From contig NZ_CP094288.1 in assembly GCF_022693705.1 (NCBI RefSeq), positions 1,070,443 to 1,134,442 on the forward strand: 64,000 nucleotides of DNA, in the 5' to 3' direction. How positions within the stretch are numbered: position 1 is the first letter of the stretch; every line of letters starts with the position of its first letter. The position numbers were made by a program, and so were the translations under genes. Shown here in pieces: positions 1-64,000 of this stretch. Below the pieces are notes generated by a model. It ran no database searches. It was not told the DNA's origin and was given only the letters and a program-made list of their open reading frames with translations. Origin of the DNA: Infirmifilum sp. NZ. GTDB taxonomy: Archaea > Thermoproteota > Thermoprotei > Thermofilales > Thermofilaceae.

Positions 1-1048
1 ACTCACTTACCGCAAGCACAACATGGTAAGCAGCGGGTTCTTCGACGACCCCGAAGAGTACTCGTCGCTAGGGGAAACCCCCGAAGACGTTTACAAGAAC
101 ATCGACAAGGCCGCGCAGAAGCGCAGCGTCAAGCCGGGGGCGTTCGTGAACGGCGAGCTCGTGACAAAGAGCTACAAGGAGATCAACCTGAGCATAATGG
201 AGCACGTCAATGCCTCCTTCTACGACGACTGGAAAGGAAAGTTCCCACTCTACACGGAGACGGATCCCGAGGGCAACAAGCTACTGTGGGGCAAGCAGGA
301 TCCAGCATACCACCCGTGGAACAAGGTGACGATACCCAAGCCAGGGGCTAGGGACTGGAATGGGAAGTACAACTGGGCCGCCGCCGTCCGCTTCGTGTGG
401 AAGGACGGCACCGTCACACCCTTCGAGGTCGGCCCGATAGCGAGGCTCATGGCCACGGCTTACCAGCCCAGCGACTTCGGCAGTGGCAACGGTGTGCTCA
501 GAGTGACGCTGCCGAGGAGCGGTGGGGCAGACGACCTGCCACCTAGCGTTGTGGAGGAGATGACGCTCGAGTGGAAAGCCCCACCCTACTCGACCACGCT
601 CCAGAGAGTCCTAGCAAGAGCGTTCAACGTCGTAATCGATGCAGCCGCGGCGTGGCAAAACGTGCTAAAGGCGGTTGAGCTAGTGAGAAGCGGGAGGACC
701 AAGACGTCCCGGCCATGGACCGCGCCGTCTCGCAGAACATTCGGAGTAGGTTTCACAGAGGCCCCAAGAGGCACGGTCAGGCACTGGGTCGTCCAGGAAG
801 GCGGGAGAATCGTCAACTACCAGATACACGCACCGACAACAGGGAACGTCTCTCCGCATGACCAGTGGGGTATGTCGCCCTTCGAGCAGAGCGTCGCCAA
901 CAGCGTCGTAACGGAGGAGGTCCCACCCGACCAGTGGGAGGGCCTGGACTTCGTCAGGGCCATCAGGAGCTTCGACCCCTGCATCGCGTGCGCCGTGCAT
1001 ATCCAAGTGGGCAAGGTGAAGTCAATCAAGAAAATGATCGTGAGGTGA
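1..1048 (+). CDS. [NiFe]-hydrogenase large subunit, C-terminal part (5' end outside window)
   Basis: The reading frame is open back to the window edge, so the true start lies upstream. About 349 residues are visible. The protein ends with the hallmark DPCIACAVH (DPCxxCxxH), which supplies two of the cysteine ligands of the Ni-Fe centre. It is followed by a 15-residue tail that a maturation endopeptidase should remove after the His. The enzyme interconverts H2 with protons and electrons. It sits directly before Isp1- and Isp2-like genes, an arrangement known for membrane-bound group 1 hydrogenases of thermophilic archaea and bacteria. The small subunit is expected upstream. Family assignment is firm; the exact subgroup is inferred from context. 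Confidence 0.93.
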   Translation, partial: LTYRKHNMVSSGFFDDPEEYSSLGETPEDVYKNIDKAAQKRSVKPGAFVNGELVTKSYKEINLSIMEHVNASFYDDWKGKFPLYTETDPEGNKLLWGKQDPAYHPWNKVTIPKPGARDWNGKYNWAAAVRFVWKDGTVTPFEVGPIARLMATAYQPSDFGSGNGVLRVTLPRSGGADDLPPSVVEEMTLEWKAPPYSTTLQRVLARAFNVVIDAAAAWQNVLKAVELVRSGRTKTSRPWTAPSRRTFGVGFTEAPRGTVRHWVVQEGGRIVNYQIHAPTTGNVSPHDQWGMSPFEQSVANSVVTEEVPPDQWEGLDFVRAIRSFDPCIACAVHIQVGKVKSIKKMIVR

Positions 1049-1057
1049 AAGGCCCCA

Positions 1058-1849
1058 ATGGATATTCTAGACTTCGCGATCTACGTCGCGCCCCCGATCG
1101 TGGTAGCGATCTTCCTACTTGGTGTCGGCTACAGGCTCGGCAGGTACCTGTTCTTCTGGAAGAGGAGACCCTCAGCTCCAAGGAGGCAGCGCCCGCTGAC
1201 GAAACTGGCTGTAGGGCTAGTAATGGCCTTCGTCGACCCGCTGATCCAGACGCTCAAGCACAGGAAGGGGGACTTCGTTGGCGCGCTAGTTGCACTCCAC
1301 ATCCTCGGGGTGATACCGCTAATCTTCCTGCTTGGGCAGCACGTGGCCATGTTCTCGTACTGGATACCCTTTTACTCGGTGCTACGCCCGCTGGCCATAC
1401 CCTCGTCCATAACCTCCTCCAGCCTGACAGTTGCCTCAGGCGTGATACCAGCCTCCGACATGTCTTGGGGGTTCGTTAACACGCTCTGGGGGCCGCTTGT
1501 AGTCATACTGAACGGGGACCTGCTGGCGATACTGGCCATACTTGGTGTCAGCTACAAGATAGGCGACAAGATCGTCCGACTAGTCCACAGGCTCGGCAAC
1601 GCCCGCGTCGGCGACTGGTATGCCCTCGCACTCCTCCTCGCAATCCTAGTTTCGGGGTTCATGGCCACGCACCACCTACCCTCTGGCGAGATAGGGACCT
1701 ACAGGACGGTCCTCGGCGTTCACATCACCCTAGCTGAACTGCTGGTAGCAACTCTGCCATTCACGAAGTTCTGGCACTTTGTCTTCGGCTACTGGTACGG
1801 CAAGCTCCACGAGTGGTACGACCTCAAGTTCAGTAGGGGATCGTTATGA
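1058..1849 (+). CDS. isp1: Isp1-like membrane cytochrome b subunit of the hydrogenase (NarI/HdrE type)
   Basis: This 263-residue integral membrane protein has about five hydrophobic segments: near residues 8-25, 85-105, 145-165, 185-205 and 218-235. Several His residues in or near the segments (GVHITLAE, the TKFWHF region, HH near residue 205) could ligate b-type haem. It begins 9 bases after the hydrogenase stop, with an AGGTGAAAG-like ribosome site, and its stop overlaps the next start by 4 bases. Isp1 proteins pass electrons from the hydrogenase to the membrane quinone pool or to the Isp2 partner. Sequence similarity alone would be weak; the position between the hydrogenase and an HdrD-like gene makes the call. 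Confidence 0.75.
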   Translation: MDILDFAIYVAPPIVVAIFLLGVGYRLGRYLFFWKRRPSAPRRQRPLTKLAVGLVMAFVDPLIQTLKHRKGDFVGALVALHILGVIPLIFLLGQHVAMFSYWIPFYSVLRPLAIPSSITSSSLTVASGVIPASDMSWGFVNTLWGPLVVILNGDLLAILAILGVSYKIGDKIVRLVHRLGNARVGDWYALALLLAILVSGFMATHHLPSGEIGTYRTVLGVHITLAELLVATLPFTKFWHFVFGYWYGKLHEWYDLKFSRGSL

Positions 1850-3183
1850 GCTGGGAGGAGTTTAACGCGGAGAAGGTTAGAAGCGCCGAGGCCTACGCGC
1901 TCAGGCACCTGGACTCCGTGATGCTCCACTTCTTCGAGGACTGCGTTAACTGCGGCCTCTGCGAGATCAACTGCCCCTACACCGCTGCCGGTGAAGAGTA
2001 CGGCCCCGTCGAGAAGGCGGAGCCCCTGAGGAAGATCTACAGGCGGCACGCGCAGATCGTACCGAAGCTGTTCCCGTGGCTCTTCGGCGCCGGTGCTCCT
2101 AAGAGCAAGGAGGAGCTCGACAAATGGGTTGAAAAAGCATACAGGTGCACTAACTGCGGTCTATGCTACACGACGTGCCCCTTCGGCATCCATAGCGGCG
2201 AGATGATAAAGGTCCTGAGAGGGTACCTCGCTAAATCCGGCAGGATACCGACGTTACTGAAGCTCATGGTCGACGCAGAGGCCTCAAACACCCTGCTCGA
2301 GAACGCGGGTCTCCGGGGGATATGGGAGGACGCCGTGAGTAAGCTGAAGGAAGAGGGGGTCGAGTTCAACAAGAAGAACGCCAAGTACCTGTACATAACC
2401 TCCCTAGCGGAAGTCATGATGACTCCGGGCTCCGTCTTCGGAGCTGTCAAGCTCTTCAAGAAGCTGAACCTCGACTGGACGATGCCCGACAAACCCCTTT
2501 CCATGAGGGCTCCGATCGGCTCCCTAGCTGGCGATGACGAAGCCACAGCTATCGTCGCCAGGAGGATCTACGATTACATCAGGGAGATTAACCCCGAGTA
2601 CGTCGTCCTCAGCGACGGCGGCTACCCCTACACATTCTTCAGGTTCGACTTACCCAGGATCATCGGCGAGAAGCCTACATTCAAGGTGGTTCACGTAGTG
2701 GAGCTGGTCGAAGAGGCCCTTAAGCAGGGCAAGCTCAAGTTCAAGAAGGCCGCGGGGAAAGTCACCTGGCACAGCCCCTGCAAGATGGGGCGCTTCGGAG
2801 GCCTGCTCGAGGAGCCTGTGCGCGTGCTGAGCGAAGCATCAAGCGACTTCGTGAAGCTGAAAAGCCACGGGAGTTTCGGCAAGTGCTGTGGAGGTGGGAG
2901 TTCGATAGCCTGCATCGTTCCGCCCACGCAGCAGATGATGGAGAAAGTTATGGGAACAAGCATTCCCATAAGCGGAACCGAGAAAGCGTTCCTGGATAAG
3001 CTCTACAAGGATATGCTTGTGGCCGGCAAGGCCAAGGTGGACGAAATAAGGGAGAGTGGGGCCTCGGTGGTCGTCACGTCCTGCGTTGGGTGCATGCACA
3101 CGTTAAGCATGACCACACAGGCATACGGCGTGAACGTAAAGCTGAAAATGCTTTCAGAATTCCTATCGGAGAACCTCGAATAG
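1846..3183 (+). CDS. isp2: Isp2/HdrD-like iron-sulfur protein of the hydrogenase operon
   Basis: This 445-residue protein has two ferredoxin-type motifs, CVNCGLCEINCP and CTNCGLCYTTCP, in its N-terminal third; these should bind two [4Fe-4S] clusters. The C-terminal half carries one complete CCG (cysteine-rich) domain: HSPC, then GKCCGGG, then SCVGC. The first CCG domain seems degenerate, since no SCxxC is seen in the stretch around residues 245-265. The architecture matches heterodisulfide reductase subunit D and Isp2. It overlaps Isp1 by ATGA, so translation is coupled. The likely role is electron transfer between the hydrogenase/Isp1 and a membrane or cytosolic acceptor. The physiological partner cannot be told from the sequence. 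Confidence 0.85.
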   Translation: MSWEEFNAEKVRSAEAYALRHLDSVMLHFFEDCVNCGLCEINCPYTAAGEEYGPVEKAEPLRKIYRRHAQIVPKLFPWLFGAGAPKSKEELDKWVEKAYRCTNCGLCYTTCPFGIHSGEMIKVLRGYLAKSGRIPTLLKLMVDAEASNTLLENAGLRGIWEDAVSKLKEEGVEFNKKNAKYLYITSLAEVMMTPGSVFGAVKLFKKLNLDWTMPDKPLSMRAPIGSLAGDDEATAIVARRIYDYIREINPEYVVLSDGGYPYTFFRFDLPRIIGEKPTFKVVHVVELVEEALKQGKLKFKKAAGKVTWHSPCKMGRFGGLLEEPVRVLSEASSDFVKLKSHGSFGKCCGGGSSIACIVPPTQQMMEKVMGTSIPISGTEKAFLDKLYKDMLVAGKAKVDEIRESGASVVVTSCVGCMHTLSMTTQAYGVNVKLKMLSEFLSENLE

Positions 3184-3221
3184 GTATTTTTCTGCTTTTT
3201 CCCTTGACACCTATACCTATT

Positions 3222-4205
3222 CTACACTTCCCTAGATTTACCCAATATTCTGCCATCATAAGAAACGCAGTTTCCGTTCTCAATCCTAAAGAAGGGCTCG
3301 CGAAGCATGTTAACAGCCTTTAGGGCCTCCACTAGCCTGTCCAGCTTCTCCTCCTGGCTCAGCCCCTCGTGGTGTAGTATGCTATCGATGTCGACGAGGT
3401 TGTCGCTTCTGTTGAGGCAGGGCTTAAGCTTCGCGTCGTGGGTGAGCCTTACCCGCGTGCACCCCATGCAGAAGTAGGGGTTACAGTAGTTCGCTATCAC
3501 CTCTACCCTTATACCGCTCTCGAGGACGAAGACCGGCCTGTTGTGAAGCTGCTTCCTCTCAATCCTCGAGGCCCTCTCGCGTAGCATGGGTAATAGCTTC
3601 TCAACGGGGTAGTAGAGCGCTTGGAAGTTCTCCCTGCCTCTACCCTCAGGGATGAGCTCTATGACGTTCACGTTGAAACCCATCTTGGAGGCATAGTCCA
3701 GAACACCCGGTAGCTCGCCGAAGTTGTACTTTGTTATAACGAAGTTGATTTTCACGGGCAGTCCAAGGTCGTGCACAAGGCTAAGCCCCTTGAAAACCTT
3801 CTCGCTCCCGTTTACGCCGGTCATCAGGTTGTAGCTTTGGGGGCTTAGAGCGTGCAAACTGACGTTCAGCCTGTCGAGACCCGCTTCCTGGAGTTTTCCA
3901 GCACGCTCGAGGAGAAAGAAACCGTTTGTTGTGGCGGAAACCTCAACGTCGCCGCCTAAGCTCTTTACTCTCGAGACGATTTCGCCGATGTCAGGTCTGA
4001 CGAGGGGCTCTCCCCCTGTTAGCTTGAAGGTTTTCACCCCTAAGGAGTACGCTGCCCGTGAAACGAGTTCAATGTCTTCAACCGAGAGCTTATCGGGGTC
4101 CTCCCCCTCCCCCTCCCTGTGGCAAAAAACGCAGGAGTAGTTGCACCTGCCGGTGACCGATATTCGAAGGTTCGTCAGGGGGCGACCAAACCTATCAACT
4201 AGCAA
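3222..4205 (-). CDS. moaA: GTP 3',8-cyclase MoaA (molybdopterin/tungstopterin cofactor biosynthesis)
   Basis: This 327-residue radical-SAM enzyme carries out the first step of pterin cofactor synthesis. Cys21, Cys25 and Cys28 (CNYSCVFC) bind the SAM cluster. The second cluster motif is FCMGC...PC with C-x2-C-x13-C spacing, followed by the typical RVRLT context. The GGEPL motif lies near residues 64-68. The start is TTG. The protein ends ...GKSREV and lacks the C-terminal Gly-Gly found in many MoaA proteins. It is transcribed against the hydrogenase operon and ends 38 bases from isp2. The cofactor probably serves tungsten or molybdenum oxidoreductases elsewhere. Confidence 0.93.
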   Translation of the reverse strand: MLVDRFGRPLTNLRISVTGRCNYSCVFCHREGEGEDPDKLSVEDIELVSRAAYSLGVKTFKLTGGEPLVRPDIGEIVSRVKSLGGDVEVSATTNGFFLLERAGKLQEAGLDRLNVSLHALSPQSYNLMTGVNGSEKVFKGLSLVHDLGLPVKINFVITKYNFGELPGVLDYASKMGFNVNVIELIPEGRGRENFQALYYPVEKLLPMLRERASRIERKQLHNRPVFVLESGIRVEVIANYCNPYFCMGCTRVRLTHDAKLKPCLNRSDNLVDIDSILHHEGLSQEEKLDRLVEALKAVNMLREPFFRIENGNCVSYDGRILGKSREV

Positions 4206-4383
4206 GACAACACCGCACTAGATCCACGCTAGGGGAGATTTATGCGTTATGTCCAGACAAGAATATCGCTTCTCCCGTGAATCCCTTTTAAGGAATTTAA
4301 GGCATATAAATATCAATTATCACGAAAAGTTTTTTAATGAAATAAAGACAAGCAAACATCTTTTCGGCAAACGTATCAAAAAA

Positions 4384-4394
4384 CTTAAAAAATA
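4384..4394 (+). promoter_or_regulatory. TATA-like promoter of the amino-acid ABC transporter operon
   Basis: The box CTTAAAAAATA is centred about 25 bases before the ATG at 4414, the spacing expected for a leaderless archaeal mRNA. The surrounding 4290-4400 stretch is strongly AT-rich. It contains a second TATA-like string (ATATAAATAT, about 4302-4311) that could be an alternative or activator-dependent promoter. Confidence 0.6.
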
Positions 4395-4413
4395 TAGTTT
4401 TCAGACACGCTCA

Positions 4414-5682
4414 ATGGCTCAGGCCCAACAATCCTCAAAAAGGAGCGAAGCCATAAAACTTGCAACGCTGCTGATCATAGGGCTCATCATCGGAACCGCC
4501 ATAGGCTTCCTCCTCGCCCCAAGACCCACCACCCCAGCCGCGCAGCAGACTATAACCGTCCCGATCGGTGCGCTCCTCCCCCTCACCGGTGACCTCTCAT
4601 CCTTCGGGAAAAGAAACCAGCACGCGCTCGAGCTTGCTGTGGAGGATATTAATGCCTTCGCGGAGCAGGTTGGGTCGCCTTTCAGGTTCAGGCTCCTCGT
4701 CGAGGACACCGGCACGAACCCCGAGCAGGCTAGAGCCAAGATACAGGCCCTCGCAGCCCAAGGAGTACAAGCCGTCATAGGGCCCATGGCGAGCAGCGAA
4801 GTAAGCCAAGTCAAGCAGTTCGCAGACGCAAACAAGATAGTCGTGATAAGCCAGTCTTCCACAGCACCCTCGCTTGCTGTTGCTGGCGACTACGTGTTTA
4901 GGGTTGTGCCTAGCGACGTGTACCAGGGGCGGGCGCTGGCTAGGCTGGTGTTCAGCAGCGGCTTCCGGGGGGCTGCGGTGATCTACAGGAACGACGCGTG
5001 GGGTAAGGGGCTGTTCGAGGCGTTCGCCGCCAGGTTCCGGGAGCTCGGCGGCAGCGTCGAGGCCGTCGCCTTCGACCCCAACGCCCAGGACGTCTCGGGC
5101 GAGGTCGCTAGGCTCGCCGAAGCCGCCTCCAAGCTCGGCCCCTCCACCGCAGTAGTGCTCATCAGCTTCGAGGACGACGGCATAAAAGTAATCCAGGCAG
5201 CCGCCCAAAACCCCACACTCTCAAAGCTCAAGTGGTTCGGAACAGACGGCACAGCGAGGGCTTCGAAGATGGCGCAGCAGATAGGGGCCCAGCTTGTCTC
5301 TCTCGGCGGGTTGACCAGCACCGTTTTCCAGCCCGGCGTGAACCCGCTTCAGAGCAGCTTTATATCCAAGTTCAGGTCCCGCTTCGGGGAGGATCCAGAC
5401 GCTTACTCCATGAATAGTTACGATGCTGCTTGGCTCGTGGCCCTCTCGGTGATGGCTGCAGGCCAGTACAGCGGGGAAGCCATCGCCAAAGCCCTCCCCA
5501 CAGTGGCGCAGCACTACTACGGAGTAACAGGAAACACAGCACTAGACCAAACAGGAGACAGGTCAGCGGGAGACTACGCCGCCTGGAAGGTCGTTAAGAC
5601 GGACACCGGATACACGTGGGTGCTAGCGGCAACTTACAGCAGTGCTACAGACAGCTGGACCCCTATTGCGAGCGGCGGGTGA
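4414..5682 (+). CDS. ABC transporter substrate-binding protein, branched-chain amino-acid (LivJ) type
   Basis: I place the start at the ATG at 4414 (MAQAQQ...), giving 422 residues. The reading frame is open further upstream, but that part runs through the AT-rich promoter and has no signal-like character. A single hydrophobic helix at about residues 18-38 anchors the protein outside the membrane; there is no lipobox cysteine. The rest is a periplasmic-binding-protein type I fold: ALLPLTGDLSSFG at the start, VIGPMASSEV near the first lobe, and YDAAWL near the end. The four transporter genes that follow make a complete LivJ-G-F-H-M set. The substrate may be a branched-chain amino acid or another amide or amino compound; the sequence does not decide. 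Confidence 0.9.
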   Translation: MAQAQQSSKRSEAIKLATLLIIGLIIGTAIGFLLAPRPTTPAAQQTITVPIGALLPLTGDLSSFGKRNQHALELAVEDINAFAEQVGSPFRFRLLVEDTGTNPEQARAKIQALAAQGVQAVIGPMASSEVSQVKQFADANKIVVISQSSTAPSLAVAGDYVFRVVPSDVYQGRALARLVFSSGFRGAAVIYRNDAWGKGLFEAFAARFRELGGSVEAVAFDPNAQDVSGEVARLAEAASKLGPSTAVVLISFEDDGIKVIQAAAQNPTLSKLKWFGTDGTARASKMAQQIGAQLVSLGGLTSTVFQPGVNPLQSSFISKFRSRFGEDPDAYSMNSYDAAWLVALSVMAAGQYSGEAIAKALPTVAQHYYGVTGNTALDQTGDRSAGDYAAWKVVKTDTGYTWVLAATYSSATDSWTPIASGG

Positions 5683-5691
5683 CTTTTAAAG

Positions 5692-6456
5692 ATGCTTATT
5701 TCTCCTATTCTTTCCACGCGTAATATCTCTAAGAGGTTTGGCGGTGTTACAGCTCTCAGCAACGTGAGCATCCGCGTAGGGCCGAAAAATCTGTCCCTGA
5801 TTATTGGCCCGAATGGCAGCGGGAAGTCCACCCTGATAAACGTAATAGGTGGATTACTGCAGCCGGATGATGGCCGCGTGTACTTCAACGGGAAAGATAT
5901 CACGAGGCTGTCACCCCACGAGAGGTTCCGTCTGGGCCTTGCTAGGACGTTCCAAACACCGCAACTATTCACAAGCCTAAGCGTCTTGGAAAACGTTCTC
6001 GTACCGATGAGAGAGTACTACGAGGAGCGAGTGCTAGAGATACTGTTAAGCGACAGCTGGAGGCTTAGGGAGAAGAAATACGTGGGCAGAGCGTTTCAGG
6101 TGCTGAAGCTTCTAAACCTGGATCACCTATGGGATGCTCCAGCATCCGACCTAAGCGGTGGTCAGATGAAGCTCCTTGAGCTCGCGCGGGTGCTCATGAG
6201 CGACCCCCAGCTCATAATCTTAGACGAACCCCTTGCGGGAGTGAACCCCTCGTTGGCTAACGAGATTATGAGTTACCTCAGAACGTTGCGTGACGAGCTC
6301 GGGGTTACATTCCTTGTCGTGGAGCACAGGCTAGACATAGCTCTTAAATTCGTAGACTATGTCTATGCGATGCACCAGGGTCAAGTAATAGCCGAAGGCT
6401 CTCCCGACACAGTCATCAAGAACCCCGCGGTTATCGAAGCCTACCTAGGTGGGTGA
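5692..6456 (+). CDS. livG: ABC transporter ATP-binding protein (LivG type)
   Basis: This 254-residue ATPase has Walker A GPNGSGKST, the signature LSGGQ (residues about 154-158) and Walker B LIILDEP. The insert after the Q-loop and the C-terminal end ...EAYLGG are typical of LivG. It powers uptake together with LivF and the two permeases. It starts 9 bases after the binding protein and overlaps livF by 4 bases (GTGA), so the operon is translationally coupled. Confidence 0.93.
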   Translation: MLISPILSTRNISKRFGGVTALSNVSIRVGPKNLSLIIGPNGSGKSTLINVIGGLLQPDDGRVYFNGKDITRLSPHERFRLGLARTFQTPQLFTSLSVLENVLVPMREYYEERVLEILLSDSWRLREKKYVGRAFQVLKLLNLDHLWDAPASDLSGGQMKLLELARVLMSDPQLIILDEPLAGVNPSLANEIMSYLRTLRDELGVTFLVVEHRLDIALKFVDYVYAMHQGQVIAEGSPDTVIKNPAVIEAYLGG

Positions 6457-7169
6457 GATTGAGCCTGCTGGACGTCGAGGATCTAGCGGTTGGATATGGA
6501 AAAATGGAGATTGTGAGCGGGGTTTCCTTCAGTGTTCACAAAAAGGAGATTTTCGTAATTGTGGGTCCTAATGGGAGCGGTAAAAGCACGCTTCTCAAAG
6601 GTCTTTTCGGCCTAGCGAGGGTGTTTAAAGGGCGAGTGTTGCTGAGCGGCGCCGAAATCACCAGTTTGCCACCTCACAAGCGCTCCACCATGGGCCTCGC
6701 GTACCTTCCGCAGCTCGGAAACACATTCGAGAGCTTATCCGTTTACGAGAACCTTGTCCTGGCGGCTCACAACCTTCCTCGCGAGGAGTTCGAGAAGCGC
6801 CTCGAGAACGTTCTAGAGATGCTTCCGGCTCTGCGAGGCCTCCTTAAACGGAAAGCAAAAACGCTCAGCGGGGGTGAGCGCCAGATGCTGGCGTTAGCTA
6901 TGAACCTCCTCAGAAATCCGCATGCCTTGATGATGGATGAACCAACGGCCGCTCTCTCACCAAAGCTGGCGGCTCAGGTTTTCAATCAGATACAAGCTCT
7001 TAGAAACGAGCACGGTCTCACGATTGTGCTTGTAGAGCAAAATGCCTTGAAGGCGCTGGAGATCGGCGACAGAGCTCTCCTGCTGGTCTCAGGCCAGCCT
7101 AGGTTCTACGGTGCAGCGTCGGAGTTGTTGGAAAACAGAGAGTTGGGGAAACTCTACTTGGGGCTGTAG
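6453..7169 (+). CDS. livF: ABC transporter ATP-binding protein (LivF type)
   Basis: This 238-residue ATPase starts with GTG within the livG stop. Walker A is GPNGSGKST, the signature is LSGGE, and Walker B is ALMMDEP. The C-terminus ELGKLYLGL matches the LivF ending. It forms the heterodimeric motor with LivG. The next gene begins 20 bases downstream. Confidence 0.93.
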   Translation: MRLSLLDVEDLAVGYGKMEIVSGVSFSVHKKEIFVIVGPNGSGKSTLLKGLFGLARVFKGRVLLSGAEITSLPPHKRSTMGLAYLPQLGNTFESLSVYENLVLAAHNLPREEFEKRLENVLEMLPALRGLLKRKAKTLSGGERQMLALAMNLLRNPHALMMDEPTAALSPKLAAQVFNQIQALRNEHGLTIVLVEQNALKALEIGDRALLLVSGQPRFYGAASELLENRELGKLYLGL

Positions 7170-7189
7170 GCGTCTTTTGGTGGTTGAAT

Positions 7190-8095
7190 GTGCAGGTGCT
7201 CCTAGAGGTTTTTATTAACGGGTTGGTATACAGCAACCTACTTGCCCTCCTGTCCATCGGGCTTGCTCTAGCTCTTTTAACTTCTAAGGTCTCGAACTTC
7301 GCTCAGGGGGACTTTGCGATTATAGGTATTTACTCGGCTTACACCGCCAGCGTTTTGACCCAACTCTCCCCCTATGTTCACATCCCACTTGCCTTCGCGG
7401 CAGGCGCCTCCGTGGCCGCCGCCATCTACTTTCTAGTGTTCGACAAGCTGAGGGGTCGATCAACTCTCGTCACCCTGATGATAGTTTCGATGGCTATCGA
7501 CATGATTCTAAGAGCATCAATGCAGCTTTACGCGGATTTCCTCCAGCTCACGTTACGGGTGTACTCTAGGGGGTTTATATTCAAGGACGTAACACTTGAC
7601 TTTGCGGGCTTTTCTCTCGCCGGGGTACTGGTCCTATCAACTCTAACCACAATGCTCCTCTTGCTGACCCTGTATACCCTTCTCTTTAAGACAAGGATAG
7701 GAATAGCGATGAGAGCTGCAATCGAAAATCCTCAGCTCGCGGAAACTCTTGGAATAAATGTTAGGAGGGTGTTCGCGCTGGGTTGGGCGCTCTCAGGCGG
7801 ATTGGGAGCTGTGGCAGGAGTGTTTTTACCGTTCCGAATACCCGTTAACCCTGACACTGGTTTTACGCTACTTCTTTCGATATTCGCATCTGCTACAGTT
7901 GGTGGCTTGACAAGCCTTACTGGGAGTGTTGTCGGTGCATACATTATAGGCTTTTCCGAGACTTTGTTCACGTATGCCCTGTCAAGCCTGGGGTTGAGCA
8001 CGGCCTACCGCCCTGCCGTCTCCTTCATAGCCATAATAGTGACTTTACTGCTCGCTCCCAGCGGAGTTGCCTCGTTGTGGAGTAGAAAGAGGTGA
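7190..8095 (+). CDS. livH: ABC transporter permease (LivH type)
   Basis: This is a membrane permease of about 301 residues with eight or so hydrophobic segments. It contains the LivH-typical N-terminal stretch ALLSIGLALAL...NFAQGDF and the EAA-like cytoplasmic loop MRAAIENPQLAETLGIN. I prefer the GTG at 7190. A GGTGG ribosome site ends 6 bases before it, whereas the in-frame TTG at 7184 abuts that site. The stop overlaps the next start by 4 bases. Confidence 0.9.
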   Translation: MQVLLEVFINGLVYSNLLALLSIGLALALLTSKVSNFAQGDFAIIGIYSAYTASVLTQLSPYVHIPLAFAAGASVAAAIYFLVFDKLRGRSTLVTLMIVSMAIDMILRASMQLYADFLQLTLRVYSRGFIFKDVTLDFAGFSLAGVLVLSTLTTMLLLLTLYTLLFKTRIGIAMRAAIENPQLAETLGINVRRVFALGWALSGGLGAVAGVFLPFRIPVNPDTGFTLLLSIFASATVGGLTSLTGSVVGAYIIGFSETLFTYALSSLGLSTAYRPAVSFIAIIVTLLLAPSGVASLWSRKR

Positions 8096-9105
8096 CATCT
8101 GTGGACCTGCTCATGTTTCTAATGGATCTCGGCGTCCTGTACTCCGTCTATGCCATACTCGCAATCTCCGTCGAAATAGAGTACGGAGAACTAGGAATAC
8201 CTAACTTTGCCAAGTCTGCTATGTATGCCGTTGGCGCCTTCTCCGTCGGTGCGCTAGCCACGCGCATCGGTGTATGGCTCATTGGGGCCACGTGGGAAGG
8301 AGACTTCAAGAGTACAAGCTGGATTTACGCGACCATGGTGTCTGAGAAGATAGCTTTGAATCCAATGTTAGGCATCATAGTATTCGTAGTACCTCTCCTT
8401 GTAGCGATACCTGTAGCCGCCTTATTGGGTCTCATAGCATCATATCCCGCCTTACGCCTTCGCGAGGATTACCTTGGTATAACTCTCATAGCGTTCAGCG
8501 AGCTCGTCAGAGTCTTTGCGAGAAACTATGAACCGCTCGTGGGCGGCACATTTGGAGCTGGGATTCCGAACTTTCTGGCATTTCTCCCTGTTCAGCTTAG
8601 AAGCATTACACTGCTTTTAATAGCCGTGACGTTCTTAGCTGTAATTTGGCTGTCTTACTACAAACTGACGACATCTCCCTTTGGGAGAGTCCTGCGCGCG
8701 ATAAGGGATAATGAAGTCGCAGCCCAGAGCCTTGGCAGGAACATAGTTAAGATCCGAGCCACAGTATTAATGCTCGGGTCCATGCTGGCCGCGATTGCAG
8801 GTGTGCTCTATGCATTCTATGTCGGCTCCGTCAACCCGGATGACTTCACAATAATGAAGACTTTCATTGTCATCCTCATGGTCGTAATTGGGGGCAGGGG
8901 AAACCCATTCGGTCCACTCGTAGGTGCAGGCGTGTACATCGCGCTCGACAGAGCGATAACTTTCGCTAAGCAACAGGTACTGTTACCGTTTGACGTGAAC
9001 TACTTCTCGTACATCATCTTCGGAACGTTGCTTATACTCGTTGTGATGTGGCGCCCCGGAGGGTTGGTTCCAGAAAAACCTCCTCTCACCGTTCGGAAGG
9101 AGTAG
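8092..9105 (+). CDS. livM: ABC transporter permease (LivM type)
   Basis: This 337-residue permease is the fifth and last gene of the transporter operon. It has many hydrophobic helices, the loop RAIRDNEVAAQSLG typical of LivM, and the C-terminal WRPGGLVPE. It starts with GTG inside the livH stop codon. It pairs with LivH to form the translocation channel. Confidence 0.92.
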   Translation: MTSVDLLMFLMDLGVLYSVYAILAISVEIEYGELGIPNFAKSAMYAVGAFSVGALATRIGVWLIGATWEGDFKSTSWIYATMVSEKIALNPMLGIIVFVVPLLVAIPVAALLGLIASYPALRLREDYLGITLIAFSELVRVFARNYEPLVGGTFGAGIPNFLAFLPVQLRSITLLLIAVTFLAVIWLSYYKLTTSPFGRVLRAIRDNEVAAQSLGRNIVKIRATVLMLGSMLAAIAGVLYAFYVGSVNPDDFTIMKTFIVILMVVIGGRGNPFGPLVGAGVYIALDRAITFAKQQVLLPFDVNYFSYIIFGTLLILVVMWRPGGLVPEKPPLTVRKE

Positions 9106-9111
9106 CAGTTT

Positions 9112-9136
9112 GTTTTTCGACGATTGTTGAAAAAAC
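9112..9136 (+). terminator. AT-rich hairpin after the transporter operon
   Basis: GTTTTTCGAC (9112-9121) and GTTGAAAAAAC (9126-9136) can pair around a 4-base loop, with one G-T wobble and one bulged A. The element lies 6 bases past the livM stop and contains a T run, so it may mark transcript ends. Archaeal termination depends mainly on T tracts, so the hairpin itself may be incidental. Confidence 0.35.
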
Positions 9137-9170
9137 ATAATTGAGAAGTTAAAGTAATTATCCGGCTTTG

Positions 9171-9180
9171 CTTATAAAAA
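9171..9180 (+). promoter_or_regulatory. TATA-like box upstream of the acyl-CoA synthetase gene
   Basis: CTTATAAAAA is centred about 46 bases before the GTG at 9221. A GGTGA ribosome site at 9210-9214 leaves 6 bases to the start. This gene therefore seems to have a short leader, unlike many neighbours. Confidence 0.5.
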
Positions 9181-9220
9181 TCTTTAAGTTACTTAACGAT
9201 TGCATGGCTGGTGAAGCTAA

Positions 9221-11335
9221 GTGTCAAAAGGCTTAGAGTACCTGCTACGTCCCCGCTCCGTTGCCGTCATCGGTGCATCCCGAAATCCCGAAAAAATAGG
9301 CTATCAGGTTGTAAGGAACCTACTGGAGGGGGGTTTCCCCAAGGAGCGGATCTACCCAATCAACCCCCACGCGGACGAGATACTTGGTTTGAAATGCTAC
9401 CCATCCATACTTGATGTTCCATACGATGTGGATCTGGCAGTAGTGGTTGTCCCCGCTCCTGCGGTTCCCTCTGTGCTAGAGGAGGCGGGGAAAAAAGGCG
9501 TTAAGGCAGTAGCAGTGATAACTAGCGGCTTCAAGGAGATAGGTAACTACGAGCTCGAAAGCAAGCTTGTTGAGATAGCGAAAAGATACGGGATGCGCCT
9601 CCTGGGCCCGAACATCGTTGGGATATGCGATACCGTCAAGAAGGTAAATGCCAGCTTTTGCCAGGGGTTGCCCAACCCCGGCGAAGTGGCGTTCATAACT
9701 CAGAGCGGCGCGCTAGGAATAGCACTTGTCGGATGGACCAAGCTTAAGGGCATAGGGCTCTCTGACTTGGTGAGCCTCGGCAACAAAGCAGATGTTGACG
9801 AGGTCGACCTTCTCGAGTTTTTCGAGGAGGATAACAGTACGCGCGTCATAACCGCTTACCTTGAAGGCATAAGTAACGGACCGCGCTTCATGGAGGTAGC
9901 TAGGCGTGTTGCGCGGAAAAAGCCGATCATAGTTCTCAAGGCTGGAAGAGGGGCGAGAACCGCTGGGGCGATAAAATCGCACACAGGGTCTCTTGCGGGT
10001 AGCTTCGCCGCTTACGAAGCTGCCTTCAAGCAAAGCGGTGTTATTCTCGCTGACAGCTTTATCGATCTCTTCGACTGGGCTGTAGCTCTCGCGAAAAGCC
10101 AGCTACCCTCAGGTGAAAACACAGTAATTCTCACGAACGGCGGCGGCGCCGGGATAATGGCCACAGATGCCGCTGAAAAATGGGGCATAAGGCTCATGGA
10201 TATACCCAGTGACCTCGCCGAGAAGCTCAGGAAACACATGCCCCCCTTCGGGAGTGTGTTCAACCCCGTGGATCTAACGGGAATGGCTGACGCTGAGCAG
10301 TACATGGGAGCTATGAAGGATCTCCTTCTCGACCCCCGCGTTGACGCGATTGCAGTTCTCTACTGCCATACAGCTATAACAAACCCCTCAGAAATAGCTC
10401 AAGCCATAATTAGGGCGATAAGGGAAACGGGAGTAAGTAAGACAGTCGTGGCCTCATTTATAGGTGGTGAAGAGGTCAGTCAGGCCTGTAGCCAGCTGAC
10501 CGAGAGCGGTGTACCGTGCTACGAGTCACCTGAGAAGGCTATGGCAGCGCTCGGAGTGCTTTATAAGTATGTTCGCATACGCGAGCGCCTAGAGAGGAGG
10601 ACTTTCGTATCGGTGGACGCTGATCCCGACAAAGCCCGCGAGCTTGTTCGGAGGGTGATAAAGGAAGGAAGGTATGTTTTAACTCCCGCTGAAGCCGCAA
10701 GACTTGTGTCTTACTATGGCATTCCTGTTCTCCAGAAAACGCTCGTGAGCTCCTCCGACGAGGCGCTCAGGGTAGCGCGTGAGATAGGGTATCCCGTCGT
10801 CCTAGAAGTGGAATCACCCGATATACTTCATAAGAGCGATGTAGGTGGCATAGTAGTCGGCGTTGACTCGGATGAGGCTGTAATAGAAGCCTACAACAGA
10901 ATAATGGACAGTGTTTCGAGGAAGGCGCCGAACGCTAGAGTAATCGGAATTATCGTAAGAAAGATGGCTGAGAAAGGCAAGGAGGTCGTCATCGGCGTGC
11001 ACAGGGACCCGGTATTTGGGCCCTTGGTTATGGTTGGGAGTGGTGGCGTGCTTGTAGAGTTGCTAAAGGATGTAAGCTTCAGAGTCGCGCCTCTAGCCCT
11101 CGAGGACGCGGTCGAGATGCTGGAAGAGACGAAGATTTACCAAGTGCTCAAAGGCTACAGGGGGGAGCAGCCTTCAGACATAGAGAGCGTTGTGAACGCT
11201 CTGATAAGGCTTTCTAGGCTCGCGCTGGATATCCCGGAAATAGAAGACATAGACATTAACCCATTCTTCGTGTATGAGAAAGGTAAAGGAGCCCTTGCTG
11301 TGGACGTTAAAGTCACGTTGAGAAAAATCGACTAA
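9221..11335 (+). CDS. ADP-forming acetyl/acyl-CoA synthetase, fused alpha-beta subunits
   Basis: This 704-residue enzyme converts acyl-CoA + ADP + Pi to the free acid, CoA and ATP, an energy-yielding step in archaeal sugar and amino-acid fermentation. The N-terminal CoA-binding (Rossmann) domain includes [10 protein letters not shown] near residue 20. The ligase domains contain SHTGSLAG with His254, the predicted phosphohistidine. The C-terminal ATP-grasp domain starts near residue 475. In several archaea alpha and beta are separate genes; here they are fused. Its position after an amino-acid importer suggests it harvests ATP from branched or other acyl-CoAs made by 2-oxoacid oxidoreductases. 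The acyl specificity is not readable from sequence. Confidence 0.92.
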
Positions 11336-11336
11336 C

Positions 11337-11750
11337 CTACTCGCCTAGCACTTCGATTATTACTCTCCTATTTGTTCTCGGGCCGTCCATCTCAACGAAG
11401 AACACGTCCTGCCAGGTCCCTCTGATGACCTTCCCATTGATAACAGGGAGAGTGAGGCTAGCCCCTATTATAGAGGAGGCTACGTGGGCGTGCGCGTTAT
11501 CGTCGATCCTATTATGTAGCCAGTTTTTACCAGGTGGGAACAACTGTGAAATGTGATCAAGAATGTCTCTAATAAGTCCTTTTTCGTTTTCATTTGCTAC
11601 TATCGCGCCTGTGGCATGCGGAGCGAAAATTAAGCAAATCCCGTTGATTATGCCACTTTCAGACACGGCCTTCTCGACTTCATCTGTTATGTTAACTAAT
11701 TCGAACTTTTCCCTTGTTGAGAATGTGAGAGTTTTAACAACAACTTTCAT
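11337..11750 (-). CDS. YjbQ/UPF0047 family protein (secondary thiamine-phosphate synthase-like)
   Basis: This 137-residue single-domain protein starts with ATG. The family signature is clear: PHATGAI, then NRIDDNAHAHVASSIIG, then GTWQDVFFVEMDGPR at the C-terminal end. E. coli YjbQ has weak thiamine-phosphate synthase activity, but the biological role in archaea is unsettled. The gene is convergent with the acyl-CoA synthetase gene, and the two stop codons almost touch. Confidence 0.88.
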   Translation of the reverse strand: MKVVVKTLTFSTREKFELVNITDEVEKAVSESGIINGICLIFAPHATGAIVANENEKGLIRDILDHISQLFPPGKNWLHNRIDDNAHAHVASSIIGASLTLPVINGKVIRGTWQDVFFVEMDGPRTNRRVIIEVLGE

Positions 11751-11828
11751 ACTATCCTCTACAACGATTTCGTTACTTTAAGGTTTGCCACGAGGCCTCC
11801 TTTAAACACATATGGCAACCCGATGGGT

Positions 11829-12599
11829 CTACTCCGGCAGTACGCGGGTGTAAGGTGCGTCGCGGCCTAGCACCATTTCCTCAAAGTATGCTAAGCCTCC
11901 TATAGCCACTCTTATACCGCTCCTGGCAGCCGCGAAAGCGCAACTGAGCTTGTGCTGTAGCCCTCCCGTGACGTCGATTCCGCTCTCAGAGATTTGGGAT
12001 AAGGGGTCGCCGGGGCGTATCTCTCTGAGCAGTTTTGCGCCTGGCCTGCTGGGAGGGCGGTCGTAAACCCCACCGGACCCCATCAGGTAGACTAGTACAT
12101 CAGCTTTTAGGGCTTGGGCTAGGTGTGAGGCTATGTCGTCACCTGATAGGATAGCTACAGCGCGTGAGACATCGACTACCGCGTCGCCGTAGAGGACGGG
12201 GACAAGCATCCTCTCGAGGAACAGGCCAATGACGTCTGCGTCGAACCTGTACAGGTGTCCGTCTCTCGTCTGGGAAACTGCTGAGGTCTGAACAGACACT
12301 GCTGGAACGCCCTTGCTTAAAAGCTTCTCAATGATCTTCAGGTTAAGGTAGCTCATCCAGTACCTCGTCTCGGCAAAACCGTATGCCTTAACTCTAGAGA
12401 AGCTTCCATTTGTCAGTGAATACTTTGCCGCAACAGGGTGTCCGAAAGAACCTCCACCGTGGACGACCACCAGCTTCACGCCTTCTTCGTAAAGTTGTAA
12501 GACCTTGTCGGCGAACAAGTCGATGTTGCTCTCGCGTAGAGTGAAGGGTCTTGTTTTCTCAGTAATCACTGAACCCCCGAGCTTAACAACGGCGAGCAA
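11829..12599 (-). CDS. isopentenyl phosphate kinase
   Basis: This 256-residue amino-acid-kinase-fold enzyme phosphorylates isopentenyl phosphate to IPP, the last step of the archaeal alternative mevalonate pathway. Visible motifs are KLGGSVITEK at residues 6-15, VHGGGSFGHP with the catalytic His near residue 50, and a DVTGG segment close to the end. The start is TTG, preceded by a GGTGG ribosome site. It lies 17 bases after a prenyl diphosphate synthase, so the pair probably forms one operon for membrane-lipid precursor supply. Confidence 0.93.
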   Translation of the reverse strand: MLAVVKLGGSVITEKTRPFTLRESNIDLFADKVLQLYEEGVKLVVVHGGGSFGHPVAAKYSLTNGSFSRVKAYGFAETRYWMSYLNLKIIEKLLSKGVPAVSVQTSAVSQTRDGHLYRFDADVIGLFLERMLVPVLYGDAVVDVSRAVAILSGDDIASHLAQALKADVLVYLMGSGGVYDRPPSRPGAKLLREIRPGDPLSQISESGIDVTGGLQHKLSCAFAAARSGIRVAIGGLAYFEEMVLGRDAPYTRVLPE

Positions 12600-12616
12600 A
12601 GAGCGCCACCGCGGAG

Positions 12617-13645
12617 TCAGAACTCGCGTCTTTCAATGAATATTGCCAGGCTCTCGAGCATTCGCCTATACGGACTATCTGGAAGCTTTTCGAGCGCCTT
12701 CAAAGCTGCATCTACGTAGCTCTTCCTTAAACTATCAGCCCTACGATAAGCGTTGGTCTTTTTAATTTCGTTTATAGCCGCGGACACCTCTTCCCAGGAT
12801 ACCTCGTTTTTTCTTAGGACTCGGCTCAGAACGCTATCCTCCCCGAGCTCATCGAGTGCCAGTAGCACGACGATGTTCCCAAGCTTGTGTTCCTTGATGT
12901 CGCCGCCGACCTTTTTACCGGTCTTTCCCTCCTCCCCGAATATGTCTATAATATCGTCGCTGATTTGGAAAGCTATGCCAACGTTTTTACCGTAGCTTCG
13001 CAAAGCGGTTAGAGCCTCGTCGTCGACGCCCTCAACGGATAGGCCTCCGAAGAAACAGGACGCCTCGATGAGCGCACCTGTTTTCTTCTCAACCATTTCA
13101 AGATACTCCTCTAATTTCAGCTTGCGGTAGCGCTTACTGAGAACATACGGCTCATCTTCTCTTCCAGCTTGCTCGAAAAGTATGTCCAAGCGCTCCCCGT
13201 CTGTGAGCAGTTTTATGACTCGCGCCATTTCCTCGTGGAAAGCCTCCGGATCCCTGGTATCATTAAGCGCCTCTGAAATGCTTTCCCTATAGTGAACTGC
13301 AACGAGTATAGCGGTGCTAAGGCCGTACTTCTTCCACACCGTCGGCATACCTCTTCTAACCTCGCTGTGGTCGATAATGTCGTCGAGGATCAGCGAGTAA
13401 TTATGTGCGAGCTCAACACCGGCTGCTGCAGGGTACGCCTCCTCAGCGTTACCTCCGACGGCTAGAGCTGAAAGCAGCGTGAGGGCTGGGCGGACTCTCT
13501 TGCCACCCATTTTAATCGGATACAGCACAGCTTCCGCGAAGTCAGGGTGAGCATTACTCAGAAGGTACTTCTCCATGACCGGGTCAACTCGCTTACCATA
13601 CTCAACCAGCAAATCGAGGGGGTTCACCGTTGCCGCTCCTTCCAC
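12617..13645 (-). CDS. polyprenyl (geranylgeranyl-type) diphosphate synthase
   Basis: This trans-prenyltransferase of about 342 residues condenses IPP onto allylic diphosphates for archaeal lipid chains. The two Asp-rich motifs are LDDIIDHS and SDDIIDIFG. KMGGKRVRP provides the IPP-binding Lys/Arg. The GTG at 13645 lies about 27 bases after a TATA-like box (13667-13677), fitting a leaderless start. A second in-frame GTG at 13624 has a GGAG ribosome site 8 bases before it and could also serve. Chain length (C15, C20 or C25) cannot be fixed by eye. Confidence 0.92.
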   Translation of the reverse strand: MEGAATVNPLDLLVEYGKRVDPVMEKYLLSNAHPDFAEAVLYPIKMGGKRVRPALTLLSALAVGGNAEEAYPAAAGVELAHNYSLILDDIIDHSEVRRGMPTVWKKYGLSTAILVAVHYRESISEALNDTRDPEAFHEEMARVIKLLTDGERLDILFEQAGREDEPYVLSKRYRKLKLEEYLEMVEKKTGALIEASCFFGGLSVEGVDDEALTALRSYGKNVGIAFQISDDIIDIFGEEGKTGKKVGGDIKEHKLGNIVVLLALDELGEDSVLSRVLRKNEVSWEEVSAAINEIKKTNAYRRADSLRKSYVDAALKALEKLPDSPYRRMLESLAIFIERREF

Positions 13646-13666
13646 GCTTCAGAACAAACAGAGATG

Positions 13667-13677
13667 AGATATATCGA
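13667..13677 (-). promoter_or_regulatory. TATA-like box for the isoprenoid operon
   Basis: On the minus strand the box reads CGATATATCTC. It is centred about 27 bases before the GTG at 13645, which suggests leaderless transcription of the prenyl synthase-IPK pair. Confidence 0.5.
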
Positions 13678-13795
13678 TTGTGGCACACCCTCAGTGCTGC
13701 GTTTAAGAAGTGGCTAAGTAAGCCTGAACTTTCACGCTCCACGAAACCTAAGCAAACATTTAAAGTATCATTGTCGGCTAAACCGTGGAGTCGCT

Positions 13796-14701
13796 ATGGA
13801 CGTATTCTTGCTCGGACATTTAGTCGTGGACGTGCTGGTGGTTCGAGGGAACGTTAGGCGGAGTCTCGGGGGCACTGTGACCTACGGTGCCATAGCCGCC
13901 CTCAGGCACAGAGCGAAGCCTTACATTATATCTAAGATAGGCCTGGATTTTCCTGACGAGTACCTGCTTTTCCTCGCAAGAAGCGGCGTCGACACAACGT
14001 ACATCTCAGTGTCGAAGGATCTTCCTACCACGAAGTTCAAGCTCGTCTACGAAGACTCTGAGAGAACACTGTACCTGCTCTCGAGGTGTGAAGATATTCT
14101 CTCAAGCGATGTGCCATTAGAGAAAATTAGGGGGTCTATAGCAGTCATAGGGGCTCTCGTAGGGGAAGTTGCACCAAGTGTGGTTCAGGAGATCTCCGAG
14201 CGAGCGTCACTTGTGGTAAGCGACCTTCAGGGCTACTTGAGGCGGGTCGGTCCCGACAGGAGAGTTTACCTATCCTCCTCGAGGGAGGCGTTACTCGTAA
14301 TATCGCTCTCGAACATTGTTCATGCGGAAGTCAGTGAAGCAAAGGCTCTCTTCGGAGATGCCCCACCCCAACAACTTGCGAGGAAAATTGTTGATGAAGG
14401 CGCTGCAATAGCATTGGTCACAATGGGTGCTGACGGCGGTTATGTCGCGACCAAGGAGAAGGTGTTCTTCGTGCCTCCAGCCGAGACAAATCGCGTTGTA
14501 GACAGGACTGGAGCGGGAGACGTTTTCACCACAGTTTTTGCAATTGAGTACCAACGCTCCGGGGACATTAAGGAAGCGGCGAGCTACGCGGCCGCCGCGG
14601 TGTCGTACCTAATCGAAAAGCCGGGCGTAGACGGTCTCAGGAACAGGTGGGAGCTTTCGCGGAGGGCGGAGAAGGTACTCGAGAGTATTAAGGAAATTTA
14701 G
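13796..14701 (+). CDS. PfkB-family carbohydrate/nucleoside kinase
   Basis: This 301-residue ribokinase-fold enzyme has the N-terminal substrate-side motif SLGGTVTYGA (residues about 23-32) and the C-terminal PfkB signature DRTGAGDVFTT with the catalytic Asp. Members phosphorylate sugars, nucleosides or inositol; the family does not reveal the substrate here. Its promoter lies in the 150-base divergent gap with the prenyl synthase. A CATTTAAAGT string near 13756-13765 is about 33 bases upstream of the ATG. Confidence 0.88.
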   Translation: MDVFLLGHLVVDVLVVRGNVRRSLGGTVTYGAIAALRHRAKPYIISKIGLDFPDEYLLFLARSGVDTTYISVSKDLPTTKFKLVYEDSERTLYLLSRCEDILSSDVPLEKIRGSIAVIGALVGEVAPSVVQEISERASLVVSDLQGYLRRVGPDRRVYLSSSREALLVISLSNIVHAEVSEAKALFGDAPPQQLARKIVDEGAAIALVTMGADGGYVATKEKVFFVPPAETNRVVDRTGAGDVFTTVFAIEYQRSGDIKEAASYAAAAVSYLIEKPGVDGLRNRWELSRRAEKVLESIKEI

Positions 14702-14717
14702 CTTTTACTGATAAAAG

Positions 14718-14728
14718 CTTTATTTATC
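14718..14728 (+). promoter_or_regulatory. TATA-like promoter of the threonine ammonia-lyase-RidA pair
   Basis: CTTTATTTATC is centred 26 bases before the ATG at 14749, which supports a leaderless transcript for the two-gene operon. Confidence 0.55.
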
Positions 14729-14748
14729 TATTAGAGCACTAGTACGTG

Positions 14749-15972
14749 ATGAAGCCGCTGTTGGACGAGGTTAGTTCGAGGATAAAGGAAGCACGAGAGG
14801 TGCTGGGTCCAGTAATTCACCGAACACCTCTTCTTCCTAGTAGGACTCTGAGCGACGTCACTAAGGCAGAGGTCTTCCTGAAGCTCGAGAATCTTCAAAA
14901 GACAGGCGCTTTCAAGGTGAGAGGGGCCTACTACAAGATAAGCAAGTTAAAGAGGGCTGAAGGCGTCACGCGAGTAGTGGCCGCCAGCTCGGGAAACCAT
15001 GCGCAAGGCGTCGCGTACTCAGCGTCGTTACTGGGGGTGGACGCGACGATATTCATGCCTCGCTACACACCTTTCTACAAAGTTAACGCTACTCGAAGTT
15101 ACGGCGCCCAGGTTATCCTGTACGGGGAGACGTATGACGACGCTTACAAGAAGGCTGTAGAATTCGCAGAAGAGCAGAAAGCGCCCCTGATACACCCCTT
15201 CGACGACCTGGACATAATAGCTGGACAGGGAACTATAGGCGTCGAGATTTTCGAAGATGCGCCGAACGTGGATGTTGTTTTGGTTCCTGTGGGAGGTGGG
15301 GGGCTTATCTCGGGTATAGCTGTGGCCCTGAAGAAACTCAACGATCGAATAAAGGTTATTGGTGTGCAGCCTTCCGGGGCGCCAGCGATGTACCTCTCCT
15401 TTAAGCAGAGGAAACTCGTCGAGACACCTAATGTTTGGAGCATTGCGGACGGGGTTATTGTAAAGAGGCCCGGAGAAACCACCCTGAGGATAATGGAAGA
15501 GACCGTGGATGATGTTGTTCTGGTGGACGATAAGGACATAGCTAGAGCTGTTTTCATCCTTCTTGAGCGCGCGAAAACCGTTGCCGAACCGGCTGGGGCT
15601 CTTTCTGTAGCCGCGCTGCTCTCTGGGGCTGTAGAGGCTAGGGGGAAGCGTGTGGTTGCCGTGGTCTCAGGGGGCAACATTGATCCGTCGATGCTATCAA
15701 GGATAATTAACCAGGTGCTTTTCATAGAAGGTAGGCAGGTCAGGATTAGAGGCATGCTTCCTGACAGGCCAGGCCAGTTAAAGAAAGTAGTTGACGTCAT
15801 CGCGGAGCTTGGACTTAATATCGTGTCCATCGACCATGAACGCGTAAATCCTCTGGTTATACCGGGAATGGCGCAGGTAACGCTCGGCTTGGAAGTCCCC
15901 TCGAAGGAGTCCGTGAACCTGCTTTTAGTAAAACTAAAAGAGCTCGGCTTGAACTTTGAAGAGGTGGCCTGA
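14749..15972 (+). CDS. ilvA: threonine ammonia-lyase (threonine dehydratase) with ACT domain
   Basis: This enzyme of about 407 residues is PLP-dependent and deaminates threonine to 2-oxobutanoate. The PLP lysine is in GAFKVRGA (residues about 53-60). SSGNHAQG and the Gly-rich phosphate loop VGGGGLISG are also present. A C-terminal ACT domain (about residues 327-405, GMLPDRPGQL...) suggests allosteric control by an amino acid. A GTG lies directly before the ATG; I prefer the ATG for its promoter spacing. RidA follows with no gap. Confidence 0.93.
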   Translation: MKPLLDEVSSRIKEAREVLGPVIHRTPLLPSRTLSDVTKAEVFLKLENLQKTGAFKVRGAYYKISKLKRAEGVTRVVAASSGNHAQGVAYSASLLGVDATIFMPRYTPFYKVNATRSYGAQVILYGETYDDAYKKAVEFAEEQKAPLIHPFDDLDIIAGQGTIGVEIFEDAPNVDVVLVPVGGGGLISGIAVALKKLNDRIKVIGVQPSGAPAMYLSFKQRKLVETPNVWSIADGVIVKRPGETTLRIMEETVDDVVLVDDKDIARAVFILLERAKTVAEPAGALSVAALLSGAVEARGKRVVAVVSGGNIDPSMLSRIINQVLFIEGRQVRIRGMLPDRPGQLKKVVDVIAELGLNIVSIDHERVNPLVIPGMAQVTLGLEVPSKESVNLLLVKLKELGLNFEEVA

Positions 15973-16359
15973 ATGACAAAACGAATACTCTTCACTCCTA
16001 ATGCTCCGAAACCCATCGGGCCTTACAGTCAAGCTGTCGAAGCGGCAGGGTTTGTTTTTGTCTCAGGGCAGATACCCATAGACCCGCAGACGGGCAACAT
16101 CGTCGAAGGGGGGATAAAGGAACAAACGAAGCGCGTCCTGGAAAACATAAAGGCTATACTCGAAGAATCGGGGCTCACAATGGAGGATGTCGTCTATGCT
16201 ACTGTTTTCCTCAAGGACATCAGACTCTTCAACGAATTTAACGAGGTGTACGCCCAGTACTTCCACAGAGAGCCTCCAGCGAGAGTGACGGTTCAAGTTG
16301 CGGATTTGCCTAGAGGAGCCCTAGTGGAGATATCGGTGATAGCCTTTAAGAAATCTTGA
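15973..16359 (+). CDS. ridA: RidA-family enamine/imine deaminase
   Basis: This 128-residue YjgF/YER057c/UK114 protein has PIGPYSQAV near the N-terminus, GQIPIDP, and the C-terminal block PPARVTVQVADLPRGALVEI with the conserved Arg and Glu. RidA hydrolyses the reactive 2-iminobutanoate and 2-aminoacrylate released by threonine/serine dehydratases. The ATG directly follows the TGA of the threonine ammonia-lyase, so producer and detoxifier are translated together. Confidence 0.93.
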   Translation: MTKRILFTPNAPKPIGPYSQAVEAAGFVFVSGQIPIDPQTGNIVEGGIKEQTKRVLENIKAILEESGLTMEDVVYATVFLKDIRLFNEFNEVYAQYFHREPPARVTVQVADLPRGALVEISVIAFKKS

Positions 16360-16478
16360 TGTAAGGATTTTTCCCTGGTTATGAGTAAAATTCTTTCCTA
16401 TGATAGTCGTGCCCAGTTTCCTCGTTTATCCAAGGATGCGGAAAAGTTAATATTCCGTCTTTGGCAGAAAGAGTAGGA

Positions 16479-16563
16479 GCGGGGGTGCCCGAGCTAGGTC
16501 AAAGGGGGCGGACTCAGGCTCCGCTGGCGTCGGCCTGCCCGGGTTCGAATCCCGGCCCCCGCA
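16479..16563 (+). tRNA. tRNA-Leu (anticodon CAG)
   Basis: A complete 85-base cloverleaf with a long variable arm. The acceptor stem GCGGGGG pairs with CCCCCGC. The anticodon stem GCGGA/TCCGC holds the loop CTCAGGC, which gives anticodon CAG. The T arm is CCGGG-TTCGAAT-CCCGG, and the discriminator base is A. There is no intron, and CCA is not encoded. The class II variable arm and anticodon agree on leucine. Confidence 0.95.
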
Positions 16564-16692
16564 CTTCCTAGTTATCCCACCATCGTTCTCAGTTTTCTTC
16601 GTTATCGCATTTTCAGCCTATATTTTCTCTGCCTCTTGTCCGTTGAAGAAAAATGTTTATAGACTAGCCCCCTCTACGAGAAGAGGGTAAAC

Positions 16693-17274
16693 ATGGTTAG
16701 GGTATTCCACGTCGAAGAGAGAGTTAAGATTCCCGAGAACGTGAAGGTGCAGCTAGAGGGCAAGAAGGTAAGCGTTGAGGGTCCTCTCGGTAAGGTTGAG
16801 CGCGACTTCAGCTTTGCGAAGAAGATAGAACTGTCCATTGAGAATGGCTTCATTAAGGTTGAGGCTTACCTGGCAAACAAGCGTGAATACTCGCTCGTAA
16901 AAACCATAGCGTCTCACATAAACAACATGATAATAGGAGTAACTAAGGGTTTCCGGTATAAGATGAAGGTAGTCTATGCTCACTTCCCAATGACGCTTAA
17001 GGTCGACAAAGACAAAGTGATAATCGAAAACTTCCTGGGTGAGAGAGGCAAGAGGTACGCTGAAATCCTGCCTGGAGTTAAAGTGAAGGTGGAGAAAGAG
17101 GACGTCATCATTGAGGGTGTGGACAAGGAGGCTGTCGCCCAAACTGCGGCCAATATACACCATGCGACGCAGCTAACTGGAGATAGGAGACCCAGCCCGC
17201 ACGGGCGTGAGGGCACAGGCCCCGGTGTGCTCGACGGCATATATCTCTACGCCGTTGAGCATCTGAAGTCATAA
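16693..17274 (+). CDS. rpl6: large-subunit ribosomal protein uL6
   Basis: This 193-residue protein has two L6 folds. It begins with VEERVKIPENVKVQLEGKKVSVEGPLG (family start motif) and ends with ATQLTGDRRPSPHGREG..., a region that contacts 23S rRNA near the sarcin-ricin loop. A GTTTATAG box about 35 bases upstream and a GAGGGT ribosome site precede the ATG. In most archaea this gene sits in the spc ribosomal operon; here its neighbours are tRNA-Leu and TiaS. Confidence 0.95.
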   Translation: MVRVFHVEERVKIPENVKVQLEGKKVSVEGPLGKVERDFSFAKKIELSIENGFIKVEAYLANKREYSLVKTIASHINNMIIGVTKGFRYKMKVVYAHFPMTLKVDKDKVIIENFLGERGKRYAEILPGVKVKVEKEDVIIEGVDKEAVAQTAANIHHATQLTGDRRPSPHGREGTGPGVLDGIYLYAVEHLKS

Positions 17275-17290
17275 AAATAAGGAATAGTTC

Positions 17291-18619
17291 ATGGAACTCC
17301 ACATCGGAGTGGATGACACAGACTCACCGGAGGGTTTTTGCACAACCTATCTGGGTTATGAGCTAGTGGTTGAGTTCCAGAGGAGAGGCTACAGGTTTCT
17401 GGATTTCCCGTATCTGGTGCGTTTAAACCCTAACGTACCTTTCAAAACGAGAGGAAATGCTGCGATATCTATCCACCTCGACGTGCCTGAAGATAAAGTT
17501 CCAGAAATTGTAGATACTGTCGAAGAGTTTGTTTTGAGACACTCGGAGCATCACGGTAAAACTTCGCCCGGCTTTGCCCTGTTGAAAGGAGGGGTCACTG
17601 ACACCCTACGAGAACTCTACCGGGCCGCGTTGACAAGCCTAGTCCCACGTAGCTACGTCGAGGGACTTGTTGCTAGCGGGATGCTAGACGTCATGGTTTT
17701 TCGGCGTGGGAAGGCTAGGGGCATTGTAGGGGCCCTAGCAGCCATAGGCGCCTACCCCCTGAGGGACTACACCTACGAACTATTGGTGTATAGGGACCCG
17801 AGCTTCAGAGGGCCAAAGGCCGTTCTAGATGAAGGGGTTATTATAGAGATAGATAGGAAATTCAGACCTACAGTTTTCGCTACGTACGATTACTCCGAGC
17901 GCAGGCCCCTCGTAACACCCCGAGGTCCTGACCCTGTTCTAATGGGGTTTAGGTCTCTGAGTGCCGAGACCCTGCTTGAAGTGCTAGAGAAATACCTCAA
18001 AGGACGTATCAAGAGCCTTGGTGCCGTAGGGTTTATCCTGTACAAGAGTAACCAGGCAACAAACGCTCACCTTGTGTTCAAGAAGCGGGTGGCGGAGATT
18101 AGGCCCTACGACTCAGTAATTCTCGAAGCGACTGTGAAAGGCAGGCCTTTAGTTCTCGAGGGAGGGCACGTCAAGGTTGAAGTATGCGATGGTAGTGGTT
18201 GCATCGACTCGATGTTCTATAAGGAGACTGGGAGGCTCAACAGGGTTGCGAGGTTGCTCAGAGAGGGTGATGTTGTGGAAGTCGGAGGAGGAGTTATCCC
18301 TAGAAGGGTTTTAACGTTAAACGCGGAGTTTCTACGCGTGCTCTCAGTCAAACCAATTGAGCGTGTTTTGAACCCGTTATGCCCCGTATGTGGTTCACGC
18401 CTAGAATCCGCCGGGAGGAATAAAGGGTACAGATGCCGCAAGTGCGGATTCCGCGGCAACTTTCTTGCCAAAAACCGGGAGGAGCTGCCAAGGATACTGG
18501 AGCCTGGCCTATACGTTCAGAGCGCTAGAGCTTACAGGCATCTGTCCCGACCGTTAGAGGTATACGGTATAGAGAGAAGTTTTACGGCGGTTCTCCCCCC
18601 GCTAGCTGGCCCCCTCTAG
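17291..18619 (+). CDS. tiaS: tRNA(Ile2) 2-agmatinylcytidine synthetase TiaS
   Basis: This 442-residue enzyme attaches agmatine to C34 of tRNA-Ile(CAU), which lets archaea read AUA. The N-terminal GVDDTDSPEGFCTTY is the family kinase-like motif. A TRGNAA segment follows, then an OB-fold region around residues 275-345. A C-terminal zinc ribbon has CPVCG and CRKCGF. It starts 16 bases after rpl6. The length fits the family. Confidence 0.95.
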   Translation: MELHIGVDDTDSPEGFCTTYLGYELVVEFQRRGYRFLDFPYLVRLNPNVPFKTRGNAAISIHLDVPEDKVPEIVDTVEEFVLRHSEHHGKTSPGFALLKGGVTDTLRELYRAALTSLVPRSYVEGLVASGMLDVMVFRRGKARGIVGALAAIGAYPLRDYTYELLVYRDPSFRGPKAVLDEGVIIEIDRKFRPTVFATYDYSERRPLVTPRGPDPVLMGFRSLSAETLLEVLEKYLKGRIKSLGAVGFILYKSNQATNAHLVFKKRVAEIRPYDSVILEATVKGRPLVLEGGHVKVEVCDGSGCIDSMFYKETGRLNRVARLLREGDVVEVGGGVIPRRVLTLNAEFLRVLSVKPIERVLNPLCPVCGSRLESAGRNKGYRCRKCGFRGNFLAKNREELPRILEPGLYVQSARAYRHLSRPLEVYGIERSFTAVLPPLAGPL

Positions 18620-18734
18620 TCACGCTCACTCACACTTACATTACTTCTAGGAGAGTGCTCTACGCGGCCCTCCTGCAGTCAGAAAAATCTTATATGCGTA
18701 ACTTGTGTTGCTAGAGCGGCACAGGTGTGGAGAG

Positions 18735-20939
18735 ATGGTTCGCTACAAACAGGTCTCAGATATCATCAAGATAATGAGGAACGTTGAGCAAGTGAGGAAT
18801 ATAGGTACCCTAGCGCATGTTGATCACGGCAAAACGACGACTTCTGACTCACTGCTCATGGGTGCTGGAATCCTGAGCCCCAAGGTGGCTGGCCAAGCGT
18901 TGGCTCTGGACTACGTCGAGATCGAGCAACTTAGACAAATGACAGTGAAAGCTGCTAACGTGTCGCTTTACCACGAATGGCAGGGTAAGCCTTATGTAAT
19001 CAACCTCGTAGATACTCCCGGGCACGTAGACTTCACCGGACACGTTACTAGGAGCCTTCGAATGATGGATGGAGGCATAGTAGTTGTAGATGCTGTCGAA
19101 GGCATTATGACACAGACCGAGACCGTCGTGAGGCAGGCTTTACAGGAGTACGTTAGGCCGTTGCTATACATAAACAAAGTAGACAGGCTTATAAAGGAGC
19201 TAAGGTTAGAGCCAAGGGAAATCCAGCAGCGGTTTGTAGAGATCGTTAAGGAGTTTAACGGTCTGATAGAGCTTTACGCAGACAAAGAGTTCAGGGATAA
19301 ATGGAAGGTCGATTTCGCAAAGGGCCAGGTCGCATTCGGTAGCGCTTTGCACAAGTGGGGGCTCACAGTACCCCTAGCTGCAGAGAAGGGGGTAAAGTTC
19401 GACTACATAATCGACGCATACATGCACGACAACAAAGAGCAGCTTGCACAGGAGTTCCCGCTCTACGTGGCTCTGCTCGACATGGTCGTAGAGCATATAC
19501 CCAATCCGAGGGAAGCCCAGAGGTACAGGGTACCCAAGCTCTGGCGTGGCGATTTGAATAGTGAAATAGGAAAGGCAATGCTGGAGTGCGACCCCGATGG
19601 TCCGACGGTCGTTGCGGTGAGCAAGATAACCATAGACCCGCATGCCGGGCACGTTGCTACCGGCAGAGTTTTTAGCGGTACTGTGACAGAGGGGCAAGAA
19701 GTTTACCTTGTAAATGCTAAGGATACCGCTAGAGTCCTGCAGGTAGGTCTATACATGGGGCCGTATCGAGAGAAAACCGACCAGATCTCGGCCGGAAACA
19801 TAGTTGCTATGCTTGGGCTGGAGAAAGCCAGGGCCGGCGAAACCGTCGTAGACACAAGGTTCAAGGAAGCTATGGTGCCCTTCGAGCACCTGGCCTATGT
19901 CGCTGAGCCTGTGGTAACGATTGCTCTAGAACCGAAGAAGAGCAGCGATCTGCCTAAACTGGTTGATATTCTTCGAAAGCTCGCTATTGAGGATCCAACT
20001 CTAAAAGTGTATATCAACCAAGAAACGGGCGAGTACCTCCTAAGCGGAGTTGGCACACTGCACCTCGAGATAACGCTTTGGGAGCTCAAGCAGAGAACAG
20101 GCATCGACATCGTGACCTCGCCGCCTATAGTACGGTACAGAGAGACTATCCGCGAAAAAGGCCAGGTGTTCGAGGGTAAATCCCCCAACAAGCACAATAA
20201 GCTATACTTCTATGCCGAACCCCTCAACGAGGAGACGATAAAGCTCCTTCAAGAGGGTAAGGTCTACCCAGACCAGGATTGGCGTGAAAGAGCGTCTATT
20301 CTAAGGGAGTACGCTGGCTGGGATACTGATGAAGCTAGAAATATCTGGGACATCGACGAGAACTTCAACATAATCGTAAACAAGACAACGGGCATACAGT
20401 ACCTCAGAGAGGTGCGGGACACAATAATTCAGGGCTTCAGATGGACTATGGAGGCTGGTCCACTGGCACAAGAGCCCGTAAGAGGCGTAAAGGTGGTCTT
20501 GGTTGACGCTGTTCTTCACGAGGACCCAGCGCATAGAGGTCCCGCGCAGATAATGCCAGCCACGAAGAACAGCATAATGGCGACTTTGCTATCGGCCAAA
20601 CCCACTCTTCTAGAGCCCATACTGAAAGTGGATGTCAAAGTGCCGACAACTCACGTAAGCGGGGTTCTAAATGTCCTAAACAGACATAGAGGTAAGATAA
20701 TAGGAATGGAAGAGAAAGGGATGATCATGCGCGTCCTCGCAGAGCTTCCTGTGGCTGAAAGCTTCAACATAGCCGATGAGTTACGCGAAGCAACGCAAGG
20801 TAGGGCTTTCTTCGCTTATGAATTCTACCGCTGGGCCCCTGTCCCCGCATCGCAACTAGAAGAGATCGCTCTTGCTATAAGGGAACGCAAGGGGTTGCCA
20901 AAGCGGCTCCCGAGAATTGAAGACTTTATCGGACCTTAG
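18735..20939 (+). CDS. fusA: translation elongation factor aEF-2
   Basis: This factor of about 734 residues drives GTP-dependent ribosome translocation. The G domain has AHVDHGKTT (G1), DTPGHVDF (G3) and NKVDR (G4). The C-terminal domain includes EDPAHRGPAQ, where the His should be converted to diphthamide. The ATG at 18735 matches the usual MVRYKQ start; the ten codons upstream look like 5' leader. An ATCTTATATG box at about 18687-18696 is a plausible promoter. Confidence 0.96.
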   Translation: MVRYKQVSDIIKIMRNVEQVRNIGTLAHVDHGKTTTSDSLLMGAGILSPKVAGQALALDYVEIEQLRQMTVKAANVSLYHEWQGKPYVINLVDTPGHVDFTGHVTRSLRMMDGGIVVVDAVEGIMTQTETVVRQALQEYVRPLLYINKVDRLIKELRLEPREIQQRFVEIVKEFNGLIELYADKEFRDKWKVDFAKGQVAFGSALHKWGLTVPLAAEKGVKFDYIIDAYMHDNKEQLAQEFPLYVALLDMVVEHIPNPREAQRYRVPKLWRGDLNSEIGKAMLECDPDGPTVVAVSKITIDPHAGHVATGRVFSGTVTEGQEVYLVNAKDTARVLQVGLYMGPYREKTDQISAGNIVAMLGLEKARAGETVVDTRFKEAMVPFEHLAYVAEPVVTIALEPKKSSDLPKLVDILRKLAIEDPTLKVYINQETGEYLLSGVGTLHLEITLWELKQRTGIDIVTSPPIVRYRETIREKGQVFEGKSPNKHNKLYFYAEPLNEETIKLLQEGKVYPDQDWRERASILREYAGWDTDEARNIWDIDENFNIIVNKTTGIQYLREVRDTIIQGFRWTMEAGPLAQEPVRGVKVVLVDAVLHEDPAHRGPAQIMPATKNSIMATLLSAKPTLLEPILKVDVKVPTTHVSGVLNVLNRHRGKIIGMEEKGMIMRVLAELPVAESFNIADELREATQGRAFFAYEFYRWAPVPASQLEEIALAIRERKGLPKRLPRIEDFIGP

Positions 20940-20950
20940 CTGCGCCTGGC

Positions 20951-22094
20951 TCATCCGCCCCCCTCACTTTTCTGAGAGCCCTCTAGCGGGGTCATGACTC
21001 CCCTTTTGGGGCTTTTTAGAAAGAGCTTCGCCGCGTTAGCACAGGCGCCCCAGTCTCTGCTGTGAGCTATGTTGCAGCTGGGGAAGCGGTGGTAGCGTTT
21101 CCCCAGCTCTACCCCCCATGCTCCGCAAACAGGGCACTGCTTCCCAGAGACATTGTCGCTCGGCTGGAACTGCCTCGCTCCATCATAGAGTGCTAGGTTC
21201 TCATGTCTCTCCGCGACCTTCAATAGGGTTCGCTGTAGCTTTGCTCCCCTCAGGCTCCCTCCCCGGAGCACAACTGCTACAATGACGGGGGTGTAGCCCC
21301 GGTCCCTCAGCTTCCTGACCAGATTCCGTAGCTCTCTGAACACGCCCTTAATCCAGTCGTCGCTCACCCTTTGAACCTTCCTCGACGCCCGCCTCGCAAC
21401 CCTCTCGGCGCGCTCCGGCATCAGGCTCATCTTCGCTCTCAACCTCTAGCGATCCTCAGAACCTCCTTCACTGCGTAGTCCTCTCTCCGCAGCTCTTCGA
21501 TAACTCTCTCTTCCTTGAACCTCTGGAAGGCCTTATTCCGGTTGCCCAGCCCGGAGTAGCTGGTCATAATAGCCGCAAGGAGTCTCAGCAGAGTCGTATT
21601 TGGAGGCTTAACCACGCGGTGCGCCAGTAGCCTCAACCCTCCCTTGCAGTGAGTTGCAACGTGAGCCTAATGTCGTCGAATCGCTCCAAGTCCTCAAGCA
21701 CGGGCCCTGGCAGACAGACGGAACGTAGAGCTCGTCCCTCGAGGCGTTAAGCACCTCAAGGGCATTGATTGCGCCGTGCAATATCTCGCCGTTGCCGACC
21801 AATGCTTCTTTTCACGAAGTCTGCGAGACGCCGCCTCTCCGGCCCCGAGGCAGTTTGCCTGGTGTTCTTCGTGGCGAAGGACTTGCTGAGCGGCTTGGGC
21901 TGCCTTAGGCGCCACAGATTTCTAGCGAGGCTAACCAGCTTGAGCCACCTCGACACGCTCTTCCAGACCCCTCTGCTCACTCGACCATCATGGCTAAATG
22001 TGAGAGGGGGTTGTAATCGTTCGCACAAGCTGTGACTAATAGAAACATAGCCCAAAGGCTTTGCTCGAACACCCTCCCGCAATCCCCTCTCCAA
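20951..22094 (-). pseudogene. decayed TnpB-like (OrfB, IS200/IS605-type) relic
   Basis: Fragments of one protein can be read in successive frames on the minus strand. The C-terminal piece (20951-21442) holds a zinc-ribbon CPVCG ... C and the RDWGACANAAK ending typical of TnpB. A preceding piece (21439-21636) joins it through a one-base overlap frameshift. Further N-terminal pieces around 21608-21802 and 21756-22094 need more shifts or cross stops; near 21645 the reading frame changes again. No TnpA, terminal hairpins or target duplication are seen. The N-terminal extent is uncertain, and the element is most likely dead. Confidence 0.6.
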
Positions 22095-22196
22095 GCCCTC
22101 ATGATACAGGGAGTGCGCGGGCCGAACGCGGGAGGAGACAAGGGAAAAACTGAAAAAGCACCATTGCTGGCCTTAAAATGTACGGAAAAAAGAGCT

Positions 22197-23813
22197 CTAA
22201 GAGAGCTTATCGGAAATTTCCCTGAACCTCTGGGAGAGCTTTCGAAGCTCGCCATCAATTCTCTCGATTCTCTCTTGATACTCTTTCTTCTCGAGTCTCC
22301 CAACTCTATAATCCCTTTCAGTCCTCTCGAGTTCACTGAGTTTCTCTCGAATGAGAGCACTAACTGACTGAAGTTCAGCGGCTATCCTCCGCCCCTCATC
22401 ACCAAGCTGACCTAAAATTTTTGCCACCTCGGTTTCGAGCGAGCTGTCCTTCTTCTCATATTCTCGAATCGCAGACGTAATCCTGGCTGTTCCGGCCCGC
22501 CTCTCCCTTAAGCCACGCAGGTGCTCTATTGTCGAAAGCAGCAGCTCTTCCCGACGCGAGAGGTTCCTTTGTAGCTTCTCAAGGAGTTCGCGGGGGAGAG
22601 CCGTCTGCTCGAGGACTTTTTTCTTAGCTTTCTCAACGGGTCTGTGTTGCAACCGGGCAAGCGCGTAGATGCCACCTCCAACCGCGGCAATCAGGATAAC
22701 GAACAGAAGAGACGTGTATCCTGAAGACTGTTGCTGGAGTGAAATACCGGTTACTGGAATGCTGGGATATGTGTCCGGTAAGAAGAGAGGGCCGATGGGT
22801 TTAAGTGAATAGCAGTGCATCGCGTTCTCAATGCTTTCCTCTGCTACAAACTCCGCCGGTAGTTTTAAAGTTCCCCTGATGCATACCTTAACGCGGTAAT
22901 TCGTGACCGTTGCCCCCCATCCAAGGAATGCATTTATGCTTGAAGACTGGTTCACGTGATACCTTAAGGTCAAGGTCGTTCGTTGCCCCCTCATCTGCAC
23001 AGATGACATTAGGTTCAGCACTACGAGCGTGGAGTCAGAGTAATTGTACGTTCTCCAGTAAGTGGCAGGGTAGGGACCGAGTACTCCGGATGCGCCGTCA
23101 AACGCGTAGCCTTTCGGGAGGTTCAGTGAAAGCGTTGATATTGGGTAGTTTGAGAGTGCCACTATCTCTATGGAGTCGAGGAATACGAATCTCCCAGGCT
23201 CTATGAGGATAGTCCTGTTGAGCTCCGCTATTTGCCCCACAGGAATCTGATAAATAGGAGCCTCGCCTTTGACGATGTCCAGTGAGCCCGGAGAGGCCGT
23301 GAGATTGTAGTTGATCTGAGAGCCCGTCACTTTTCCCAGCGTGGAGTTAAGGGTGACTCCCGATGCAAACGATGCTACTCCTGTCACATTCGTTACGTAT
23401 CCTAGAGGGCTGAGCGGGACGGGCAAGCTAACCTCTATTTTTTGATCCGTAGTGTTGATGGCGTTGAACACAAAAGTGAAGTTGACTCTGCTGACAGGAG
23501 TCTGGAACTTGAACGAGACTGTGTTCCCGTCCTTAACGCCTATTACTGGAGACTGCGAGGGGGGCCGTGCAAGTCCTAAAACCAGTTTATCCGTAAAGCC
23601 TGACAGGTTGAAGGAGATATACGTAACGGGGTTTTGGAGCTCTAAGCTATAGAATACCAGGCCATACCCGTACTCTAGTCTGGCAGTGACGGTGGCTTTC
23701 GCCGGAGGCATCGCCTGCGAAGTCGCGTACTGGGATATCGCAAGTACCGTGAGAACCAGCAGGGTGATACATCTGGCACTCAGGGTCACTTTACTCAAGC
23801 CAACCCCCTGCAC
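22197..23813 (-). CDS. secreted/membrane protein with one TM helix and a cytoplasmic coiled coil
   Basis: I do not recognise a named family. The protein has 538 residues from a GTG start; TTG 23798 or GTG 23789 would also fit. An N-terminal signal segment is at about residues 10-33. A large extracellular beta-rich region follows with many N-x-S/T sequons. One transmembrane helix lies at roughly 365-387. The last 150 residues are a charged, heptad-like coiled coil that should lie in the cytoplasm. It contains DYRVGRLEKKEYQERI, a short motif also found in the coiled-coil proteins at 50-51 kb. The topology would suit a sensor or a link between the envelope and a cytoplasmic scaffold. Confidence 0.75.
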   Translation of the reverse strand: MQGVGLSKVTLSARCITLLVLTVLAISQYATSQAMPPAKATVTARLEYGYGLVFYSLELQNPVTYISFNLSGFTDKLVLGLARPPSQSPVIGVKDGNTVSFKFQTPVSRVNFTFVFNAINTTDQKIEVSLPVPLSPLGYVTNVTGVASFASGVTLNSTLGKVTGSQINYNLTASPGSLDIVKGEAPIYQIPVGQIAELNRTILIEPGRFVFLDSIEIVALSNYPISTLSLNLPKGYAFDGASGVLGPYPATYWRTYNYSDSTLVVLNLMSSVQMRGQRTTLTLRYHVNQSSSINAFLGWGATVTNYRVKVCIRGTLKLPAEFVAEESIENAMHCYSLKPIGPLFLPDTYPSIPVTGISLQQQSSGYTSLLFVILIAAVGGGIYALARLQHRPVEKAKKKVLEQTALPRELLEKLQRNLSRREELLLSTIEHLRGLRERRAGTARITSAIREYEKKDSSLETEVAKILGQLGDEGRRIAAELQSVSALIREKLSELERTERDYRVGRLEKKEYQERIERIDGELRKLSQRFREISDKLS

Positions 23814-23987
23814 CCTACTTATACAGGAAATTTATTAGTTTCGCAAAAATGCATCCTGGCATTCTTTCATCCCCTAAACCTTCTCGACGTTACGACCGTA
23901 CCCTCTAATGATGTTCAAGCGGACAGCTCCTGGAGCAGGTGTTGTTTTTATTACGCCTTTTGTAACGCTTACAAGAAGTGTGTCGAC

Positions 23988-25271
23988 ATGAAGGTATTCA
24001 TAGAGACTTACGGATGCTGGCTCAACAAAGGAGAGAGCGAGATAATGAGGACGTTGCTGTCGCGTGCCGGCCACGTCTTCGTGGAGTCACCCGAGGTGGC
24101 AGACGTAGTTGTGGTAAATACGTGTGCCGTTAGGGGTGATACTGAGGTTAAAATATTCAGGAGGCTAAGGGAGCTGGAGGAGTTGAGGAAGAAGCTGGGC
24201 TTTAAGCTGGTCGTTGCAGGCTGCCTTGTGAACGTTCGACCAAAGTCCATATTATCGATCGCGCCCGAAGCAAGCCTCATAGAACCGGATTCTCTTGAAA
24301 AGATAGTCGAGGTTGTTCAAAACAGCGGGCAAGTTCTTGAGCTTAGAACTTACCCCCGTGCAAGAACCACACTGCCTGAGCACCGGGGAGGAGTAACCTA
24401 TGTTCTACCGGTCCAGTCGGGTTGCTTGGGGTCCTGCGCGTTCTGCATAGAATGGGTGACGAGAGGATTTGGCGTGAAAAGCTACACTGTGGAAGCTATC
24501 ATCGAGGCCGTTAAAGATGCAGTGAGAAAGGGGGCCAAGGAAGTTTACCTGGTGGGGCAGGACCTAGCGGCGTATGGCTACGACCTGGGCACGAACCTTG
24601 CAGGTCTAGTGAGGAGAATACTTGAGGAGGTTGACGGTGAGTACAGGATCAGAATAGGAATGATGGAGCCCATGTTACTTTCCAAGCAGCTCGACGCCCT
24701 TGTAGACTTGATGCACGACGGCAGGGTCTACAGGTACTTCCACATACCAGTACAGGCAGGAGACGATCGCGTTTTAAGGTTGATGAACCGCAAGTACACC
24801 GTCCGCGAGTACAAATCGCTGATCCAGAGAATACGCTCCGCCGGGTTTACCTCTAGCGTAGCGACGGACATCATAGTTGGCTTTCCGGGCGAAGACGAAG
24901 AGGCCTTTAAAAACACATTAAGACTAATAGAGGACGTTAAATTCGATAAAGTCCACGTGGCCAGGTACACCTTAAGGCCATTCACAAAGGGATACGTTAT
25001 GAGGGGCCTTCCAGAGCCTGTGAAAAAGGAGAGAAGCAGGATCGCCTCTGAGGTATCACTGCGAGTAGCTTACGAGGTGAATAAAGGGTACGTGGGACGC
25101 CTCTCCGACGTCTTGGTAAACTCGGTATCAGCAAAGGGGGATTTTGTTGGTAGAACCATCGAGTACAAGCCCGTGATCCTCAGGGGCTATGATCTCAAGC
25201 TGGGTGAGACGGTTAAGGTGAAGATAAGGGAGGCCACCCCACTAGCTCTCGTAGGAGATGTCGTAGATTAA
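23988..25271 (+). CDS. tRNA N6-threonylcarbamoyladenosine (t6A37) methylthiotransferase
   Basis: This 427-residue radical-SAM enzyme adds a methylthio group to t6A37 of ANN-decoding tRNAs (archaeal CDKAL1/MtaB type). The N-terminal methylthiotransferase domain has TYGCWLNKGES, NTCAVR and AGCL, giving three cluster cysteines. The radical-SAM cluster uses Cys146, Cys150 and Cys153 (CLGSCAFC). A TRAM domain occupies the last 60 or so residues. The length fits the archaeal family. Confidence 0.93.
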   Translation: MKVFIETYGCWLNKGESEIMRTLLSRAGHVFVESPEVADVVVVNTCAVRGDTEVKIFRRLRELEELRKKLGFKLVVAGCLVNVRPKSILSIAPEASLIEPDSLEKIVEVVQNSGQVLELRTYPRARTTLPEHRGGVTYVLPVQSGCLGSCAFCIEWVTRGFGVKSYTVEAIIEAVKDAVRKGAKEVYLVGQDLAAYGYDLGTNLAGLVRRILEEVDGEYRIRIGMMEPMLLSKQLDALVDLMHDGRVYRYFHIPVQAGDDRVLRLMNRKYTVREYKSLIQRIRSAGFTSSVATDIIVGFPGEDEEAFKNTLRLIEDVKFDKVHVARYTLRPFTKGYVMRGLPEPVKKERSRIASEVSLRVAYEVNKGYVGRLSDVLVNSVSAKGDFVGRTIEYKPVILRGYDLKLGETVKVKIREATPLALVGDVVD

Positions 25272-25315
25272 ACCTCAAGTAACTTGATTTCGAGGGGATT
25301 GGAAAGGAGAGATGG

Positions 25316-26614
25316 CTAAGCCCAGCTCAGTAAGTACTTCCTTTGCTCCTCAGTGAGCCTCTCGATCTTCACACCCAAGGACTTAAGTTTCAATGAGGCT
25401 ATCTTGCGGTCAATACTCTTTGGAAGCTTGTATACCTTCTTGTCCAGCCTGGCGCCTCTCTCAACCAGTAGTTTAACTGCTAGCGCCTGGTTCCCGAACG
25501 AGAGATCCATCACCTCGCTGGGGTGACCCTCGGCGGCAGCCAGGTTCACGAGCCTGCCCTCGGCTATAAGGTAAAGCCTTCTGCCGTCTGGTAGAGTGTA
25601 CTCTTCAACGTGCTCGTTTATCCTCCTCTTCCCCGTCGCGATCTTCTCGAGATCGCGCACAGAGATCTCAACGTTGAAGTGTCCGGCGTTAGCGAGAAGA
25701 GCTCCATCCTTCATGCGCAAAAAGTGCTCAGCTCGTACGACGTCGGTATTACCGGTTGCGGTGATGAACAGGTCTCCCATAGCCGCTGCTGTGGCCATAT
25801 CCGCAACGTTGAAGCCTTCGTAGTACGCTTCAAGCGCTTTTATGGGATCCACCTCAACTACCGTCACCCTCGCTCCCATGCCCCGCGCTCTCCACGCAAT
25901 GCCTCTTCCAACCCACCCGTACCCCACAACGACTACGTTCTTACCAGCCAGCAGGATATTTGTGGCTCTGAGTATTCCGTCGATCGACGACTGCCCGGTT
26001 CCAAACCTGTTGTCAAACATGAACTTAGTGAGTGAATCATTCACGGCGATGACGGGGTAGAGGAGTGTCCCCTCCTTCTCCAAAGCCCTTAGCCTTATAA
26101 CACCTGTGGTCGTCTCCTCAGTGCCTCCCCGTACTCTTCTGGCAAGACCCGGATTTAAGATGCTAGACCCTATCTCGTAGTCCAGCCCACCCTTCTCACC
26201 GAGAGCGATCTTATGTAGCATTACAGTTAAGTCTCCTCCATCATCCATAGTGATGTCGGGCTCGATGGATGCCGCGGACGCGATAGCCTCAAAGTACTCT
26301 CTCTCACTCATGCCGCGCCAAGCGTAAACATGAATGCCTTCTTGAACAAGGTAGGCAGCCACGTGATCCTGCGTGGATAGAGGGTTTGAAGCCGAAAGAG
26401 CAACCTCAGCCCCAGCGTCTCGGAGGGTCAGCATGAGGACGGCTGTCTCTTTTGTAACGTGCATACAGGCGGCGACTCTGACCCCTTTCAAGGGGCTTTC
26501 ACGCGAAAACCTCTCTCTTATGAGCCTTAGGACTGGCATCTGCCGCTCAGCCCACTCGACGGCGAGCCTGCCTTTATCAGCCAAGGATAAGTCACGAACC
26601 CTATACTCGGGCAC
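25316..26614 (-). CDS. ahcY: S-adenosyl-L-homocysteine hydrolase
   Basis: This enzyme of about 432 residues splits SAH into adenosine and homocysteine after methylation reactions. It has ACMHVTKETA near residue 50, the NDSLTKFMFDNRFGTGQSS substrate/catalytic block, and the NAD-binding VVVGYGWVGRG. I choose the GTG at 26614. A GGAGGGTGA ribosome site lies about 6 bases before it, and the TTG at 26617 is too close to that site. With MTAP and AdoMet synthetase it covers the SAM cycle. Confidence 0.95.
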   Translation of the reverse strand: MPEYRVRDLSLADKGRLAVEWAERQMPVLRLIRERFSRESPLKGVRVAACMHVTKETAVLMLTLRDAGAEVALSASNPLSTQDHVAAYLVQEGIHVYAWRGMSEREYFEAIASAASIEPDITMDDGGDLTVMLHKIALGEKGGLDYEIGSSILNPGLARRVRGGTEETTTGVIRLRALEKEGTLLYPVIAVNDSLTKFMFDNRFGTGQSSIDGILRATNILLAGKNVVVVGYGWVGRGIAWRARGMGARVTVVEVDPIKALEAYYEGFNVADMATAAAMGDLFITATGNTDVVRAEHFLRMKDGALLANAGHFNVEISVRDLEKIATGKRRINEHVEEYTLPDGRRLYLIAEGRLVNLAAAEGHPSEVMDLSFGNQALAVKLLVERGARLDKKVYKLPKSIDRKIASLKLKSLGVKIERLTEEQRKYLLSWA

Positions 26615-26671
26615 CAAATATCACCCTCCCGGCAAGAAGGGATTCTGCTAAAAAAACTTAGTGTGAGTGAG

Positions 26672-27472
26672 TTAAAGGAGTGCCTCGTCGAGGTATCTGG
26701 CGCACTGACAACGTCTCTCAGCGGGTATTCTAGGTATGAGATCCACCAGTAGTCTCCTAACCTTCTCAGTGTTCTCGGCCATAACGCGGGCCACCTCGTG
26801 AGCGGTGACGGGTTTTTCAGCCCATACATCGTAATCTGTGACCATAGCGATGTTGAGGAAGCACATTCGGGCTTCGCGAGCTAGGTTAACTTCAGGAACC
26901 AGTGTCATCCCGATAATGTCCGCGCCGAAGCTTCTCCATAGCCTGGACTCAGCCCGGGTGCTAAACCTAGGTCCCTCGATGCACACGTAGGTTCCTTTAT
27001 CGTGGACTCTTATACCCAGCCTTCGAGCGGACTCCATGCATAACGAGCGGAGCTCTGGGCAGAATGGATCAGCCATGGATACGTGGGCCACCACGGGCCC
27101 ATTGTAGAAGGTGAGTTCGCGCCCCTTCGTCATATCAATAAATTGGTCTGTACACACGAAGTCTCCAGGTTTGTAGTCCTCACGTAAGCTTCCAACCGCT
27201 GAGACAGAGATTAGCCTCTCTACACCGAGCTCTTTGAGGGCCCAGATATTGGCGCGGTAGTTGATCATGTGAGGCGGGATGCTGTGCCTTTTCCCGTGGC
27301 GGGGGAGAAAAGCAACCTTTACTCCCTTAATCTCACCAATCATGATCTCCGAAGAGGGGGCTCCGTAGGGAGTGTGCATCTTGTACTCCTGGACGTTCTC
27401 GAGGAAGTCTGGAGAGTAAAGGCCAGATCCTCCGATTATACCTATTTTTACTCGAGGAGGGGCTTGTGACAC
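26672..27472 (-). CDS. mtnP: S-methyl-5'-thioadenosine phosphorylase
   Basis: This 266-residue enzyme phosphorolyses methylthioadenosine to adenine and methylthioribose-1-phosphate. GIIGGSGLY starts the fold. [26 protein letters not shown] and [10 protein letters not shown] are diagnostic phosphorylase motifs. GMTLVPE is where MTAP enzymes bind the base and methylthio group. The GTG start is 27 bases after a TATA box, so this gene has its own promoter. Adenine from this step could feed the phosphoribosyltransferase encoded upstream. Confidence 0.94.
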
Positions 27473-27494
27473 AAGAAGTCAATTCTCAAGGCCG

Positions 27495-27503
27495 TATAAA
27501 ACT
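27495..27503 (-). promoter_or_regulatory. TATA-like promoter of the MTAP gene
   Basis: The minus strand reads GTTTTATAC here, centred 27 bases before the GTG at 27472. It lies in the 42-base gap after the MBL-fold gene. Confidence 0.55.
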
Positions 27504-27514
27504 TTTGGCAGTTT

Positions 27515-28474
27515 TTACAGACGTATGTTAATTTTATCATCTGAAGAGGCTGTAATTCCCAGTATCTCTTTAACGTACTCAGAAAACTCCTTCCTGAAGC
27601 CGCAAACAGGGATGACCACTTGGGACTCGCTCGCGGTCACGTACTCTACGAGCTGCCGGAAGTCCCCGTGGCTACTCAGCGGAACCCCCGTCTTAACCGC
27701 CCAACCAGTGAGCGATAGTGTGAAAACTTTCTTCGGGAACTTTCGTGAAAGTCGCGCTACAAGGGGGAATCCCTGCTTAGGTGTGTTGCTGATAGCGTAG
27801 CGCCCGAGTATCTCACCGAACTCCTCGTATACTTCATTGTACTTCGCGATCTCTGACTCCACGATGACAGGTATATGGGTGGACATGCTCAATAAAGCAG
27901 TTACCTCTTGGGCTACGCCAAGCCTCCTAGCCTTTAACACTACCTCGTCTCCCTCCCTCTCCTTTAAAATCGAGATGATCTTAGCGTAGATCTCTTTTCT
28001 TTCTGGAAAAACGTAATCAGGGCTACCATACGTCGCGTCGATCAGCACAACGTCTCCCTTTAGGGGCTTAGCCGGCTGGAGGACGACGCGTCTCTCGAGG
28101 TTAAAATCCCCCGTGTACACTACCGTCAGATCACCGATCACTACGCGGAATTGGAGGCTTCCGATAATATGTCCTGAATGAAAAGCCTCGATGCCTAAAC
28201 CTTCAACTTCCAGCGTTTCGCCCGGGTTGACCTCTATAATGTTTTTCAGCCTGCGAGCAGGGTCTATGATCCTTCTGGTTGCCGGGCTCATCAGTATATG
28301 AGTTTTCTGGGAGAGCTTTCGTAAAACGCTCGGCGAGTAATGATCCTGGTGCGCGTGCGAGACGAGGGTTACGGCCGGCTTGCCCGTTGGAAGCATGAGG
28401 GGGTCAAAAGCGATACTTAGTGAGTTATAGCCGAGAAAAACCCCTTTACTAACGATTACTTCTAGAGTTTTCAT
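27515..28474 (-). CDS. metallo-beta-lactamase-fold nuclease-like protein
   Basis: I start it at the ATG at 28474, which overlaps the upstream stop by 4 bases and gives 319 residues. The extra 47 codons upstream are antisense-like Arg-rich sequence inside the phosphoribosyltransferase gene. The metal-binding motif SHAHQDHY has His40, His42, Asp44 and His45, and later metal ligands are FHSGHIIGS and YTGDF. The C-terminal SSHGDFRQLVEYV resembles the beta-CASP/RNase-J/CPSF-like exonuclease group. A nucleic-acid phosphodiesterase role is likely but the substrate is unknown. Confidence 0.85.
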   Translation of the reverse strand: MKTLEVIVSKGVFLGYNSLSIAFDPLMLPTGKPAVTLVSHAHQDHYSPSVLRKLSQKTHILMSPATRRIIDPARRLKNIIEVNPGETLEVEGLGIEAFHSGHIIGSLQFRVVIGDLTVVYTGDFNLERRVVLQPAKPLKGDVVLIDATYGSPDYVFPERKEIYAKIISILKEREGDEVVLKARRLGVAQEVTALLSMSTHIPVIVESEIAKYNEVYEEFGEILGRYAISNTPKQGFPLVARLSRKFPKKVFTLSLTGWAVKTGVPLSSHGDFRQLVEYVTASESQVVIPVCGFRKEFSEYVKEILGITASSDDKINIRL

Positions 28475-29145
28475 CGAATAACCTTTATCCTGTCTGCCTC
28501 CACGATCAGCCTGCCGCTTCGAGCAAGTCTCTCGAGTGCGAGTCTGTAGTACCGTTCCCCGACATCTATCCCGTACCAATCCTTGAAAGCCTCTACGAGC
28601 TCGTTGTATGTCCACTCGGTTTTTCCAGATTTAGCACTTTCGGAGATTATTTTCTCGAAGAAGTTAGTGGTGTCCTCCGCGCGCGTCCAGGGATACTGGT
28701 ACCATACCCACTCTTTAACCTCGTCGACGTAGTAGTCCGGCTTGATTTTAGCCACGCTGCTAATCCACTGCATTACGGCCACTCTCAGCTCCGCGGGCGA
28801 GTACTTTCTCTCTATATACTCGCGAGCCACGATGATAGAGTCCCCAGTATCGCATATGTCGTCTACTAGCAAAACCCTCTTACCCTTTAAATCGGCCTCA
28901 AACCCGTACTTCACATGGGCTACAGCGGTGATCTCTGCGGCCCTGCCCCAGTGAAGAACCTGGACACTGACCAGATCGTTTACGTCAAGGAAGTCACAGA
29001 GAAGGCGCGCGGGCACATAGCCCCCTCGCGCTATCGAAACGACAACGTCCGGCTTCCAACCGCTCCTCTCTATCATGCGCGCGAGTTCATAAGTCCAGTT
29101 CAGGATCTCATCCCAGCTAACCAGCTTCGTGTTAACTCGGGGCAC
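28471..29145 (-). CDS. purine-type phosphoribosyltransferase with C-terminal winged-helix-like tail
   Basis: This 224-residue protein's first 150 residues form a type I phosphoribosyltransferase fold: SIARGGYVPARLL near residues 42-54 and the PRPP-binding VLLVDDICDTGDS. The tail (about 165-224) is charged and helical and could be a winged-helix or dimerisation domain. It resembles archaeal Gpt/Hpt-like COG2236 proteins that use hypoxanthine, guanine or xanthine. Adenine use is not excluded, and its location near MTAP and SAH hydrolase suggests purine salvage. The GTG start follows a TATA box by 28 bases. Confidence 0.85.
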   Translation of the reverse strand: MPRVNTKLVSWDEILNWTYELARMIERSGWKPDVVVSIARGGYVPARLLCDFLDVNDLVSVQVLHWGRAAEITAVAHVKYGFEADLKGKRVLLVDDICDTGDSIIVAREYIERKYSPAELRVAVMQWISSVAKIKPDYYVDEVKEWVWYQYPWTRAEDTTNFFEKIISESAKSGKTEWTYNELVEAFKDWYGIDVGERYYRLALERLARSGRLIVEADRIKVIR

Positions 29146-29166
29146 AATAACCTCTACATGCCGACG

Positions 29167-29177
29167 TTACTTAAAAC
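29167..29177 (-). promoter_or_regulatory. TATA-like promoter of the phosphoribosyltransferase-MBL operon
   Basis: The minus strand reads GTTTTAAGTAA, centred about 28 bases before the GTG at 29145. This fits leaderless transcription of the two overlapping genes. Confidence 0.5.
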
Positions 29178-29365
29178 TTTGTCTCGAGGGGATGTTACCG
29201 CGTTTGATAGTGAATCCTGCTTTAGCATTCATGTCATACTCGGTCGAGAGCACTTCAGGGGCCCTGAGTTGGCTGGGCATTGGGCGCCTAAAGCTTAGTT
29301 CATTGCATAGGAATGCGGTGTAGCACCCCAAATTATAATTACGATCTTCTGTGTTCACTATTTCC

Positions 29366-29944
29366 GTGGAGCCCACGCCCGAGCACAACCAATGTGCGAA
29401 AACCAAAGCCGTGTTACTGGGGAACAGAGTAGTTGTATTCGATCGCGAAGCTGCGAACTCTCTCTACTTTAAGGGAGGTTTTTACGGCCGCTTCTTCACC
29501 GTGCCAAAGCCTAAAACACCAGATGTTAAGAAGGAGCTTGAGCTCTCTCTTTTCGACGCGGTTTACCTGGCAGAGCAAGGTTGTCTGGACATTTATAGTG
29601 CGAGTGGAGAGGCGCTTCGCGTAGATGAGCTGAAGCGTCTCGCGATGGATGCCTACGAGAATTTTGAAGATGCTTATGCCGTGTACAGGGATTTAAGGAG
29701 TAGAGGGTATGTGGTGAAATCAGGCATGAAATTCGGATCCACGTTTGCGGTATACAAGCTAGGACCTGGTATTGACCACGCACCTTTCCTTGTGCACGTC
29801 CTCGATTACCATAGTAAGCTGGATCCCTTGGAAATTATCCGCGCAGGTAGGCTCTCGCACTCTGTGAAGAAGAAGTTTATACTCGCCTATAGGGATCCAG
29901 TTGACGGGACGATAAGGTACTTTGTGTTCAAGTGGCTTATGTAG
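29366..29944 (+). CDS. endA: tRNA-splicing endonuclease catalytic subunit
   Basis: This protein of about 192 residues cleaves intron-containing pre-tRNAs at bulge-helix-bulge motifs. The catalytic domain contains the full Tyr-His-Lys triad: GSTFAVY, DHAPFLVHV and SVKKKF. The GTG at 29366 is about 30 bases after an AAATTATAATT promoter-like string (29330-29340). The GTG at 29351 is also in frame but lies too close to that box. Crenarchaeal enzymes usually also need a non-catalytic paralogue, which is not in this window. Confidence 0.93.
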   Translation: MEPTPEHNQCAKTKAVLLGNRVVVFDREAANSLYFKGGFYGRFFTVPKPKTPDVKKELELSLFDAVYLAEQGCLDIYSASGEALRVDELKRLAMDAYENFEDAYAVYRDLRSRGYVVKSGMKFGSTFAVYKLGPGIDHAPFLVHVLDYHSKLDPLEIIRAGRLSHSVKKKFILAYRDPVDGTIRYFVFKWLM

Positions 29945-29949
29945 ATCCA

Positions 29950-29999
29950 CCTGAAGCAAAAGCGCAACTAGAGGACTTCACTGCTCGATGGGCTTCAGG
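29950..29999. repeat. 8-bp inverted repeat after endA
   Basis: CCTGAAGC (29950-29957) and its exact complement GCTTCAGG (29992-29999) flank 34 bases. The element lies 5 bases after the endA stop and upstream of the next promoter. It could be the base of a 3'-UTR hairpin. Confidence 0.35.
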
Positions 30000-30037
30000 A
30001 GGTAGCAGATTGTAGGCGAGCTTAACCCGTTTAACCT

Positions 30038-30049
30038 AAATTTAATAAT
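30038..30049 (+). promoter_or_regulatory. TATA-like promoter of the YchF-type GTPase gene
   Basis: AAATTTAATAAT is centred about 23 bases before the ATG at 30066, fitting a leaderless start. Confidence 0.55.
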
Positions 30050-30065
30050 CAAGGCACTCACCTTC

Positions 30066-31271
30066 ATGAACGTGGTTGTTCAGCTGGGTGTTGTTGGAAA
30101 ACCCAATACAGGAAAATCGACATTTTTCGCCGCAGCTACCCTTATTGACGTTAAGAGAGCGCCATATCCCTTCACCACGATAAATCCCAACATCGGTATT
30201 GGATACGTTAAGGTAAAGTGCGTCTGCAAGGAGCTCGGCGTCAAGGATAATCCTCGCAACTCGATTTGCATCGACGGATGGCGTTTTGCTCCAGTGGAGC
30301 TCATCGACGTCGCTGGGCTGGTCCCGGGTGCATGGGAAGGCAGGGGTCTGGGAAACATGTTTTTAGACCATTTAAGGCGCGCTCCAGTCCTTCTCCACGT
30401 GATCGATGCCGCCGGTGCAACGGACGAGGAAGGGCGCCCAGTCAAACCTGGTACTCACGACCCGCTGGAGGATGTTGTATTTCTCGAGAGAGAAATCACG
30501 ATGTGGATGTTCCAGATCGTGTACAAGGATTGGGAAAGGATATCGAAGCTCATAGACCTGCATAAGCGGTACGATGAGCTGTACTCAAGGTTTAGCGGGC
30601 TTGGCATAGAGCCTGATGTTGTGCGGAGCGCGGTGGATGAACTCGGGCTTCAGGGCAAGAAGGCTTCGTCTTGGACTAGAGAGGATATCCTGCGTCTTAC
30701 AGAGTTCGTTCGAGAGAAGGCAAAGCCCATCGTTTTGGTTGCGAACAAGGCGGATCTCGACCCAGCTGAAGATAATATAAAGAGGATGCGCGAGGGGCTA
30801 GGCTCAAGGTACAAAATCATCCCCGCAAGCGCTGAAGCGGAGCTAGCTTTAAAGAAGGCGGCGAAAGCGGGGCTTATAGAGTACATTCCGGGGGAGGGGG
30901 ATTTCAAGGTGGTCGGTGAACTCAGGCCTGAGCAGGAGAAAGCTCTTGAGTACATCAGGGAGAAAGTGCTGAAGCGCTGGGGTAGCACAGGCGTTCAGGA
31001 AGCGCTGGACACAGCTGTCTTCGATGTTCTAGGAATGATCGCCGTCTTTCCCGTTGAGAATGAGAAAAAGTTCTCAGATCATCAGGGCAACGTGTTGCCG
31101 GACGTTTTTATAGTGCCTGGAAAGACCACTGCAAGAGAACTTGCATATATTATACACACGGAGCTCGGCGAAAGGTTTGTCTCAGCTGTGGATGCTAGAA
31201 GCGGGAGACGCGTAGGCTCGGATGAAAAACTTTCACACCGGATGGTAATTAAGATAATCGCTAGAGCTTAG
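30066..31271 (+). CDS. YchF/Obg-related GTPase with TGS domain
   Basis: This 401-residue P-loop protein of the translation-factor-related Obg superfamily has G1 GVVGKPNTGKST at residues 8-19 and a switch region ending PFTTINPN. DVAGLVPGA is the G3 motif, and NKAD stands for the NKxD base-specificity motif. A C-terminal TGS domain (about residues 315-401) includes DVFIVPGKTTARELAYIIHTELG. This fits the archaeal YchF-like group. Bacterial and eukaryotic YchF prefer ATP and associate with ribosomes; nucleotide preference here is not certain. The ECF transporter genes follow 11 bases downstream. Confidence 0.9.
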   Translation: MNVVVQLGVVGKPNTGKSTFFAAATLIDVKRAPYPFTTINPNIGIGYVKVKCVCKELGVKDNPRNSICIDGWRFAPVELIDVAGLVPGAWEGRGLGNMFLDHLRRAPVLLHVIDAAGATDEEGRPVKPGTHDPLEDVVFLEREITMWMFQIVYKDWERISKLIDLHKRYDELYSRFSGLGIEPDVVRSAVDELGLQGKKASSWTREDILRLTEFVREKAKPIVLVANKADLDPAEDNIKRMREGLGSRYKIIPASAEAELALKKAAKAGLIEYIPGEGDFKVVGELRPEQEKALEYIREKVLKRWGSTGVQEALDTAVFDVLGMIAVFPVENEKKFSDHQGNVLPDVFIVPGKTTARELAYIIHTELGERFVSAVDARSGRRVGSDEKLSHRMVIKIIARA

Positions 31272-31282
31272 GTGGTAACGTA

Positions 31283-32137
31283 TTGTTGCTGGAGCTAAAA
31301 AACGTCTACTACAGGTACCCGGACAGTGACGGTTGGATTTTAAGGAACATAAATCTCGAGGCCAACGCAGGAGAATTCATTCTGCTGCTCGGTCCGAGCG
31401 GGTGTGGGAAAAGCACTCTCGCAAGGATACTCAACGGCTTAATTCCCAACTTCTATGGGGGAGAGCTTGTTGGTCACGTCAGCATCAAGGGTTTGGACCC
31501 ACGTAAAACACCGACATACGAGCTAGCCAAGCATGTGGGATTTGTTTTTCAAAACCCTGAGAACCAGCTTTTCTTCACGTCGGTGGAGCGGGAGATAGCT
31601 TTTGGCTTGGAAAACGCAGGTCTTCCTCCAGAGGAGATACGCAGAAGAGTGGAAAATGTCCTTAGGGAGTATGGACTCTGGGAGCTCAGGAACAGGTCTC
31701 CCTTTGAGCTGAGCGGGGGTCAACAGCAACGAGTCGCTCTTGCCTCGGTTATGGTGCTAGAGCCAGAGATTCTGGTTCTCGATGAACCAACGGCGAATCT
31801 AGACCCCCTAACGGCACTGAAGGTCTTAGGTTTGGTGAAAAAGAAGGTTCAATCTTCCCGCATTCTCGCGCTAGTCATTGAGCACAGGCTGGAAGTAGCT
31901 CTGCCTTTTGCCGACCGTGTTGTCGTAATGAATGAAGGAGAGGTAGTGTTCACAGGTAGACCGCTCGAAGGAGTAAAGAAATACGGGTACATTACAGGTA
32001 AGCCCTTTATCGTCAAATTTATCGAGAAGCTGGAGGAGTACGGGTTGCAAATAAACCCCAAGCTTTTAACACCTGAGCACGTGGCCGCTGAGGCTCGTAA
32101 AAAGTTGCAGGGTGAGGCTCGTGGAGCCGGTAATTAA
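31283..32137 (+). CDS. ecfA1: energy-coupling factor (ECF) transporter ATPase A
   Basis: This 284-residue ABC ATPase of the CbiO/EcfA type has Walker A GPSGCGKST, signature LSGGQQQR, Walker B ILVLDEPTANLDP and the EcfA Q-loop FQNPENQLF. The start is TTG. It powers vitamin or metal uptake with EcfA', EcfT and a substrate-specific S subunit. No S gene is adjacent. Confidence 0.92.
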   Translation: MLLELKNVYYRYPDSDGWILRNINLEANAGEFILLLGPSGCGKSTLARILNGLIPNFYGGELVGHVSIKGLDPRKTPTYELAKHVGFVFQNPENQLFFTSVEREIAFGLENAGLPPEEIRRRVENVLREYGLWELRNRSPFELSGGQQQRVALASVMVLEPEILVLDEPTANLDPLTALKVLGLVKKKVQSSRILALVIEHRLEVALPFADRVVVMNEGEVVFTGRPLEGVKKYGYITGKPFIVKFIEKLEEYGLQINPKLLTPEHVAAEARKKLQGEARGAGN

Positions 32138-32957
32138 GGTTGAAGATGTTTACTATAAGTACCCTGATGGCGCGGAGGCCTTGAAAGGCGTCAACCTATC
32201 TATTGCCAGCGGAGAATTCGTCGCGATAATGGGTGAAAACGGCGCAGGTAAGACAACGCTTGTCAAGCATTTTAACGGTGTCCTGAAGCCCACAGGGGGA
32301 AGGGTTCTCGTAAAGGGAATGGACACCCGTTTTCACTCGGTTGCAGAGCTCTCAAGGATCGTGGGCCTTGTCTTTCAGAACCCAGATCACCAGCTGTTTG
32401 GGGAAACTGTTTTTGACGAGGTGGCTTTTGCTCTGAAAAACTTCAACTTTCCGAGAGATGTTATAGAGCGCAGAGCAGAGTGGGCTTTAAAGGTGATGGA
32501 GCTATACCGGTACAAGGACAGGTCCCCCTACAGCTTAAGCGTTGGGGAGCGTAAACGACTGGCCATAGCCGCTGTTTTGGCTTATGACCCCGAAATACTC
32601 GTCCTAGATGAGCCAACAGCTGGTCAGGACTACGTGCAAAAAGAGAAGATATCGGAAATGCTAAATCTACTTAGAACTACGGGGAAAACTGTCGTTATCG
32701 TTACACATGACGTTGAGTTCGTAGTGGAACACGTAAACAGGATAGTCGTGATGTCTGATGGAAAAATCTTAGCCTCCGCGTCACCCCGGGAGATACTATC
32801 CAATTATATGCTCCTAAGACGGTCCCACCTTCTACCCCCACAATCGGTGCGGCTTGCAAAAGCGCTACTCGGTGAGAACTACCTGAAGTTCGACTTTCAC
32901 AGGCTGGATAACCTTATCAGGGCTATAGTCGAGGAGGAAGAGCCGTGGAGGCACTAA
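32121..32957 (+). CDS. ecfA2: energy-coupling factor (ECF) transporter ATPase A'
   Basis: This is the second EcfA ATPase, about 278 residues from the GTG at 32121. A GGTGA ribosome site lies 5 bases upstream of that start; the GTG at 32112 overlaps the site. Walker A is GENGAGKTT, the Q-loop is FQNPDHQLFG and Walker B is ILVLDEPTAG. The signature reads LSVGERKR instead of LSGGQ, an asymmetry between the two nucleotide sites. It overlaps ecfA1 by 17 bases and ecfT by 13 bases. Confidence 0.9.
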   Translation: MEPVIKVEDVYYKYPDGAEALKGVNLSIASGEFVAIMGENGAGKTTLVKHFNGVLKPTGGRVLVKGMDTRFHSVAELSRIVGLVFQNPDHQLFGETVFDEVAFALKNFNFPRDVIERRAEWALKVMELYRYKDRSPYSLSVGERKRLAIAAVLAYDPEILVLDEPTAGQDYVQKEKISEMLNLLRTTGKTVVIVTHDVEFVVEHVNRIVVMSDGKILASASPREILSNYMLLRRSHLLPPQSVRLAKALLGENYLKFDFHRLDNLIRAIVEEEEPWRH

Positions 32958-33667
32958 GGGCCTTCCGATCCATCAAGAAGGACTCCGCTCTTGATAGGTT
33001 GGATCCTCGCACGAGGCTGGTATTTTCTTTTACGGTCGCGGCATTGTCTCTGATAACGCTGAGCGTGCAGCGGCAACTAATCCTATTTGGAACAGTCGTG
33101 CTGGCCGCTCTCTTAGCGAAAAGGCTCAAGCTCATGCTCGAGGGTGTGAAGGGGATTCTACCGCTAGCCGGTGCAATATTTTTCTTAAACTGGCTTACAG
33201 CCATGCACGAGGGGATCCTACAGCCTCTAGCTATGACCTTGCGCTTTCTCGTCCTGACAGCTGCCTTCTCTGTATTCTTCCTGACCACTCCTCCTGATGA
33301 GTTAGCGCTAGCTCTTGAGGAGATGCACCTCCCCCGGGACTACTCGCTACTAATAACAATGTCGTTCCGATTCGTTCCCACTCTTGCTCAGGACGTGCAG
33401 ATCGTAATAGACGCTCTTAGAAGTCGGGGTCTAGAGCTCGAAAAAGGTGGTTTTACCACGCGTATAAGGAATTACGTTTACTTAATGGTGCCGCTAGTTG
33501 TATTCGAGGTAAGACGCAGCCTCATGATAGCCGAGGCTTTAGAGGCTAGGGGTTTCGGAGCTCGGACAAAGCCAACTAGGATGGTGAAGCTAAAGCTCAC
33601 AAGGAATGATGTGCTCGCACTCTTTTTAATTGCTTCATTCGCGGTGCTTTTTCTCGTAATGTCTTAG
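32945..33667 (+). CDS. ecfT: ECF transporter transmembrane coupling protein EcfT
   Basis: This 240-residue membrane protein has about five helices and the two cytoplasmic coupling motifs ALRSRG and ALEARGFGA (Ala-Arg-Gly type) that dock into the ATPases. It starts inside ecfA2. It completes an A-A'-T module of group II ECF transporters, in which several S proteins encoded elsewhere share one energising unit. Confidence 0.9.
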   Translation: MEALRAFRSIKKDSALDRLDPRTRLVFSFTVAALSLITLSVQRQLILFGTVVLAALLAKRLKLMLEGVKGILPLAGAIFFLNWLTAMHEGILQPLAMTLRFLVLTAAFSVFFLTTPPDELALALEEMHLPRDYSLLITMSFRFVPTLAQDVQIVIDALRSRGLELEKGGFTTRIRNYVYLMVPLVVFEVRRSLMIAEALEARGFGARTKPTRMVKLKLTRNDVLALFLIASFAVLFLVMS

Positions 33668-33678
33668 GTGGAGCCGAT

Positions 33679-34389
33679 ATGAAGGTCTTAGCCTTCGGAG
33701 ATGTCCACGCACCGGAGTATCTGCCGCTCCTCCTCTCGTCGCTAAAACGCCTGAGCGCAACCGAGGTCTCAGCCGTCCTGATAGCTGGCGACGTAGTCAA
33801 GAAGGGAAACTACAGGATGTGCGCGCCGGTGCAGGACTCCGTGCGGAGGGCTTTGCCGAATGCCCCAATAGTGGCTGTTTTCGGCAACGAGGACTACCCC
33901 GACGTACGGGAAAAGATGAGGGAGGAGTGCCAAGAGGTTATCTGGCTGGATGACGACTACGTAAGGCTTCCGCTGGAAAAAGAGCTAGTCGTTGTGGGTA
34001 CAACCGGTGCGCTTGATAAACCTACGAGGTGGCAACTGGAGCATGTGCCGAACGTCCATGAGCTTTACGCTAGTAGGCTGAAAAAGATCGCGGAGCTCAT
34101 CTCACAGCATGCTGGAAAAGAGCTGACAGTACTGTTAACACACTACCCACCGAGGTGCCGCACTCTGGTAGGTGAAAAGGAAAAGTTCTGGGAGGAGATG
34201 TCTAGCAAGAAGCTCTCAGAAGTCGTGAGGAAACACCCTGTCGACGCCGTTGTGCACGGACACCTTCACGAGAGCAAAATCCACTCTGACTTCATTGGAC
34301 AGACGCCAGTTTATAACGTCGCTCTCCCGGCGATAAAACAAGTGAGGATAATCGAGGTGAGACCCATAGGTTTAGTGGGTTTTATGTGA
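33679..34389 (+). CDS. calcineurin-like metallophosphoesterase
   Basis: This 236-residue enzyme has the dinuclear-metal motifs in order: GDVHAPE (residues about 7-13), GDVVKKG, FGNEDY (in place of GNHD/E), THYPP and HGHLHES. It could act on phosphodiesters or phosphomonoesters; the substrate is unknown. It follows ecfT by 11 bases and is probably cotranscribed with the ECF module. Confidence 0.88.
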   Translation: MKVLAFGDVHAPEYLPLLLSSLKRLSATEVSAVLIAGDVVKKGNYRMCAPVQDSVRRALPNAPIVAVFGNEDYPDVREKMREECQEVIWLDDDYVRLPLEKELVVVGTTGALDKPTRWQLEHVPNVHELYASRLKKIAELISQHAGKELTVLLTHYPPRCRTLVGEKEKFWEEMSSKKLSEVVRKHPVDAVVHGHLHESKIHSDFIGQTPVYNVALPAIKQVRIIEVRPIGLVGFM

Positions 34390-34404
34390 CAGTTCTACCT
34401 TTAC

Positions 34405-34600
34405 GTGAGCGCTACTCCTTTTCTGCCCCACGGTCCCTTAAACTCGTCGTCACCTTTATCGGCCTCGGGGTCGCCCCATGGGGCTAAGCATCACTCATTA
34501 CAGGCCTGCCCCACGAGGGGCATCCGGGGAGTAGTAGCCGGCGGCCGCCACGCCTCAGCGGCCAACCGCGGGCCGGGCCCAGTGTTGCTAGGCACTTAGT
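34405..34600 (-). ncRNA. candidate GC-rich structured RNA, unidentified
   Basis: This gene-free, GC-rich interval has many nested complementary segments. CCGGC (34538-34542) pairs with GCCGG (34572-34576) and encloses GGCCGC/GCGGCC (34543-34548, 34558-34563). TGCCCC-ACGA-GGGGCA forms a perfect hairpin near 34507-34522. CTACTCC (about 34412-34418) pairs with GGAGTAG (about 34528-34534) around most of the element. AGTG...CACT closes the far end. The minus strand is favoured by a GCTTAAGAT box about 25 bases before the folded part. A TTTTT run at about 34600-34604 would instead suit the plus strand. It does not show the conserved cores of SRP RNA, RNase P RNA, 5S rRNA or tRNA. Confidence 0.45.
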
Positions 34601-34629
34601 TTTTCCCTCAATCTTAAGCAGGAGAACCT

Positions 34630-34686
34630 AGTTCAGCAATCGAAGGTTAATTCACCGCTCGATCGCGAGCTGTTTCATCATCGCCT
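34630..34686 (-). ncRNA. candidate C/D-box guide sRNA
   Basis: On the minus strand there is a box C ATGATGA (34675-34681) and a box D CTGA (34633-34636), exactly 49 bases apart end to end, the usual size of archaeal C/D sRNAs. A weak internal D'/C' pair is possible around TCGA and GGTGAAT. A TATA-like ACTTTTTTGG lies about 25 bases before the RNA start. It runs antisense to the RIO2 leader region. Guide targets were not identified. Confidence 0.45.
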
Positions 34687-34721
34687 AATCCACGACACTC
34701 TTCCAAAAAAGTTTTCTGGCC

Positions 34722-35663
34722 ATGACAACAGAAATAAAGACTGAGTGTCTGTTGTTTAGAATCGTGAGTGTTCGTTTCTCCGCTTGGAGCCTAAAGGGGT
34801 TGACCGGTGACGATCTTAGAGTGCTAACGTCAATCGAGAGAGGTATGATAAATCATGAGTACGTGGATGTTGAACTTATAGCTTCTATTTCGGGCCTTGC
34901 GAAAGATTACGTGGAGGTGGTTCTTAAAAAGCTGAACAAACTAGGCCTCGTCCAGAGATATAGGGGTAGCTTCACGGGCTATATCTTAACTAGCCGCGGC
35001 TACGACTGCTTAGCCTTTAATGCTCTCGTTAAGAGAGGAACCATAGTGGCTATCTCGGAGACTCCAGTTGGAGAGGGTAAGGAATCGGAAGTATACCTCG
35101 GTAAAACCTCGGGTGAGAGGATCGTTGCAGTCAAAGTTCACCGGGCTGGTAGAACTAGCTTTAGAGGCGCAAAGAGGGTGAGGGGATATGTCGCAGATAA
35201 GAGGCACTTTTCATGGCTATATCTCTCAAGGCTGGCTGCACGTAACGAGTATGAGGCTCTCAAAATACTATGGAGGGAGCGTGTTGCTGTGCCTGAACCG
35301 GTTGACTGGAACCGGCACGTAGTTGTCACAGAGTACGTAGAAGGGGTAGAGCTCTCAGAAGTCCCTCCATTGAGTGAGCCTATATTGACTCTGGAAAAGA
35401 TTCTTGCTGAGGTTGAGAAAGCTTACAAAGCCGGTGTGGTTCACGGAGATTTAAACGAGTACAATGTGATAGTGACTAAGGACGAAGATATTAAGTTGCT
35501 CGACTGGCCTCAGTGGGTCTCGTCGGCACATCCCAATGCAGCATTCTACCTTAAAAGGGACATCGAGAACATAGTCAACTTCTTCACGAGAAAGTATGGA
35601 CTACGGTTGAACAAGGAGCTTTATCTAAGTAACATCTTCACCCGCTTAGGGCTAGTTGCGTAA
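34722..35663 (+). CDS. rio2: RIO2 serine/threonine protein kinase
   Basis: This 313-residue atypical kinase/ATPase needed for late small-subunit maturation has an N-terminal winged helix at about residues 15-95. The flexible loop is VGEGKESEVY, the ATP lysine is in VAVKVHR, and the catalytic loop is VVHGDLNEYN. The metal-binding Asp is in LLDWPQ, with the STxHPNA-like end WVSSAHPNA that is diagnostic of RIO2. The start is ATG. The TATA region overlaps the divergent sRNA promoter. Confidence 0.95.
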   Translation: MTTEIKTECLLFRIVSVRFSAWSLKGLTGDDLRVLTSIERGMINHEYVDVELIASISGLAKDYVEVVLKKLNKLGLVQRYRGSFTGYILTSRGYDCLAFNALVKRGTIVAISETPVGEGKESEVYLGKTSGERIVAVKVHRAGRTSFRGAKRVRGYVADKRHFSWLYLSRLAARNEYEALKILWRERVAVPEPVDWNRHVVVTEYVEGVELSEVPPLSEPILTLEKILAEVEKAYKAGVVHGDLNEYNVIVTKDEDIKLLDWPQWVSSAHPNAAFYLKRDIENIVNFFTRKYGLRLNKELYLSNIFTRLGLVA

Positions 35664-35758
35664 TGCGCTCTTTGTAACAACAGAGGTCGCGAAAACGCTC
35701 TGGTAGTTGGTCCTGCCGTAATGATTAATATCGCGAAGTTTAGTAGTAAGGAGCGGGG

Positions 35759-37774
35759 GTGTCGATACTTCGCAGGGTAGTGGGTCTTGACATAGTACCT
35801 GGCTCCTCGCCCCAGGCCGGTGAGCCATTATTCGCCCTCGCCTTAGTAGAGGAGGGACGAGTTACGCTGAGGATGGAACGGGTACCTCTAAGCGAAGTGT
35901 TGGCCCTGGTGGGGGAGAGAGGAGTCGAGGCGATTGCGGTAGATAACATTTACGAGCTAGCTGGGGACTTTCGAGGAATTGCTGAAGTCTTGAGAAGAGT
36001 TCCCGGGAAAACTCCGAGGCTAGTAGAGGTCACGAGGCTCGGAGACGAGGTTGTGAGCGTTGAGGCTCTTTGCGTGTTGACAGGATTATGTAGAGGAAAG
36101 TTGAGTCCGGTGGAAACAGCAGAGCTTCTAGCGTTTCTCGCAAGCAGGGGGATAGGCTCAGAGGTCCTGGTTTTCGAGGAGGAGACACGAATACGCGTTG
36201 GACGTGGAAGGGTTCCCGGGCAGGGGGGGATGAGCAGGGAGCGGTATAAGCGTAACATCGAGCAGCTTGTCAAAAGGAAGGTTGCGGAGATACGCGAGAA
36301 GCTGGACAAGGCAGGGATAGACTACGATCTCTTCGTGAGAAAAGGAGGCTGGGGAGTGGTTGGGGCAACTTTCGTGGTTTACGCTCCCCGCGAGAGGCTC
36401 AACGGCCTCGTGAAGCCAGAGTCTGGTCACGACATTTTTGTTGAGATATCGCCGGTAAGGCGTGAGAGTATCGAGTACAGACCACTAGGAGCTACGCCGA
36501 AACGCAGCGCTAGGAGCGAGCGTTACACGATTGTGGGGGTAGATCCAGGAATGACGACAGGTGTGGCCATCCTCGATTTTAGCGGAAGTATCGTGAGCGT
36601 GTTCTCAAGGAGGTTGCTTAGCAGGGGTCAGCTAGTAAAGCTACTTTTAGATTTCGGGCATCCCGCAGTAATAGCCAGTGATGTGTCCCCTGCACCCGCT
36701 TACGTTAAGAAACTTGCATCTCAGCTCGGTGCTCTTCTGTTTACACCGCAGCGTAGCTTGAGCGTCGATGAGAAAAGAAGGCTCACGTCTGGCTATCCAC
36801 AAGTTGAGAATTCACACCAGAGGGATGCTCTTGCCGCCGCGCTCAAAGCCTTCAACGAGTATCGCGAGAAGTTCGACGCCGTTGAACAGGAGGCCAGCAA
36901 ATATGGCCTCTCTATTCCGCTAGATAAGGCTAAGCTTCAAGTCGTTAAAGGCCTCCCCGTCTCTCTTGCCGTTAAGGAAGCGGCGAAGGAGTACCTCCAG
37001 CTATCAACCAAGGAGGAGCTAGCGCTCCAGGACATAGCCCAGGGAGGAGCCGAGGAGCAGCTAAGGTTTTACCGAAAGCTAGCTGAAAGGTTGCTTCAGG
37101 AGAATAAAGCTCTTACCCTTGAACTGAGGGAGGCTACGAAGAGGGTAAGCGAGCTAGAGTTGACCCTTAAAAAGCTGCTTTCCGTCCGTAAAACCCTCGG
37201 CGCAGATGCAGAGAAGGTGAAGCTTGACTCTAGGGTAGAACAGTTACAGAGGGAAGCCTCGCACCTGAAGGCGAAGCTTCAACAGTTAGAAGATAGGGTG
37301 TCCGAGTTGGAGCGGATCCTTCTTGGTATGGCTTTCAGCAAGTATAGGCTTGCCATAAAGCTTTCGTGGCTTGTGGAAAAAACCAGAGAAAACGAAGGAA
37401 CTCTACAGGAGCTCTCGGACAATATAGTATTTATCGATAAGAGCTACCCCCTAGAACTTGTACAAGACCTTGTTTTTAAAACCTTAAAGGCTAAGGATTT
37501 TCAAAGCTCGGTGATTGTTGTTACGAGAAGCTCGAAAGAAGCGGAGACTTTAAGGAGAGCGATACCCCCTGAGGCTCAGGTAATATCTCTCGAGGATATC
37601 GCGCAGTATTTTGACATAGGCCCGATAGTTGCCTTTGAAAGCAAAGAGCTCGCTAACGCGTTGGCGCGTCAAACTCAGGGGGATATCTCTAAAATAAAAG
37701 GCATACTCGAGGAGTATAGGCGAGAAAGGCTGAGGCTGCTCAAGGATTTAAAAGAGAGTAACCTCTCCGCGTAG
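35759..37774 (+). CDS. DUF460 archaeal protein with RNase H-like (RuvC/YqgF) fold and coiled coil
   Basis: This 671-residue protein belongs to a conserved crenarchaeal family of unknown function. The N-terminal third (about 1-240) is followed by an RNase H-like segment with VGVDPGMTTGVAIL near residue 260 and a later HQRDALAAAL, where the Asp residues could form a metal site. A long heptad-rich coiled coil spans roughly residues 420-535. A C-terminal domain (about 545-671) follows. The family has been predicted to be a Holliday-junction-resolvase-like nuclease. A GATTAATATC box lies about 31 bases before the GTG. It overlaps the convergent AdoMet synthetase gene by 27 bases. Confidence 0.88.
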   Translation: MSILRRVVGLDIVPGSSPQAGEPLFALALVEEGRVTLRMERVPLSEVLALVGERGVEAIAVDNIYELAGDFRGIAEVLRRVPGKTPRLVEVTRLGDEVVSVEALCVLTGLCRGKLSPVETAELLAFLASRGIGSEVLVFEEETRIRVGRGRVPGQGGMSRERYKRNIEQLVKRKVAEIREKLDKAGIDYDLFVRKGGWGVVGATFVVYAPRERLNGLVKPESGHDIFVEISPVRRESIEYRPLGATPKRSARSERYTIVGVDPGMTTGVAILDFSGSIVSVFSRRLLSRGQLVKLLLDFGHPAVIASDVSPAPAYVKKLASQLGALLFTPQRSLSVDEKRRLTSGYPQVENSHQRDALAAALKAFNEYREKFDAVEQEASKYGLSIPLDKAKLQVVKGLPVSLAVKEAAKEYLQLSTKEELALQDIAQGGAEEQLRFYRKLAERLLQENKALTLELREATKRVSELELTLKKLLSVRKTLGADAEKVKLDSRVEQLQREASHLKAKLQQLEDRVSELERILLGMAFSKYRLAIKLSWLVEKTRENEGTLQELSDNIVFIDKSYPLELVQDLVFKTLKAKDFQSSVIVVTRSSKEAETLRRAIPPEAQVISLEDIAQYFDIGPIVAFESKELANALARQTQGDISKIKGILEEYRRERLRLLKDLKESNLSA

Positions 37775-38971
37775 AACCTTCTCCCAGAGTCTATTGATTC
37801 CGTCGAGGTGGTGGGCCAATATTTCCTCTGCTTGGTGCTTTACACGTGAAATAGCCGCCTCATCAGCATTAATCGCAATGTATGCCAGGAGGGGCTCGTT
37901 TATTGGTTTTCCAATTTGGCTAATTAGTTTTATGTAAACTTCTCTTATGTGGTCAAGCTGTGCTATCTCCTGAGATGCGTTAAACGCTACGATGTTATAC
38001 AATTTCCCAATGTGACTTATGGGGTTCTTACCGGCGGTTGCCTCTAAAGACATAGGTCTGAAGGGTGTTATAAGCCCATTCGCCCTGTTTCCCCTGCCTG
38101 TTGCTCCATCGTCTCCATGCTCAGCCGATGTGCCAGTAACGACAAGGTACAGCCCCCCTCTGTCACCTTTACTGGGGTCATCTCCTGTATTCACGTAAAC
38201 TTCGACTTTGCGCTTAGTTATCTCTGAAGCTTTCTCTAAGACAAGTTTCCGGATTTCCTTTTTCACGTCTAGATACTCCTCTGTTGATCTCACGTGTCTC
38301 GAGACTATTGCAGCTGCTATAGTTAAGTGAATGGTATCGCCTTTCCTCACCCCCATAACTTTTATGTCTTCGCCAACCGCTGGTACCTCTTTCTTCACTC
38401 TCGGAGAGTTTAGCAGTCGTTCTGTCTCGAAAACCAGTCTCTCTGTCTCTGATAGTGGTGCGTACCCGATCCCCATAGACGTGTCGTTAGCACCCGGGTA
38501 AGACTGCGCGCGTTGGTATATGTCGACCAGGTCTACGGATCCTTTCCCAATCCTATAATCAACTATCACGTGATGATCAGGGTCAAGATACCGAATGTTT
38601 GTTTTAATCCACTCGCGTGTTGCCTTCAGCACAAGGGGTCCAACGGGCACGGGAACACGCGTACCATCGGCCTCAACAACCTCTGTTGTGGCTCTGCCAG
38701 AGACCAGGATGTAGATCGGCTGTAGCACTTCCCCTCCTCCAAATCTAGGTGAAGATTGTCCTCCTACGACCAGTACTTTATCTAAGTTGTGGTGCAGGAT
38801 GCGGCCAAACTTCTCCAGATAGTATTTTGATAGCTCGCGGCTTGCTGCCTCAGATATGGAGTCTGCGATGTAGTCAGGGTGTCCGGTACCTTTTCTCTCT
38901 ACGATTTCAACGGGTAAGAGGTCCGGTGGAATGTACGCCGATTTCTCAACTACTATATTCTTCTGCGCCAT
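37748..38971 (-). CDS. mat: archaeal S-adenosylmethionine synthetase
   Basis: This 407-residue enzyme makes SAM from methionine and ATP. It belongs to the divergent archaeal family: [44 protein letters not shown], and the strongly conserved [27 protein letters not shown]-type region around residues 265-290. The 3' ends of this gene and of the DUF460 gene overlap. Together with SAH hydrolase and MTAP in this window it completes SAM formation and salvage. Confidence 0.95.
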
Positions 38972-39034
38972 CGGGTGCTCTAGGGAATTGTATTGCTTTT
39001 ATGATTTTCCTATAATTACTGACAGTAATTTATC

Positions 39035-39373
39035 TCACTCTTCCTCTTCTTCCGTCGTGCTCTGATTTGGAGGTGCTTCGGGCTGTTTCGGCTGGTCAGG
39101 CTCAAAGAAAGTGACTTTGTCGGGCTCTGTTGACACGAACAGCAGGTTGCTGCCTCTGATAAACACATCTCCTAGAATTGCTACCACCTTGCTGGTCTCC
39201 GTGACTTCTTTGGTCTCGGATAATACGATGTTCATTGAGGGATCGATGACTTTCAGCTTTCCCATGTACTCGGAGCCGTCTTTCAGCTTTATGAGCACGC
39301 TTTTACCGCTGTAGCTTCTCAAGTAGTCGATGGGATGCACCGCTCTATACTGGGCTTTCGAGGTCTGCGTCAC
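39035..39373 (-). CDS. Lsm/Sm-like archaeal RNA-binding protein
   Basis: This 112-residue protein has an Sm1 motif (residues about 25-55, VLIKLKDGSEYMGKLKVIDPSMN) and an Sm2 motif GDVFIRGSNLLFV. It should form a heptameric ring that binds U-rich RNA. An unusual Pro/Gln-rich, acidic tail ends in five Glu. The GTG start is 25 bases after a TATA box, so the mRNA is probably leaderless. Confidence 0.93.
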   Translation of the reverse strand: MTQTSKAQYRAVHPIDYLRSYSGKSVLIKLKDGSEYMGKLKVIDPSMNIVLSETKEVTETSKVVAILGDVFIRGSNLLFVSTEPDKVTFFEPDQPKQPEAPPNQSTTEEEEE

Positions 39374-39393
39374 GTTCTAGCCCATACAGCGTC

Positions 39394-39402
39394 ACTATAA
39401 AT
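39394..39402 (-). promoter_or_regulatory. TATA-like promoter of the Lsm gene
   Basis: The minus strand reads ATTTATAGT, centred about 25 bases before the GTG at 39373. Confidence 0.6.
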
Positions 39403-39404
39403 AT

Positions 39405-39677
39405 TCTTTGTGTTGCTCCGAAACCAGTTTAGTCAGAGACTTCAGATGAAAGGGAATCAGAGAGGGCGCTCGCTGATTGTAGTAAGTTGTTCGAGCAGCG
39501 GTTACCGACTTCTGCAGGTGACACCGGGGGTATAACAGGCGTGCTCTAGCTCTCTTACGACTAATGGTGATCAAGGCTGTGGAAAGCTTGGTCCTGCGAG
39601 TGGACAAACCGACAAGCCTGGTATTGGTTGTCAATGCGGCTTTAAGGATCCGGCTCTACGAGCTGATTTGTGTAGGC
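39405..39677. other. intergenic region without recognised gene
   Basis: This stretch lies between the divergent Lsm and zinc-ribbon genes. I see no convincing reading frame, tRNA or C/D-box signature. The 79-codon frame on the minus strand is rich in Arg/Thr/Leu and lacks a start context, so I leave it out. Confidence 0.5.
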
Positions 39678-39712
39678 TAAATTATATAGATTGGGCTTGC
39701 AGGGCATATGAC

Positions 39713-39904
39713 GTGTCTTTGAAGAACAGTGATGTAAAGCAGGATACGCGTAACTCTATACGACCTAGGTGTAGGAAATGCGGAAGCGAAGATGTTATAG
39801 CTAAAATTGACGGCGAGTATTACTGCGCAAAGTGCGGGATGGACATAGTTTTAGAGCACTCGCGGAAAATTGTCGAGAGCTATGAAAGGAGGTATTTAGG
39901 TTAA
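39713..39904 (+). CDS. small zinc-ribbon protein (TFIIB-like ribbon)
   Basis: This 63-residue protein has a zinc ribbon: RCRKCGSEDVI (two Cys) and YYCAKCGMDIV (two Cys), with the GD/E-YYC-CG context seen in TFIIB-type ribbons. I start it at the GTG at 39713, 28 bases after a TAAATTATATAG box (39678-39689). The longer frame from 39668 would start before that promoter. The stop overlaps the convergent eL13 stop by 4 bases. Its role is unknown; nucleic-acid or protein binding in transcription or translation is plausible. Confidence 0.7.
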   Translation: MSLKNSDVKQDTRNSIRPRCRKCGSEDVIAKIDGEYYCAKCGMDIVLEHSRKIVESYERRYLG

Positions 39905-40377
39905 TCTCCGCCCTTGTGCCTACTGGCCTCGTGGCGCTTTTTGAGAAGCCTTTCCCTTTGCTTCTTCTTCCACTTGTAGTGGTGTGTGTATCTATACTTG
40001 ACGGACTGGAGTCCTCTCCCTCTTCTACCCGCTGAGGTTTTACCTTTGAAGACCCTGGAAACATCTCTTTTCGCTAAAAAGATTTTAGGAAGCCTCGGTT
40101 CAGGTAGAGGGGCACCGCTCTCGAGAGCCTTCTTTAAATTAATCAGATACTCTCTCAAGGCCTTGATGTTTTCCTCATGAGTTGTCTTTCTGCGAGTGTC
40201 CACGTATATTCCGAGAAGCCGCGCCTCGCGCTCGGTCAAGTTCAGTGCTTTAATTTCACTGAGACTGAAGCCTCTACCTTCTCTGTAGGGTCTTGGGAGC
40301 ACCCCCCCGTATCTTCGCAGAGGTACCGAGTTTACTTGAGCCTGCGATGGGAAAGGGGTTTGCGCCTCTCCTGCCAT
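39901..40377 (-). CDS. rpl13e: large-subunit ribosomal protein eL13
   Basis: This 158-residue protein is rich in Lys and Arg. YREGRGFSLSEIKALNLTEREARLLGI is the eL13 core, followed by a basic tail that should enter rRNA. This protein is restricted to some archaeal phyla and eukaryotes, so it supports a crenarchaeal origin. The start is ATG. Confidence 0.93.
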   Translation of the reverse strand: MAGEAQTPFPSQAQVNSVPLRRYGGVLPRPYREGRGFSLSEIKALNLTEREARLLGIYVDTRRKTTHEENIKALREYLINLKKALESGAPLPEPRLPKIFLAKRDVSRVFKGKTSAGRRGRGLQSVKYRYTHHYKWKKKQRERLLKKRHEASRHKGGD

Positions 40378-40507
40378 AGGAACCCGGGAGATCTCATTCA
40401 GGTTTGGAATAAAAACATTTCCACTCGAGTGTTCCTAGGTTCAGAGGTCACTGCATTGTGCGTAAGGAAAATGGGGGGCTAAAAATTTGTAAAGTTTATC
40501 GGTGACC

Positions 40508-40840
40508 TTATTGGAGTTCCATCAAGTGCTTACGCGCTTTATGTACAAGCAATCCTACGATTACCAAGCCTCCTACGAGGCTTATAGGCAAGGTTATCGG
40601 TATCACTGCCTTGGCGGAAGCGATGGAGTAATCTTCAACGGCTCTCCGAATGTAGTATACTAGCAGGAGTGAAGCCACAGAAACCAAGAGGAAGGCTAAT
40701 GCTGCATAGGTGTGCAGGCCGATGGGTCCTGAAAAGAAGATGTAGACTGGGGGTAGCAGAGTGATGACTGTGTTGATAAGTAAAGCGCGTGTGAGGAGGC
40801 TTGAAGCCCTCTTGACAGCATCTTCCCGTTTAATAAACAT
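40508..40840 (-). CDS. small membrane protein, three predicted helices
   Basis: I do not recognise a family. The protein has 110 residues, with hydrophobic segments at about 17-37, 43-63 and 79-100. The N-terminus is basic (MFIKREDAVKRA), and the loop between helices 2 and 3 carries YYIRRAVEDYS. It is transcribed divergently from cdc48, so both promoters lie in 40841-40934. Confidence 0.65.
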   Translation of the reverse strand: MFIKREDAVKRASSLLTRALLINTVITLLPPVYIFFSGPIGLHTYAALAFLLVSVASLLLVYYIRRAVEDYSIASAKAVIPITLPISLVGGLVIVGLLVHKARKHLMELQ

Positions 40841-40902
40841 CTAGACCGCCGTCGCTTACACTTCATCCGGCTTAAAAACGATTACTGCATGGTCCCAAAA
40901 GC

Positions 40903-40913
40903 AATATATAAAG
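40903..40913 (+). promoter_or_regulatory. TATA promoter of cdc48
   Basis: AATATATAAAG is centred 27 bases before the ATG at 40935 and is one of the clearest TATA boxes in the window. It suggests a strong leaderless promoter. Confidence 0.7.
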
Positions 40914-40934
40914 AGTTCATTAAGATTTACTCTG

Positions 40935-43097
40935 ATGTCGTCACATCCCGAAGTTACACTTAGAGTTGCCGAGGCACGACCGCGAGACGTAGGAAGAGGC
41001 ATTGTAAGGATCGACAGAAGCGCTATGAGCAAGCTTGGTGTGGATCCAGGCGACGTTGTCGAGATTGAAGGGAAAAAGGTTACAGTTGCGATAGTGTGGC
41101 CTCAAGCGCTGGAAGATGAGGGTGCTGGGATAATCCGGATGGACGGCCTCATAAGGCGTAATGCGGGAGTGGCTATAGGTGACCAGGTTAAGGTTCGAAA
41201 AGCTAGGGTGGCCCCTGCGAAAAGGGTCGTGCTCGCACCTACTTTCAAAATGGGCTTTGAAATAGTGCCGGAGCTTGTGGAGTATGTGAAAAGCAAGCTT
41301 CTAGGACGTCCACTCATTCGCGGAGACGTAGTTGAAATACCTACGTTTAGCACGGCCCTGCAGTTCACCGTTGTCTCAACTTTCCCTGCGCAGGCAGTGC
41401 AGGTCACGGATGAAACAGAGGTCAGCATCAGAAGCGAGCCTGTTAGCGGGGAGCTTGCGATACCGAGGATAACCTACGAGGACATTGGTGATCTGGAGGA
41501 GGCTAAACAAAAGATCAGAGAGATGGTCGAGCTCCCGTTGCGTCACCCTGAGCTGTTCAAGCACTTGGGCATTGACCCGCCTAAGGGGGTGCTCTTCTAT
41601 GGTCCTCCTGGAACTGGCAAGACCCTGCTCGCGAAAGCCGTTGCTAACGAGACCGGCGCCTACTTCATCTCCATCAATGGCCCCGAGATTATGAGCAAGT
41701 TCTACGGTGAGAGCGAGCAGAGGCTTAGGGAGATCTTCGAGGAGGCATCTAGAAACGCTCCGGCTATAATCTTCATCGACGAGATCGACGCCATCGCCCC
41801 GAAAAGGGAGGAAGTGACAGGCGAGGTCGAGAAAAGAGTTGTAGCACAGCTCCTAGCACTCATGGACGGGCTGAAGGAGAGAGGACAGGTCATCGTCATA
41901 GCAGCCACAAATCGGCCAGACGACATAGACCCCGCTCTCAGGCGCCCGGGAAGGTTTGATAGGGAAATAGCGTTCCCAGTTCCGGATAAGCGGGCTAGGA
42001 GGGAGATTCTCCAAGTGCATACGAGAAACATGCCACTCTCAGACGACGTGAACCTCGACGAGCTGGCCGAAATTACGCACGGCTTTACTGGGGCGGATCT
42101 CGCCGCTCTCTGCCGCGAGGCCGCAATGCGCGCCCTCAGGAGAGTGTTACCGAAAATAAACATCGAGAGTGAGAAGATTCCAGCCGAAATTCTCAGCGAA
42201 CTGAAGGTAACCAAGCAAGATTTCATGGATGCCCTTAAGGAGGTCCAGCCAAGCGCTCTGAGAGAAGTGTACATTGAAGTACCTGAGGTTCACTGGGATG
42301 ACATCGGCGGTCTTGAGGATGTTAAGCAGCAGCTGCGGGAGGCCGTGGAGTGGCCACTGAAGCACCCCGAGTACTTCAGAGAGATGGGCATTGACCCGCC
42401 TAAGGGTATACTGCTCTACGGCCCACCTGGCACTGGCAAGACCCTGCTGGCGAAGGCCGTGGCAACCGAGAGCGAGGCAAACTTCATTGGCGTGAAAGGG
42501 CCGGAGGTACTTAGTAAGTGGGTTGGGGAAAGCGAGAGAGCAATCAGAGAGATCTTCAGAAAAGCCAGGCAAGCAGCGCCCTGCGTGGTGTTCTTTGATG
42601 AGATAGACTCTATAGTCCCGAGAAGGGGCCAGAGATACGATTCCGGCGTCACGGATAGAATTGTGAACCAGCTTCTCACGGAGATGGATGGTCTTGAGCG
42701 TCTTGAGGGTGTTGTGGTGATTGCGGCTACTAACAGGCCTGACATCATTGACCCTGCTCTGCTCAGGCCTGGGAGGTTTGACAGGCTGATCTACGTCCCG
42801 CCGCCCGACGAGAAGGCTAGGCTCGAGATCTTCAAAGTGCACACGAGGAGAATGCCCCTAGCCGAGGACGTAGACCTCGCAGAGCTCGCAAAGAGGACAG
42901 AAGGCTACACGGGAGCAGACATCGCCGCTGTTTGTAGGGAGGCTGCTATTACTGCGCTCCGCGAGGCTGGGAAGCCCACAAAGGTGACGATGAACCACTT
43001 TTTAAGGGCTCTTGAGACCGTTAAGCCCAGCGTTACCAGAGAAGACCTCGAGAGATACAAGAGGATAGCGGAGGAGTTTAGGAGAATGCTGAGCTAG
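40935..43097 (+). CDS. cdc48: Cdc48/VAT AAA+ ATPase (p97 homologue)
   Basis: This 720-residue unfoldase has an N-domain (about 1-180, double-psi barrel plus a four-strand part). The D1 Walker A GPPGTGKT starts at residue 223 and the D2 Walker A at 496. Walker B motifs are [14 protein letters not shown] and [14 protein letters not shown]. Second-region-of-homology arginines ([38 protein letters not shown]) are present in both rings. It should form hexamers that extract and unfold proteins, probably feeding the proteasome. Confidence 0.97.
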
Positions 43098-43099
43098 AA

Positions 43100-43156
43100 T
43101 ATTCAGCCGAGAGTTCTCAATTCATCTATCGTATTTGGTACTCCTCATCATCAGTA
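43100..43156 (-). ncRNA. candidate C/D-box guide sRNA (antisense to the cdc48 3' region)
   Basis: On the minus strand, box C ATGATGA (43145-43151) and box D CTGA (43103-43106) span 49 bases. An internal TAGATGA fits a C' box. The presumed D guide is TTGAGAACTCTCGG, directly before CTGA. D' is not canonical. A TTTTTAGAG promoter-like box lies about 25 bases before the RNA. The RNA ends 2-3 bases after the cdc48 stop. Size, box order and spacing all match archaeal C/D sRNAs; the modification target is not assigned. Confidence 0.55.
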
Positions 43157-43300
43157 AAATAGGACCCGAAAAGCTCTAAAAACGTAGTGGCTGATGAGCC
43201 TGGTGCGGCACCACGAGACTTCAGCCTCAATCTCTAGTCTTTTCGCGATTCGCGAGAAGCTTGATAGGGCCTTAGTAGATCATGAAGGAAAACTGGGAGG

Positions 43301-43310
43301 TTTATAAAGT
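43301..43310 (+). promoter_or_regulatory. TATA-like promoter of the dihydroorotate-dehydrogenase-like gene region
   Basis: TTTATAAAGT is centred about 20 bases before an ATG at 43325 that opens a short alternative frame, and 85 bases before the GTG of the main gene. Confidence 0.5.
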
Positions 43311-43324
43311 ACGGTGCCGTACTA

Positions 43325-43444
43325 ATGAGAGACGAGACATGGGACAGACTTTTAAGTAGTTTTGCTGTTCATGATCCTGCGAGGCAATTGTGGCTAAAGC
43401 TTACTACTTCGCCGGTCTGCCACTTAGAGCACGTAGGGGCCTAA
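43325..43444 (+). CDS. possible 39-codon upstream reading frame (or frameshifted 5' end)
   Basis: The frame starts with ATG at the position expected for a leaderless transcript from the TATA box at 43301. It encodes MRDETWDRLLSSFAVHD... and runs 55 bases into the next gene in another frame. It may be a real leader peptide. Alternatively it could be the true N-terminus of the next protein, separated by a frameshift, or it may be chance. Confidence 0.25.
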   Translation: MRDETWDRLLSSFAVHDPARQLWLKLTTSPVCHLEHVGA

Positions 43445-44442
43445 GTAGCGATGATGTTGTACTCTACAAGTTGCTGGAGTCAAATGCCGAAAAACTAGAT
43501 GATATCGCTATCTTTTTCCTTCCAACAGTATCAGATATCAGAGTTGAAGAGGACTGGAGAGCTAGGATTTGGGTGCATCAGTTTAATTCTTGGAACGACT
43601 ATATGATAATGACGAGGCCCTTTTCTTTCTCGTTGGAAGAAGCTGAAAGGTTAGCTCAAACCTTAAAGTTGCGCAGTGACGCTAAGGTTGTAGCATCGTT
43701 TGCCTCCTCGCGCCTCTCATCACTCAGGGCGCTTGCTGAGCGCTTTGCCGATAAGGTTGACGGCTTTGAAATAGACCTCGGACTGACGTACCTCTTATCT
43801 GGAGGTCGCAGGGGATTTGAATCGTATGTTATCGATATGTTGGAGGAGTTCGTCTCGGAGTCGGCACGACCTGTCATTGTCAAACTGAGCCCAGCTGCCC
43901 CTCCTACGCAGGAATTTTTGCGACATCTGAAGACAATAGGTGTCGGGGCCGTGATTTTCTCCCCGCATGTGGTTTACTCGTTAGGGAATGAGTTTTTTAG
44001 AGTGCACTCGACCTACCTCTCGAAGGTTTATGCACTTATATGGGCGAAGCTCGCCACTACCAGCGATGTCCCCTCTGCCTACATAAGCGACATCCCAGAA
44101 CATCTACTGGGGGACTTTGCGGTTGAAAGATCCTTTGACATTATCCTGTACGATACCGCATTACTGCATCGCGTCGCGAGTTTTCCGCAGGTAAAAAGGC
44201 TCGGCGACGAGTTTCTAGTTAGATGGAGCAGTATACATGAGAGAATGAGACCAGCCTTCAACCTGCGAGAGGAACAACAATGCGTTGACGTCTGTCCATT
44301 TAGAGCATTTACCCGTGAGGGTGAAGCAACGGGCATCATGGGAGACTTTCTCGTGGCATCGGAAAAATGTGACAGGTGTGGTTTATGCCTCTCCTGCTGT
44401 AAAAGCGCGAGGCTTGTAGCTGTTATTACTCCGGAGGAGTAG
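43390..44442 (+). CDS. dihydroorotate dehydrogenase-like TIM-barrel protein with iron-sulfur tail
   Basis: This 350-residue protein starts with a GTG preceded by GCGAGG. The barrel contains GFEIDLGL (about residue 125) and VIVKLSP (about 168-174), the strand-end motif of the PyrD/PreA family that binds FMN. The C-terminal 60 residues carry CVDVCPFRA and CDRCGLCLSCC. The first block lacks two of the four usual ferredoxin cysteines, so probably one complete [4Fe-4S] cluster is held. It overlaps the convergent tmcA end by 17 bases. The substrate is unknown: pyrimidine, enoate or a related reduction. Confidence 0.65.
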   Translation: MAKAYYFAGLPLRARRGLSSDDVVLYKLLESNAEKLDDIAIFFLPTVSDIRVEEDWRARIWVHQFNSWNDYMIMTRPFSFSLEEAERLAQTLKLRSDAKVVASFASSRLSSLRALAERFADKVDGFEIDLGLTYLLSGGRRGFESYVIDMLEEFVSESARPVIVKLSPAAPPTQEFLRHLKTIGVGAVIFSPHVVYSLGNEFFRVHSTYLSKVYALIWAKLATTSDVPSAYISDIPEHLLGDFAVERSFDIILYDTALLHRVASFPQVKRLGDEFLVRWSSIHERMRPAFNLREEQQCVDVCPFRAFTREGEATGIMGDFLVASEKCDRCGLCLSCCKSARLVAVITPEE

Positions 44443-46825
44443 ACGTTACGTCGCTTAAAGTCAGGTAGAAGTATCTCATCGCGTCGTCCAGGCTATTCAC
44501 GCCAAGGAACGCCTTAGAGAATATTCTCGCTACCTCTTTTAGCTCAGAGGTCGCTTGGGGCATTGTTATCTTGAGATCTTCTAGAGTGGCGTGCCAACTC
44601 TTAGCCTGCAAGACCTTTGATACTAAGCAGAGCTTCTGCAAACGAGTAAGCTCCGGGGGATCAATGCACTTGAAGTAATGTTTAGCCAGCCTGTTCATCA
44701 CGTCCATGCAGTTCTCGATAGTCATGTCGCTCCACGCGTACATGAGGAATCTTGCCTTCTTCAGAATCGTTAGGTCGAGTTTCGCCTGGAAGCGGGGAGT
44801 GGCTTCAAGGAGTAGGAGGGCCGTCTCGGGCTCAAGGTCGTAGTAGGGGGAGGGGAGAGAGTCGAGGAGCTTTTCTTTAAATTCGCGGGCTATGACCTCT
44901 ACAACCTTCCGGGCTCTCTCGCTTAAGGGTTTAATTACGATGACTGTATACTCGCCGCTCACGGGGTTTTTCTCTGGGCTCAGGTGCACCGGTGTGTAAC
45001 CGTTCTTAACCCAGAATCTCAGTAGCTCCTCCGTAACACCGAATCCGGCGCCTACCCAGTCGTAGCCTTTGGTTAAGGCCTCCTTTTCTAGTTCAGCTAG
45101 GGCGAAGCTGCCGAGTCCTTTGTTCATAACCTGCGGGTGCGTGGCTATCCGGACGATTCTAACTCCTTTCAAATCTCCGAAGTCGAGGAGCTTGTAGTGT
45201 TTAATAATCCTATCAGGTATTATGTTACCCATAAGCCAGGCCCCTTTTGCGGACTCCCGCGACAGCTCAGGCCCTAGGGAACCCTCCACGGCGAGCTCCA
45301 GCGAGGTAACGACCTTCCCAGTTGACGTTTTGACCATCCGGATAAAGTGGTGAGGCGCTTCCATCATTATTCCAAGATCATTGGGGTTGTTACGGTAGTG
45401 AGCCATAACGTAGATTCCGAAGAACTCGCGAAGCTCTTTCTCGTTTTTCAAGAACAGCTCCGCCTCGTCGGGAGTGTGGTACGTGATTTCTCTGTTTTCG
45501 ATGGCCCGCAGGTCTTCCTCGGTGAGGGTGGCTGGCTCTGCGTCCAGTAACAGGGTATCAAACGCCCAAGCCTCGATGGGGTCTTGAGGCGCGTAGCGTA
45601 TCGGTTCCTCCATTTCGTACTCAAGAACTTCAACATCCTCACGCGACCTCAACCGCCTCAGAAACCTTATTGAAAAGCCTCGGCCAGACCCCTCGTACCC
45701 ATGAATAGTGGAGGAGAACACCAACTTATCGTATCTATCCAGTAACTTGAAAAGTAGCGGGACAGGTATTGCGGCGGCCTCATCGACCACCAAGATATCA
45801 GCCTTGGTTTTCATGGCGTCAATTGGTGTCATGTATACAACCTCGATGCCCTTTGACTCTATTCTGACAGTATAGTCATCAACGAAGTGAACGTTAATCG
45901 GGTGTTTGTACATTTCGAGCACTCTTCGAGCGAAGCGGAAAACTTCCTGAATGTTTGTCTCGCTAGGCGCCGTCAAAACCGCACGGCATCTCCCCTTGGC
46001 TCTGCGTAACCTGTGAACGAGCCATCCTAAACCAATTCCAACAGCCGAAGATTTTCCTCTTCCACGGTCTGCGGTCAGCACGATAACCTTTTTCTTCTCG
46101 GACTTTTTGTAGAGTTCTTCAAACCTCTTAAGTACCTCGACCTGATCCTGCGTTAAAGCGAGCTTGTAAACCTTTACTGGTATCCTCGATTTTTCAGGGT
46201 AAGTTATTGCTCTCTGAGCATATGGCGATGTCTGTAGCCTAGCGAACTTCTTCACAAAGTACCTGGCGTCGGCATCGTAGATCGCTATCCCGCTGTGCGC
46301 GTAGAGCTTGTTTAGGAATCTTCTCATGAAAAATCTTTTCAAATCATTAGCCGTATAGCCTGGGACAATTAAGTTACTTTGGAACCTCGTGACTAGCTCC
46401 ATTAACTTACTAGGCGAGGGCAGAAGCAGAATGTACAAGCCCCCTCCTTCAACAACGCCCATTAGCCTGCCAAGGTCGTTCGGCTCTAGGTTATTTATGA
46501 GGTCTGCGATGCATGAGCTGTAAGTCTTGCCGAGTATGACATCAAGGTTCTGGTATGAAACGTAATCAATGTCAAGGTCCTTCGGTGCCCCCCTGGCAAA
46601 GAGGTCTCGCCTCATGGAGCCGTCGGAGTAAAAGGAATGATATGTGTAAAGGACTTCGCCTTCTCTAACGAGGTCTCGAATCTCGTAGAGAAAATCTAAG
46701 GCAGCAGTGATGAGCCTCGAGTCGTCATCACTGTATATCACTAACAAGCGCCTGTGATTAGCCTTTTTAGCAATAATCAGCTCTTCTCGCACTTCGTCCA
46801 AGTGCTCTTGTGGGATCAGCGGCAT
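44426..46825 (-). CDS. tmcA: tRNA(Met)/rRNA cytidine acetyltransferase TmcA
   Basis: This 799-residue enzyme makes N4-acetylcytidine using acetyl-CoA and ATP (NAT10/Kre33 family). An N-terminal DUF1726 domain (about 1-200) is followed by an RNA-helicase-like module with Walker A ADRGRGKSS at residues 252-260 and Walker B DILVVDEAAAIPVPL. A GNAT acetyltransferase domain follows with RIVRIATHPQVMNKGLGS (acetyl-CoA loop). A C-terminal helical tRNA-binding part ends the protein. In hyperthermophiles this modification is common in rRNA as well. Confidence 0.96.
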   Translation of the reverse strand: MPLIPQEHLDEVREELIIAKKANHRRLLVIYSDDDSRLITAALDFLYEIRDLVREGEVLYTYHSFYSDGSMRRDLFARGAPKDLDIDYVSYQNLDVILGKTYSSCIADLINNLEPNDLGRLMGVVEGGGLYILLLPSPSKLMELVTRFQSNLIVPGYTANDLKRFFMRRFLNKLYAHSGIAIYDADARYFVKKFARLQTSPYAQRAITYPEKSRIPVKVYKLALTQDQVEVLKRFEELYKKSEKKKVIVLTADRGRGKSSAVGIGLGWLVHRLRRAKGRCRAVLTAPSETNIQEVFRFARRVLEMYKHPINVHFVDDYTVRIESKGIEVVYMTPIDAMKTKADILVVDEAAAIPVPLLFKLLDRYDKLVFSSTIHGYEGSGRGFSIRFLRRLRSREDVEVLEYEMEEPIRYAPQDPIEAWAFDTLLLDAEPATLTEEDLRAIENREITYHTPDEAELFLKNEKELREFFGIYVMAHYRNNPNDLGIMMEAPHHFIRMVKTSTGKVVTSLELAVEGSLGPELSRESAKGAWLMGNIIPDRIIKHYKLLDFGDLKGVRIVRIATHPQVMNKGLGSFALAELEKEALTKGYDWVGAGFGVTEELLRFWVKNGYTPVHLSPEKNPVSGEYTVIVIKPLSERARKVVEVIAREFKEKLLDSLPSPYYDLEPETALLLLEATPRFQAKLDLTILKKARFLMYAWSDMTIENCMDVMNRLAKHYFKCIDPPELTRLQKLCLVSKVLQAKSWHATLEDLKITMPQATSELKEVARIFSKAFLGVNSLDDAMRYFYLTLSDVTSTPPE

Positions 46826-47057
46826 AACTAAGCCCCTATTGCTCCACTATAGGTCGTAACTTAAATACCACGCACTACCTTGACTCGCTTAGCACAACCG
46901 ACCCTCTGAGGCTTCCAGTCTGAGACTCTTTTCTAGGAGTAGTCATGGGCGTCCACAACGAGTTCACCGTCACGCAAGACGGCTTATGGTATCTCAACAT
47001 TTTTCGCACAGTCTGTGCCCGGTAAGCAACTTTATGACAGTCACAAGTACAATTTTC
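46826..47057. other. intergenic region upstream of tmcA
   Basis: This stretch contains the tmcA promoter region: a TTTAAGT string around 46859-46865 on the minus strand. It also has a short frame of about 26 codons from ATG 46945 with no supporting signals. I find no tRNA, C/D box or longer frame. Confidence 0.4.
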
Positions 47058-47162
47058 ATGTCACCGAGGACATTCCTTTCAAACCTGGCTGTAGTTAGCC
47101 TCCTTATCGCCTTAGCGGTGTGTCCCTACGTAATCTGCAGTAAACCGCAAAGTTTCCGATAG
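47058..47162 (+). CDS. possible 34-residue membrane peptide
   Basis: The ATG at 47058 opens MSPRTFLSNLAVVSLLIALA... and the frame ends at a TAG. The peptide has a basic start, one hydrophobic helix at about residues 10-27, two cysteines and a basic C-terminus. A CTTTATGAC box at 47030-47038 is 24 bases upstream, an ideal leaderless spacing. There is no homology evidence, so it may be chance. Confidence 0.3.
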   Translation: MSPRTFLSNLAVVSLLIALAVCPYVICSKPQSFR

Positions 47163-47223
47163 CACGCGGAAGAAATCGAGGGATAAGGCCAAAATAGCAT
47201 CGCTCACAAGAGGAGGATGAGGG

Positions 47224-48579
47224 CTAGAACCCCTGTTCGACAGGATTACTCGGTTTTATGAACTCGCGGAGGAGTGTTGTAGCGTACATTCCTTTCTTTA
47301 GCGTGAAGGAGAACGTTGCGTAATCCTGGCCAACCTCTACACGCAAGTTCAGTGGCGATAGACTAGCTGGACGATATGTTCCTGCTGACGAAGCCTCTGG
47401 GATGCTCTTTATATAAAAGCTGCCAATGTCTAGACCCTCCTCTTTCAAGACCTCTCTTTCAACTTCCCCTTGTACTCCCTGCGACAAGTGAGTGTTGTAG
47501 CCGAAGACGGGAAGTAATAGGGTCGCTTTACCTTCAAGGATGAGTTTGTTGACTTTTTCGATGTTTGTGTCATTGGCGACGAGGACAGGCGTGTGACCGG
47601 AGCCTGGAGAACCCAGCGTTATTCCTACGTAGTCGCCCGGCGATGCGTAAACCCATGAAAGCCCATGCTCAATTCTCCTGCTAAGTACCTTGTTGAAGAG
47701 GTAGGCTTGATAGGCGCCCACGAACAGTTTTCTCACATAGCCAGATATTTTACGGATAGCCCCCACGTAGTCTCCTGGTCTTCGTGCTAGATGCGCTATC
47801 ACGGCGCGCTCGCTCCTCATGCTCTTAGGGAATATTTCGAGTGTCCCTTTATAGTCGCCAGTTGATGCGAGGTACTCTCTAGCCATCTTCGCTTTAGTGG
47901 ACTCGTAGGGGAAGATTCTCAGTAACAACTCTTCTACGGCTTCTTTGAACCTTCCTTGAATAATGTGCCGTCCAACTATGTGCGTTATGGGACGTATACT
48001 TCCGAACCTCTGGTACCCAAAGTAGTTGGGTACACCCCCTACCTCTGTAAGCTTGTTCAGCATGGCCTCCAAGCTATCCGTCTTGCAACCTCTAACCTTC
48101 ACGATGAAATGGTTCCCGAAAAGAAGCCCGGGCCTCAAGTGGAACGGTCTCTTGACAGGGCAGTGGATCTTCACGCGTTGGCTCGAACTGTTGAAAGCTA
48201 TTATAGCGTCGAGCGGTATATCTCCTTTAATGGATACGAATTGGAAGGTCACAGCGTTAGTATCTTTCAGGCCAGCAATTCCTACGTCTGACTTTTTAAC
48301 CCCGAAGTACTTACGGACCTTGTTTAAAGCCGTTATAGAGTCAACACCCCTTTTTTCAACAACGACCCACGTGTACTCTCCTGCGCCTTGCGGTATCTCT
48401 GAGCAGTTTGAAGACGCTTTTACGCCCTCAACGCTTATCTCGTAAACCACGAAGTCCTCGATTGCTTGTCTAATAGACCCTCCAATGCCGTCTCCATCCA
48501 AGCCATAATACCTCATCTCTAAGAGAATATCGAGCTCAACATTGGATTCAACTACCATACTTGTTCGAATGTAAAGCAC
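47224..48579 (-). CDS. truD: tRNA pseudouridine(13) synthase TruD
   Basis: This 451-residue pseudouridine synthase has the TruD catalytic motif AGLKDTNAVT with Asp106, the LRPGLLFGNHF segment, NYFGYQRFGS near residue 195, and PGSGHTPVLVAN within the TruD-specific insertion domain. The GTG at 48579 is 26 bases after a clear TATA box, supporting this start over the internal ATG at 48558. Archaeal TruD often acts on U13 or U35 of tRNAs. Confidence 0.93.
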   Translation of the reverse strand: MLYIRTSMVVESNVELDILLEMRYYGLDGDGIGGSIRQAIEDFVVYEISVEGVKASSNCSEIPQGAGEYTWVVVEKRGVDSITALNKVRKYFGVKKSDVGIAGLKDTNAVTFQFVSIKGDIPLDAIIAFNSSSQRVKIHCPVKRPFHLRPGLLFGNHFIVKVRGCKTDSLEAMLNKLTEVGGVPNYFGYQRFGSIRPITHIVGRHIIQGRFKEAVEELLLRIFPYESTKAKMAREYLASTGDYKGTLEIFPKSMRSERAVIAHLARRPGDYVGAIRKISGYVRKLFVGAYQAYLFNKVLSRRIEHGLSWVYASPGDYVGITLGSPGSGHTPVLVANDTNIEKVNKLILEGKATLLLPVFGYNTHLSQGVQGEVEREVLKEEGLDIGSFYIKSIPEASSAGTYRPASLSPLNLRVEVGQDYATFSFTLKKGMYATTLLREFIKPSNPVEQGF

Positions 48580-48600
48580 GCTGGGTTATGTTTTTCTGCG

Positions 48601-48610
48601 CATATATAGG
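48601..48610 (-). promoter_or_regulatory. TATA promoter of truD
   Basis: The minus strand reads CCTATATATG, centred 26 bases before the GTG at 48579; leaderless. Confidence 0.65.
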
Positions 48611-48898
48611 GTCCTCAAAGGTCTACCAAACCGGTTGTCGGGAACTTCATGGTCCACTCCAAAGTATAAGAGTGCAAGACAGCAAAACCTCCTAGCTAGG
48701 GCTGATACGAACGCTGTGCTCTTAATGGGCTTTGACTAAGTATGTAAACGAAATGGCATGAACTCTAAGTAATTACCTTAAGGTTTTACTTAAACGTCCC
48801 CTTTGTCACGTTGGCCTGGTTAGTAAGTCTAGAATTAAGTATGTTACGGGAAGCTATGAGGAGTAAGCTTTTTCAACCATGTTGCGGGTCTCTACGTA
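48611..48898. other. divergent intergenic region without recognised gene
   Basis: This stretch lies between truD and the adenosine-specific-kinase family gene. It is AT-rich near 48770-48800 (AATTACCTTAAGGTTTTACTT, read with a centre palindrome CCTTAAGG). I see no open frame longer than a few tens of codons and no RNA signature. Confidence 0.4.
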
Positions 48899-49396
48899 AT
48901 GATGAACTCCGTCAAAATACATGTCGTGGAGATGCTTCTGCCCGAAAAGTCTAACATTATAATCGGTCAGACTCATTTCATCAAGAGTGTAGAAGACATA
49001 GCTGAGGCGGTTGTTACAAGCGTTCCTAACGTAAAGTTCGGGCTTGCCTTCAACGAGGCCAGTGGAGATAGGCTCGTGAGGTGGGATGGCAATGACAAGG
49101 AGCTCATCGACGCAGCTATAGAAAACGCGCGGCGCATAGGTGCTGGCCACATTTTCGTCTTGCTGATAAGAGACGCATGGCCTATAAATGTACTTAACCA
49201 GCTGAAGATGGTGCAGGAAGTCGCCTCGATATTCTGCGCTACAGCAAACCCTGTTCAAGTCATAATAGCAGAGACCAGTCAAGGTAGAGGCATCTTAGGC
49301 GTCGTTGATGGTTACAACGTCATAGGAGTCGAGAGCGAGGAGGAGAAGCGCAAGCGTGTTGAGCTCCTCAGGAAAATAGGGTATAAGCGTGCGTGA
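48899..49396 (+). CDS. adenosine-specific kinase family protein (PF04008)
   Basis: This 165-residue conserved archaeal/bacterial protein contains the family blocks NIIIGQTHFIKSVEDI, GLAFNEASGDRLVR, GHIFVLLIRDAWPINVLN and the C-terminal GRGILGVVDGYNVIGVE. A homologue from Pyrobaculum has been studied as a nucleotide-binding protein, and the kinase name rests on limited data. Two ATGs are adjacent at the start. Pth2 follows after 23 bases. Confidence 0.85.
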   Translation: MMNSVKIHVVEMLLPEKSNIIIGQTHFIKSVEDIAEAVVTSVPNVKFGLAFNEASGDRLVRWDGNDKELIDAAIENARRIGAGHIFVLLIRDAWPINVLNQLKMVQEVASIFCATANPVQVIIAETSQGRGILGVVDGYNVIGVESEEEKRKRVELLRKIGYKRA

Positions 49397-49419
49397 GCAC
49401 AGAGCCTGTGTGAGAGCAC

Positions 49420-49779
49420 TTGGCGGAAGAACTGAAACAGGTTATTGTTATTAGACGAGACTTAGAGATGGGAAAGGGTAAGCTTGTTGCACAGGGGGCG
49501 CATGCCTCACTCAGTGCGTTTCTAGAGGCCGAGAAGTCGCGCCCAGAGTGGGCGCGTATTTGGTTAGCAACAGGGCAGAAGAAAATAGTCGTTCGAGTTG
49601 ATAGCTTGGAAGAGCTTCTGCAGGTGTACAGTGAGGCGAAGAAATCAGGCCTCCCGGTGGCGCTCATAACAGACATGGGTCTTACGCAGTTAGAGCCCGG
49701 AACTATTACAGCCGTTGCCATTGGGCCAGCTCCATCCTATCTTATTGACCCGATAACTAGGCGGCTCAAGCTTCTTTAG
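49420..49779 (+). CDS. pth2: peptidyl-tRNA hydrolase, archaeal/eukaryotic type (Pth2)
   Basis: This 119-residue enzyme frees tRNA from aborted peptidyl-tRNAs. The start is TTG. The diagnostic motif GKGKLVAQGAHAS (residues about 18-30) carries the catalytic His region. TDMGLTQLEPGTITAVAIGPA is the C-terminal family block. Length and motifs fully match Pth2. Confidence 0.95.
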   Translation: MAEELKQVIVIRRDLEMGKGKLVAQGAHASLSAFLEAEKSRPEWARIWLATGQKKIVVRVDSLEELLQVYSEAKKSGLPVALITDMGLTQLEPGTITAVAIGPAPSYLIDPITRRLKLL

Positions 49780-49864
49780 GCATGTCTTACCGAGGAGACC
49801 ACGAGATGCCGGAATACGATTACAGGCAAAAATGTAACTAATGTAACCTTCTTGCTAGTCCGAG

Positions 49865-49885
49865 GCTCGCCCCTTAGGGGCGAGC
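49865..49885. repeat. perfect 9-bp GC-rich hairpin
   Basis: GCTCGCCCC (49865-49873), loop TTA, then GGGGCGAGC (49877-49885). It lies between pth2 and the next gene in otherwise AT-rich sequence. Possible roles are an RNA hairpin near the end of the pth2 transcript or a protein site. Confidence 0.5.
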
Positions 49886-49988
49886 TTAGATAACCTGCCT
49901 TAATTGGAGCAGTCACTGTGCTAAGCAACCTACAAGGGAAAGCTAAAAATAGCATTTCTAGCCATAATACTGGTATCGAGTGATTAAG

Positions 49989-50240
49989 ATGGCGGATGAC
50001 ACGCAAAACTGCATGTTAGAGGGATGCACACGTCAAGCAGAAATAATTCTTGAGGTTGGAGGACAGGCTATCTATCTTTGCAGACCCCACTTCACACAGC
50101 TTGTAGCGAGGATGACCAAGGCGGCCGTGCGTAGAGGGTCAATATCTGCCAAAAGTATAAGAGTGGAGAAGGTTGGTGACGGTAAAGTAAAGTTGTCTAT
50201 CAAAAGAGTCAGAAAAGTAGATGTCGGTGAAAAAGGGTAA
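49989..50240 (+). CDS. small cysteine protein, possible zinc finger
   Basis: This 83-residue protein begins at the ATG at 49989. A CATAATACT promoter-like string is centred about 24 bases upstream. The N-terminal half has CMLEGC and, about 20 residues later, YLCRPHF, giving a possible CCCH zinc site. The C-terminal half is very basic (KVKLSIKRVRKV). Nucleic-acid binding is plausible. The family is unknown to me. Confidence 0.65.
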   Translation: MADDTQNCMLEGCTRQAEIILEVGGQAIYLCRPHFTQLVARMTKAAVRRGSISAKSIRVEKVGDGKVKLSIKRVRKVDVGEKG

Positions 50241-50319
50241 GTTTCCTCGGACTATTACTTTGGTGCTGACCTTATAACGGCTTTCAGAAACTGCTTCATG
50301 AGAAGTAATGGGATCAAAA

Positions 50320-50808
50320 TTATATTAAACTCAGTTGCTCATCTAGAAGCTGTTTAAGCTCATCGAACACATCCTTAGAACTTATTATTCCACGTTTAAA
50401 ACTACTCTCCAGATCCTTCAACTTACTTTCGATGTCCTCCTTTGAGATGTCTGGAGGGAGACCTATTCTTCGCATGTGAAGTATAGCCTTGTACACGTTT
50501 CTCTCAAAGGTCAGCCATGTTGTTTCCAGTTCATGTATCATATTGACCGATTCCTCGGAAAGTGCGTTGATCTTCCTCTGAGCCTTTTCCTCGTCGATAA
50601 TCCCTAGATCTGCTTTCACCCTCAGCTCCTCAATCTCCTTCAAGTTAGAGCCTATTCGGGCTTTCAACACGGCTATTTTCTCAGACAGGAGGGGTCTACG
50701 TCTCTCCCACTCGAGCAGGCATCTCTTCACAGTCTCGGTGTACTCGCTCCAAGCCCTGTCAGCATCCTCGAAAAATTGCTCCAGATTCTCGTAGCTGAAC
50801 GAACTCAC
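50320..50808 (-). CDS. coiled-coil protein with short repeat motifs
   Basis: This 162-residue, almost wholly helical, charged protein has no recognised family. Two short segments, KADLGIIDEEKAQRKI and FKRGIISSKDVFDELKQLL, repeat a motif (basic residue-x-G-I-I-S/D-acidic-...-L) seen also in the upstream gene. It overlaps that gene by 4 bases, so the two are probably made together and may interact. Confidence 0.7.
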   Translation of the reverse strand: MSSFSYENLEQFFEDADRAWSEYTETVKRCLLEWERRRPLLSEKIAVLKARIGSNLKEIEELRVKADLGIIDEEKAQRKINALSEESVNMIHELETTWLTFERNVYKAILHMRRIGLPPDISKEDIESKLKDLESSFKRGIISSKDVFDELKQLLDEQLSLI

Positions 50809-51593
50809 TGCTCCTCCACCTCTTCACGTATTTTCTCGAGCCTTTTTAGCTTAGCCTCGAGCTCCGTTTTAACGCTCTTGTAAGCCTCTTCACTTATGCT
50901 ACCCTCCCTATACTTCTGCTCGAGCTTGCTCAAAGCCAACCTGAGCTTGGCTATCTCGGGTTTAACCTCCGCGGCCTTCACGCGCTTGTAATGAGGTATA
51001 ACTAACCTGTCAAGCTCGTCGAGCTTTTTGCGAATCTCTTCCTTTTCAGCAGTTTTCTCGTCGATTTTCTTGTCGAGCTCAGACTTAAGCTCCTCGAACT
51101 GGCTGTCATCTAAGACACCCAGCTTGTGCTTGAGTTCAATGCGCTCCAGCTCGGATATGTACGCTTCGAGAGAGCTATCGATCTCCAAAAGCTCTTTTTC
51201 GAGAGTATCCCGTAGCTCTTCCCAGCTCTCAATGACTTCGCGTGCCGCCTTCTCATACTCTTCCCAGGCTCTAGATAGCTCGGAAGCACGGTTAATCAGG
51301 CTTTCCAGCCTGCTTGAAAGCTCCTCGTAGCGCGGCACCCCAGCTAAGGGCTCGGCCGATACCAAAAGCTGTTGCGGTGGTGCTGTAACCTGCTCGCTAA
51401 CGCTGGGAGCAGGCTTTACCTCCTCTCTCTCAGCTTTCTCTCTCTTAGTCCATTGCACATAGTAGGGGCAGTCCCAGTACTCCATCAAGCATGGCATGAA
51501 GGCTGGATCTACCTCAGCGCCGCCCGCGTACTTACAGTAGAATTTTCCCCTTGCGTCTTTGTAAAGACCTGGACACACTCCACTCGAAGCCAT
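50805..51593 (-). CDS. coiled-coil protein with N-terminal four-cysteine module
   Basis: This 262-residue protein has cysteines at residues 7, 20, 35 and 42 (C-x12-C-x14-C-x6-C-P), suggesting a zinc or iron-sulfur site. From about residue 85 onward it is a long charged coiled coil. It includes KLGVLDDSQFEELKSEL and YREGSISEEAYKSVKTEL, the same short motif as in the next gene. A divergent neighbour at 51766 carries the same four-cysteine module. Function unknown; a scaffold or adaptor is my guess. Confidence 0.72.
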   Translation of the reverse strand: MASSGVCPGLYKDARGKFYCKYAGGAEVDPAFMPCLMEYWDCPYYVQWTKREKAEREEVKPAPSVSEQVTAPPQQLLVSAEPLAGVPRYEELSSRLESLINRASELSRAWEEYEKAAREVIESWEELRDTLEKELLEIDSSLEAYISELERIELKHKLGVLDDSQFEELKSELDKKIDEKTAEKEEIRKKLDELDRLVIPHYKRVKAAEVKPEIAKLRLALSKLEQKYREGSISEEAYKSVKTELEAKLKRLEKIREEVEEQ

Positions 51594-51765
51594 TCAAACT
51601 CGAATTTACACGCAATAAGGGGCGATATATTAGTATTGAATAACTCGCCCGTCATCTCAAGGTATTTTTACTGTATGGCTTCGCCAAAACTCCGAGCCGC
51701 AAGCTTGAGTTATCGCAAAACATTAGGTAACCTACAATAACCCCAGTATAGTCAAGTGATCTGCG

Positions 51766-51990
51766 ATGAGCGGAGAGGGAAACACGTGTAGGTACTTTCG
51801 GCAAACCGCACGGGGATTTCGCTGCGTTTTTATTGGTGTGGCTGAGTGGAGAGCCTTGGGCGAGAAGTACCTGAGCTACTGTAAGTCCGGGGGGTCGGGT
51901 TGCCCTGTACTAGCCTCGGTAAGTAAGAAGCTGGCACTAGGAAATAACTTTAAAAAGGGTGCGTCCAGTGCCTTGTTTAAGGAAGATTGA
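51766..51990 (+). CDS. small four-cysteine protein, paralogue of the module at 51.5 kb
   Basis: This 74-residue protein has Cys8, Cys20, Cys39 and Cys46 (C-x11-C-x18-C-x6-C-P) with an ARGF context between the first two, closely matching the N-terminal module of the divergent coiled-coil gene. Its stop overlaps the start of the large membrane protein gene, suggesting coupled translation. A metal-binding role is likely; the partner is unknown. Confidence 0.7.
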   Translation: MSGEGNTCRYFRQTARGFRCVFIGVAEWRALGEKYLSYCKSGGSGCPVLASVSKKLALGNNFKKGASSALFKED

Positions 51991-53446
51991 CTACGTTTTC
52001 GCCCTTGGTGTGCTTTTGCTGGTAACTGGTCTAGTTGCGAGGCTTTACACGTGGCTGGGACCGAGATTGGACGCGCCCTCACTGCTCCTGATCTTCCCGA
52101 TCATCTACATTCTTCACGCCGTGGCTGAGAGGCGCGGCATAGACGGTGGCGTTGCTCTGCTGGCCCCTTCCTTGGTTGCAGTGCTGGCATCTCCATACGT
52201 GCTCCTCTCAGCTAAAATGCTCGAGGAAGACATCAGGAGTGGTCAGATCGCGTCCCCGTTCCTAAACGATTTCATGGCTAGGGGTGAAGGTTTAACAGTT
52301 CCTTACGTTTTGGCCTTCGCAGTCTTTTTAGCGGCTATGCTACTCGGAAGCATTCTGGTGAGAAACCTGCTAGGGAGTGTTCAGCTCGAGTCGCCTTCAA
52401 ACCCGGTGTTCATGTTAAGCGAGAAGCCGGGTATTCAACGTTGGTCAGCGATAGGCGTACTCGCGGGGGTTTTGGTTGCTGCACTCATCCCCAGCGAGCC
52501 TCATATGTTCGTAATTGCACCACTGTGTGTCTTAATCATGCTTAGTTCAACATTCATTCAAGCCTCTTTGATGTTCTATATTTCCCTTGAGTATTTCCTC
52601 GGTGTTCCTTTTGGGATGGTTGGAGCCCTTACGGCTTTATTTCTCTACTCGTTGGCTGTGAATACGGGAAAAAAGGAGGGCGAGGCGAGCGCAACTCTAC
52701 TGATGACTTCATCCTTTCTCTTAATAATGACGCTGGCATTCTTCATAGTGTTCGGAACGGGCTTCCCGCTCTACATAGCCTTTTTCCTGTTAAACGTTCT
52801 TTTAGTCTCTGCTTTTGTAGTGCAGGTGGAAGGAAGAAGCTTTATTTTAAGTCCTTTTATAGCATCCTATGTAGTTCTACTCGTCTCGTATTCTCTCCCA
52901 GAGCAACTTAGGCTGTTAAGCCTACCTGTTGCCCCCTTCATTATCGCTGCCATTCCCGGGGTCCTCGCGAGCCTTTACTTAAACTTGATCAAGCCTCGAT
53001 ATGAAAGCGACGAGTGCACATTTACCCCGGTAGCCGCCGTAGCTCTACTCTCGCAGCCTCTCGCTTTCGCACTTCTCCAGGCTGAAGCTAGCTCAATACA
53101 GCTCCCTCAGCAGCCCGTTCAGAGTACTCAGGCAAGTTTATTGTTACCAATTCTCGCGCTCCTCGTAACGCTGTTGCAACGGCGTTTTTCAAAGTCCTTG
53201 TTCAACAGAGGCTCCTGGTTGTTTATCCCGGCATCGTTCACTGTATTGCACCCTGCTGGTCTAGCTTTGGCCTCAGCATTATACCAGCTGCTGAGCATTG
53301 ATGGTGTGGTTTTGATGGTGATCTTCTCCGCGGTTGCCTTAGCTCTGAATATCACAGCTTTTCTCAAGGGTGTGTCGCTGCAGGGGTTTAAAATAATGTT
53401 CACTATAGGTATGGGCATTGGCCTAGCTATCCGCGTTATCTTCTAG
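51968..53446 (+). CDS. polytopic membrane protein, unknown family
   Basis: This protein of about 492 residues has roughly 13-14 hydrophobic helices and short loops. The GTG at 51968 has a GGGTG ribosome site 6 bases before it. I see no transporter or enzyme signature. The coupling to the small four-cysteine gene is the only functional hint. Its 3' end overlaps the convergent GTPase gene by 4 bases. Confidence 0.7.
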   Translation: MPCLRKIDYVFALGVLLLVTGLVARLYTWLGPRLDAPSLLLIFPIIYILHAVAERRGIDGGVALLAPSLVAVLASPYVLLSAKMLEEDIRSGQIASPFLNDFMARGEGLTVPYVLAFAVFLAAMLLGSILVRNLLGSVQLESPSNPVFMLSEKPGIQRWSAIGVLAGVLVAALIPSEPHMFVIAPLCVLIMLSSTFIQASLMFYISLEYFLGVPFGMVGALTALFLYSLAVNTGKKEGEASATLLMTSSFLLIMTLAFFIVFGTGFPLYIAFFLLNVLLVSAFVVQVEGRSFILSPFIASYVVLLVSYSLPEQLRLLSLPVAPFIIAAIPGVLASLYLNLIKPRYESDECTFTPVAAVALLSQPLAFALLQAEASSIQLPQQPVQSTQASLLLPILALLVTLLQRRFSKSLFNRGSWLFIPASFTVLHPAGLALASALYQLLSIDGVVLMVIFSAVALALNITAFLKGVSLQGFKIMFTIGMGIGLAIRVIF

Positions 53447-54564
53447 CCACCGACAATCTGAACGATATCGCCGTCCTCTAGTACAAACTCTTTCCCCACG
53501 CGTCTAGGGCTAAATGAGAATCTGTTGCTCCAAACCAATGCGTATTTGAAATTCTCTTGGAGCTGTGAGTGTATGAGTCTAGCGAGCTCTATAACCCTTG
53601 TTCCTCTTTTTGTAACCACGGGCCTTTCCTCAACTTCGCCGGACTTAGGGTTTCGCGTATAAATCCTGATTAAGTCAAGCTCCCTGAAAAAATACTCAGC
53701 GACTTTGCCGAAGTCGAAATCATCACATGAGGTAAAACTTAGCACGGGTACGGATAGGGATTGAAGGTAATGCTCTACCTTTTTATCGAGGCTTGGGGAC
53801 TTCGTAACAACAATAACACATGGTTTGTAAGAAATCTCTCCGAATACGCTCTCCTCAATGTCATCGAGTGTAGCTTTGCCTTGGATCTTCACCACCGCGT
53901 GGTATATACCGTAGTCCCTCAGAAGCGCCACAACATCCTGGAGAGTGGCACCCTTTAGCTCGCCTACGACGACGATTCCACCGGTCGCCTTTCTCTCGAT
54001 CTCCACCTTGGTTTCGGGCCTCCTCACGGCAATGCGAGCCTCCTCTAACGCGCTGAGAAGCGTCGAGGCCTGGTACTCCACATCGCCCAGAGCATCGACC
54101 ACGAGCATGAGGGCGTCAGCGTTTCTCGCCAGCGCCAACAGCTTGGCCTGAGCTGACACATCTCCGAGGAATGGCGGCGTATCGACGATCTGGAAGTAGA
54201 CTCCCTCCCAAACTCTCATTCCAGGGACGGGTTTCCGGGCCTCTGTGGCCTCTAAACCCGTTAAGCACCGAAAAAGCGTAGTTTTGCCAGAAGCAGGAAG
54301 TCCGAGCAAAACGACCTGTATGTCCCCCTCCTTCTCCACAAAGAACTGCTCCCCGCCTCCAGTCTTTCTCCTTTTTTTAGCCTCGATCTCCCGCCTTAAA
54401 GCGGCTATTTGCCGCGTCACCTGCATCCTAAGCTTCTCGGTGCCTTTGTGTTTCGGCACTGCTGATAGGAACTCCTGTAGCGCTTGGAGCTTCTCCTCGG
54501 GTGTTCTGGCCTCGACTGCTTTCTTCCACTTACTCTTGGCCTCAGCGGGGAGGTTTGTCGGCAT
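53443..54564 (-). CDS. TGS-domain GTPase (Drg/Obg-like, archaeal)
   Basis: This protein of about 373 residues starts at the ATG at 54564; 30 upstream codons in frame are not family-like. An N-terminal helical part (KWKKAVEARTPEEKLQALQEF..., KHKGTEKLR) precedes G1 GLPASGKTT and G3 DTPPF. A TKSP string replaces the usual NKxD guanine-specificity motif. A TGS domain occupies the last 75 residues. Relatives of the Drg group bind ribosomes. A TTTTAAAG box sits about 28 bases before the start. Confidence 0.85.
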   Translation of the reverse strand: MPTNLPAEAKSKWKKAVEARTPEEKLQALQEFLSAVPKHKGTEKLRMQVTRQIAALRREIEAKKRRKTGGGEQFFVEKEGDIQVVLLGLPASGKTTLFRCLTGLEATEARKPVPGMRVWEGVYFQIVDTPPFLGDVSAQAKLLALARNADALMLVVDALGDVEYQASTLLSALEEARIAVRRPETKVEIERKATGGIVVVGELKGATLQDVVALLRDYGIYHAVVKIQGKATLDDIEESVFGEISYKPCVIVVTKSPSLDKKVEHYLQSLSVPVLSFTSCDDFDFGKVAEYFFRELDLIRIYTRNPKSGEVEERPVVTKRGTRVIELARLIHSQLQENFKYALVWSNRFSFSPRRVGKEFVLEDGDIVQIVGG

Positions 54565-54625
54565 TCCAGAACTTAGTGAGGGATCTTTGACTTTAAAAGT
54601 TGACTTCGACAAGAGCTCAGAGTCT

Positions 54626-54991
54626 TCACTCTCCGTTGCTCTTAATAACGACAATCCCGTTGCTCTTCTCGAGCCTCAGGCGAACTTTTCCAACGGAACA
54701 CGCCACTTCGCCTGAGAATGGTCCGCGTACGGCTGTCGCGTTTATCCGTATCAAGCACATGCTTGAAACTGGAACTCTAGAAACGATCGTGCCGTTCGCT
54801 ATGCAGCCATCAAGGTAGTAGTCACTGTTCACGACAGTTCCATTCGGTGAGTCTAGTAGGAAACATATATCGCGGATGAGAGCAGTGTTAGGGGATTGCC
54901 GAAAGCCATAGAAGTAGTAGAGATTAAGCCAATACGCAAAGACCAAACCCGAAACCAACAGGTGGAGTAGAGCTAGGACTGCTTCATCCAC
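54626..54991 (-). CDS. small membrane-anchored secreted protein (last gene of the appendage-like operon)
   Basis: This 121-residue protein starts with GTG and overlaps the upstream gene by 8 bases. One N-terminal hydrophobic helix (about residues 4-26) is followed by a compact extracytoplasmic domain with three N-x-T/S sequons and four cysteines. This is the architecture of a minor pseudopilin or pilus-associated protein, but no prepilin-peptidase motif is obvious. Unknown family. Confidence 0.65.
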   Translation of the reverse strand: MDEAVLALLHLLVSGLVFAYWLNLYYFYGFRQSPNTALIRDICFLLDSPNGTVVNSDYYLDGCIANGTIVSRVPVSSMCLIRINATAVRGPFSGEVACSVGKVRLRLEKSNGIVVIKSNGE

Positions 54992-55550
54992 CTGGGATCA
55001 CCAGCTTTAGCCCCCACTTGTCGGCCACTACGCACGGCCCAAGTCCCCTCACTGCTAAATCGCCGTTGACATAGTCGTGCGGGCACAGAGGTTGGAGTGT
55101 AATGCTTATTCGTATCGTGTAGTTGTACACGGGCAACTTGAAATACTGGTAAGCGCTCACGGCGTATATTCTGAGTATGCGGCCCGTGAGCTCGTCTACG
55201 CGGAGCCCTACGAGCTTGTAGGTGTAGTTCAATGCGAAAGTATCCTCGCCGAGGCTGGTGCTCACCCTGGCAACGCACAGCAGAGTCCCTCGTTCGTAGT
55301 TAGAAGAGTTCTCGATAACTGAAACCGCGTACGATTTTACCCTAACGTGTTTTGCGAGGGTTTGAGCCCGCGCAAAGAGCATGGCAGCTTTATCCGGACT
55401 CTTGCAAGCCTCACGCGCGGTAATCAGGAGTAGTGCATGAACGTCTTCGCCCTCGTAAATGACCCGGTAAGTTTCCTCCTGATGTAAATTCAATATCAGC
55501 AAGCTCAGGACAGCTACGGCTATCAGAGCGGCACTACCACGCCTACGCAC
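54984..55550 (-). CDS. pseudopilin-like / TadE-TadG-like secreted protein
   Basis: This 188-residue protein begins MRRRGSAALIAVAVLSLLIL, a basic stretch plus a 15-residue helix that resembles the N-termini of Tad-type minor pilins. The rest is an extracytoplasmic domain with several sequons and cysteines. It begins 2 bases after the preceding stop and ends inside the next gene. Inference rests on topology and operon context only. Confidence 0.65.
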   Translation of the reverse strand: MRRRGSAALIAVAVLSLLILNLHQEETYRVIYEGEDVHALLLITAREACKSPDKAAMLFARAQTLAKHVRVKSYAVSVIENSSNYERGTLLCVARVSTSLGEDTFALNYTYKLVGLRVDELTGRILRIYAVSAYQYFKLPVYNYTIRISITLQPLCPHDYVNGDLAVRGLGPCVVADKWGLKLVIPGG

Positions 55551-55552
55551 GG

Positions 55553-55831
55553 CTACCCCCTCCAGGAGAAGGAGTAGGTTCGGAGTTCCTCACCGCACCA
55601 AACAGCTACGAACCCGGTGGTGGCATCAGGAAGGGGGGCTGTAGCGTTAACTTCCCTAAGGTACTCGGTGACATCGCTACAGTTAGAGTGTAGCATAACG
55701 TATGCTGCTATTGCGGCGGCATTTCTCGCGTTTTTAACCTGCACAGAGAGCGGGTGCAGTATAAGTGTAGTAGCCTTACTCAGCGTAAGGAGGACAATGA
55801 CCGCAACCACGGCGGCTTGCACCTCCCTCAT
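55553..55831 (-). CDS. small pseudopilin-like protein
   Basis: This 92-residue protein starts at the ATG at 55831, which overlaps the previous stop by 4 bases. A longer frame upstream is the shadow of the neighbour. A helix at about residues 6-25 (VQAAVVAVIVLLTL) is followed by a short domain with an alanine-rich helix (NARNAAAIAAYV), two cysteines and sequons. The layout is like the neighbouring genes. Confidence 0.62.
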   Translation of the reverse strand: MREVQAAVVAVIVLLTLSKATTLILHPLSVQVKNARNAAAIAAYVMLHSNCSDVTEYLREVNATAPLPDATTGFVAVWCGEELRTYSFSWRG

Positions 55832-56070
55832 GGCTCGACCACCACGATGCTCGAGTGGTTGCGGCACACGGTGATGATGTTGCCGCGCTGCGTTCCGTTG
55901 AGGGTTATGGGCTTCGACGAGTAAACCGTTGTGCACGCTCCGGGGGGTAGCAAGCCCTGAACGTGCACAACGTCGCTGTCTACTGAAGCATCTTGCGCAA
56001 ATACCAGGACGCTAGCAAGTAATAGAACTTCGAAGATTGTTAGAAGAGCCTCCTCGACGCTTTTCAACAC
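55828..56070 (-). CDS. small membrane-anchored protein
   Basis: This 80-residue protein starts with GTG and overlaps its upstream neighbour by 7 bases. It has one N-terminal helix (about residues 8-25) and a short outside domain with two cysteines and two sequons. A family cannot be named. Confidence 0.6.
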   Translation of the reverse strand: MLKSVEEALLTIFEVLLLASVLVFAQDASVDSDVVHVQGLLPPGACTTVYSSKPITLNGTQRGNIITVCRNHSSIVVVEP

Positions 56071-56582
56071 CTCTTCACCTCTATCAAAACCAGCTTTAAG
56101 ACGATAGGCCCATCAAGCGAGAAGAAGGAGCCGCAGACCTCAATCCGTGGATTGTAAATGCGGACTTCCCTTGTCAACTTCGTCAAGCACAGCCTATCAG
56201 TCCAACCGCGCTCAGTTGCGTTAAATATAATCAGAGTGGCGTTTTCGGCGCGGAAAACCGAGTTGAATAAGAGCAGGCATTCATCATTCATCCTCCTGAC
56301 GCTAATCCATGTAGTGTTCAAAGGGGTTGCTACGCAATCCGGGATCATGAGCTCAGGATCTTCAAAGGTCAATAGTTGAAGACCGTTGACGACAACACGG
56401 CACTGTGTGCTGTTTAAATAGATTCGTGAGTTGAAGTCGATGAAATCGGATTGCGTTAGCGTCACGAGGCTAAACGAGTTAAGGTGTGCAATGGGTCTTG
56501 CTGATCGAAGGTGCATGTAAATAGTGGCAAGGATAGAGACAGAAATGGTTACAAGTATCACGATTTTCAAAACATCGCTCAT
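56064..56582 (-). CDS. membrane-anchored secreted protein
   Basis: This 172-residue protein begins at the ATG at 56582 (MSDVLKIVILVTISV...). The frame extends upstream but only as a shadow of the large gene. One N-terminal helix precedes an extracytoplasmic domain with several sequons and paired cysteines. Overlap with the upstream stop is 4 bases, a translational-coupling arrangement. Confidence 0.65.
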   Translation of the reverse strand: MSDVLKIVILVTISVSILATIYMHLRSARPIAHLNSFSLVTLTQSDFIDFNSRIYLNSTQCRVVVNGLQLLTFEDPELMIPDCVATPLNTTWISVRRMNDECLLLFNSVFRAENATLIIFNATERGWTDRLCLTKLTREVRIYNPRIEVCGSFFSLDGPIVLKLVLIEVKRC

Positions 56583-58783
56583 AATCGCTCCCACCACGGA
56601 AAAACGATCACTCGCTTCGTAGGAGCAGGAACGTAGACCACCTCCAGAAAGTGCCCGCTTGTGTCGGGATAGGGTACTTCGGCTACATAGGGGTAAGGCA
56701 CGCACACCTGCCACGCTGCCTGGTTGCTGGCGTTCACGAGTTTTATGCAGAGGTTCCCCATATTCGGTGTCTCATTTACCGCGATCAATTCTTGCCTAAG
56801 CGTAGTATTCACTCCTAGAACCCGAGGTTCTGAGGCTGTTAGAACAAGCCCACTGCCTCCGCTGCGGAAGCTCAGCTCAACTGCGACGGGTAGTAAGAGA
56901 AGTTTTAGCCTTTCTCCGGGAATCTCTAGACGCCCACCCCACGAGGGTGCAAGCTCAATTGACCTAGGAGTGGTCACGTCTTGAAGCTCCTCAAACCTTA
57001 CCTCCAGCACGCCCGCGCTCGCTGTAGCGGAAGACAGTTCTTTTCCATCAAGTAGTGCTGTGATGTTGTAGTTTTCCCAGGAAGGATACGCGTTGAAATG
57101 TATCCTTACTGCGTCCCAGCCGTAATCGATCTCTGTGATTTCTATTCGGGGTGCTATGACCCTGTAGATGTAAATTGAGTTGTTTACTTTGAGGTAGATT
57201 GTTAAATTCGGAGTCTCCGGGGCGGTAAGCGAGAACAGGTAAAATGTCTGGTTACCGATTAGAACGATAGGCAAGGTAGCTGCTGGGAGCCTGCTGGCCT
57301 TCCTGGTTGTCCCGACTTTAGCGGTTTCCCCGAAGGCCGAAAGGACTTTTACCGTGGCGTTTAAGCCCTTAACCGAGTAGATACGCGTGGCGCTTGCATC
57401 CAGCAGGATTACCGTGGCGTTCGTCTCGACAGTATAGATCCCCGGCATTAGTGGGATGAAGTGCGTTGTATTGTGTGGGAGAAAGTCCATGCCAGGTAGA
57501 AGCGCCAGAGCCGCGTTGATGCTCCCGCTCGGTGAGTAGATAGCCGTTAGCCTCAAGCTTGAAATCAGGGAGCCGGACACTGTAGAAGAGTACACTTTGC
57601 CCGACGGTGTGTCCCAGTAGGCGAAGTAGAAGGTCTTTGTGGAGGAGTTGCTCAGCGTCACGGATGCGGTAACGTAGGCAGAGTATCCATAGCCGATCGT
57701 CAGCCTCAGTCTCTCATTGCTCAGCCGGGCGTTTCTCACCGTGAATGAGCCCGACCCGCTGTAAACGAAGCCCGAGTAGTAGAGGTTCCTGCAGGAGCCG
57801 CCCTGCGTGCAGGCGTCCAGCCAGACCCTGACGGCGCCTCCCCGATATGTTATGCTCCAGGAGCCAGAGACGTTGAACTTCCCTGTGTAGTAGTCGCTGG
57901 AGTAGTATACCGCTGAGTAGGCATCGGCGTACTTGTTGCTGACACTTATCGCTGTCCCGCTGGTGGTCAGCGTCAGCACGAGGGACTGAGGAACGGTTTC
58001 GCTGTAGCTTGTCCCCGAGCTGGCCGTAGCACTCTTGGACGCTTGTAAAGAAGTACCAGAGAACGTAAGAGTACCTAAAACAGGGCTACCAGAGACTTGC
58101 AGGCTACCGCTCACCGCCGCACCCTGAGGCAAAGTGAAGTTCACGATCATAGCCGCGACGGTCAAAGTGTAAGTTGTCGGCGGTGGACTGCCACCCGCAC
58201 TGCTGTAAGTGAAGTGAATGTCGTTCTGGACAAGCTTCCCTGTGCCCCAGTAAAGCTCGAAGTGGAGGCTGAAAGATGACCTGCTTGAACCCACCCTGAA
58301 AAGGTAGTAGCCGCTGTCCAGTGTTCTTAAGCTCTTATCGTGCGCGTCGTAAACGCCTCCAAAGGACGCCATGAAAGGAAAGCTCTTGCTCACTGTAACC
58401 GGAGACGGGCTCAATATGTTCTTGCAAACCAAGTTGCCGCTCGAATCGTAGTAGCACTCGTCAAGCTTTACAGAGGAGGTCCCAGAATACGAGTGAGTGC
58501 CATGACCAGAACCGCTCGAAGGGGAAAACGATACTTGGACGTTGTTTATGAAGTACTCCCAGTTTATGCTCTGAAAGCTGGTCAGCTTCGAGCAAGACAT
58601 GCTGCACGTCCAATCCTGCCTCGCCCCTACCCCCTTATCGTCGGTGAGCCAATCGCTCGAACAGGCAATTCCCCCATCAGGACCAGTTTGGCAAGAGCAG
58701 CCGGGGTTTCCCGAAAACCTGCCCGCCAAAAGAAGCGTAGTCAGTAGAAAAATTAGGAAGAGTAACTCAGACCTCGACTTCAA
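56579..58783 (-). CDS. large secreted beta-rich surface protein
   Basis: This protein has about 734 residues from a TTG at 58783, where GGTGGTG supplies a ribosome site; GTG 58810 and ATG 58804 are alternatives lying in the upstream gene. A signal segment (LLFLIFLLTTLLLA) leads to a Ser/Thr/Gly/Tyr-rich beta structure. Several cysteine pairs occur in the N-terminal third (CSCQTG, CYYD...VC, CTQGGSC), and many sequons follow. A C-terminal anchor is not obvious. It could be an adhesin, pilus tip or S-layer-associated protein. Confidence 0.72.
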   Translation of the reverse strand: MKSRSELLFLIFLLTTLLLAGRFSGNPGCSCQTGPDGGIACSSDWLTDDKGVGARQDWTCSMSCSKLTSFQSINWEYFINNVQVSFSPSSGSGHGTHSYSGTSSVKLDECYYDSSGNLVCKNILSPSPVTVSKSFPFMASFGGVYDAHDKSLRTLDSGYYLFRVGSSRSSFSLHFELYWGTGKLVQNDIHFTYSSAGGSPPPTTYTLTVAAMIVNFTLPQGAAVSGSLQVSGSPVLGTLTFSGTSLQASKSATASSGTSYSETVPQSLVLTLTTSGTAISVSNKYADAYSAVYYSSDYYTGKFNVSGSWSITYRGGAVRVWLDACTQGGSCRNLYYSGFVYSGSGSFTVRNARLSNERLRLTIGYGYSAYVTASVTLSNSSTKTFYFAYWDTPSGKVYSSTVSGSLISSLRLTAIYSPSGSINAALALLPGMDFLPHNTTHFIPLMPGIYTVETNATVILLDASATRIYSVKGLNATVKVLSAFGETAKVGTTRKASRLPAATLPIVLIGNQTFYLFSLTAPETPNLTIYLKVNNSIYIYRVIAPRIEITEIDYGWDAVRIHFNAYPSWENYNITALLDGKELSSATASAGVLEVRFEELQDVTTPRSIELAPSWGGRLEIPGERLKLLLLPVAVELSFRSGGSGLVLTASEPRVLGVNTTLRQELIAVNETPNMGNLCIKLVNASNQAAWQVCVPYPYVAEVPYPDTSGHFLEVVYVPAPTKRVIVFPWWERL

Positions 58784-60188
58784 CCTGCACCACCACCTCC
58801 CCATAGACATTCACCTCTAACCAGTAAGGCTCCACGCCCTCGAATGTTCTCGAACCAGGACCATATCCCGCGACGGCGTTTCCACAACCATAGCATACTC
58901 CGGGAGGTCTCTGCCAGCTTACTGTAAGGTCGCTCGGGTCTATGAGCTTCTTCTCGAAGATTATGGTTGCTGATCCCTCGTGAGGCAGCGGAAAGCCCTT
59001 GGAGAAGTAGACCTCATCGTTCCTAACAACGACGCATACATCCTGCGACATGTACCCGCCCATGAAGGGCTTCGCCTTCACCTTGAGAACCCTCACCGTG
59101 ACCCAAGTCCAGTTCGTCGGGATCTGCAGGTAGAAGAGGGCTTGATCCCCCCACAGGCGCCATGTCGCGTTGCCCAAGTACTCGTAGTTCCCGATGAACG
59201 GTATGATCATGTACCTGTCCCCGGGGATCAGCTTGGCTGGAGCTAGCCTGCCGTTGACGTAAACCTCGCCCTCGATCACCCTGTGCTCCCGCGGCAGGAG
59301 GAGGGCGTTGAGCCTCAGCACCCCTCCCCTCACAGCCCTGTAGACCATGTACCTCCCGAAGGGGTACACGCCTGTAGGAGTCGTCCAGTTCACGGGGCAG
59401 ATTAGGTGCGTGTCGTTGAAGCTGAAGCAGCCCCTGTCATCGCCCCCGTGAGCCTCGGCAACGATGGTCGAGTTGGGGGGAACCCTCAGCTCGAAGTCCC
59501 CGCTGTAGAGCGAGCCGTTCACGCTTACCGGAACGACGACGTTTCTGAACTCCAGCACGTAGAGCGTTGCGCCCTCAGTGCTGACCACCGCGTCCTCAGA
59601 AAAAGTCAGCGTCGCGTTCAGCCGGAACTCCTCCGTAACATTGCCCCTCACCACCCTGATTTTATCGGAGCAAAGGACCGTGTAGTTGCCGGCGTCGGCG
59701 CACGCTCTGACGAAGCTGAGCGTGGAGTTAAACTTCACCCTGAAGATAGTCTCGCTATTTATGACAGAGCGGTTTACCAGCAGTGGGTAGTTAGCTTTGA
59801 TGGTGACACTTGCATAGGCTTTTCGGTAACGTAGAAACGTCGTAGTGTTCCTGCCCACCTGAATTGCAACAGATGAATTTACAGGATCATAGATCCCTGT
59901 AGGGAGTGGTTCGACGACAAGGGTAGTATTGCACTTGGTTTTTAATGTTACCGGAAGTTTGTACAAACTTCGGTTCACTACTACACTGGCATTCTCGATG
60001 TTAGCATACAGTATCAGCTGGCACGAAACGCTTGAGGATTGATTTCGGGGAGTTATACTACCGCTAAGGCTTTCCGGAGAGTTCAAAGGAGGCTGCTGCC
60101 TCGAATGTATCGTAGATAGTGTAATTAGTGCTGTAAGGAAAAATACCAGCGTGGCCGCAAATACGAGTAGTTTCTTCCTAAGCTGCAT
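58767..60188 (-). CDS. secreted, heavily sequon-rich surface protein (first gene of the operon)
   Basis: This 473-residue protein starts with ATG. A helix at about residues 7-25 is a signal or anchor. I count at least 17 N-x-S/T sequons, so N-glycosylation should be dense. There are about ten cysteines, including a CYGCGN near the end. No family is recognised. It overlaps the next gene by 17 bases. It heads the seven-gene minus-strand operon; a TTTCATATCC string about 28 bases upstream may be its promoter. Confidence 0.72.
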   Translation of the reverse strand: MQLRKKLLVFAATLVFFLTALITLSTIHSRQQPPLNSPESLSGSITPRNQSSSVSCQLILYANIENASVVVNRSLYKLPVTLKTKCNTTLVVEPLPTGIYDPVNSSVAIQVGRNTTTFLRYRKAYASVTIKANYPLLVNRSVINSETIFRVKFNSTLSFVRACADAGNYTVLCSDKIRVVRGNVTEEFRLNATLTFSEDAVVSTEGATLYVLEFRNVVVPVSVNGSLYSGDFELRVPPNSTIVAEAHGGDDRGCFSFNDTHLICPVNWTTPTGVYPFGRYMVYRAVRGGVLRLNALLLPREHRVIEGEVYVNGRLAPAKLIPGDRYMIIPFIGNYEYLGNATWRLWGDQALFYLQIPTNWTWVTVRVLKVKAKPFMGGYMSQDVCVVVRNDEVYFSKGFPLPHEGSATIIFEKKLIDPSDLTVSWQRPPGVCYGCGNAVAGYGPGSRTFEGVEPYWLEVNVYGEVVVQVEVEV

Positions 60189-60249
60189 CGCTTACCGCAC
60201 GCTCTCCGGATATGAAACAGCTCCAAAGGAGAACTCTTCTGTCTCCGTC

Positions 60250-60258
60250 TTATAAACG
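60250..60258 (+). promoter_or_regulatory. TATA-like promoter of the pilin-like operon
   Basis: TTATAAACG is centred about 34 bases before the GTG at 60287. A GGTGA ribosome site 6 bases before the start implies a short leader. The divergent minus-strand operon begins 61 bases away, so the two could be co-regulated. Confidence 0.5.
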
Positions 60259-60286
60259 AGGCCATTATGCCTCTGGGTGAGAAAAC

Positions 60287-60685
60287 GTGAGCGAAGAAGT
60301 CGGTAGAAGCATCATGGTCATAATCACCCTAGCCGTCGTCTCTCTTATAGGCTACTTCATCTACTCCGTTGCCTCTGCGACCACGAGCCGCCCCGTTCTG
60401 GTTCAAGCGGGCGATGCTGTTCTCACCTCTACGGGTAACAGCTATACTGTTACGCTATGGCTCCAAAACGTTGGAACCTCGACGGCAGATCTCTCAAATG
60501 CTAACCTCACGATCACGACGTACAACCTAAGAGCGCCGTTAACCTGCAATCCTAGAACTGTTGCAGCGGGGACCACGAGCACTTGCACCGCCACCTTCTC
60601 AACGACCGTTCAGATCACGAGTGCTGTAACAGGGTACATCGTAACCAACTACGGTGTATACAAGGTTTCAATCGTAAGAGGATAA
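60287..60685 (+). CDS. pilin-like / archaellum-stator-like secreted protein
   Basis: This 132-residue protein has a short polar N-terminus (MSEEVGRSI), a hydrophobic helix (about residues 9-30) and a beta-sandwich-like domain rich in Thr, Ser and Val. It has two cysteines near the end. The plan is that of archaeal type IV pilins and FlaF/FlaG-type proteins, with possible peptidase cleavage after the basic-Gly/Arg stretch. It is followed 5 bases later by a polytopic protein. Tentative. Confidence 0.6.
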   Translation: MSEEVGRSIMVIITLAVVSLIGYFIYSVASATTSRPVLVQAGDAVLTSTGNSYTVTLWLQNVGTSTADLSNANLTITTYNLRAPLTCNPRTVAAGTTSTCTATFSTTVQITSAVTGYIVTNYGVYKVSIVRG

Positions 60686-60690
60686 AAAAG

Positions 60691-61791
60691 ATGGCTGAGC
60701 TAGGTGAGCTCGAAGTCCTATTTCTACTCTCCTTCACGGAGGCTCCTCCAAGCCACGTCCTGGCATGGCTGGAAAGTAGAGGAATATCCTACAGGCTGTC
60801 TGACGAGACGAGAAGAGTCATCGTGGAGGACGAGAAAGCTGGGTCAAGGGTAGGCATACGCACGTCGCTCGAGGGAGCTATCAGAGAATTAGAGTTCAGG
60901 CTCGAGTCGTTTTCATCGCGTGTTGACACGCTTGGGGAGGTTTTCAACATCACACTTCTTGTGGCCCCGGTCATGCTATACTCAATAGGCTTTTTTAGAC
61001 CTGGAGTTGTCCAGGGAACCCTGCCACTCCTCCTAGTCCTAAACGCTGTCCTCGTAGTACTCTACAGGGACCTGCATCCGAGGGTGTTGAGCTTACCCAG
61101 GAGCTTGAAACTGGCAACAGCTCCATTACTCATAAGCGCAACGTCGGTGGCGGTACTATTGTATAGAGGTGTTGAAACCGCGCTGGCGGTGCAGGCTATC
61201 TCGTGCCTACCACTGGCTATCCTAGCCGCTAGGGTGTTGAAAACAGTGGAGAATGAACTTAAAGAAAACAGGGAGATACTCGTTCGTTCGCTGCAGTCCC
61301 CAGGGCACGTTTTTCGGGCAGTTTCACCCGAAGCTCTTCTGGCAGAGACGGCTTTGGGCTTAAGCCGAAGCATTAGGCTAACGGTCTACTTCTCTTCCGT
61401 ATGGGGCATCGAAGACCCCAGTCTTTTGCTATTAACTTATGAGAAAATTCATCGTTTTCACAGAAACTTGGTCAGGAAAGGGTTCACAAGCGCGGCGCTT
61501 AACCTCGTAACTTTGTTCCTCCTAGGCTTCGCCTCAGCGATAGTTAAGAGCATCTTCAATAGGTTACCGATGGAGAGCGTTGTTCAGTGGGTGCCGGTGG
61601 AGGATACACATGGAGTTCAGTTTTCAATAGACATGTACTTGCTGGCCTCAGTCGCCGTGTACTCAGTAGGGCTAAGCGTCTTATCAACCGGATCGCCGGC
61701 TTTCACCGCTCTCTGGTTGCCAATAGCCTCACTGGCAATAACTTTAGGTAGCTTTTTTGGGGGCGCCTTGCTCGGTGGGGGGAATGTCTAA
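60691..61791 (+). CDS. polytopic membrane protein, possible pilus platform (TadC/FlaJ-like)
   Basis: This 366-residue protein begins at the ATG at 60691; the longer frame is antisense-like sequence within the pilin-like gene. An N-terminal soluble domain of about 75 residues is followed by four helices (about 78-175), a cytoplasmic helical part (about 180-265), then three more helices. The helix-loop-helix pattern with a cytoplasmic bundle resembles type II secretion F/FlaJ/TadC platforms, but I see no diagnostic motif. Position next to a pilin-like gene supports it. Confidence 0.55.
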   Translation: MAELGELEVLFLLSFTEAPPSHVLAWLESRGISYRLSDETRRVIVEDEKAGSRVGIRTSLEGAIRELEFRLESFSSRVDTLGEVFNITLLVAPVMLYSIGFFRPGVVQGTLPLLLVLNAVLVVLYRDLHPRVLSLPRSLKLATAPLLISATSVAVLLYRGVETALAVQAISCLPLAILAARVLKTVENELKENREILVRSLQSPGHVFRAVSPEALLAETALGLSRSIRLTVYFSSVWGIEDPSLLLLTYEKIHRFHRNLVRKGFTSAALNLVTLFLLGFASAIVKSIFNRLPMESVVQWVPVEDTHGVQFSIDMYLLASVAVYSVGLSVLSTGSPAFTALWLPIASLAITLGSFFGGALLGGGNV

Positions 61792-61924
61792 GGCCATCTA
61801 CGCGCTTATACTGCTCGTTGCGCTTATACTCTTGCTCATGGCTTTAAATCCTGCTCAGATGAGCTTATCCACAAAAAGTGTATACATCGCTGAGAATGGC
61901 AAGTTAATCATTATAAGCACATAG
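61784..61924 (+). CDS. 46-residue membrane peptide
   Basis: This is a small frame with ATG at 61784, a GGTGGGGGG ribosome site just before it, and an 8-base overlap with the upstream stop. The product has one strong helix (MSKAIYALILLVALILLLMAL...) followed by about 24 polar residues ending KLIIIST. Start context, overlap and single-helix plan all fit a genuine small gene of the operon. It could be an extra pilin-like subunit. Confidence 0.55.
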   Translation: MSKAIYALILLVALILLLMALNPAQMSLSTKSVYIAENGKLIIIST

Positions 61925-61990
61925 CCGTCACATTGAATAATTTTTCTCATAGCTGTAGAGTAAACAATTTATATTTCAGCTAGCTTCAGT

Positions 61991-62239
61991 ATGAGAGCCC
62001 GGAAGATGGTCAAAGGATACATACTTGTATCCACGAAGCCAGGTAAGGAGTACGAGGTTGCGAGTGAGATAATGAAAATACCCTTTGTTAGCGACGTCGA
62101 TGTGACCTACGGGTTGTGGGATATAGTCGTTAGGGTTGAAGCCCCATCGCTTTCGGATTTAGACAGAATTATCTCCAATATCAGGAGCCTAAAATTCATC
62201 GAACAAACAGCAACCCTTATCTCTCAGGAGATAAGCTAG
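61991..62239 (+). CDS. stand-alone Lrp/AsnC effector (RAM) domain protein
   Basis: This 82-residue protein has the RAM fold of Lrp/AsnC regulators (GYILVSTKPGKEYEVA, then VTYGLWDIVVRVEA) without a helix-turn-helix. Such proteins bind amino acids and can join or regulate full-length Lrp partners. An AATTTATATTT box is centred about 20 bases before the ATG at 61991; ATG 62006 is a second possible start. Confidence 0.85.
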   Translation: MRARKMVKGYILVSTKPGKEYEVASEIMKIPFVSDVDVTYGLWDIVVRVEAPSLSDLDRIISNIRSLKFIEQTATLISQEIS

Positions 62240-62274
62240 TGACAGAACTCCAGTACCAGTGGATAAATACTCCG

Positions 62275-62332
62275 GGATAATTTTACCCCGAGATGAATCA
62301 CTCTAGGGGTAATCCGATGCCCTAAATTATCC
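62275..62332. repeat. nested inverted repeats between convergent genes
   Basis: GGATAAT (62275-62281) pairs with ATTATCC (62326-62332), and inside it TTACCCC (62283-62289) pairs with GGGGTAA (62306-62312). The element spans the gap between the RAM-domain gene and the end of top6A. A bidirectional transcript-end structure is plausible. Confidence 0.4.
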
Positions 62333-63452
62333 ACTCTCCCTTGTTTATCTTCTCTGGGATGTAGGAGTCAGAGAGAAATCTGAACCCGTGACCGCTGAGA
62401 GCTTCTATCTCAACCTTTTGCCCCTTTTCTATGAAGAGATTGAGCTCCTCGAGCCACCTCTTTGACTCCTTAAACCACGGGTAGTTTAAGAGTTCTTTCG
62501 CGCGCTTAATGTCCCTCTCAGTAGCCTTGATTATGAAGTTTCTAGGTATTTTGTATTTCTCGATATCTGTAATTGAAACACCCAGGAAGCGGGCCTCGGG
62601 GGTGGCGAGGCGCTCGCTCTCGTAGCTCAGGGTTATCGATCCGCTCCTGTACACGCTGTAGATGTAGAAACCGTAGCTGTCGCCATCAGTTAGCACGTAC
62701 ACTGGCAGGTCAAACTCCTCCCATAGCCTGCGAACCATTCTCCTCGTGCTTCTATCGGGCTGCCCTTTCCCCGTGATGAGTATACAGTTATTCTTTTTCC
62801 AAAACTCGTCCTCGTTCAGTTGCTCGAAGATAGCGCCTTTCTCGACCACTAGCACGTATTCCGCCTTGACCTCGAGTATTTCGAGGCTATCCACATTCGA
62901 AGGAATAGCGTAGGCACCGCTACCGAGCCTTGATAAGTCTATGATTTCTCCTTTGCTTCTGATCGTCATGCGTCCGACGATTCTGCCTTTGGCATCGTGC
63001 ATTAAGCCCATGTGCTCTCGAAGAAGCCCTGTAGCTACCTCTATATCCTGTATCACTGCGTTACTCTCACGCTGATCGTCCCAAGTGTTCTCCCCGAGAG
63101 GCCTCCCATTTTTATCCGTGAGTGTGTGCTTGCCACGATAGTAGAGGTCACGTATTGTTGGGTGAACACCCTCTCTTCGCGCCTCCAGAATGAGTTTAAG
63201 CATCAGGACGGTCTGCATGAACCTTTTCGACTCACCTACGTCAAAGAACTCCCTTCGGGCGGTCCTTGGGCCTAGCAAGAGCATTTTTTTCTTGCTGTCC
63301 CAAATGGTGTTAGCGAGGGTTCTCACGGGTATTTCGAGGTAGGGTGGCTGACCCCTCAGAATCTGGTCTGCCACGCGTTTTCCGAGCTCCTCGAGCTTTC
63401 GAATGACCTCCTCCTCTGAGGGGGCTTGAACTCCTCCCTTCCTACTCGACAT
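62322..63452 (-). CDS. top6A: DNA topoisomerase VI subunit A (Spo11-like)
   Basis: This 376-residue DNA-cleaving subunit has a winged-helix CAP domain with the catalytic tyrosine in RDLYYRGK (Tyr104/105) and a Toprim domain with VEKGAIF (metal Glu) and TDGDSYGFY (metal Asp pair). It relaxes and decatenates DNA with subunit B. It overlaps the top6B gene by 11 bases. Confidence 0.96.
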   Translation of the reverse strand: MSSRKGGVQAPSEEEVIRKLEELGKRVADQILRGQPPYLEIPVRTLANTIWDSKKKMLLLGPRTARREFFDVGESKRFMQTVLMLKLILEARREGVHPTIRDLYYRGKHTLTDKNGRPLGENTWDDQRESNAVIQDIEVATGLLREHMGLMHDAKGRIVGRMTIRSKGEIIDLSRLGSGAYAIPSNVDSLEILEVKAEYVLVVEKGAIFEQLNEDEFWKKNNCILITGKGQPDRSTRRMVRRLWEEFDLPVYVLTDGDSYGFYIYSVYRSGSITLSYESERLATPEARFLGVSITDIEKYKIPRNFIIKATERDIKRAKELLNYPWFKESKRWLEELNLFIEKGQKVEIEALSGHGFRFLSDSYIPEKINKGEWII

Positions 63453-64000
63453 ATTGCTCCACCTTCTTCTTCCCTAGCTCCTTCAAAAGAATTTCCTCGA
63501 GCTTCCTTTCAAGTAAAGTAGGCTCTACTGAGGCAACCTCCGCGATTGCCGCGACGACTTCCGGCATATAACGCCTAATCGTGGACTCTTTTTTCTGAAT
63601 CTCATGGAGCTTCTCCATTCTCGTTATATATGACCTCAGCTTCCTGGCAGCCTCCCTAATAGCTATCTCCAGCTCATGCTCTATTTCGGGAACGTCCGCT
63701 ATGGCTTCTTTACCCACACCTTTAAAGGGTATCTTCGTAGAGCAGACGTGAGTGACTACCGCGAGCGGAGCCGGGAACTTTACTTTGTACACGCTCCAAT
63801 CAATTTCGTCAACGACCTTTCTGGAAACGTCGACACCCTCGTCGTACAGCAGAGGCATTTTGTTTGCAAAACGCAGGATCATTGGTTGGTCCTGAGGCGG
63901 GATTTCCCCACCATAAGCAACTGCAACCTCGACTATGAACGGGTGTCCTCCGTAAGATGAGGGAGGTCTAGTTACAGCTTTAACGAAGCTCGGCTTCAGA
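63442..64000 (-). CDS. top6B: DNA topoisomerase VI subunit B, C-terminal part (5' end outside window)
   Basis: The reading frame is open to the window edge, and 185 C-terminal residues are visible. SYGGHPFIVEVAVAYGG, RFANKMPLLYD and the transducer-domain helix with IAIREAARKL are typical of Top6B. The ATPase (GHKL) domain must lie beyond position 64000 on the minus strand. Together with top6A it forms the type IIB topoisomerase operon. Confidence 0.94.
   Translation of the reverse strand, partial: LKPSFVKAVTRPPSSYGGHPFIVEVAVAYGGEIPPQDQPMILRFANKMPLLYDEGVDVSRKVVDEIDWSVYKVKFPAPLAVVTHVCSTKIPFKGVGKEAIADVPEIEHELEIAIREAARKLRSYITRMEKLHEIQKKESTIRRYMPEVVAAIAEVASVEPTLLERKLEEILLKELGKKKVEQYVE

Follow-up and report, generated by a model that had tools for sequence, protein, structure and literature searches.

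In the MITEs and other non-autonomous derivatives related to IS605, the ends of the element are kept and tnpB is missing. For ISDra2, according to the part of PMC8612924 that deals with the reRNA, this RNA is made up of the tnpB 3' end, the element's right end and a guide of about 16 nt taken from flanking DNA, and the corresponding part of PMC10097598 has the bases just before the guide pairing about 100 nt upstream. Among archaea, the sotRNAs of haloarchaeal IS200/IS605 elements (Rfam RF02656 and RF02657) lie at the 3' end of tnpB and are treated as omegaRNAs in the relevant section of PMC12558985. In addition, the section of PMC11061315 on IS607 TnpB presents the reRNAs derived from RAGATH-18 as a conserved structured RNA downstream of tnpB.

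In the present study, we analysed a stretch of 64,000 nt from the genome of Infirmifilum sp. NZ, here called the window, in which an initial annotation had marked a foldable interval next to rio2 as a possible new structured RNA. We found that this interval belongs to a dispersed repeat and is not a unique RNA gene. In our judgement it is probably the right-hand end of an insertion sequence of the TnpB type, and would be the module that gives rise to an omega/reRNA guide RNA. The core of the repeat was taken as the guide-RNA module of a TnpB family because its layout at the DNA level matches the ISDra2 reRNA. As in the reRNA and omegaRNA accounts given in those parts of PMC8612924 and PMC10097598, the core is located downstream of tnpB in the same orientation and extends as far as the element's right end, a variable flank follows this end, a short motif stands left of the empty target, and the bases near the putative guide pair far upstream. 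Unlike the ISDra2 described there, which uses TTGAT, the elements studied here have the motif YRCARS, their terminal helix is predicted to be a plain one, their TnpB is divergent, and the window copy has no tnpB. Like the RAGATH-18-derived reRNAs, as characterised in that section of PMC11061315, the core is conserved, structured and placed downstream of tnpB; it is set apart from them by the absence of an Rfam match. Unlike the sotRNAs, it gives no covariance-model match to RF02656, RF02657 or any other Rfam family. The window copy resembles the MITEs and non-autonomous derivatives related to IS605 in being without tnpB, but it keeps the right end only and has no left end. The features of the locus are collected in Table 1.

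Table 1. Features of the window, with coordinates counted from its first letter.
Feature	Position	Strand	Basis or remark
Probable solo right end of a TnpB-type transposon: putative omega/reRNA module plus about 20 nt matching the tnpB end	34411..34599	-	Repeat family, alignment; left limit uncertain by a few bases
Conserved core (putative scaffold)	34411..34568	-	Alignment of 28 copies, fold z -2.85
Covarying terminal helix, 3' strand, and the element's last bases (right boundary)	34411..34418	-	Alignment, covariation
Covarying terminal helix, 5' strand	34528..34534	-	Fold, covariation
Flank beyond the element end; putative guide if RNA is made	34390..34410	-	ISDra2 analogy; boundary from alignment
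Remnant matching the tnpB 3' end of copies L003 and L008	34577..34599	-	Alignment of copies
Candidate C/D-box sRNA upstream of rio2	34631..34685	-	Boxes C and D, 16S complementarity, relatives
Empty site	54565..54566	.	tnpB-containing copy inserted here in NZ13 (L095)

In the genome to which the window belongs, a single contig of 1.83 Mb, BLAST returned nine further matches to the query. The core shared by the aligned copies breaks off abruptly at window 34411, where the minus strand reads ...GGAGGAGC. The covariance model R1, built from ten copies, gave 12 matches in the Infirmifilum sp. NZ genome, 9 of them at 138-186 bits, and 25 in Thermofilum sp. NZ13, of which 19 scored 118-188 bits; there was no R1 match in 60 other relatives searched with stricter filters. 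Alignment A3 contains 28 of the 37 model matches, five orthologous pairs included, and partial core matches (3 in the window's genome, 6 in NZ13) stand outside it. In all 28 copies the right boundary is fixed and is followed by differing flanks. The NZ13 locus is 97% identical over 10.9 kb and carries the window repeat copy at the same place. In the flanks of four copies without tnpB (L002, L004, L005 and L006), Pfam gave a single weak and unrelated match (L006:1539-1910, E 0.17), and a SWIM zinc-finger gene is not claimed there.

Every stem named in the initial annotation exists in the sequence. These are the hairpin TGCCCC-ACGA-GGGGCA at 34507-34522, the long-range stem of CTACTCC (34412-34418) with GGAGTAG (34528-34534), GGCCGC/GCGGCC (34543-34548 and 34558-34563) nested inside CCGGC/GCCGG (34538-34542 and 34572-34576), and GGCCT/AGGCC. 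As it had also stated, the interval is GC-richer than its surroundings (GC 0.645 at 34400-34599 vs 0.43-0.53 in most adjacent 200-base windows) and no gene overlaps it; a 64-aa ORF on the plus strand was rejected as protein-coding, having no Pfam match and lying across a core whose length differences among the aligned copies are not multiples of three, so that it would be out of frame between them. The claim of strong folding needed other borders. The segment 34405-34600 as drawn folds no better than its dinucleotide shuffles (plus strand z 0.28, minus strand z -1.06) and a wider interval gave z -0.19 and -1.11 against shuffles, whereas the minus-strand core at 34411-34568 folds at z -2.85 (1 of 200 shuffles equally stable). 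The core of the complete copy reached z -2.01 in its minus-strand fold. The minus strand is the favoured one, in line with the hint that had been drawn from a TATA-like box. A TATA-like TTTAA occurs at 34438-34442 (minus strand) and at the equivalent place in other copies, about 20-30 nt before the element end, and GGAGG is present 3' of it, at the element end itself, in most copies; judged by these motifs, the two could form an outward promoter with a ribosome-binding site.

A tRNA/tmRNA search found none at the interval. The Rfam covariance search of the window gave nothing at the gathering score; over the core there was no match at E <= 5, where C/D snoRNA models alone appear, and these for the neighbour, and near the complete copy just three chance-level matches were obtained. 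The proposal of a possible new structured RNA was therefore borne out in one part, as the core is structured and outside every Rfam family, and failed in the other, as no independent RNA gene in conserved synteny with rio2 is present in it; the sequence without an Rfam family appears instead to be a dispersed transposon right end. In the comparison of the rio2 gap among relatives, which had been suggested as a check, the core is absent from rio2 loci except that of NZ13. Compensatory changes in one long-range helix were found across the 28 copies of the repeat.

The predicted folds of the window copy and the complete copy both have a hairpin at the 5' side, followed by a large domain that is closed by a helix involving the element's final bases. 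The 8-bp terminal helix that closes the 3' end of the predicted scaffold shows both-side changes at three pairs among the 28 copies (G-C to A-U in 3 copies, U-A to C-G in 2 and C-G to A-U in 2), and 95.5% of its cells are paired. When all helices are counted, pairing is found in 96.0% of 827 cells vs 95.0% in shuffles, and 0 of 500 shuffles reach the real value. The number of pairs with a both-side change is not exceptional, with 42 of 500 shuffles as high, and such counts are inflated by related copies; the RNAalifold covariation terms (1.06 and 0.04) are unfavourable. We rate the covariation support for the terminal helix as moderate. The window copy has one double change in common with NZ13, but has lost the outermost helix pair, which is kept in NZ13.

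The complete copy (L008/L049) carries an ORF of 401 aa on the same strand, which stops just before the core. Near-full relatives of this protein number one in the window's genome and nine in NZ13, at least three of the latter with stops. Across both genomes, the core lies 11-34 nt 3' of the protein match and on the same strand in 9 of 11 near-full TnpB-like genes; the two genes without a core (L028 and L121) have their left-end context in common and look like one locus. Cores also stand behind tnpB fragments, namely L044 and L052 in the window's genome and one more in NZ13. By its domain and profile matches, the repeat-linked protein is regarded as a divergent TnpB-like protein. All 15 homologues gave the TNB domain and 11 of the 15 also guided_TnpB (best 2.3e-9 and 4.8e-9), the profile of the protein family matches solved TnpB structures, and the 401-aa member adjoining the core scores below both the Pfam and the NCBIfam cut-offs. 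Protein alignment A4 comprised 8 of 11 near-full small-type TnpBs and 7 large-type ones, the rest having stops or no full ORF. D199 and D363 (one RuvC aspartate per end) are invariant, and so are the zinc-ribbon cysteines; the position of the RuvC-II glutamate is V or A beside the invariant D288, and E293 is nearly invariant. Judged from these residues, the RuvC-II glutamate of the protein is atypical and its nuclease role putative. A literature search for Thermofilum together with TnpB found no paper.

A larger TnpB subfamily of the window's genome (L031-L038) has a conserved module of its own at the 3' ends of its genes. This module measures about 155 nt, spans the stop codon or lies behind it and has a common end point, and it is a second candidate guide-RNA family. 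The window also holds a decayed second TnpB element at 20951-22163 (minus strand), with large-type TnpB fragments at 20951-21442 and 21439-21636 behind a left-end-like stretch near 21845-22163.

The right flanks of NZ13 copies were found in the window's genome in 12 of 13 cases at places without a model match. The set of readable empty sites (n=14) was obtained after the rearranged L087 was dropped and the site in the window (Table 1) and two reverse cases were added; in the reverse search 2 of 4 flanks matched, and L100 is a flank without a match. Directly left of the insertion point these sites carry the motif Y-R-C-A-R-S (C 14/14, A 12/14, R 13/14, S 14/14), and no conservation was found to the right of the 14 sites. 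We infer that YRCARS is a TAM-like motif and the putative TAM for TnpB. The right junctions can be placed exactly, save for the few bases that the motif and the element end have in common. Three clean left junctions repeat 5, 8-10 and 11 nt of the target, and a fixed-length target duplication is not supported, since the repeat lengths differ. At other left junctions, 3 to 748 nt of flank are missing or the junction was not found, in six cases because of contig ends. Target repeats of 5-11 nt at the left junctions are not predicted by the plain IS200/IS605 scheme. The left ends (L091, L102, L048, L044 and others) share a stretch like GTAGCAATGCTACTTTTTAGTTTTTCCC, the first part of which is a small, changing palindrome.

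The window copy has lost its left end and nearly the whole of tnpB, of which about 20 nt remain, and nothing of the element was found further left. It is probably a solo right end, a relic, and might be used by TnpB from other copies. Against NZ13 its core is substituted at 10 of 158 positions and its flank at 4 of 400, which is about six times faster divergence; the five shared full copies combined gave 53/827 in the core vs 16/1999 in the flank. The excess in the core was seen in four of these five copies, the exception being L052/L099 (1/171 vs 2/400). For L043/L096, L046/L090 and L048/L105, which stand at the same place in both genomes, the cores differ by 6-13% and the flanks by 0.2-1.5%. 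Since the nearest core is not the orthologue for L046, L090, L043 and L096, core exchange between copies is suggested; the divergence of cores beyond their flanks at shared sites would fit such exchange or re-insertion.

The most likely interpretation of these results is that a stranded transposon tail makes a guide RNA for a TnpB-type DNA-cutting enzyme. In the intact copies, transcription through tnpB would continue across the module into the flanking DNA. This RNA would fold to a scaffold in which the last eight bases pair about 110-130 nt upstream, and TnpB would bind it. The bases just past the element end would then be the guide for the same site when empty, with YRCARS, its left neighbour, as the TAM. 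Once cut, an empty allele would be more likely to receive the element again by copying. Of the window copy only the module is preserved, tnpB and the left end being lost. That such modules are transcribed, bound by TnpB and used as guides, and that the protein is an active nuclease, is what we infer from the likeness to ISDra2. A further step, to which we give a small probability, is that right ends which stand alone or are truncated on the left are the footprints left by TnpB-guided copying, by which modules would spread and be exchanged without a transposase. After the guide RNA had directed the cut of an empty allele, repair would start copying at the right end of the element, proceed leftwards and halt early, and the early-halted copy would join by short matches. 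Every copy would then be anchored at the right end, the 5-11 nt of target left after the TAM would be explained, and the scaffolds at old sites would be rewritten.

The hairpins could also be read as DNA by a transposase, in which case no guide RNA would be made and the copies without tnpB would be MITE-like and moved in trans. Most of the copies studied are without an intact tnpB, some retain left-end sequence though tnpB is missing, and small hairpins occur at the left ends. However, a transposase site is expected to be far shorter than the conserved core of about 170 nt, which always lies on the sense strand behind tnpB, and the helix with compensatory changes spans about 140 nt, so this transposon end acting at the DNA level appears unlikely. 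The reading that goes back to the initial annotation, by which the metallophosphoesterase-rio2 gap holds an independent RNA gene with a regulatory or housekeeping role, would agree with a structured sequence outside Rfam at the same place in NZ13. It is contradicted by the repeat family with copies at many unrelated places, by rio2 loci of other relatives that have no core, and by a core that diverges faster than its flank, and it is now very improbable.

Target-primed copying from RNA, as at the 3' end of a retroelement, would leave exact right and variable left ends, and both the exact right junctions and the left junctions with unequal target repeats or flank deletions are of this kind. No reverse transcriptase (PF00078, RVT_1) was found in the window's genome, although the control search was positive in 3 of 14 genomes, and the linked protein is TnpB-like; we regard such an origin as highly unlikely. 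The right end of a TnpB-type element with a guide-RNA module is the reading that we prefer.

The conserved non-coding RNA of the gap appears to be a C/D-box sRNA candidate next to the core, which the initial annotation had missed. Rfam sR28 matches 34631-34685 (minus strand) at 22.8 bits, below the cut-off, and similar sequences occur in relatives at 71-80% identity (L009, L010, L013 and L014), with boxes C and D present in the sequences of the four species. Guide 1 is complementary to 16S rRNA over 9 bp (positions 1195-1203 of the organism's own 16S rRNA) and guide 2 over 8 bp plus one G-U (own positions 1272-1280). From these features it is likely a dual-guide C/D-box sRNA that would guide rRNA modification. 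In L014 the candidate lies upstream of rio2 and the core is absent; in L017, also without the core, the gene before rio2 ends beside a weaker match (67% over 40 nt). Because the sRNA-like sequence and rio2 occur in relatives without the core, the core was most simply inserted between older neighbours.

These findings indicate that a foldable, gene-free interval can turn out to be the end of a mobile element, and that the conserved RNA of the rio2 gap would be the neighbour of that interval and not the interval itself. If the proposed identity is true, the hyperthermophilic Thermofilaceae would have an uncatalogued family of TnpB guide RNAs with a readable target motif and scaffold, the nucleases of which would be directly testable. 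Furthermore, insertion sites that are shared between strains, with scaffolds that differ more than their flanks, would make RNA-guided copying testable by strain comparison.

Follow-up and report, generated by a model that had tools for sequence, protein, structure and literature searches.

Among archaeal type IV pilus systems, the survey of Makarova 2016 (PMC4858521) describes a subclade, 4G, in Pyrobaculum and Thermoproteus. The same survey describes an orphan ATPase clade, found in two species of Thermofilum, and ties it tentatively to pilin loci that have no ATPase of their own and are marked by the minor pilin arCOG05475. Our literature search found no experimental account of Thermofilum pili. 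The stretch of DNA analysed here, called the window, comprises 64,000 nucleotides (G000:C1:1070443-1134442) of the complete 1.83-Mb chromosome of a Thermofilum-type archaeal host. It contains a set of pilin, platform and surface-protein genes, called locus A, while a MinD/ATPase motor set beyond the window is called locus B. We consider it very probable that locus A is the structural half of a Thermofilales-specific assembly system of the type IV pilus type. A preliminary description of the window had proposed a lineage-specific pilus locus with a row of minor-pilin-like genes, and this reading is now backed by the fold and profiles of the pilin, by the platform profiles and by the co-occurrence with the MinD and ATPase genes.

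The resemblance to 4G is close in layout. The component set of 4G, that is, MinD, one TadC of ~400 aa, a PilA-type pilin, two large secreted proteins and several cysteine-bearing minor pilins, is present here, together with the secretion ATPase and a protein of ~110 aa, and the gene order is near-identical. Loci of the 4G type were located in Pyrobaculum-type genomes (L175, L176, L178, L179) via MinD. The Pyrobaculum ATPases that match best are not those of 4G and were set aside, being either of the 4E type, with two TadC genes, or of the 4D type, where the neighbour is a transcription-factor-like gene. In contrast to the layout, the proteins themselves differ: TadC and the pilins reach less than 2% in hhalign against those of Pyrobaculum 4G (arCOG05611/05612), the minor pilins are also without profile similarity, and the Thermofilales ATPases have ~400 aa compared to ~510 aa in 4G. 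The 16 Thermofilales sequences in an ATPase tree of 35 form one clade (support 99/99) apart from 4G, a placement that is provisional and involves long branches. Because the layout matches while the platform, pilins and minor pilins show no detectable relationship and the ATPases are separate, we do not claim that the system is 4G. Judged from sequence, it is a lineage of archaeal type IV pili specific to the Thermofilales and would work like 4G. There is also a likeness to the orphan ATPase clade, in that T. uzonense (G026) and G022, which we take to be T. pendens Hrk5, carry both the ATPase and the locus of the present system.

The CpaF-like ATPase and the TadZ-like MinD protein are likenesses to the Tad/Epd systems. 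Tad has, however, TadB in addition to TadC, whereas here there is one platform gene, for 366-411 aa, per locus. The N-termini of the surface proteins had been said to recall TadE/F/G; the topology is indeed alike, but no TadE/F model of Pfam or NCBIfam matches any product, and a TadG match was not found in these libraries either. The platform is furthermore a distant relative of BasF and UpsF, both of greater length (NCBIfam models of 656 and 484 positions, respectively), and the Bas locus L180 differs in being without a comparable row of overlapping minor-pilin genes.

Locus A consists of seven minus-strand genes, called m1 to m7, which are divergent from three plus-strand genes. The latter, announced as genes for a pilin-like protein, a polytopic protein and a 46-aa peptide, are present at 60287-60685, 60691-61791 and 61784-61924, respectively. 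The 98 bp between the two sets (60189-60286, not assigned to a strand) are a candidate divergent promoter region; a TTATAAA-like TATA motif lies near 60250, and the region is weakly conserved between species. All ten products stay below the Pfam cut-offs, and NCBIfam gave one useful lead among them, UpsF for the polytopic protein (2.8e-4). At 49980-53446, locus A is flanked by genes for a small cysteine-containing protein, a coiled-coil pair, a cysteine-rich protein and a polytopic protein of ~15 helices.

The pilin candidate (60287-60685, plus strand, 132 aa) was predicted to have an N-terminal helix and a beta-sandwich, as expected of an archaeal type IV pilus subunit. The profile searches proposed as a check of the preliminary description have been run, and the pilin profile reaches FlaG (8.8e-6) and the archaeal pilin 6w8u (0.0034) in the PDB. 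In a Foldseek search with the single-sequence structure model (pLDDT 84.6), the best matches were the archaellum protein FlaG (5tuh) and the flagellar-like pilus of P. calidifontis (8fk7), with a probability of 1.00 and an E-value of only ~1e-3. The N-terminus in the window, MSEEVGRSIMV, is without a clear class III cleavage site; the counterparts in other genera have leaders of the RKGG- or RRRG-type. The pilin is among the best-kept parts of the locus, with identities of 100, 76, 70 and 56% in G023, G021, G026 and G022, where G023 is of the same species as the window strain and is named Thermofilum sp. NZ13.

The polytopic protein (60691-61791, plus strand, 366 aa) was read as a single inner-membrane platform of the TadC/FlaJ type, a component that archaeal type IV pili also share, and here the support is at the profile level only. 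Apart from the UpsF lead, the platform-family profile has its best match outside its own family in BasF (2.4e-8; identity confirmed by NCBIfam), followed by T2SSF/UpsF-type proteins (2.9e-6 and 1e-4), and these links bear out the platform assignment. Pfam T2SSF does not match the protein. A direct HH comparison with short TadC proteins gave 6%, too weak to be used, and was dropped in favour of the profile searches; a match of the profile in G269 (4.3e-5) was also discarded, since it is weak and the protein is not polytopic. An AlphaFold2 model from two sequences has a pLDDT of 39.7. In a search of the class, the family was found at E < 1e-40 in 20 of the 21 genomes of the order, and a further class member, G034, has a match at 1e-40 and a similar gene set. 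Matches below 1e-40 are confined to the order Thermofilales in a sample of 250 genomes of the phylum. Downstream, on the same strand, lies the gene for the 46-aa membrane peptide with a single helix (61784-61924), whose positional counterparts in other genera mostly have 100-113 aa.

The minus-strand genes were said to overlap or abut at every junction, and this agrees with the open reading frames. The overlap of m1 and m2 is 17 bases if m2 starts at TTG 58783 and 44 bases if it starts at ATG 58810. It is followed by overlaps of 4 bases (m2/m3, with m3 starting at ATG 56582), 7 bases (m3/m4) and 4 bases (m4/m5, with m5 starting at ATG 55831), a gap of 2 bases (m5/m6) and an overlap of 8 bases (m6/m7). 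The 7-, 4- and 8-base overlaps are identical in two related species (L027, L028). As had also been described, each of the seven products has one predicted hydrophobic helix near its N-terminus, and the set is rich in cysteines (2-12 per protein) and in sequons; 44 sequons were counted after residue 20, compared to ~15 in composition-preserving shuffles, a three-fold excess, and the cytoplasmic neighbour at 53443 has none by the same count.

Two of the products are large. The m1 gene (58767-60188) encodes a secreted or anchored protein of 473 aa with 17 sequons, 9 cysteines and a hypervariable C-terminal third, and m2 (56579-58810) a secreted protein of 743 aa with 13 sequons and 12 cysteines, whose N-terminal ~200 aa are hypervariable. 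The remaining five are minor-pilin-like: m3 (56064-56582; a longer reading frame starts at 56714), m4 (55828-56070, 80 aa), m5 (55553-55831, 92 aa; longer reading frame from 55936), m6 (54984-55550, 188 aa) and m7 (54626-54991, 121 aa). Against their positional counterparts in other genera, hhalign gave 60% for m3, 64% for m4, 74% for m6 and 96% for m7. For m5, which is kept in the genus, there was no clear best match, and the tie to other genera is one of position only. The N-terminus of m6, RRRG-SAALIAVAV, is class III-like, and its positional counterpart begins with MNRKGQ. The minor-pilin profiles reach no known structure or family, the PDB profile searches yielding nothing usable. Separately, a search of a viral fold library gave generic matches only.

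The size of m1 and m2 has a bearing on another reading, in which the locus encodes a bindosome- or pseudopilus-like device, that is, a short surface complex that shows binding proteins for sugar or peptide capture, with m1 and m2 as the substrate-binding proteins. The large secreted proteins do outweigh the one small pilin gene, and the platform has its closest outside relative in a bindosome, but neither m1 nor m2 contains a solute-binding-protein domain (Pfam, NCBIfam), and the closest likenesses of the pilin model are to FlaG and to a genuine pilus subunit. We regard such a device as unlikely.

That neither a secretion ATPase nor a prepilin peptidase lies in the window had been pointed out correctly; both are found elsewhere in the genome. 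The motor is 27 kb past the window end (C1:1160175-1162383), where genes for two ATPases, one MinD-like and one FlaI/CpaF-like, and for a protein of 114 aa are found; genes for membrane proteins of 164, 259 and 805 aa are divergent from these. The ATPase (G000:C1:1161229-1162383) scores 37.3 bits with PF00437, for a cut-off of 24.9, and its profile has its best matches in FlaI (3.9e-22) and CpaF (1.3e-20). The Walker A, catalytic Glu and His motifs are kept in 13 aligned sequences. Locus B thus supplies, from outside the window, the T2SSE/VirB11-family secretion ATPase of an archaeal type IV pilus, and an A24 prepilin peptidase, likewise part of such systems, has one match in the genome (G000:C1:1317179, 36.8 bits, 6.4e-9). 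The host genome also contains two further type IV pilus ATPase/TadC sets (L022:5728-9607 and L023:5388-8692) that could share subunits with locus A; TadC is long in one of them, and the other has two short TadCs.

With an assembly machine of this kind, a competence-type pilus for DNA uptake or DNA exchange has to be weighed as well, as DNA uptake is done elsewhere by type IV filament machines (Denise 2019, PMC6668835). However, the host genome has no match to the ComEC family, whereas 10 of 14 control genomes have one, and we consider this function very improbable.

The preliminary description had made its case depend on conserved co-occurrence and order, and both were found, the block being syntenic in four more members of the genus (G023, G021, G026 and G022) and kept, by profile, in other genera. 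In the latter, pairwise similarity is nearly nil, and the best hhalign match of nearly every family is nevertheless its positional counterpart; the values are 99.7% for TadC, 92% for the pilin, 44% for m2 and only 2.4% for m1, and profile searches yield homologs of m1 and m7. Since order and families are kept across genomes, locus A is not a chance assembly. This bears on the reading of the block as an S-layer or sheath cassette, in which m1-m7 would be surface-layer glycoproteins that are adjacent to the pilin and TadC genes by chance. The wealth of sequons and cysteines and the size of m2 would fit such a cassette. The pilin, TadC, small-peptide and m-genes, however, occur in the same order in several genera, beside MinD and the ATPase, and two large genes followed by five small single-helix genes have the anatomy of a pilus locus, which makes this reading extremely improbable, the least probable of those considered.

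In most other genera of the order, the motor and platform genes adjoin. In L032 and L035, pilin, TadC and small peptide are directly preceded by genes for a MinD-like ATPase, a protein of ~100 aa and a secretion ATPase of ~400 aa; L033 and L034 have the layout of L032 from MinD to the small peptide, except that no ~100-aa gene is called. The five other genes adjoin in L099 as well, and identical or related arrangements are present in L099-L106. In G004 a single cluster (L032) unites motor (MinD and ATPase), platform (TadC), pilin and m-type genes, and homologs of the 259- and 164-aa proteins are present there too. The split into loci A and B is seen also in G023, G021, G026 and G022, with the halves ~28-57 kb apart in the genus. 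Locus A and its cognate ATPase co-occur perfectly, both being present in five genomes of the genus and neither in two; these two hold a paralogous system (L102, L106). In G022, homologs of the genes at 49980-53446 of the window flank locus B and not locus A, and because the flanking genes of locus A are thus found at locus B, the two loci were probably neighbours before a rearrangement.

The paralogous system, called type Y, consists of MinD, ATPase, tandem pilins, TadC and m1-like secreted proteins and was observed at L101 (G026), L102 (G025), L106 (G024) and G023:C18. In G025 it adjoins the TopoVI genes, the site of type X in the window. The m1 profile matches type Y proteins (L106, 9.5e-22) and L030 (1.9e-5). 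In a different type IV pilus-like locus (L162 and L163, in G045 and G044), three MinD/ParA-like ATPases adjoin a candidate ATPase with a Walker A motif, and a pilin-like gene and one for a polytopic TadC-like protein are also present.

In the mechanism that we propose, the 60287 product would be the filament subunit, and a hexamer of the FlaI/CpaF-like ATPase of locus B would extract it from the membrane at the platform encoded by 60691; that the product forms a filament is itself inferred. The MinD/TadZ-like ATPase of locus B would probably place or regulate the machine. Priming or capping of the filament may fall to the minor-pilin-like proteins m3-m7, which may also carry the two large glycoproteins. 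Exposed at the surface, and most likely located at the tip, m1 and m2 would then serve in adhesion or recognition. The tip position and an adhesive function are suggested by analogy and by the variability of these two proteins.

This variability appears in a comparison of two strains, the window strain and NZ13, from which the case for a variable tip is drawn. A segment across the m1/m2 junction (58210-59231, minus strand) is hypervariable between these strains of the same species, with a protein identity of ~25-70% over the C-terminal third of m1 and the N-terminal ~200 residues of m2. Elsewhere in m1 and m2 the identity is mostly 80-98%, and it is 96% for the platform and complete for the pilin. 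NZ13 has, in addition, a second set of m1-, m2- and m7-like genes (L183:7149-10507), which is compact, on the opposite strand and ~5 kb beyond m7, with profile E-values of 1e-37, 1e-35 and 2e-6, respectively. That these three of the seven genes were duplicated together suggests that m1, m2 and m7 form one sub-complex, and the hypervariable segment and the second cassette together suggest a swappable pilus tip. One can speculate further that m1, m2 and m7 are a detachable recognition head at the tip, diversified through rapid divergence of the m1/m2 junction and through swaps with the nearby spare cassette; we put this forward as a doubtful but possible extension. If true, the tip of this archaeal pilus would vary by means of cassettes, and viruses or partner recognition might drive the process.

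Thermoproteota hold many fast-evolving type IV pilus systems, parts of which escape annotation, and the present case shows how the motor of such a machine can be overlooked in a view limited to one window. In Thermofilum, orphan pilin and platform genes are joined here to a distant motor; the resulting parts list of ~15 genes is near-complete, and a variable module at the tip is suggested. A contact organelle would be relevant to the interactions of the filamentous Thermofilum species, of which T. uzonense depends for growth on culture filtrate from other archaea (PMC4673724).
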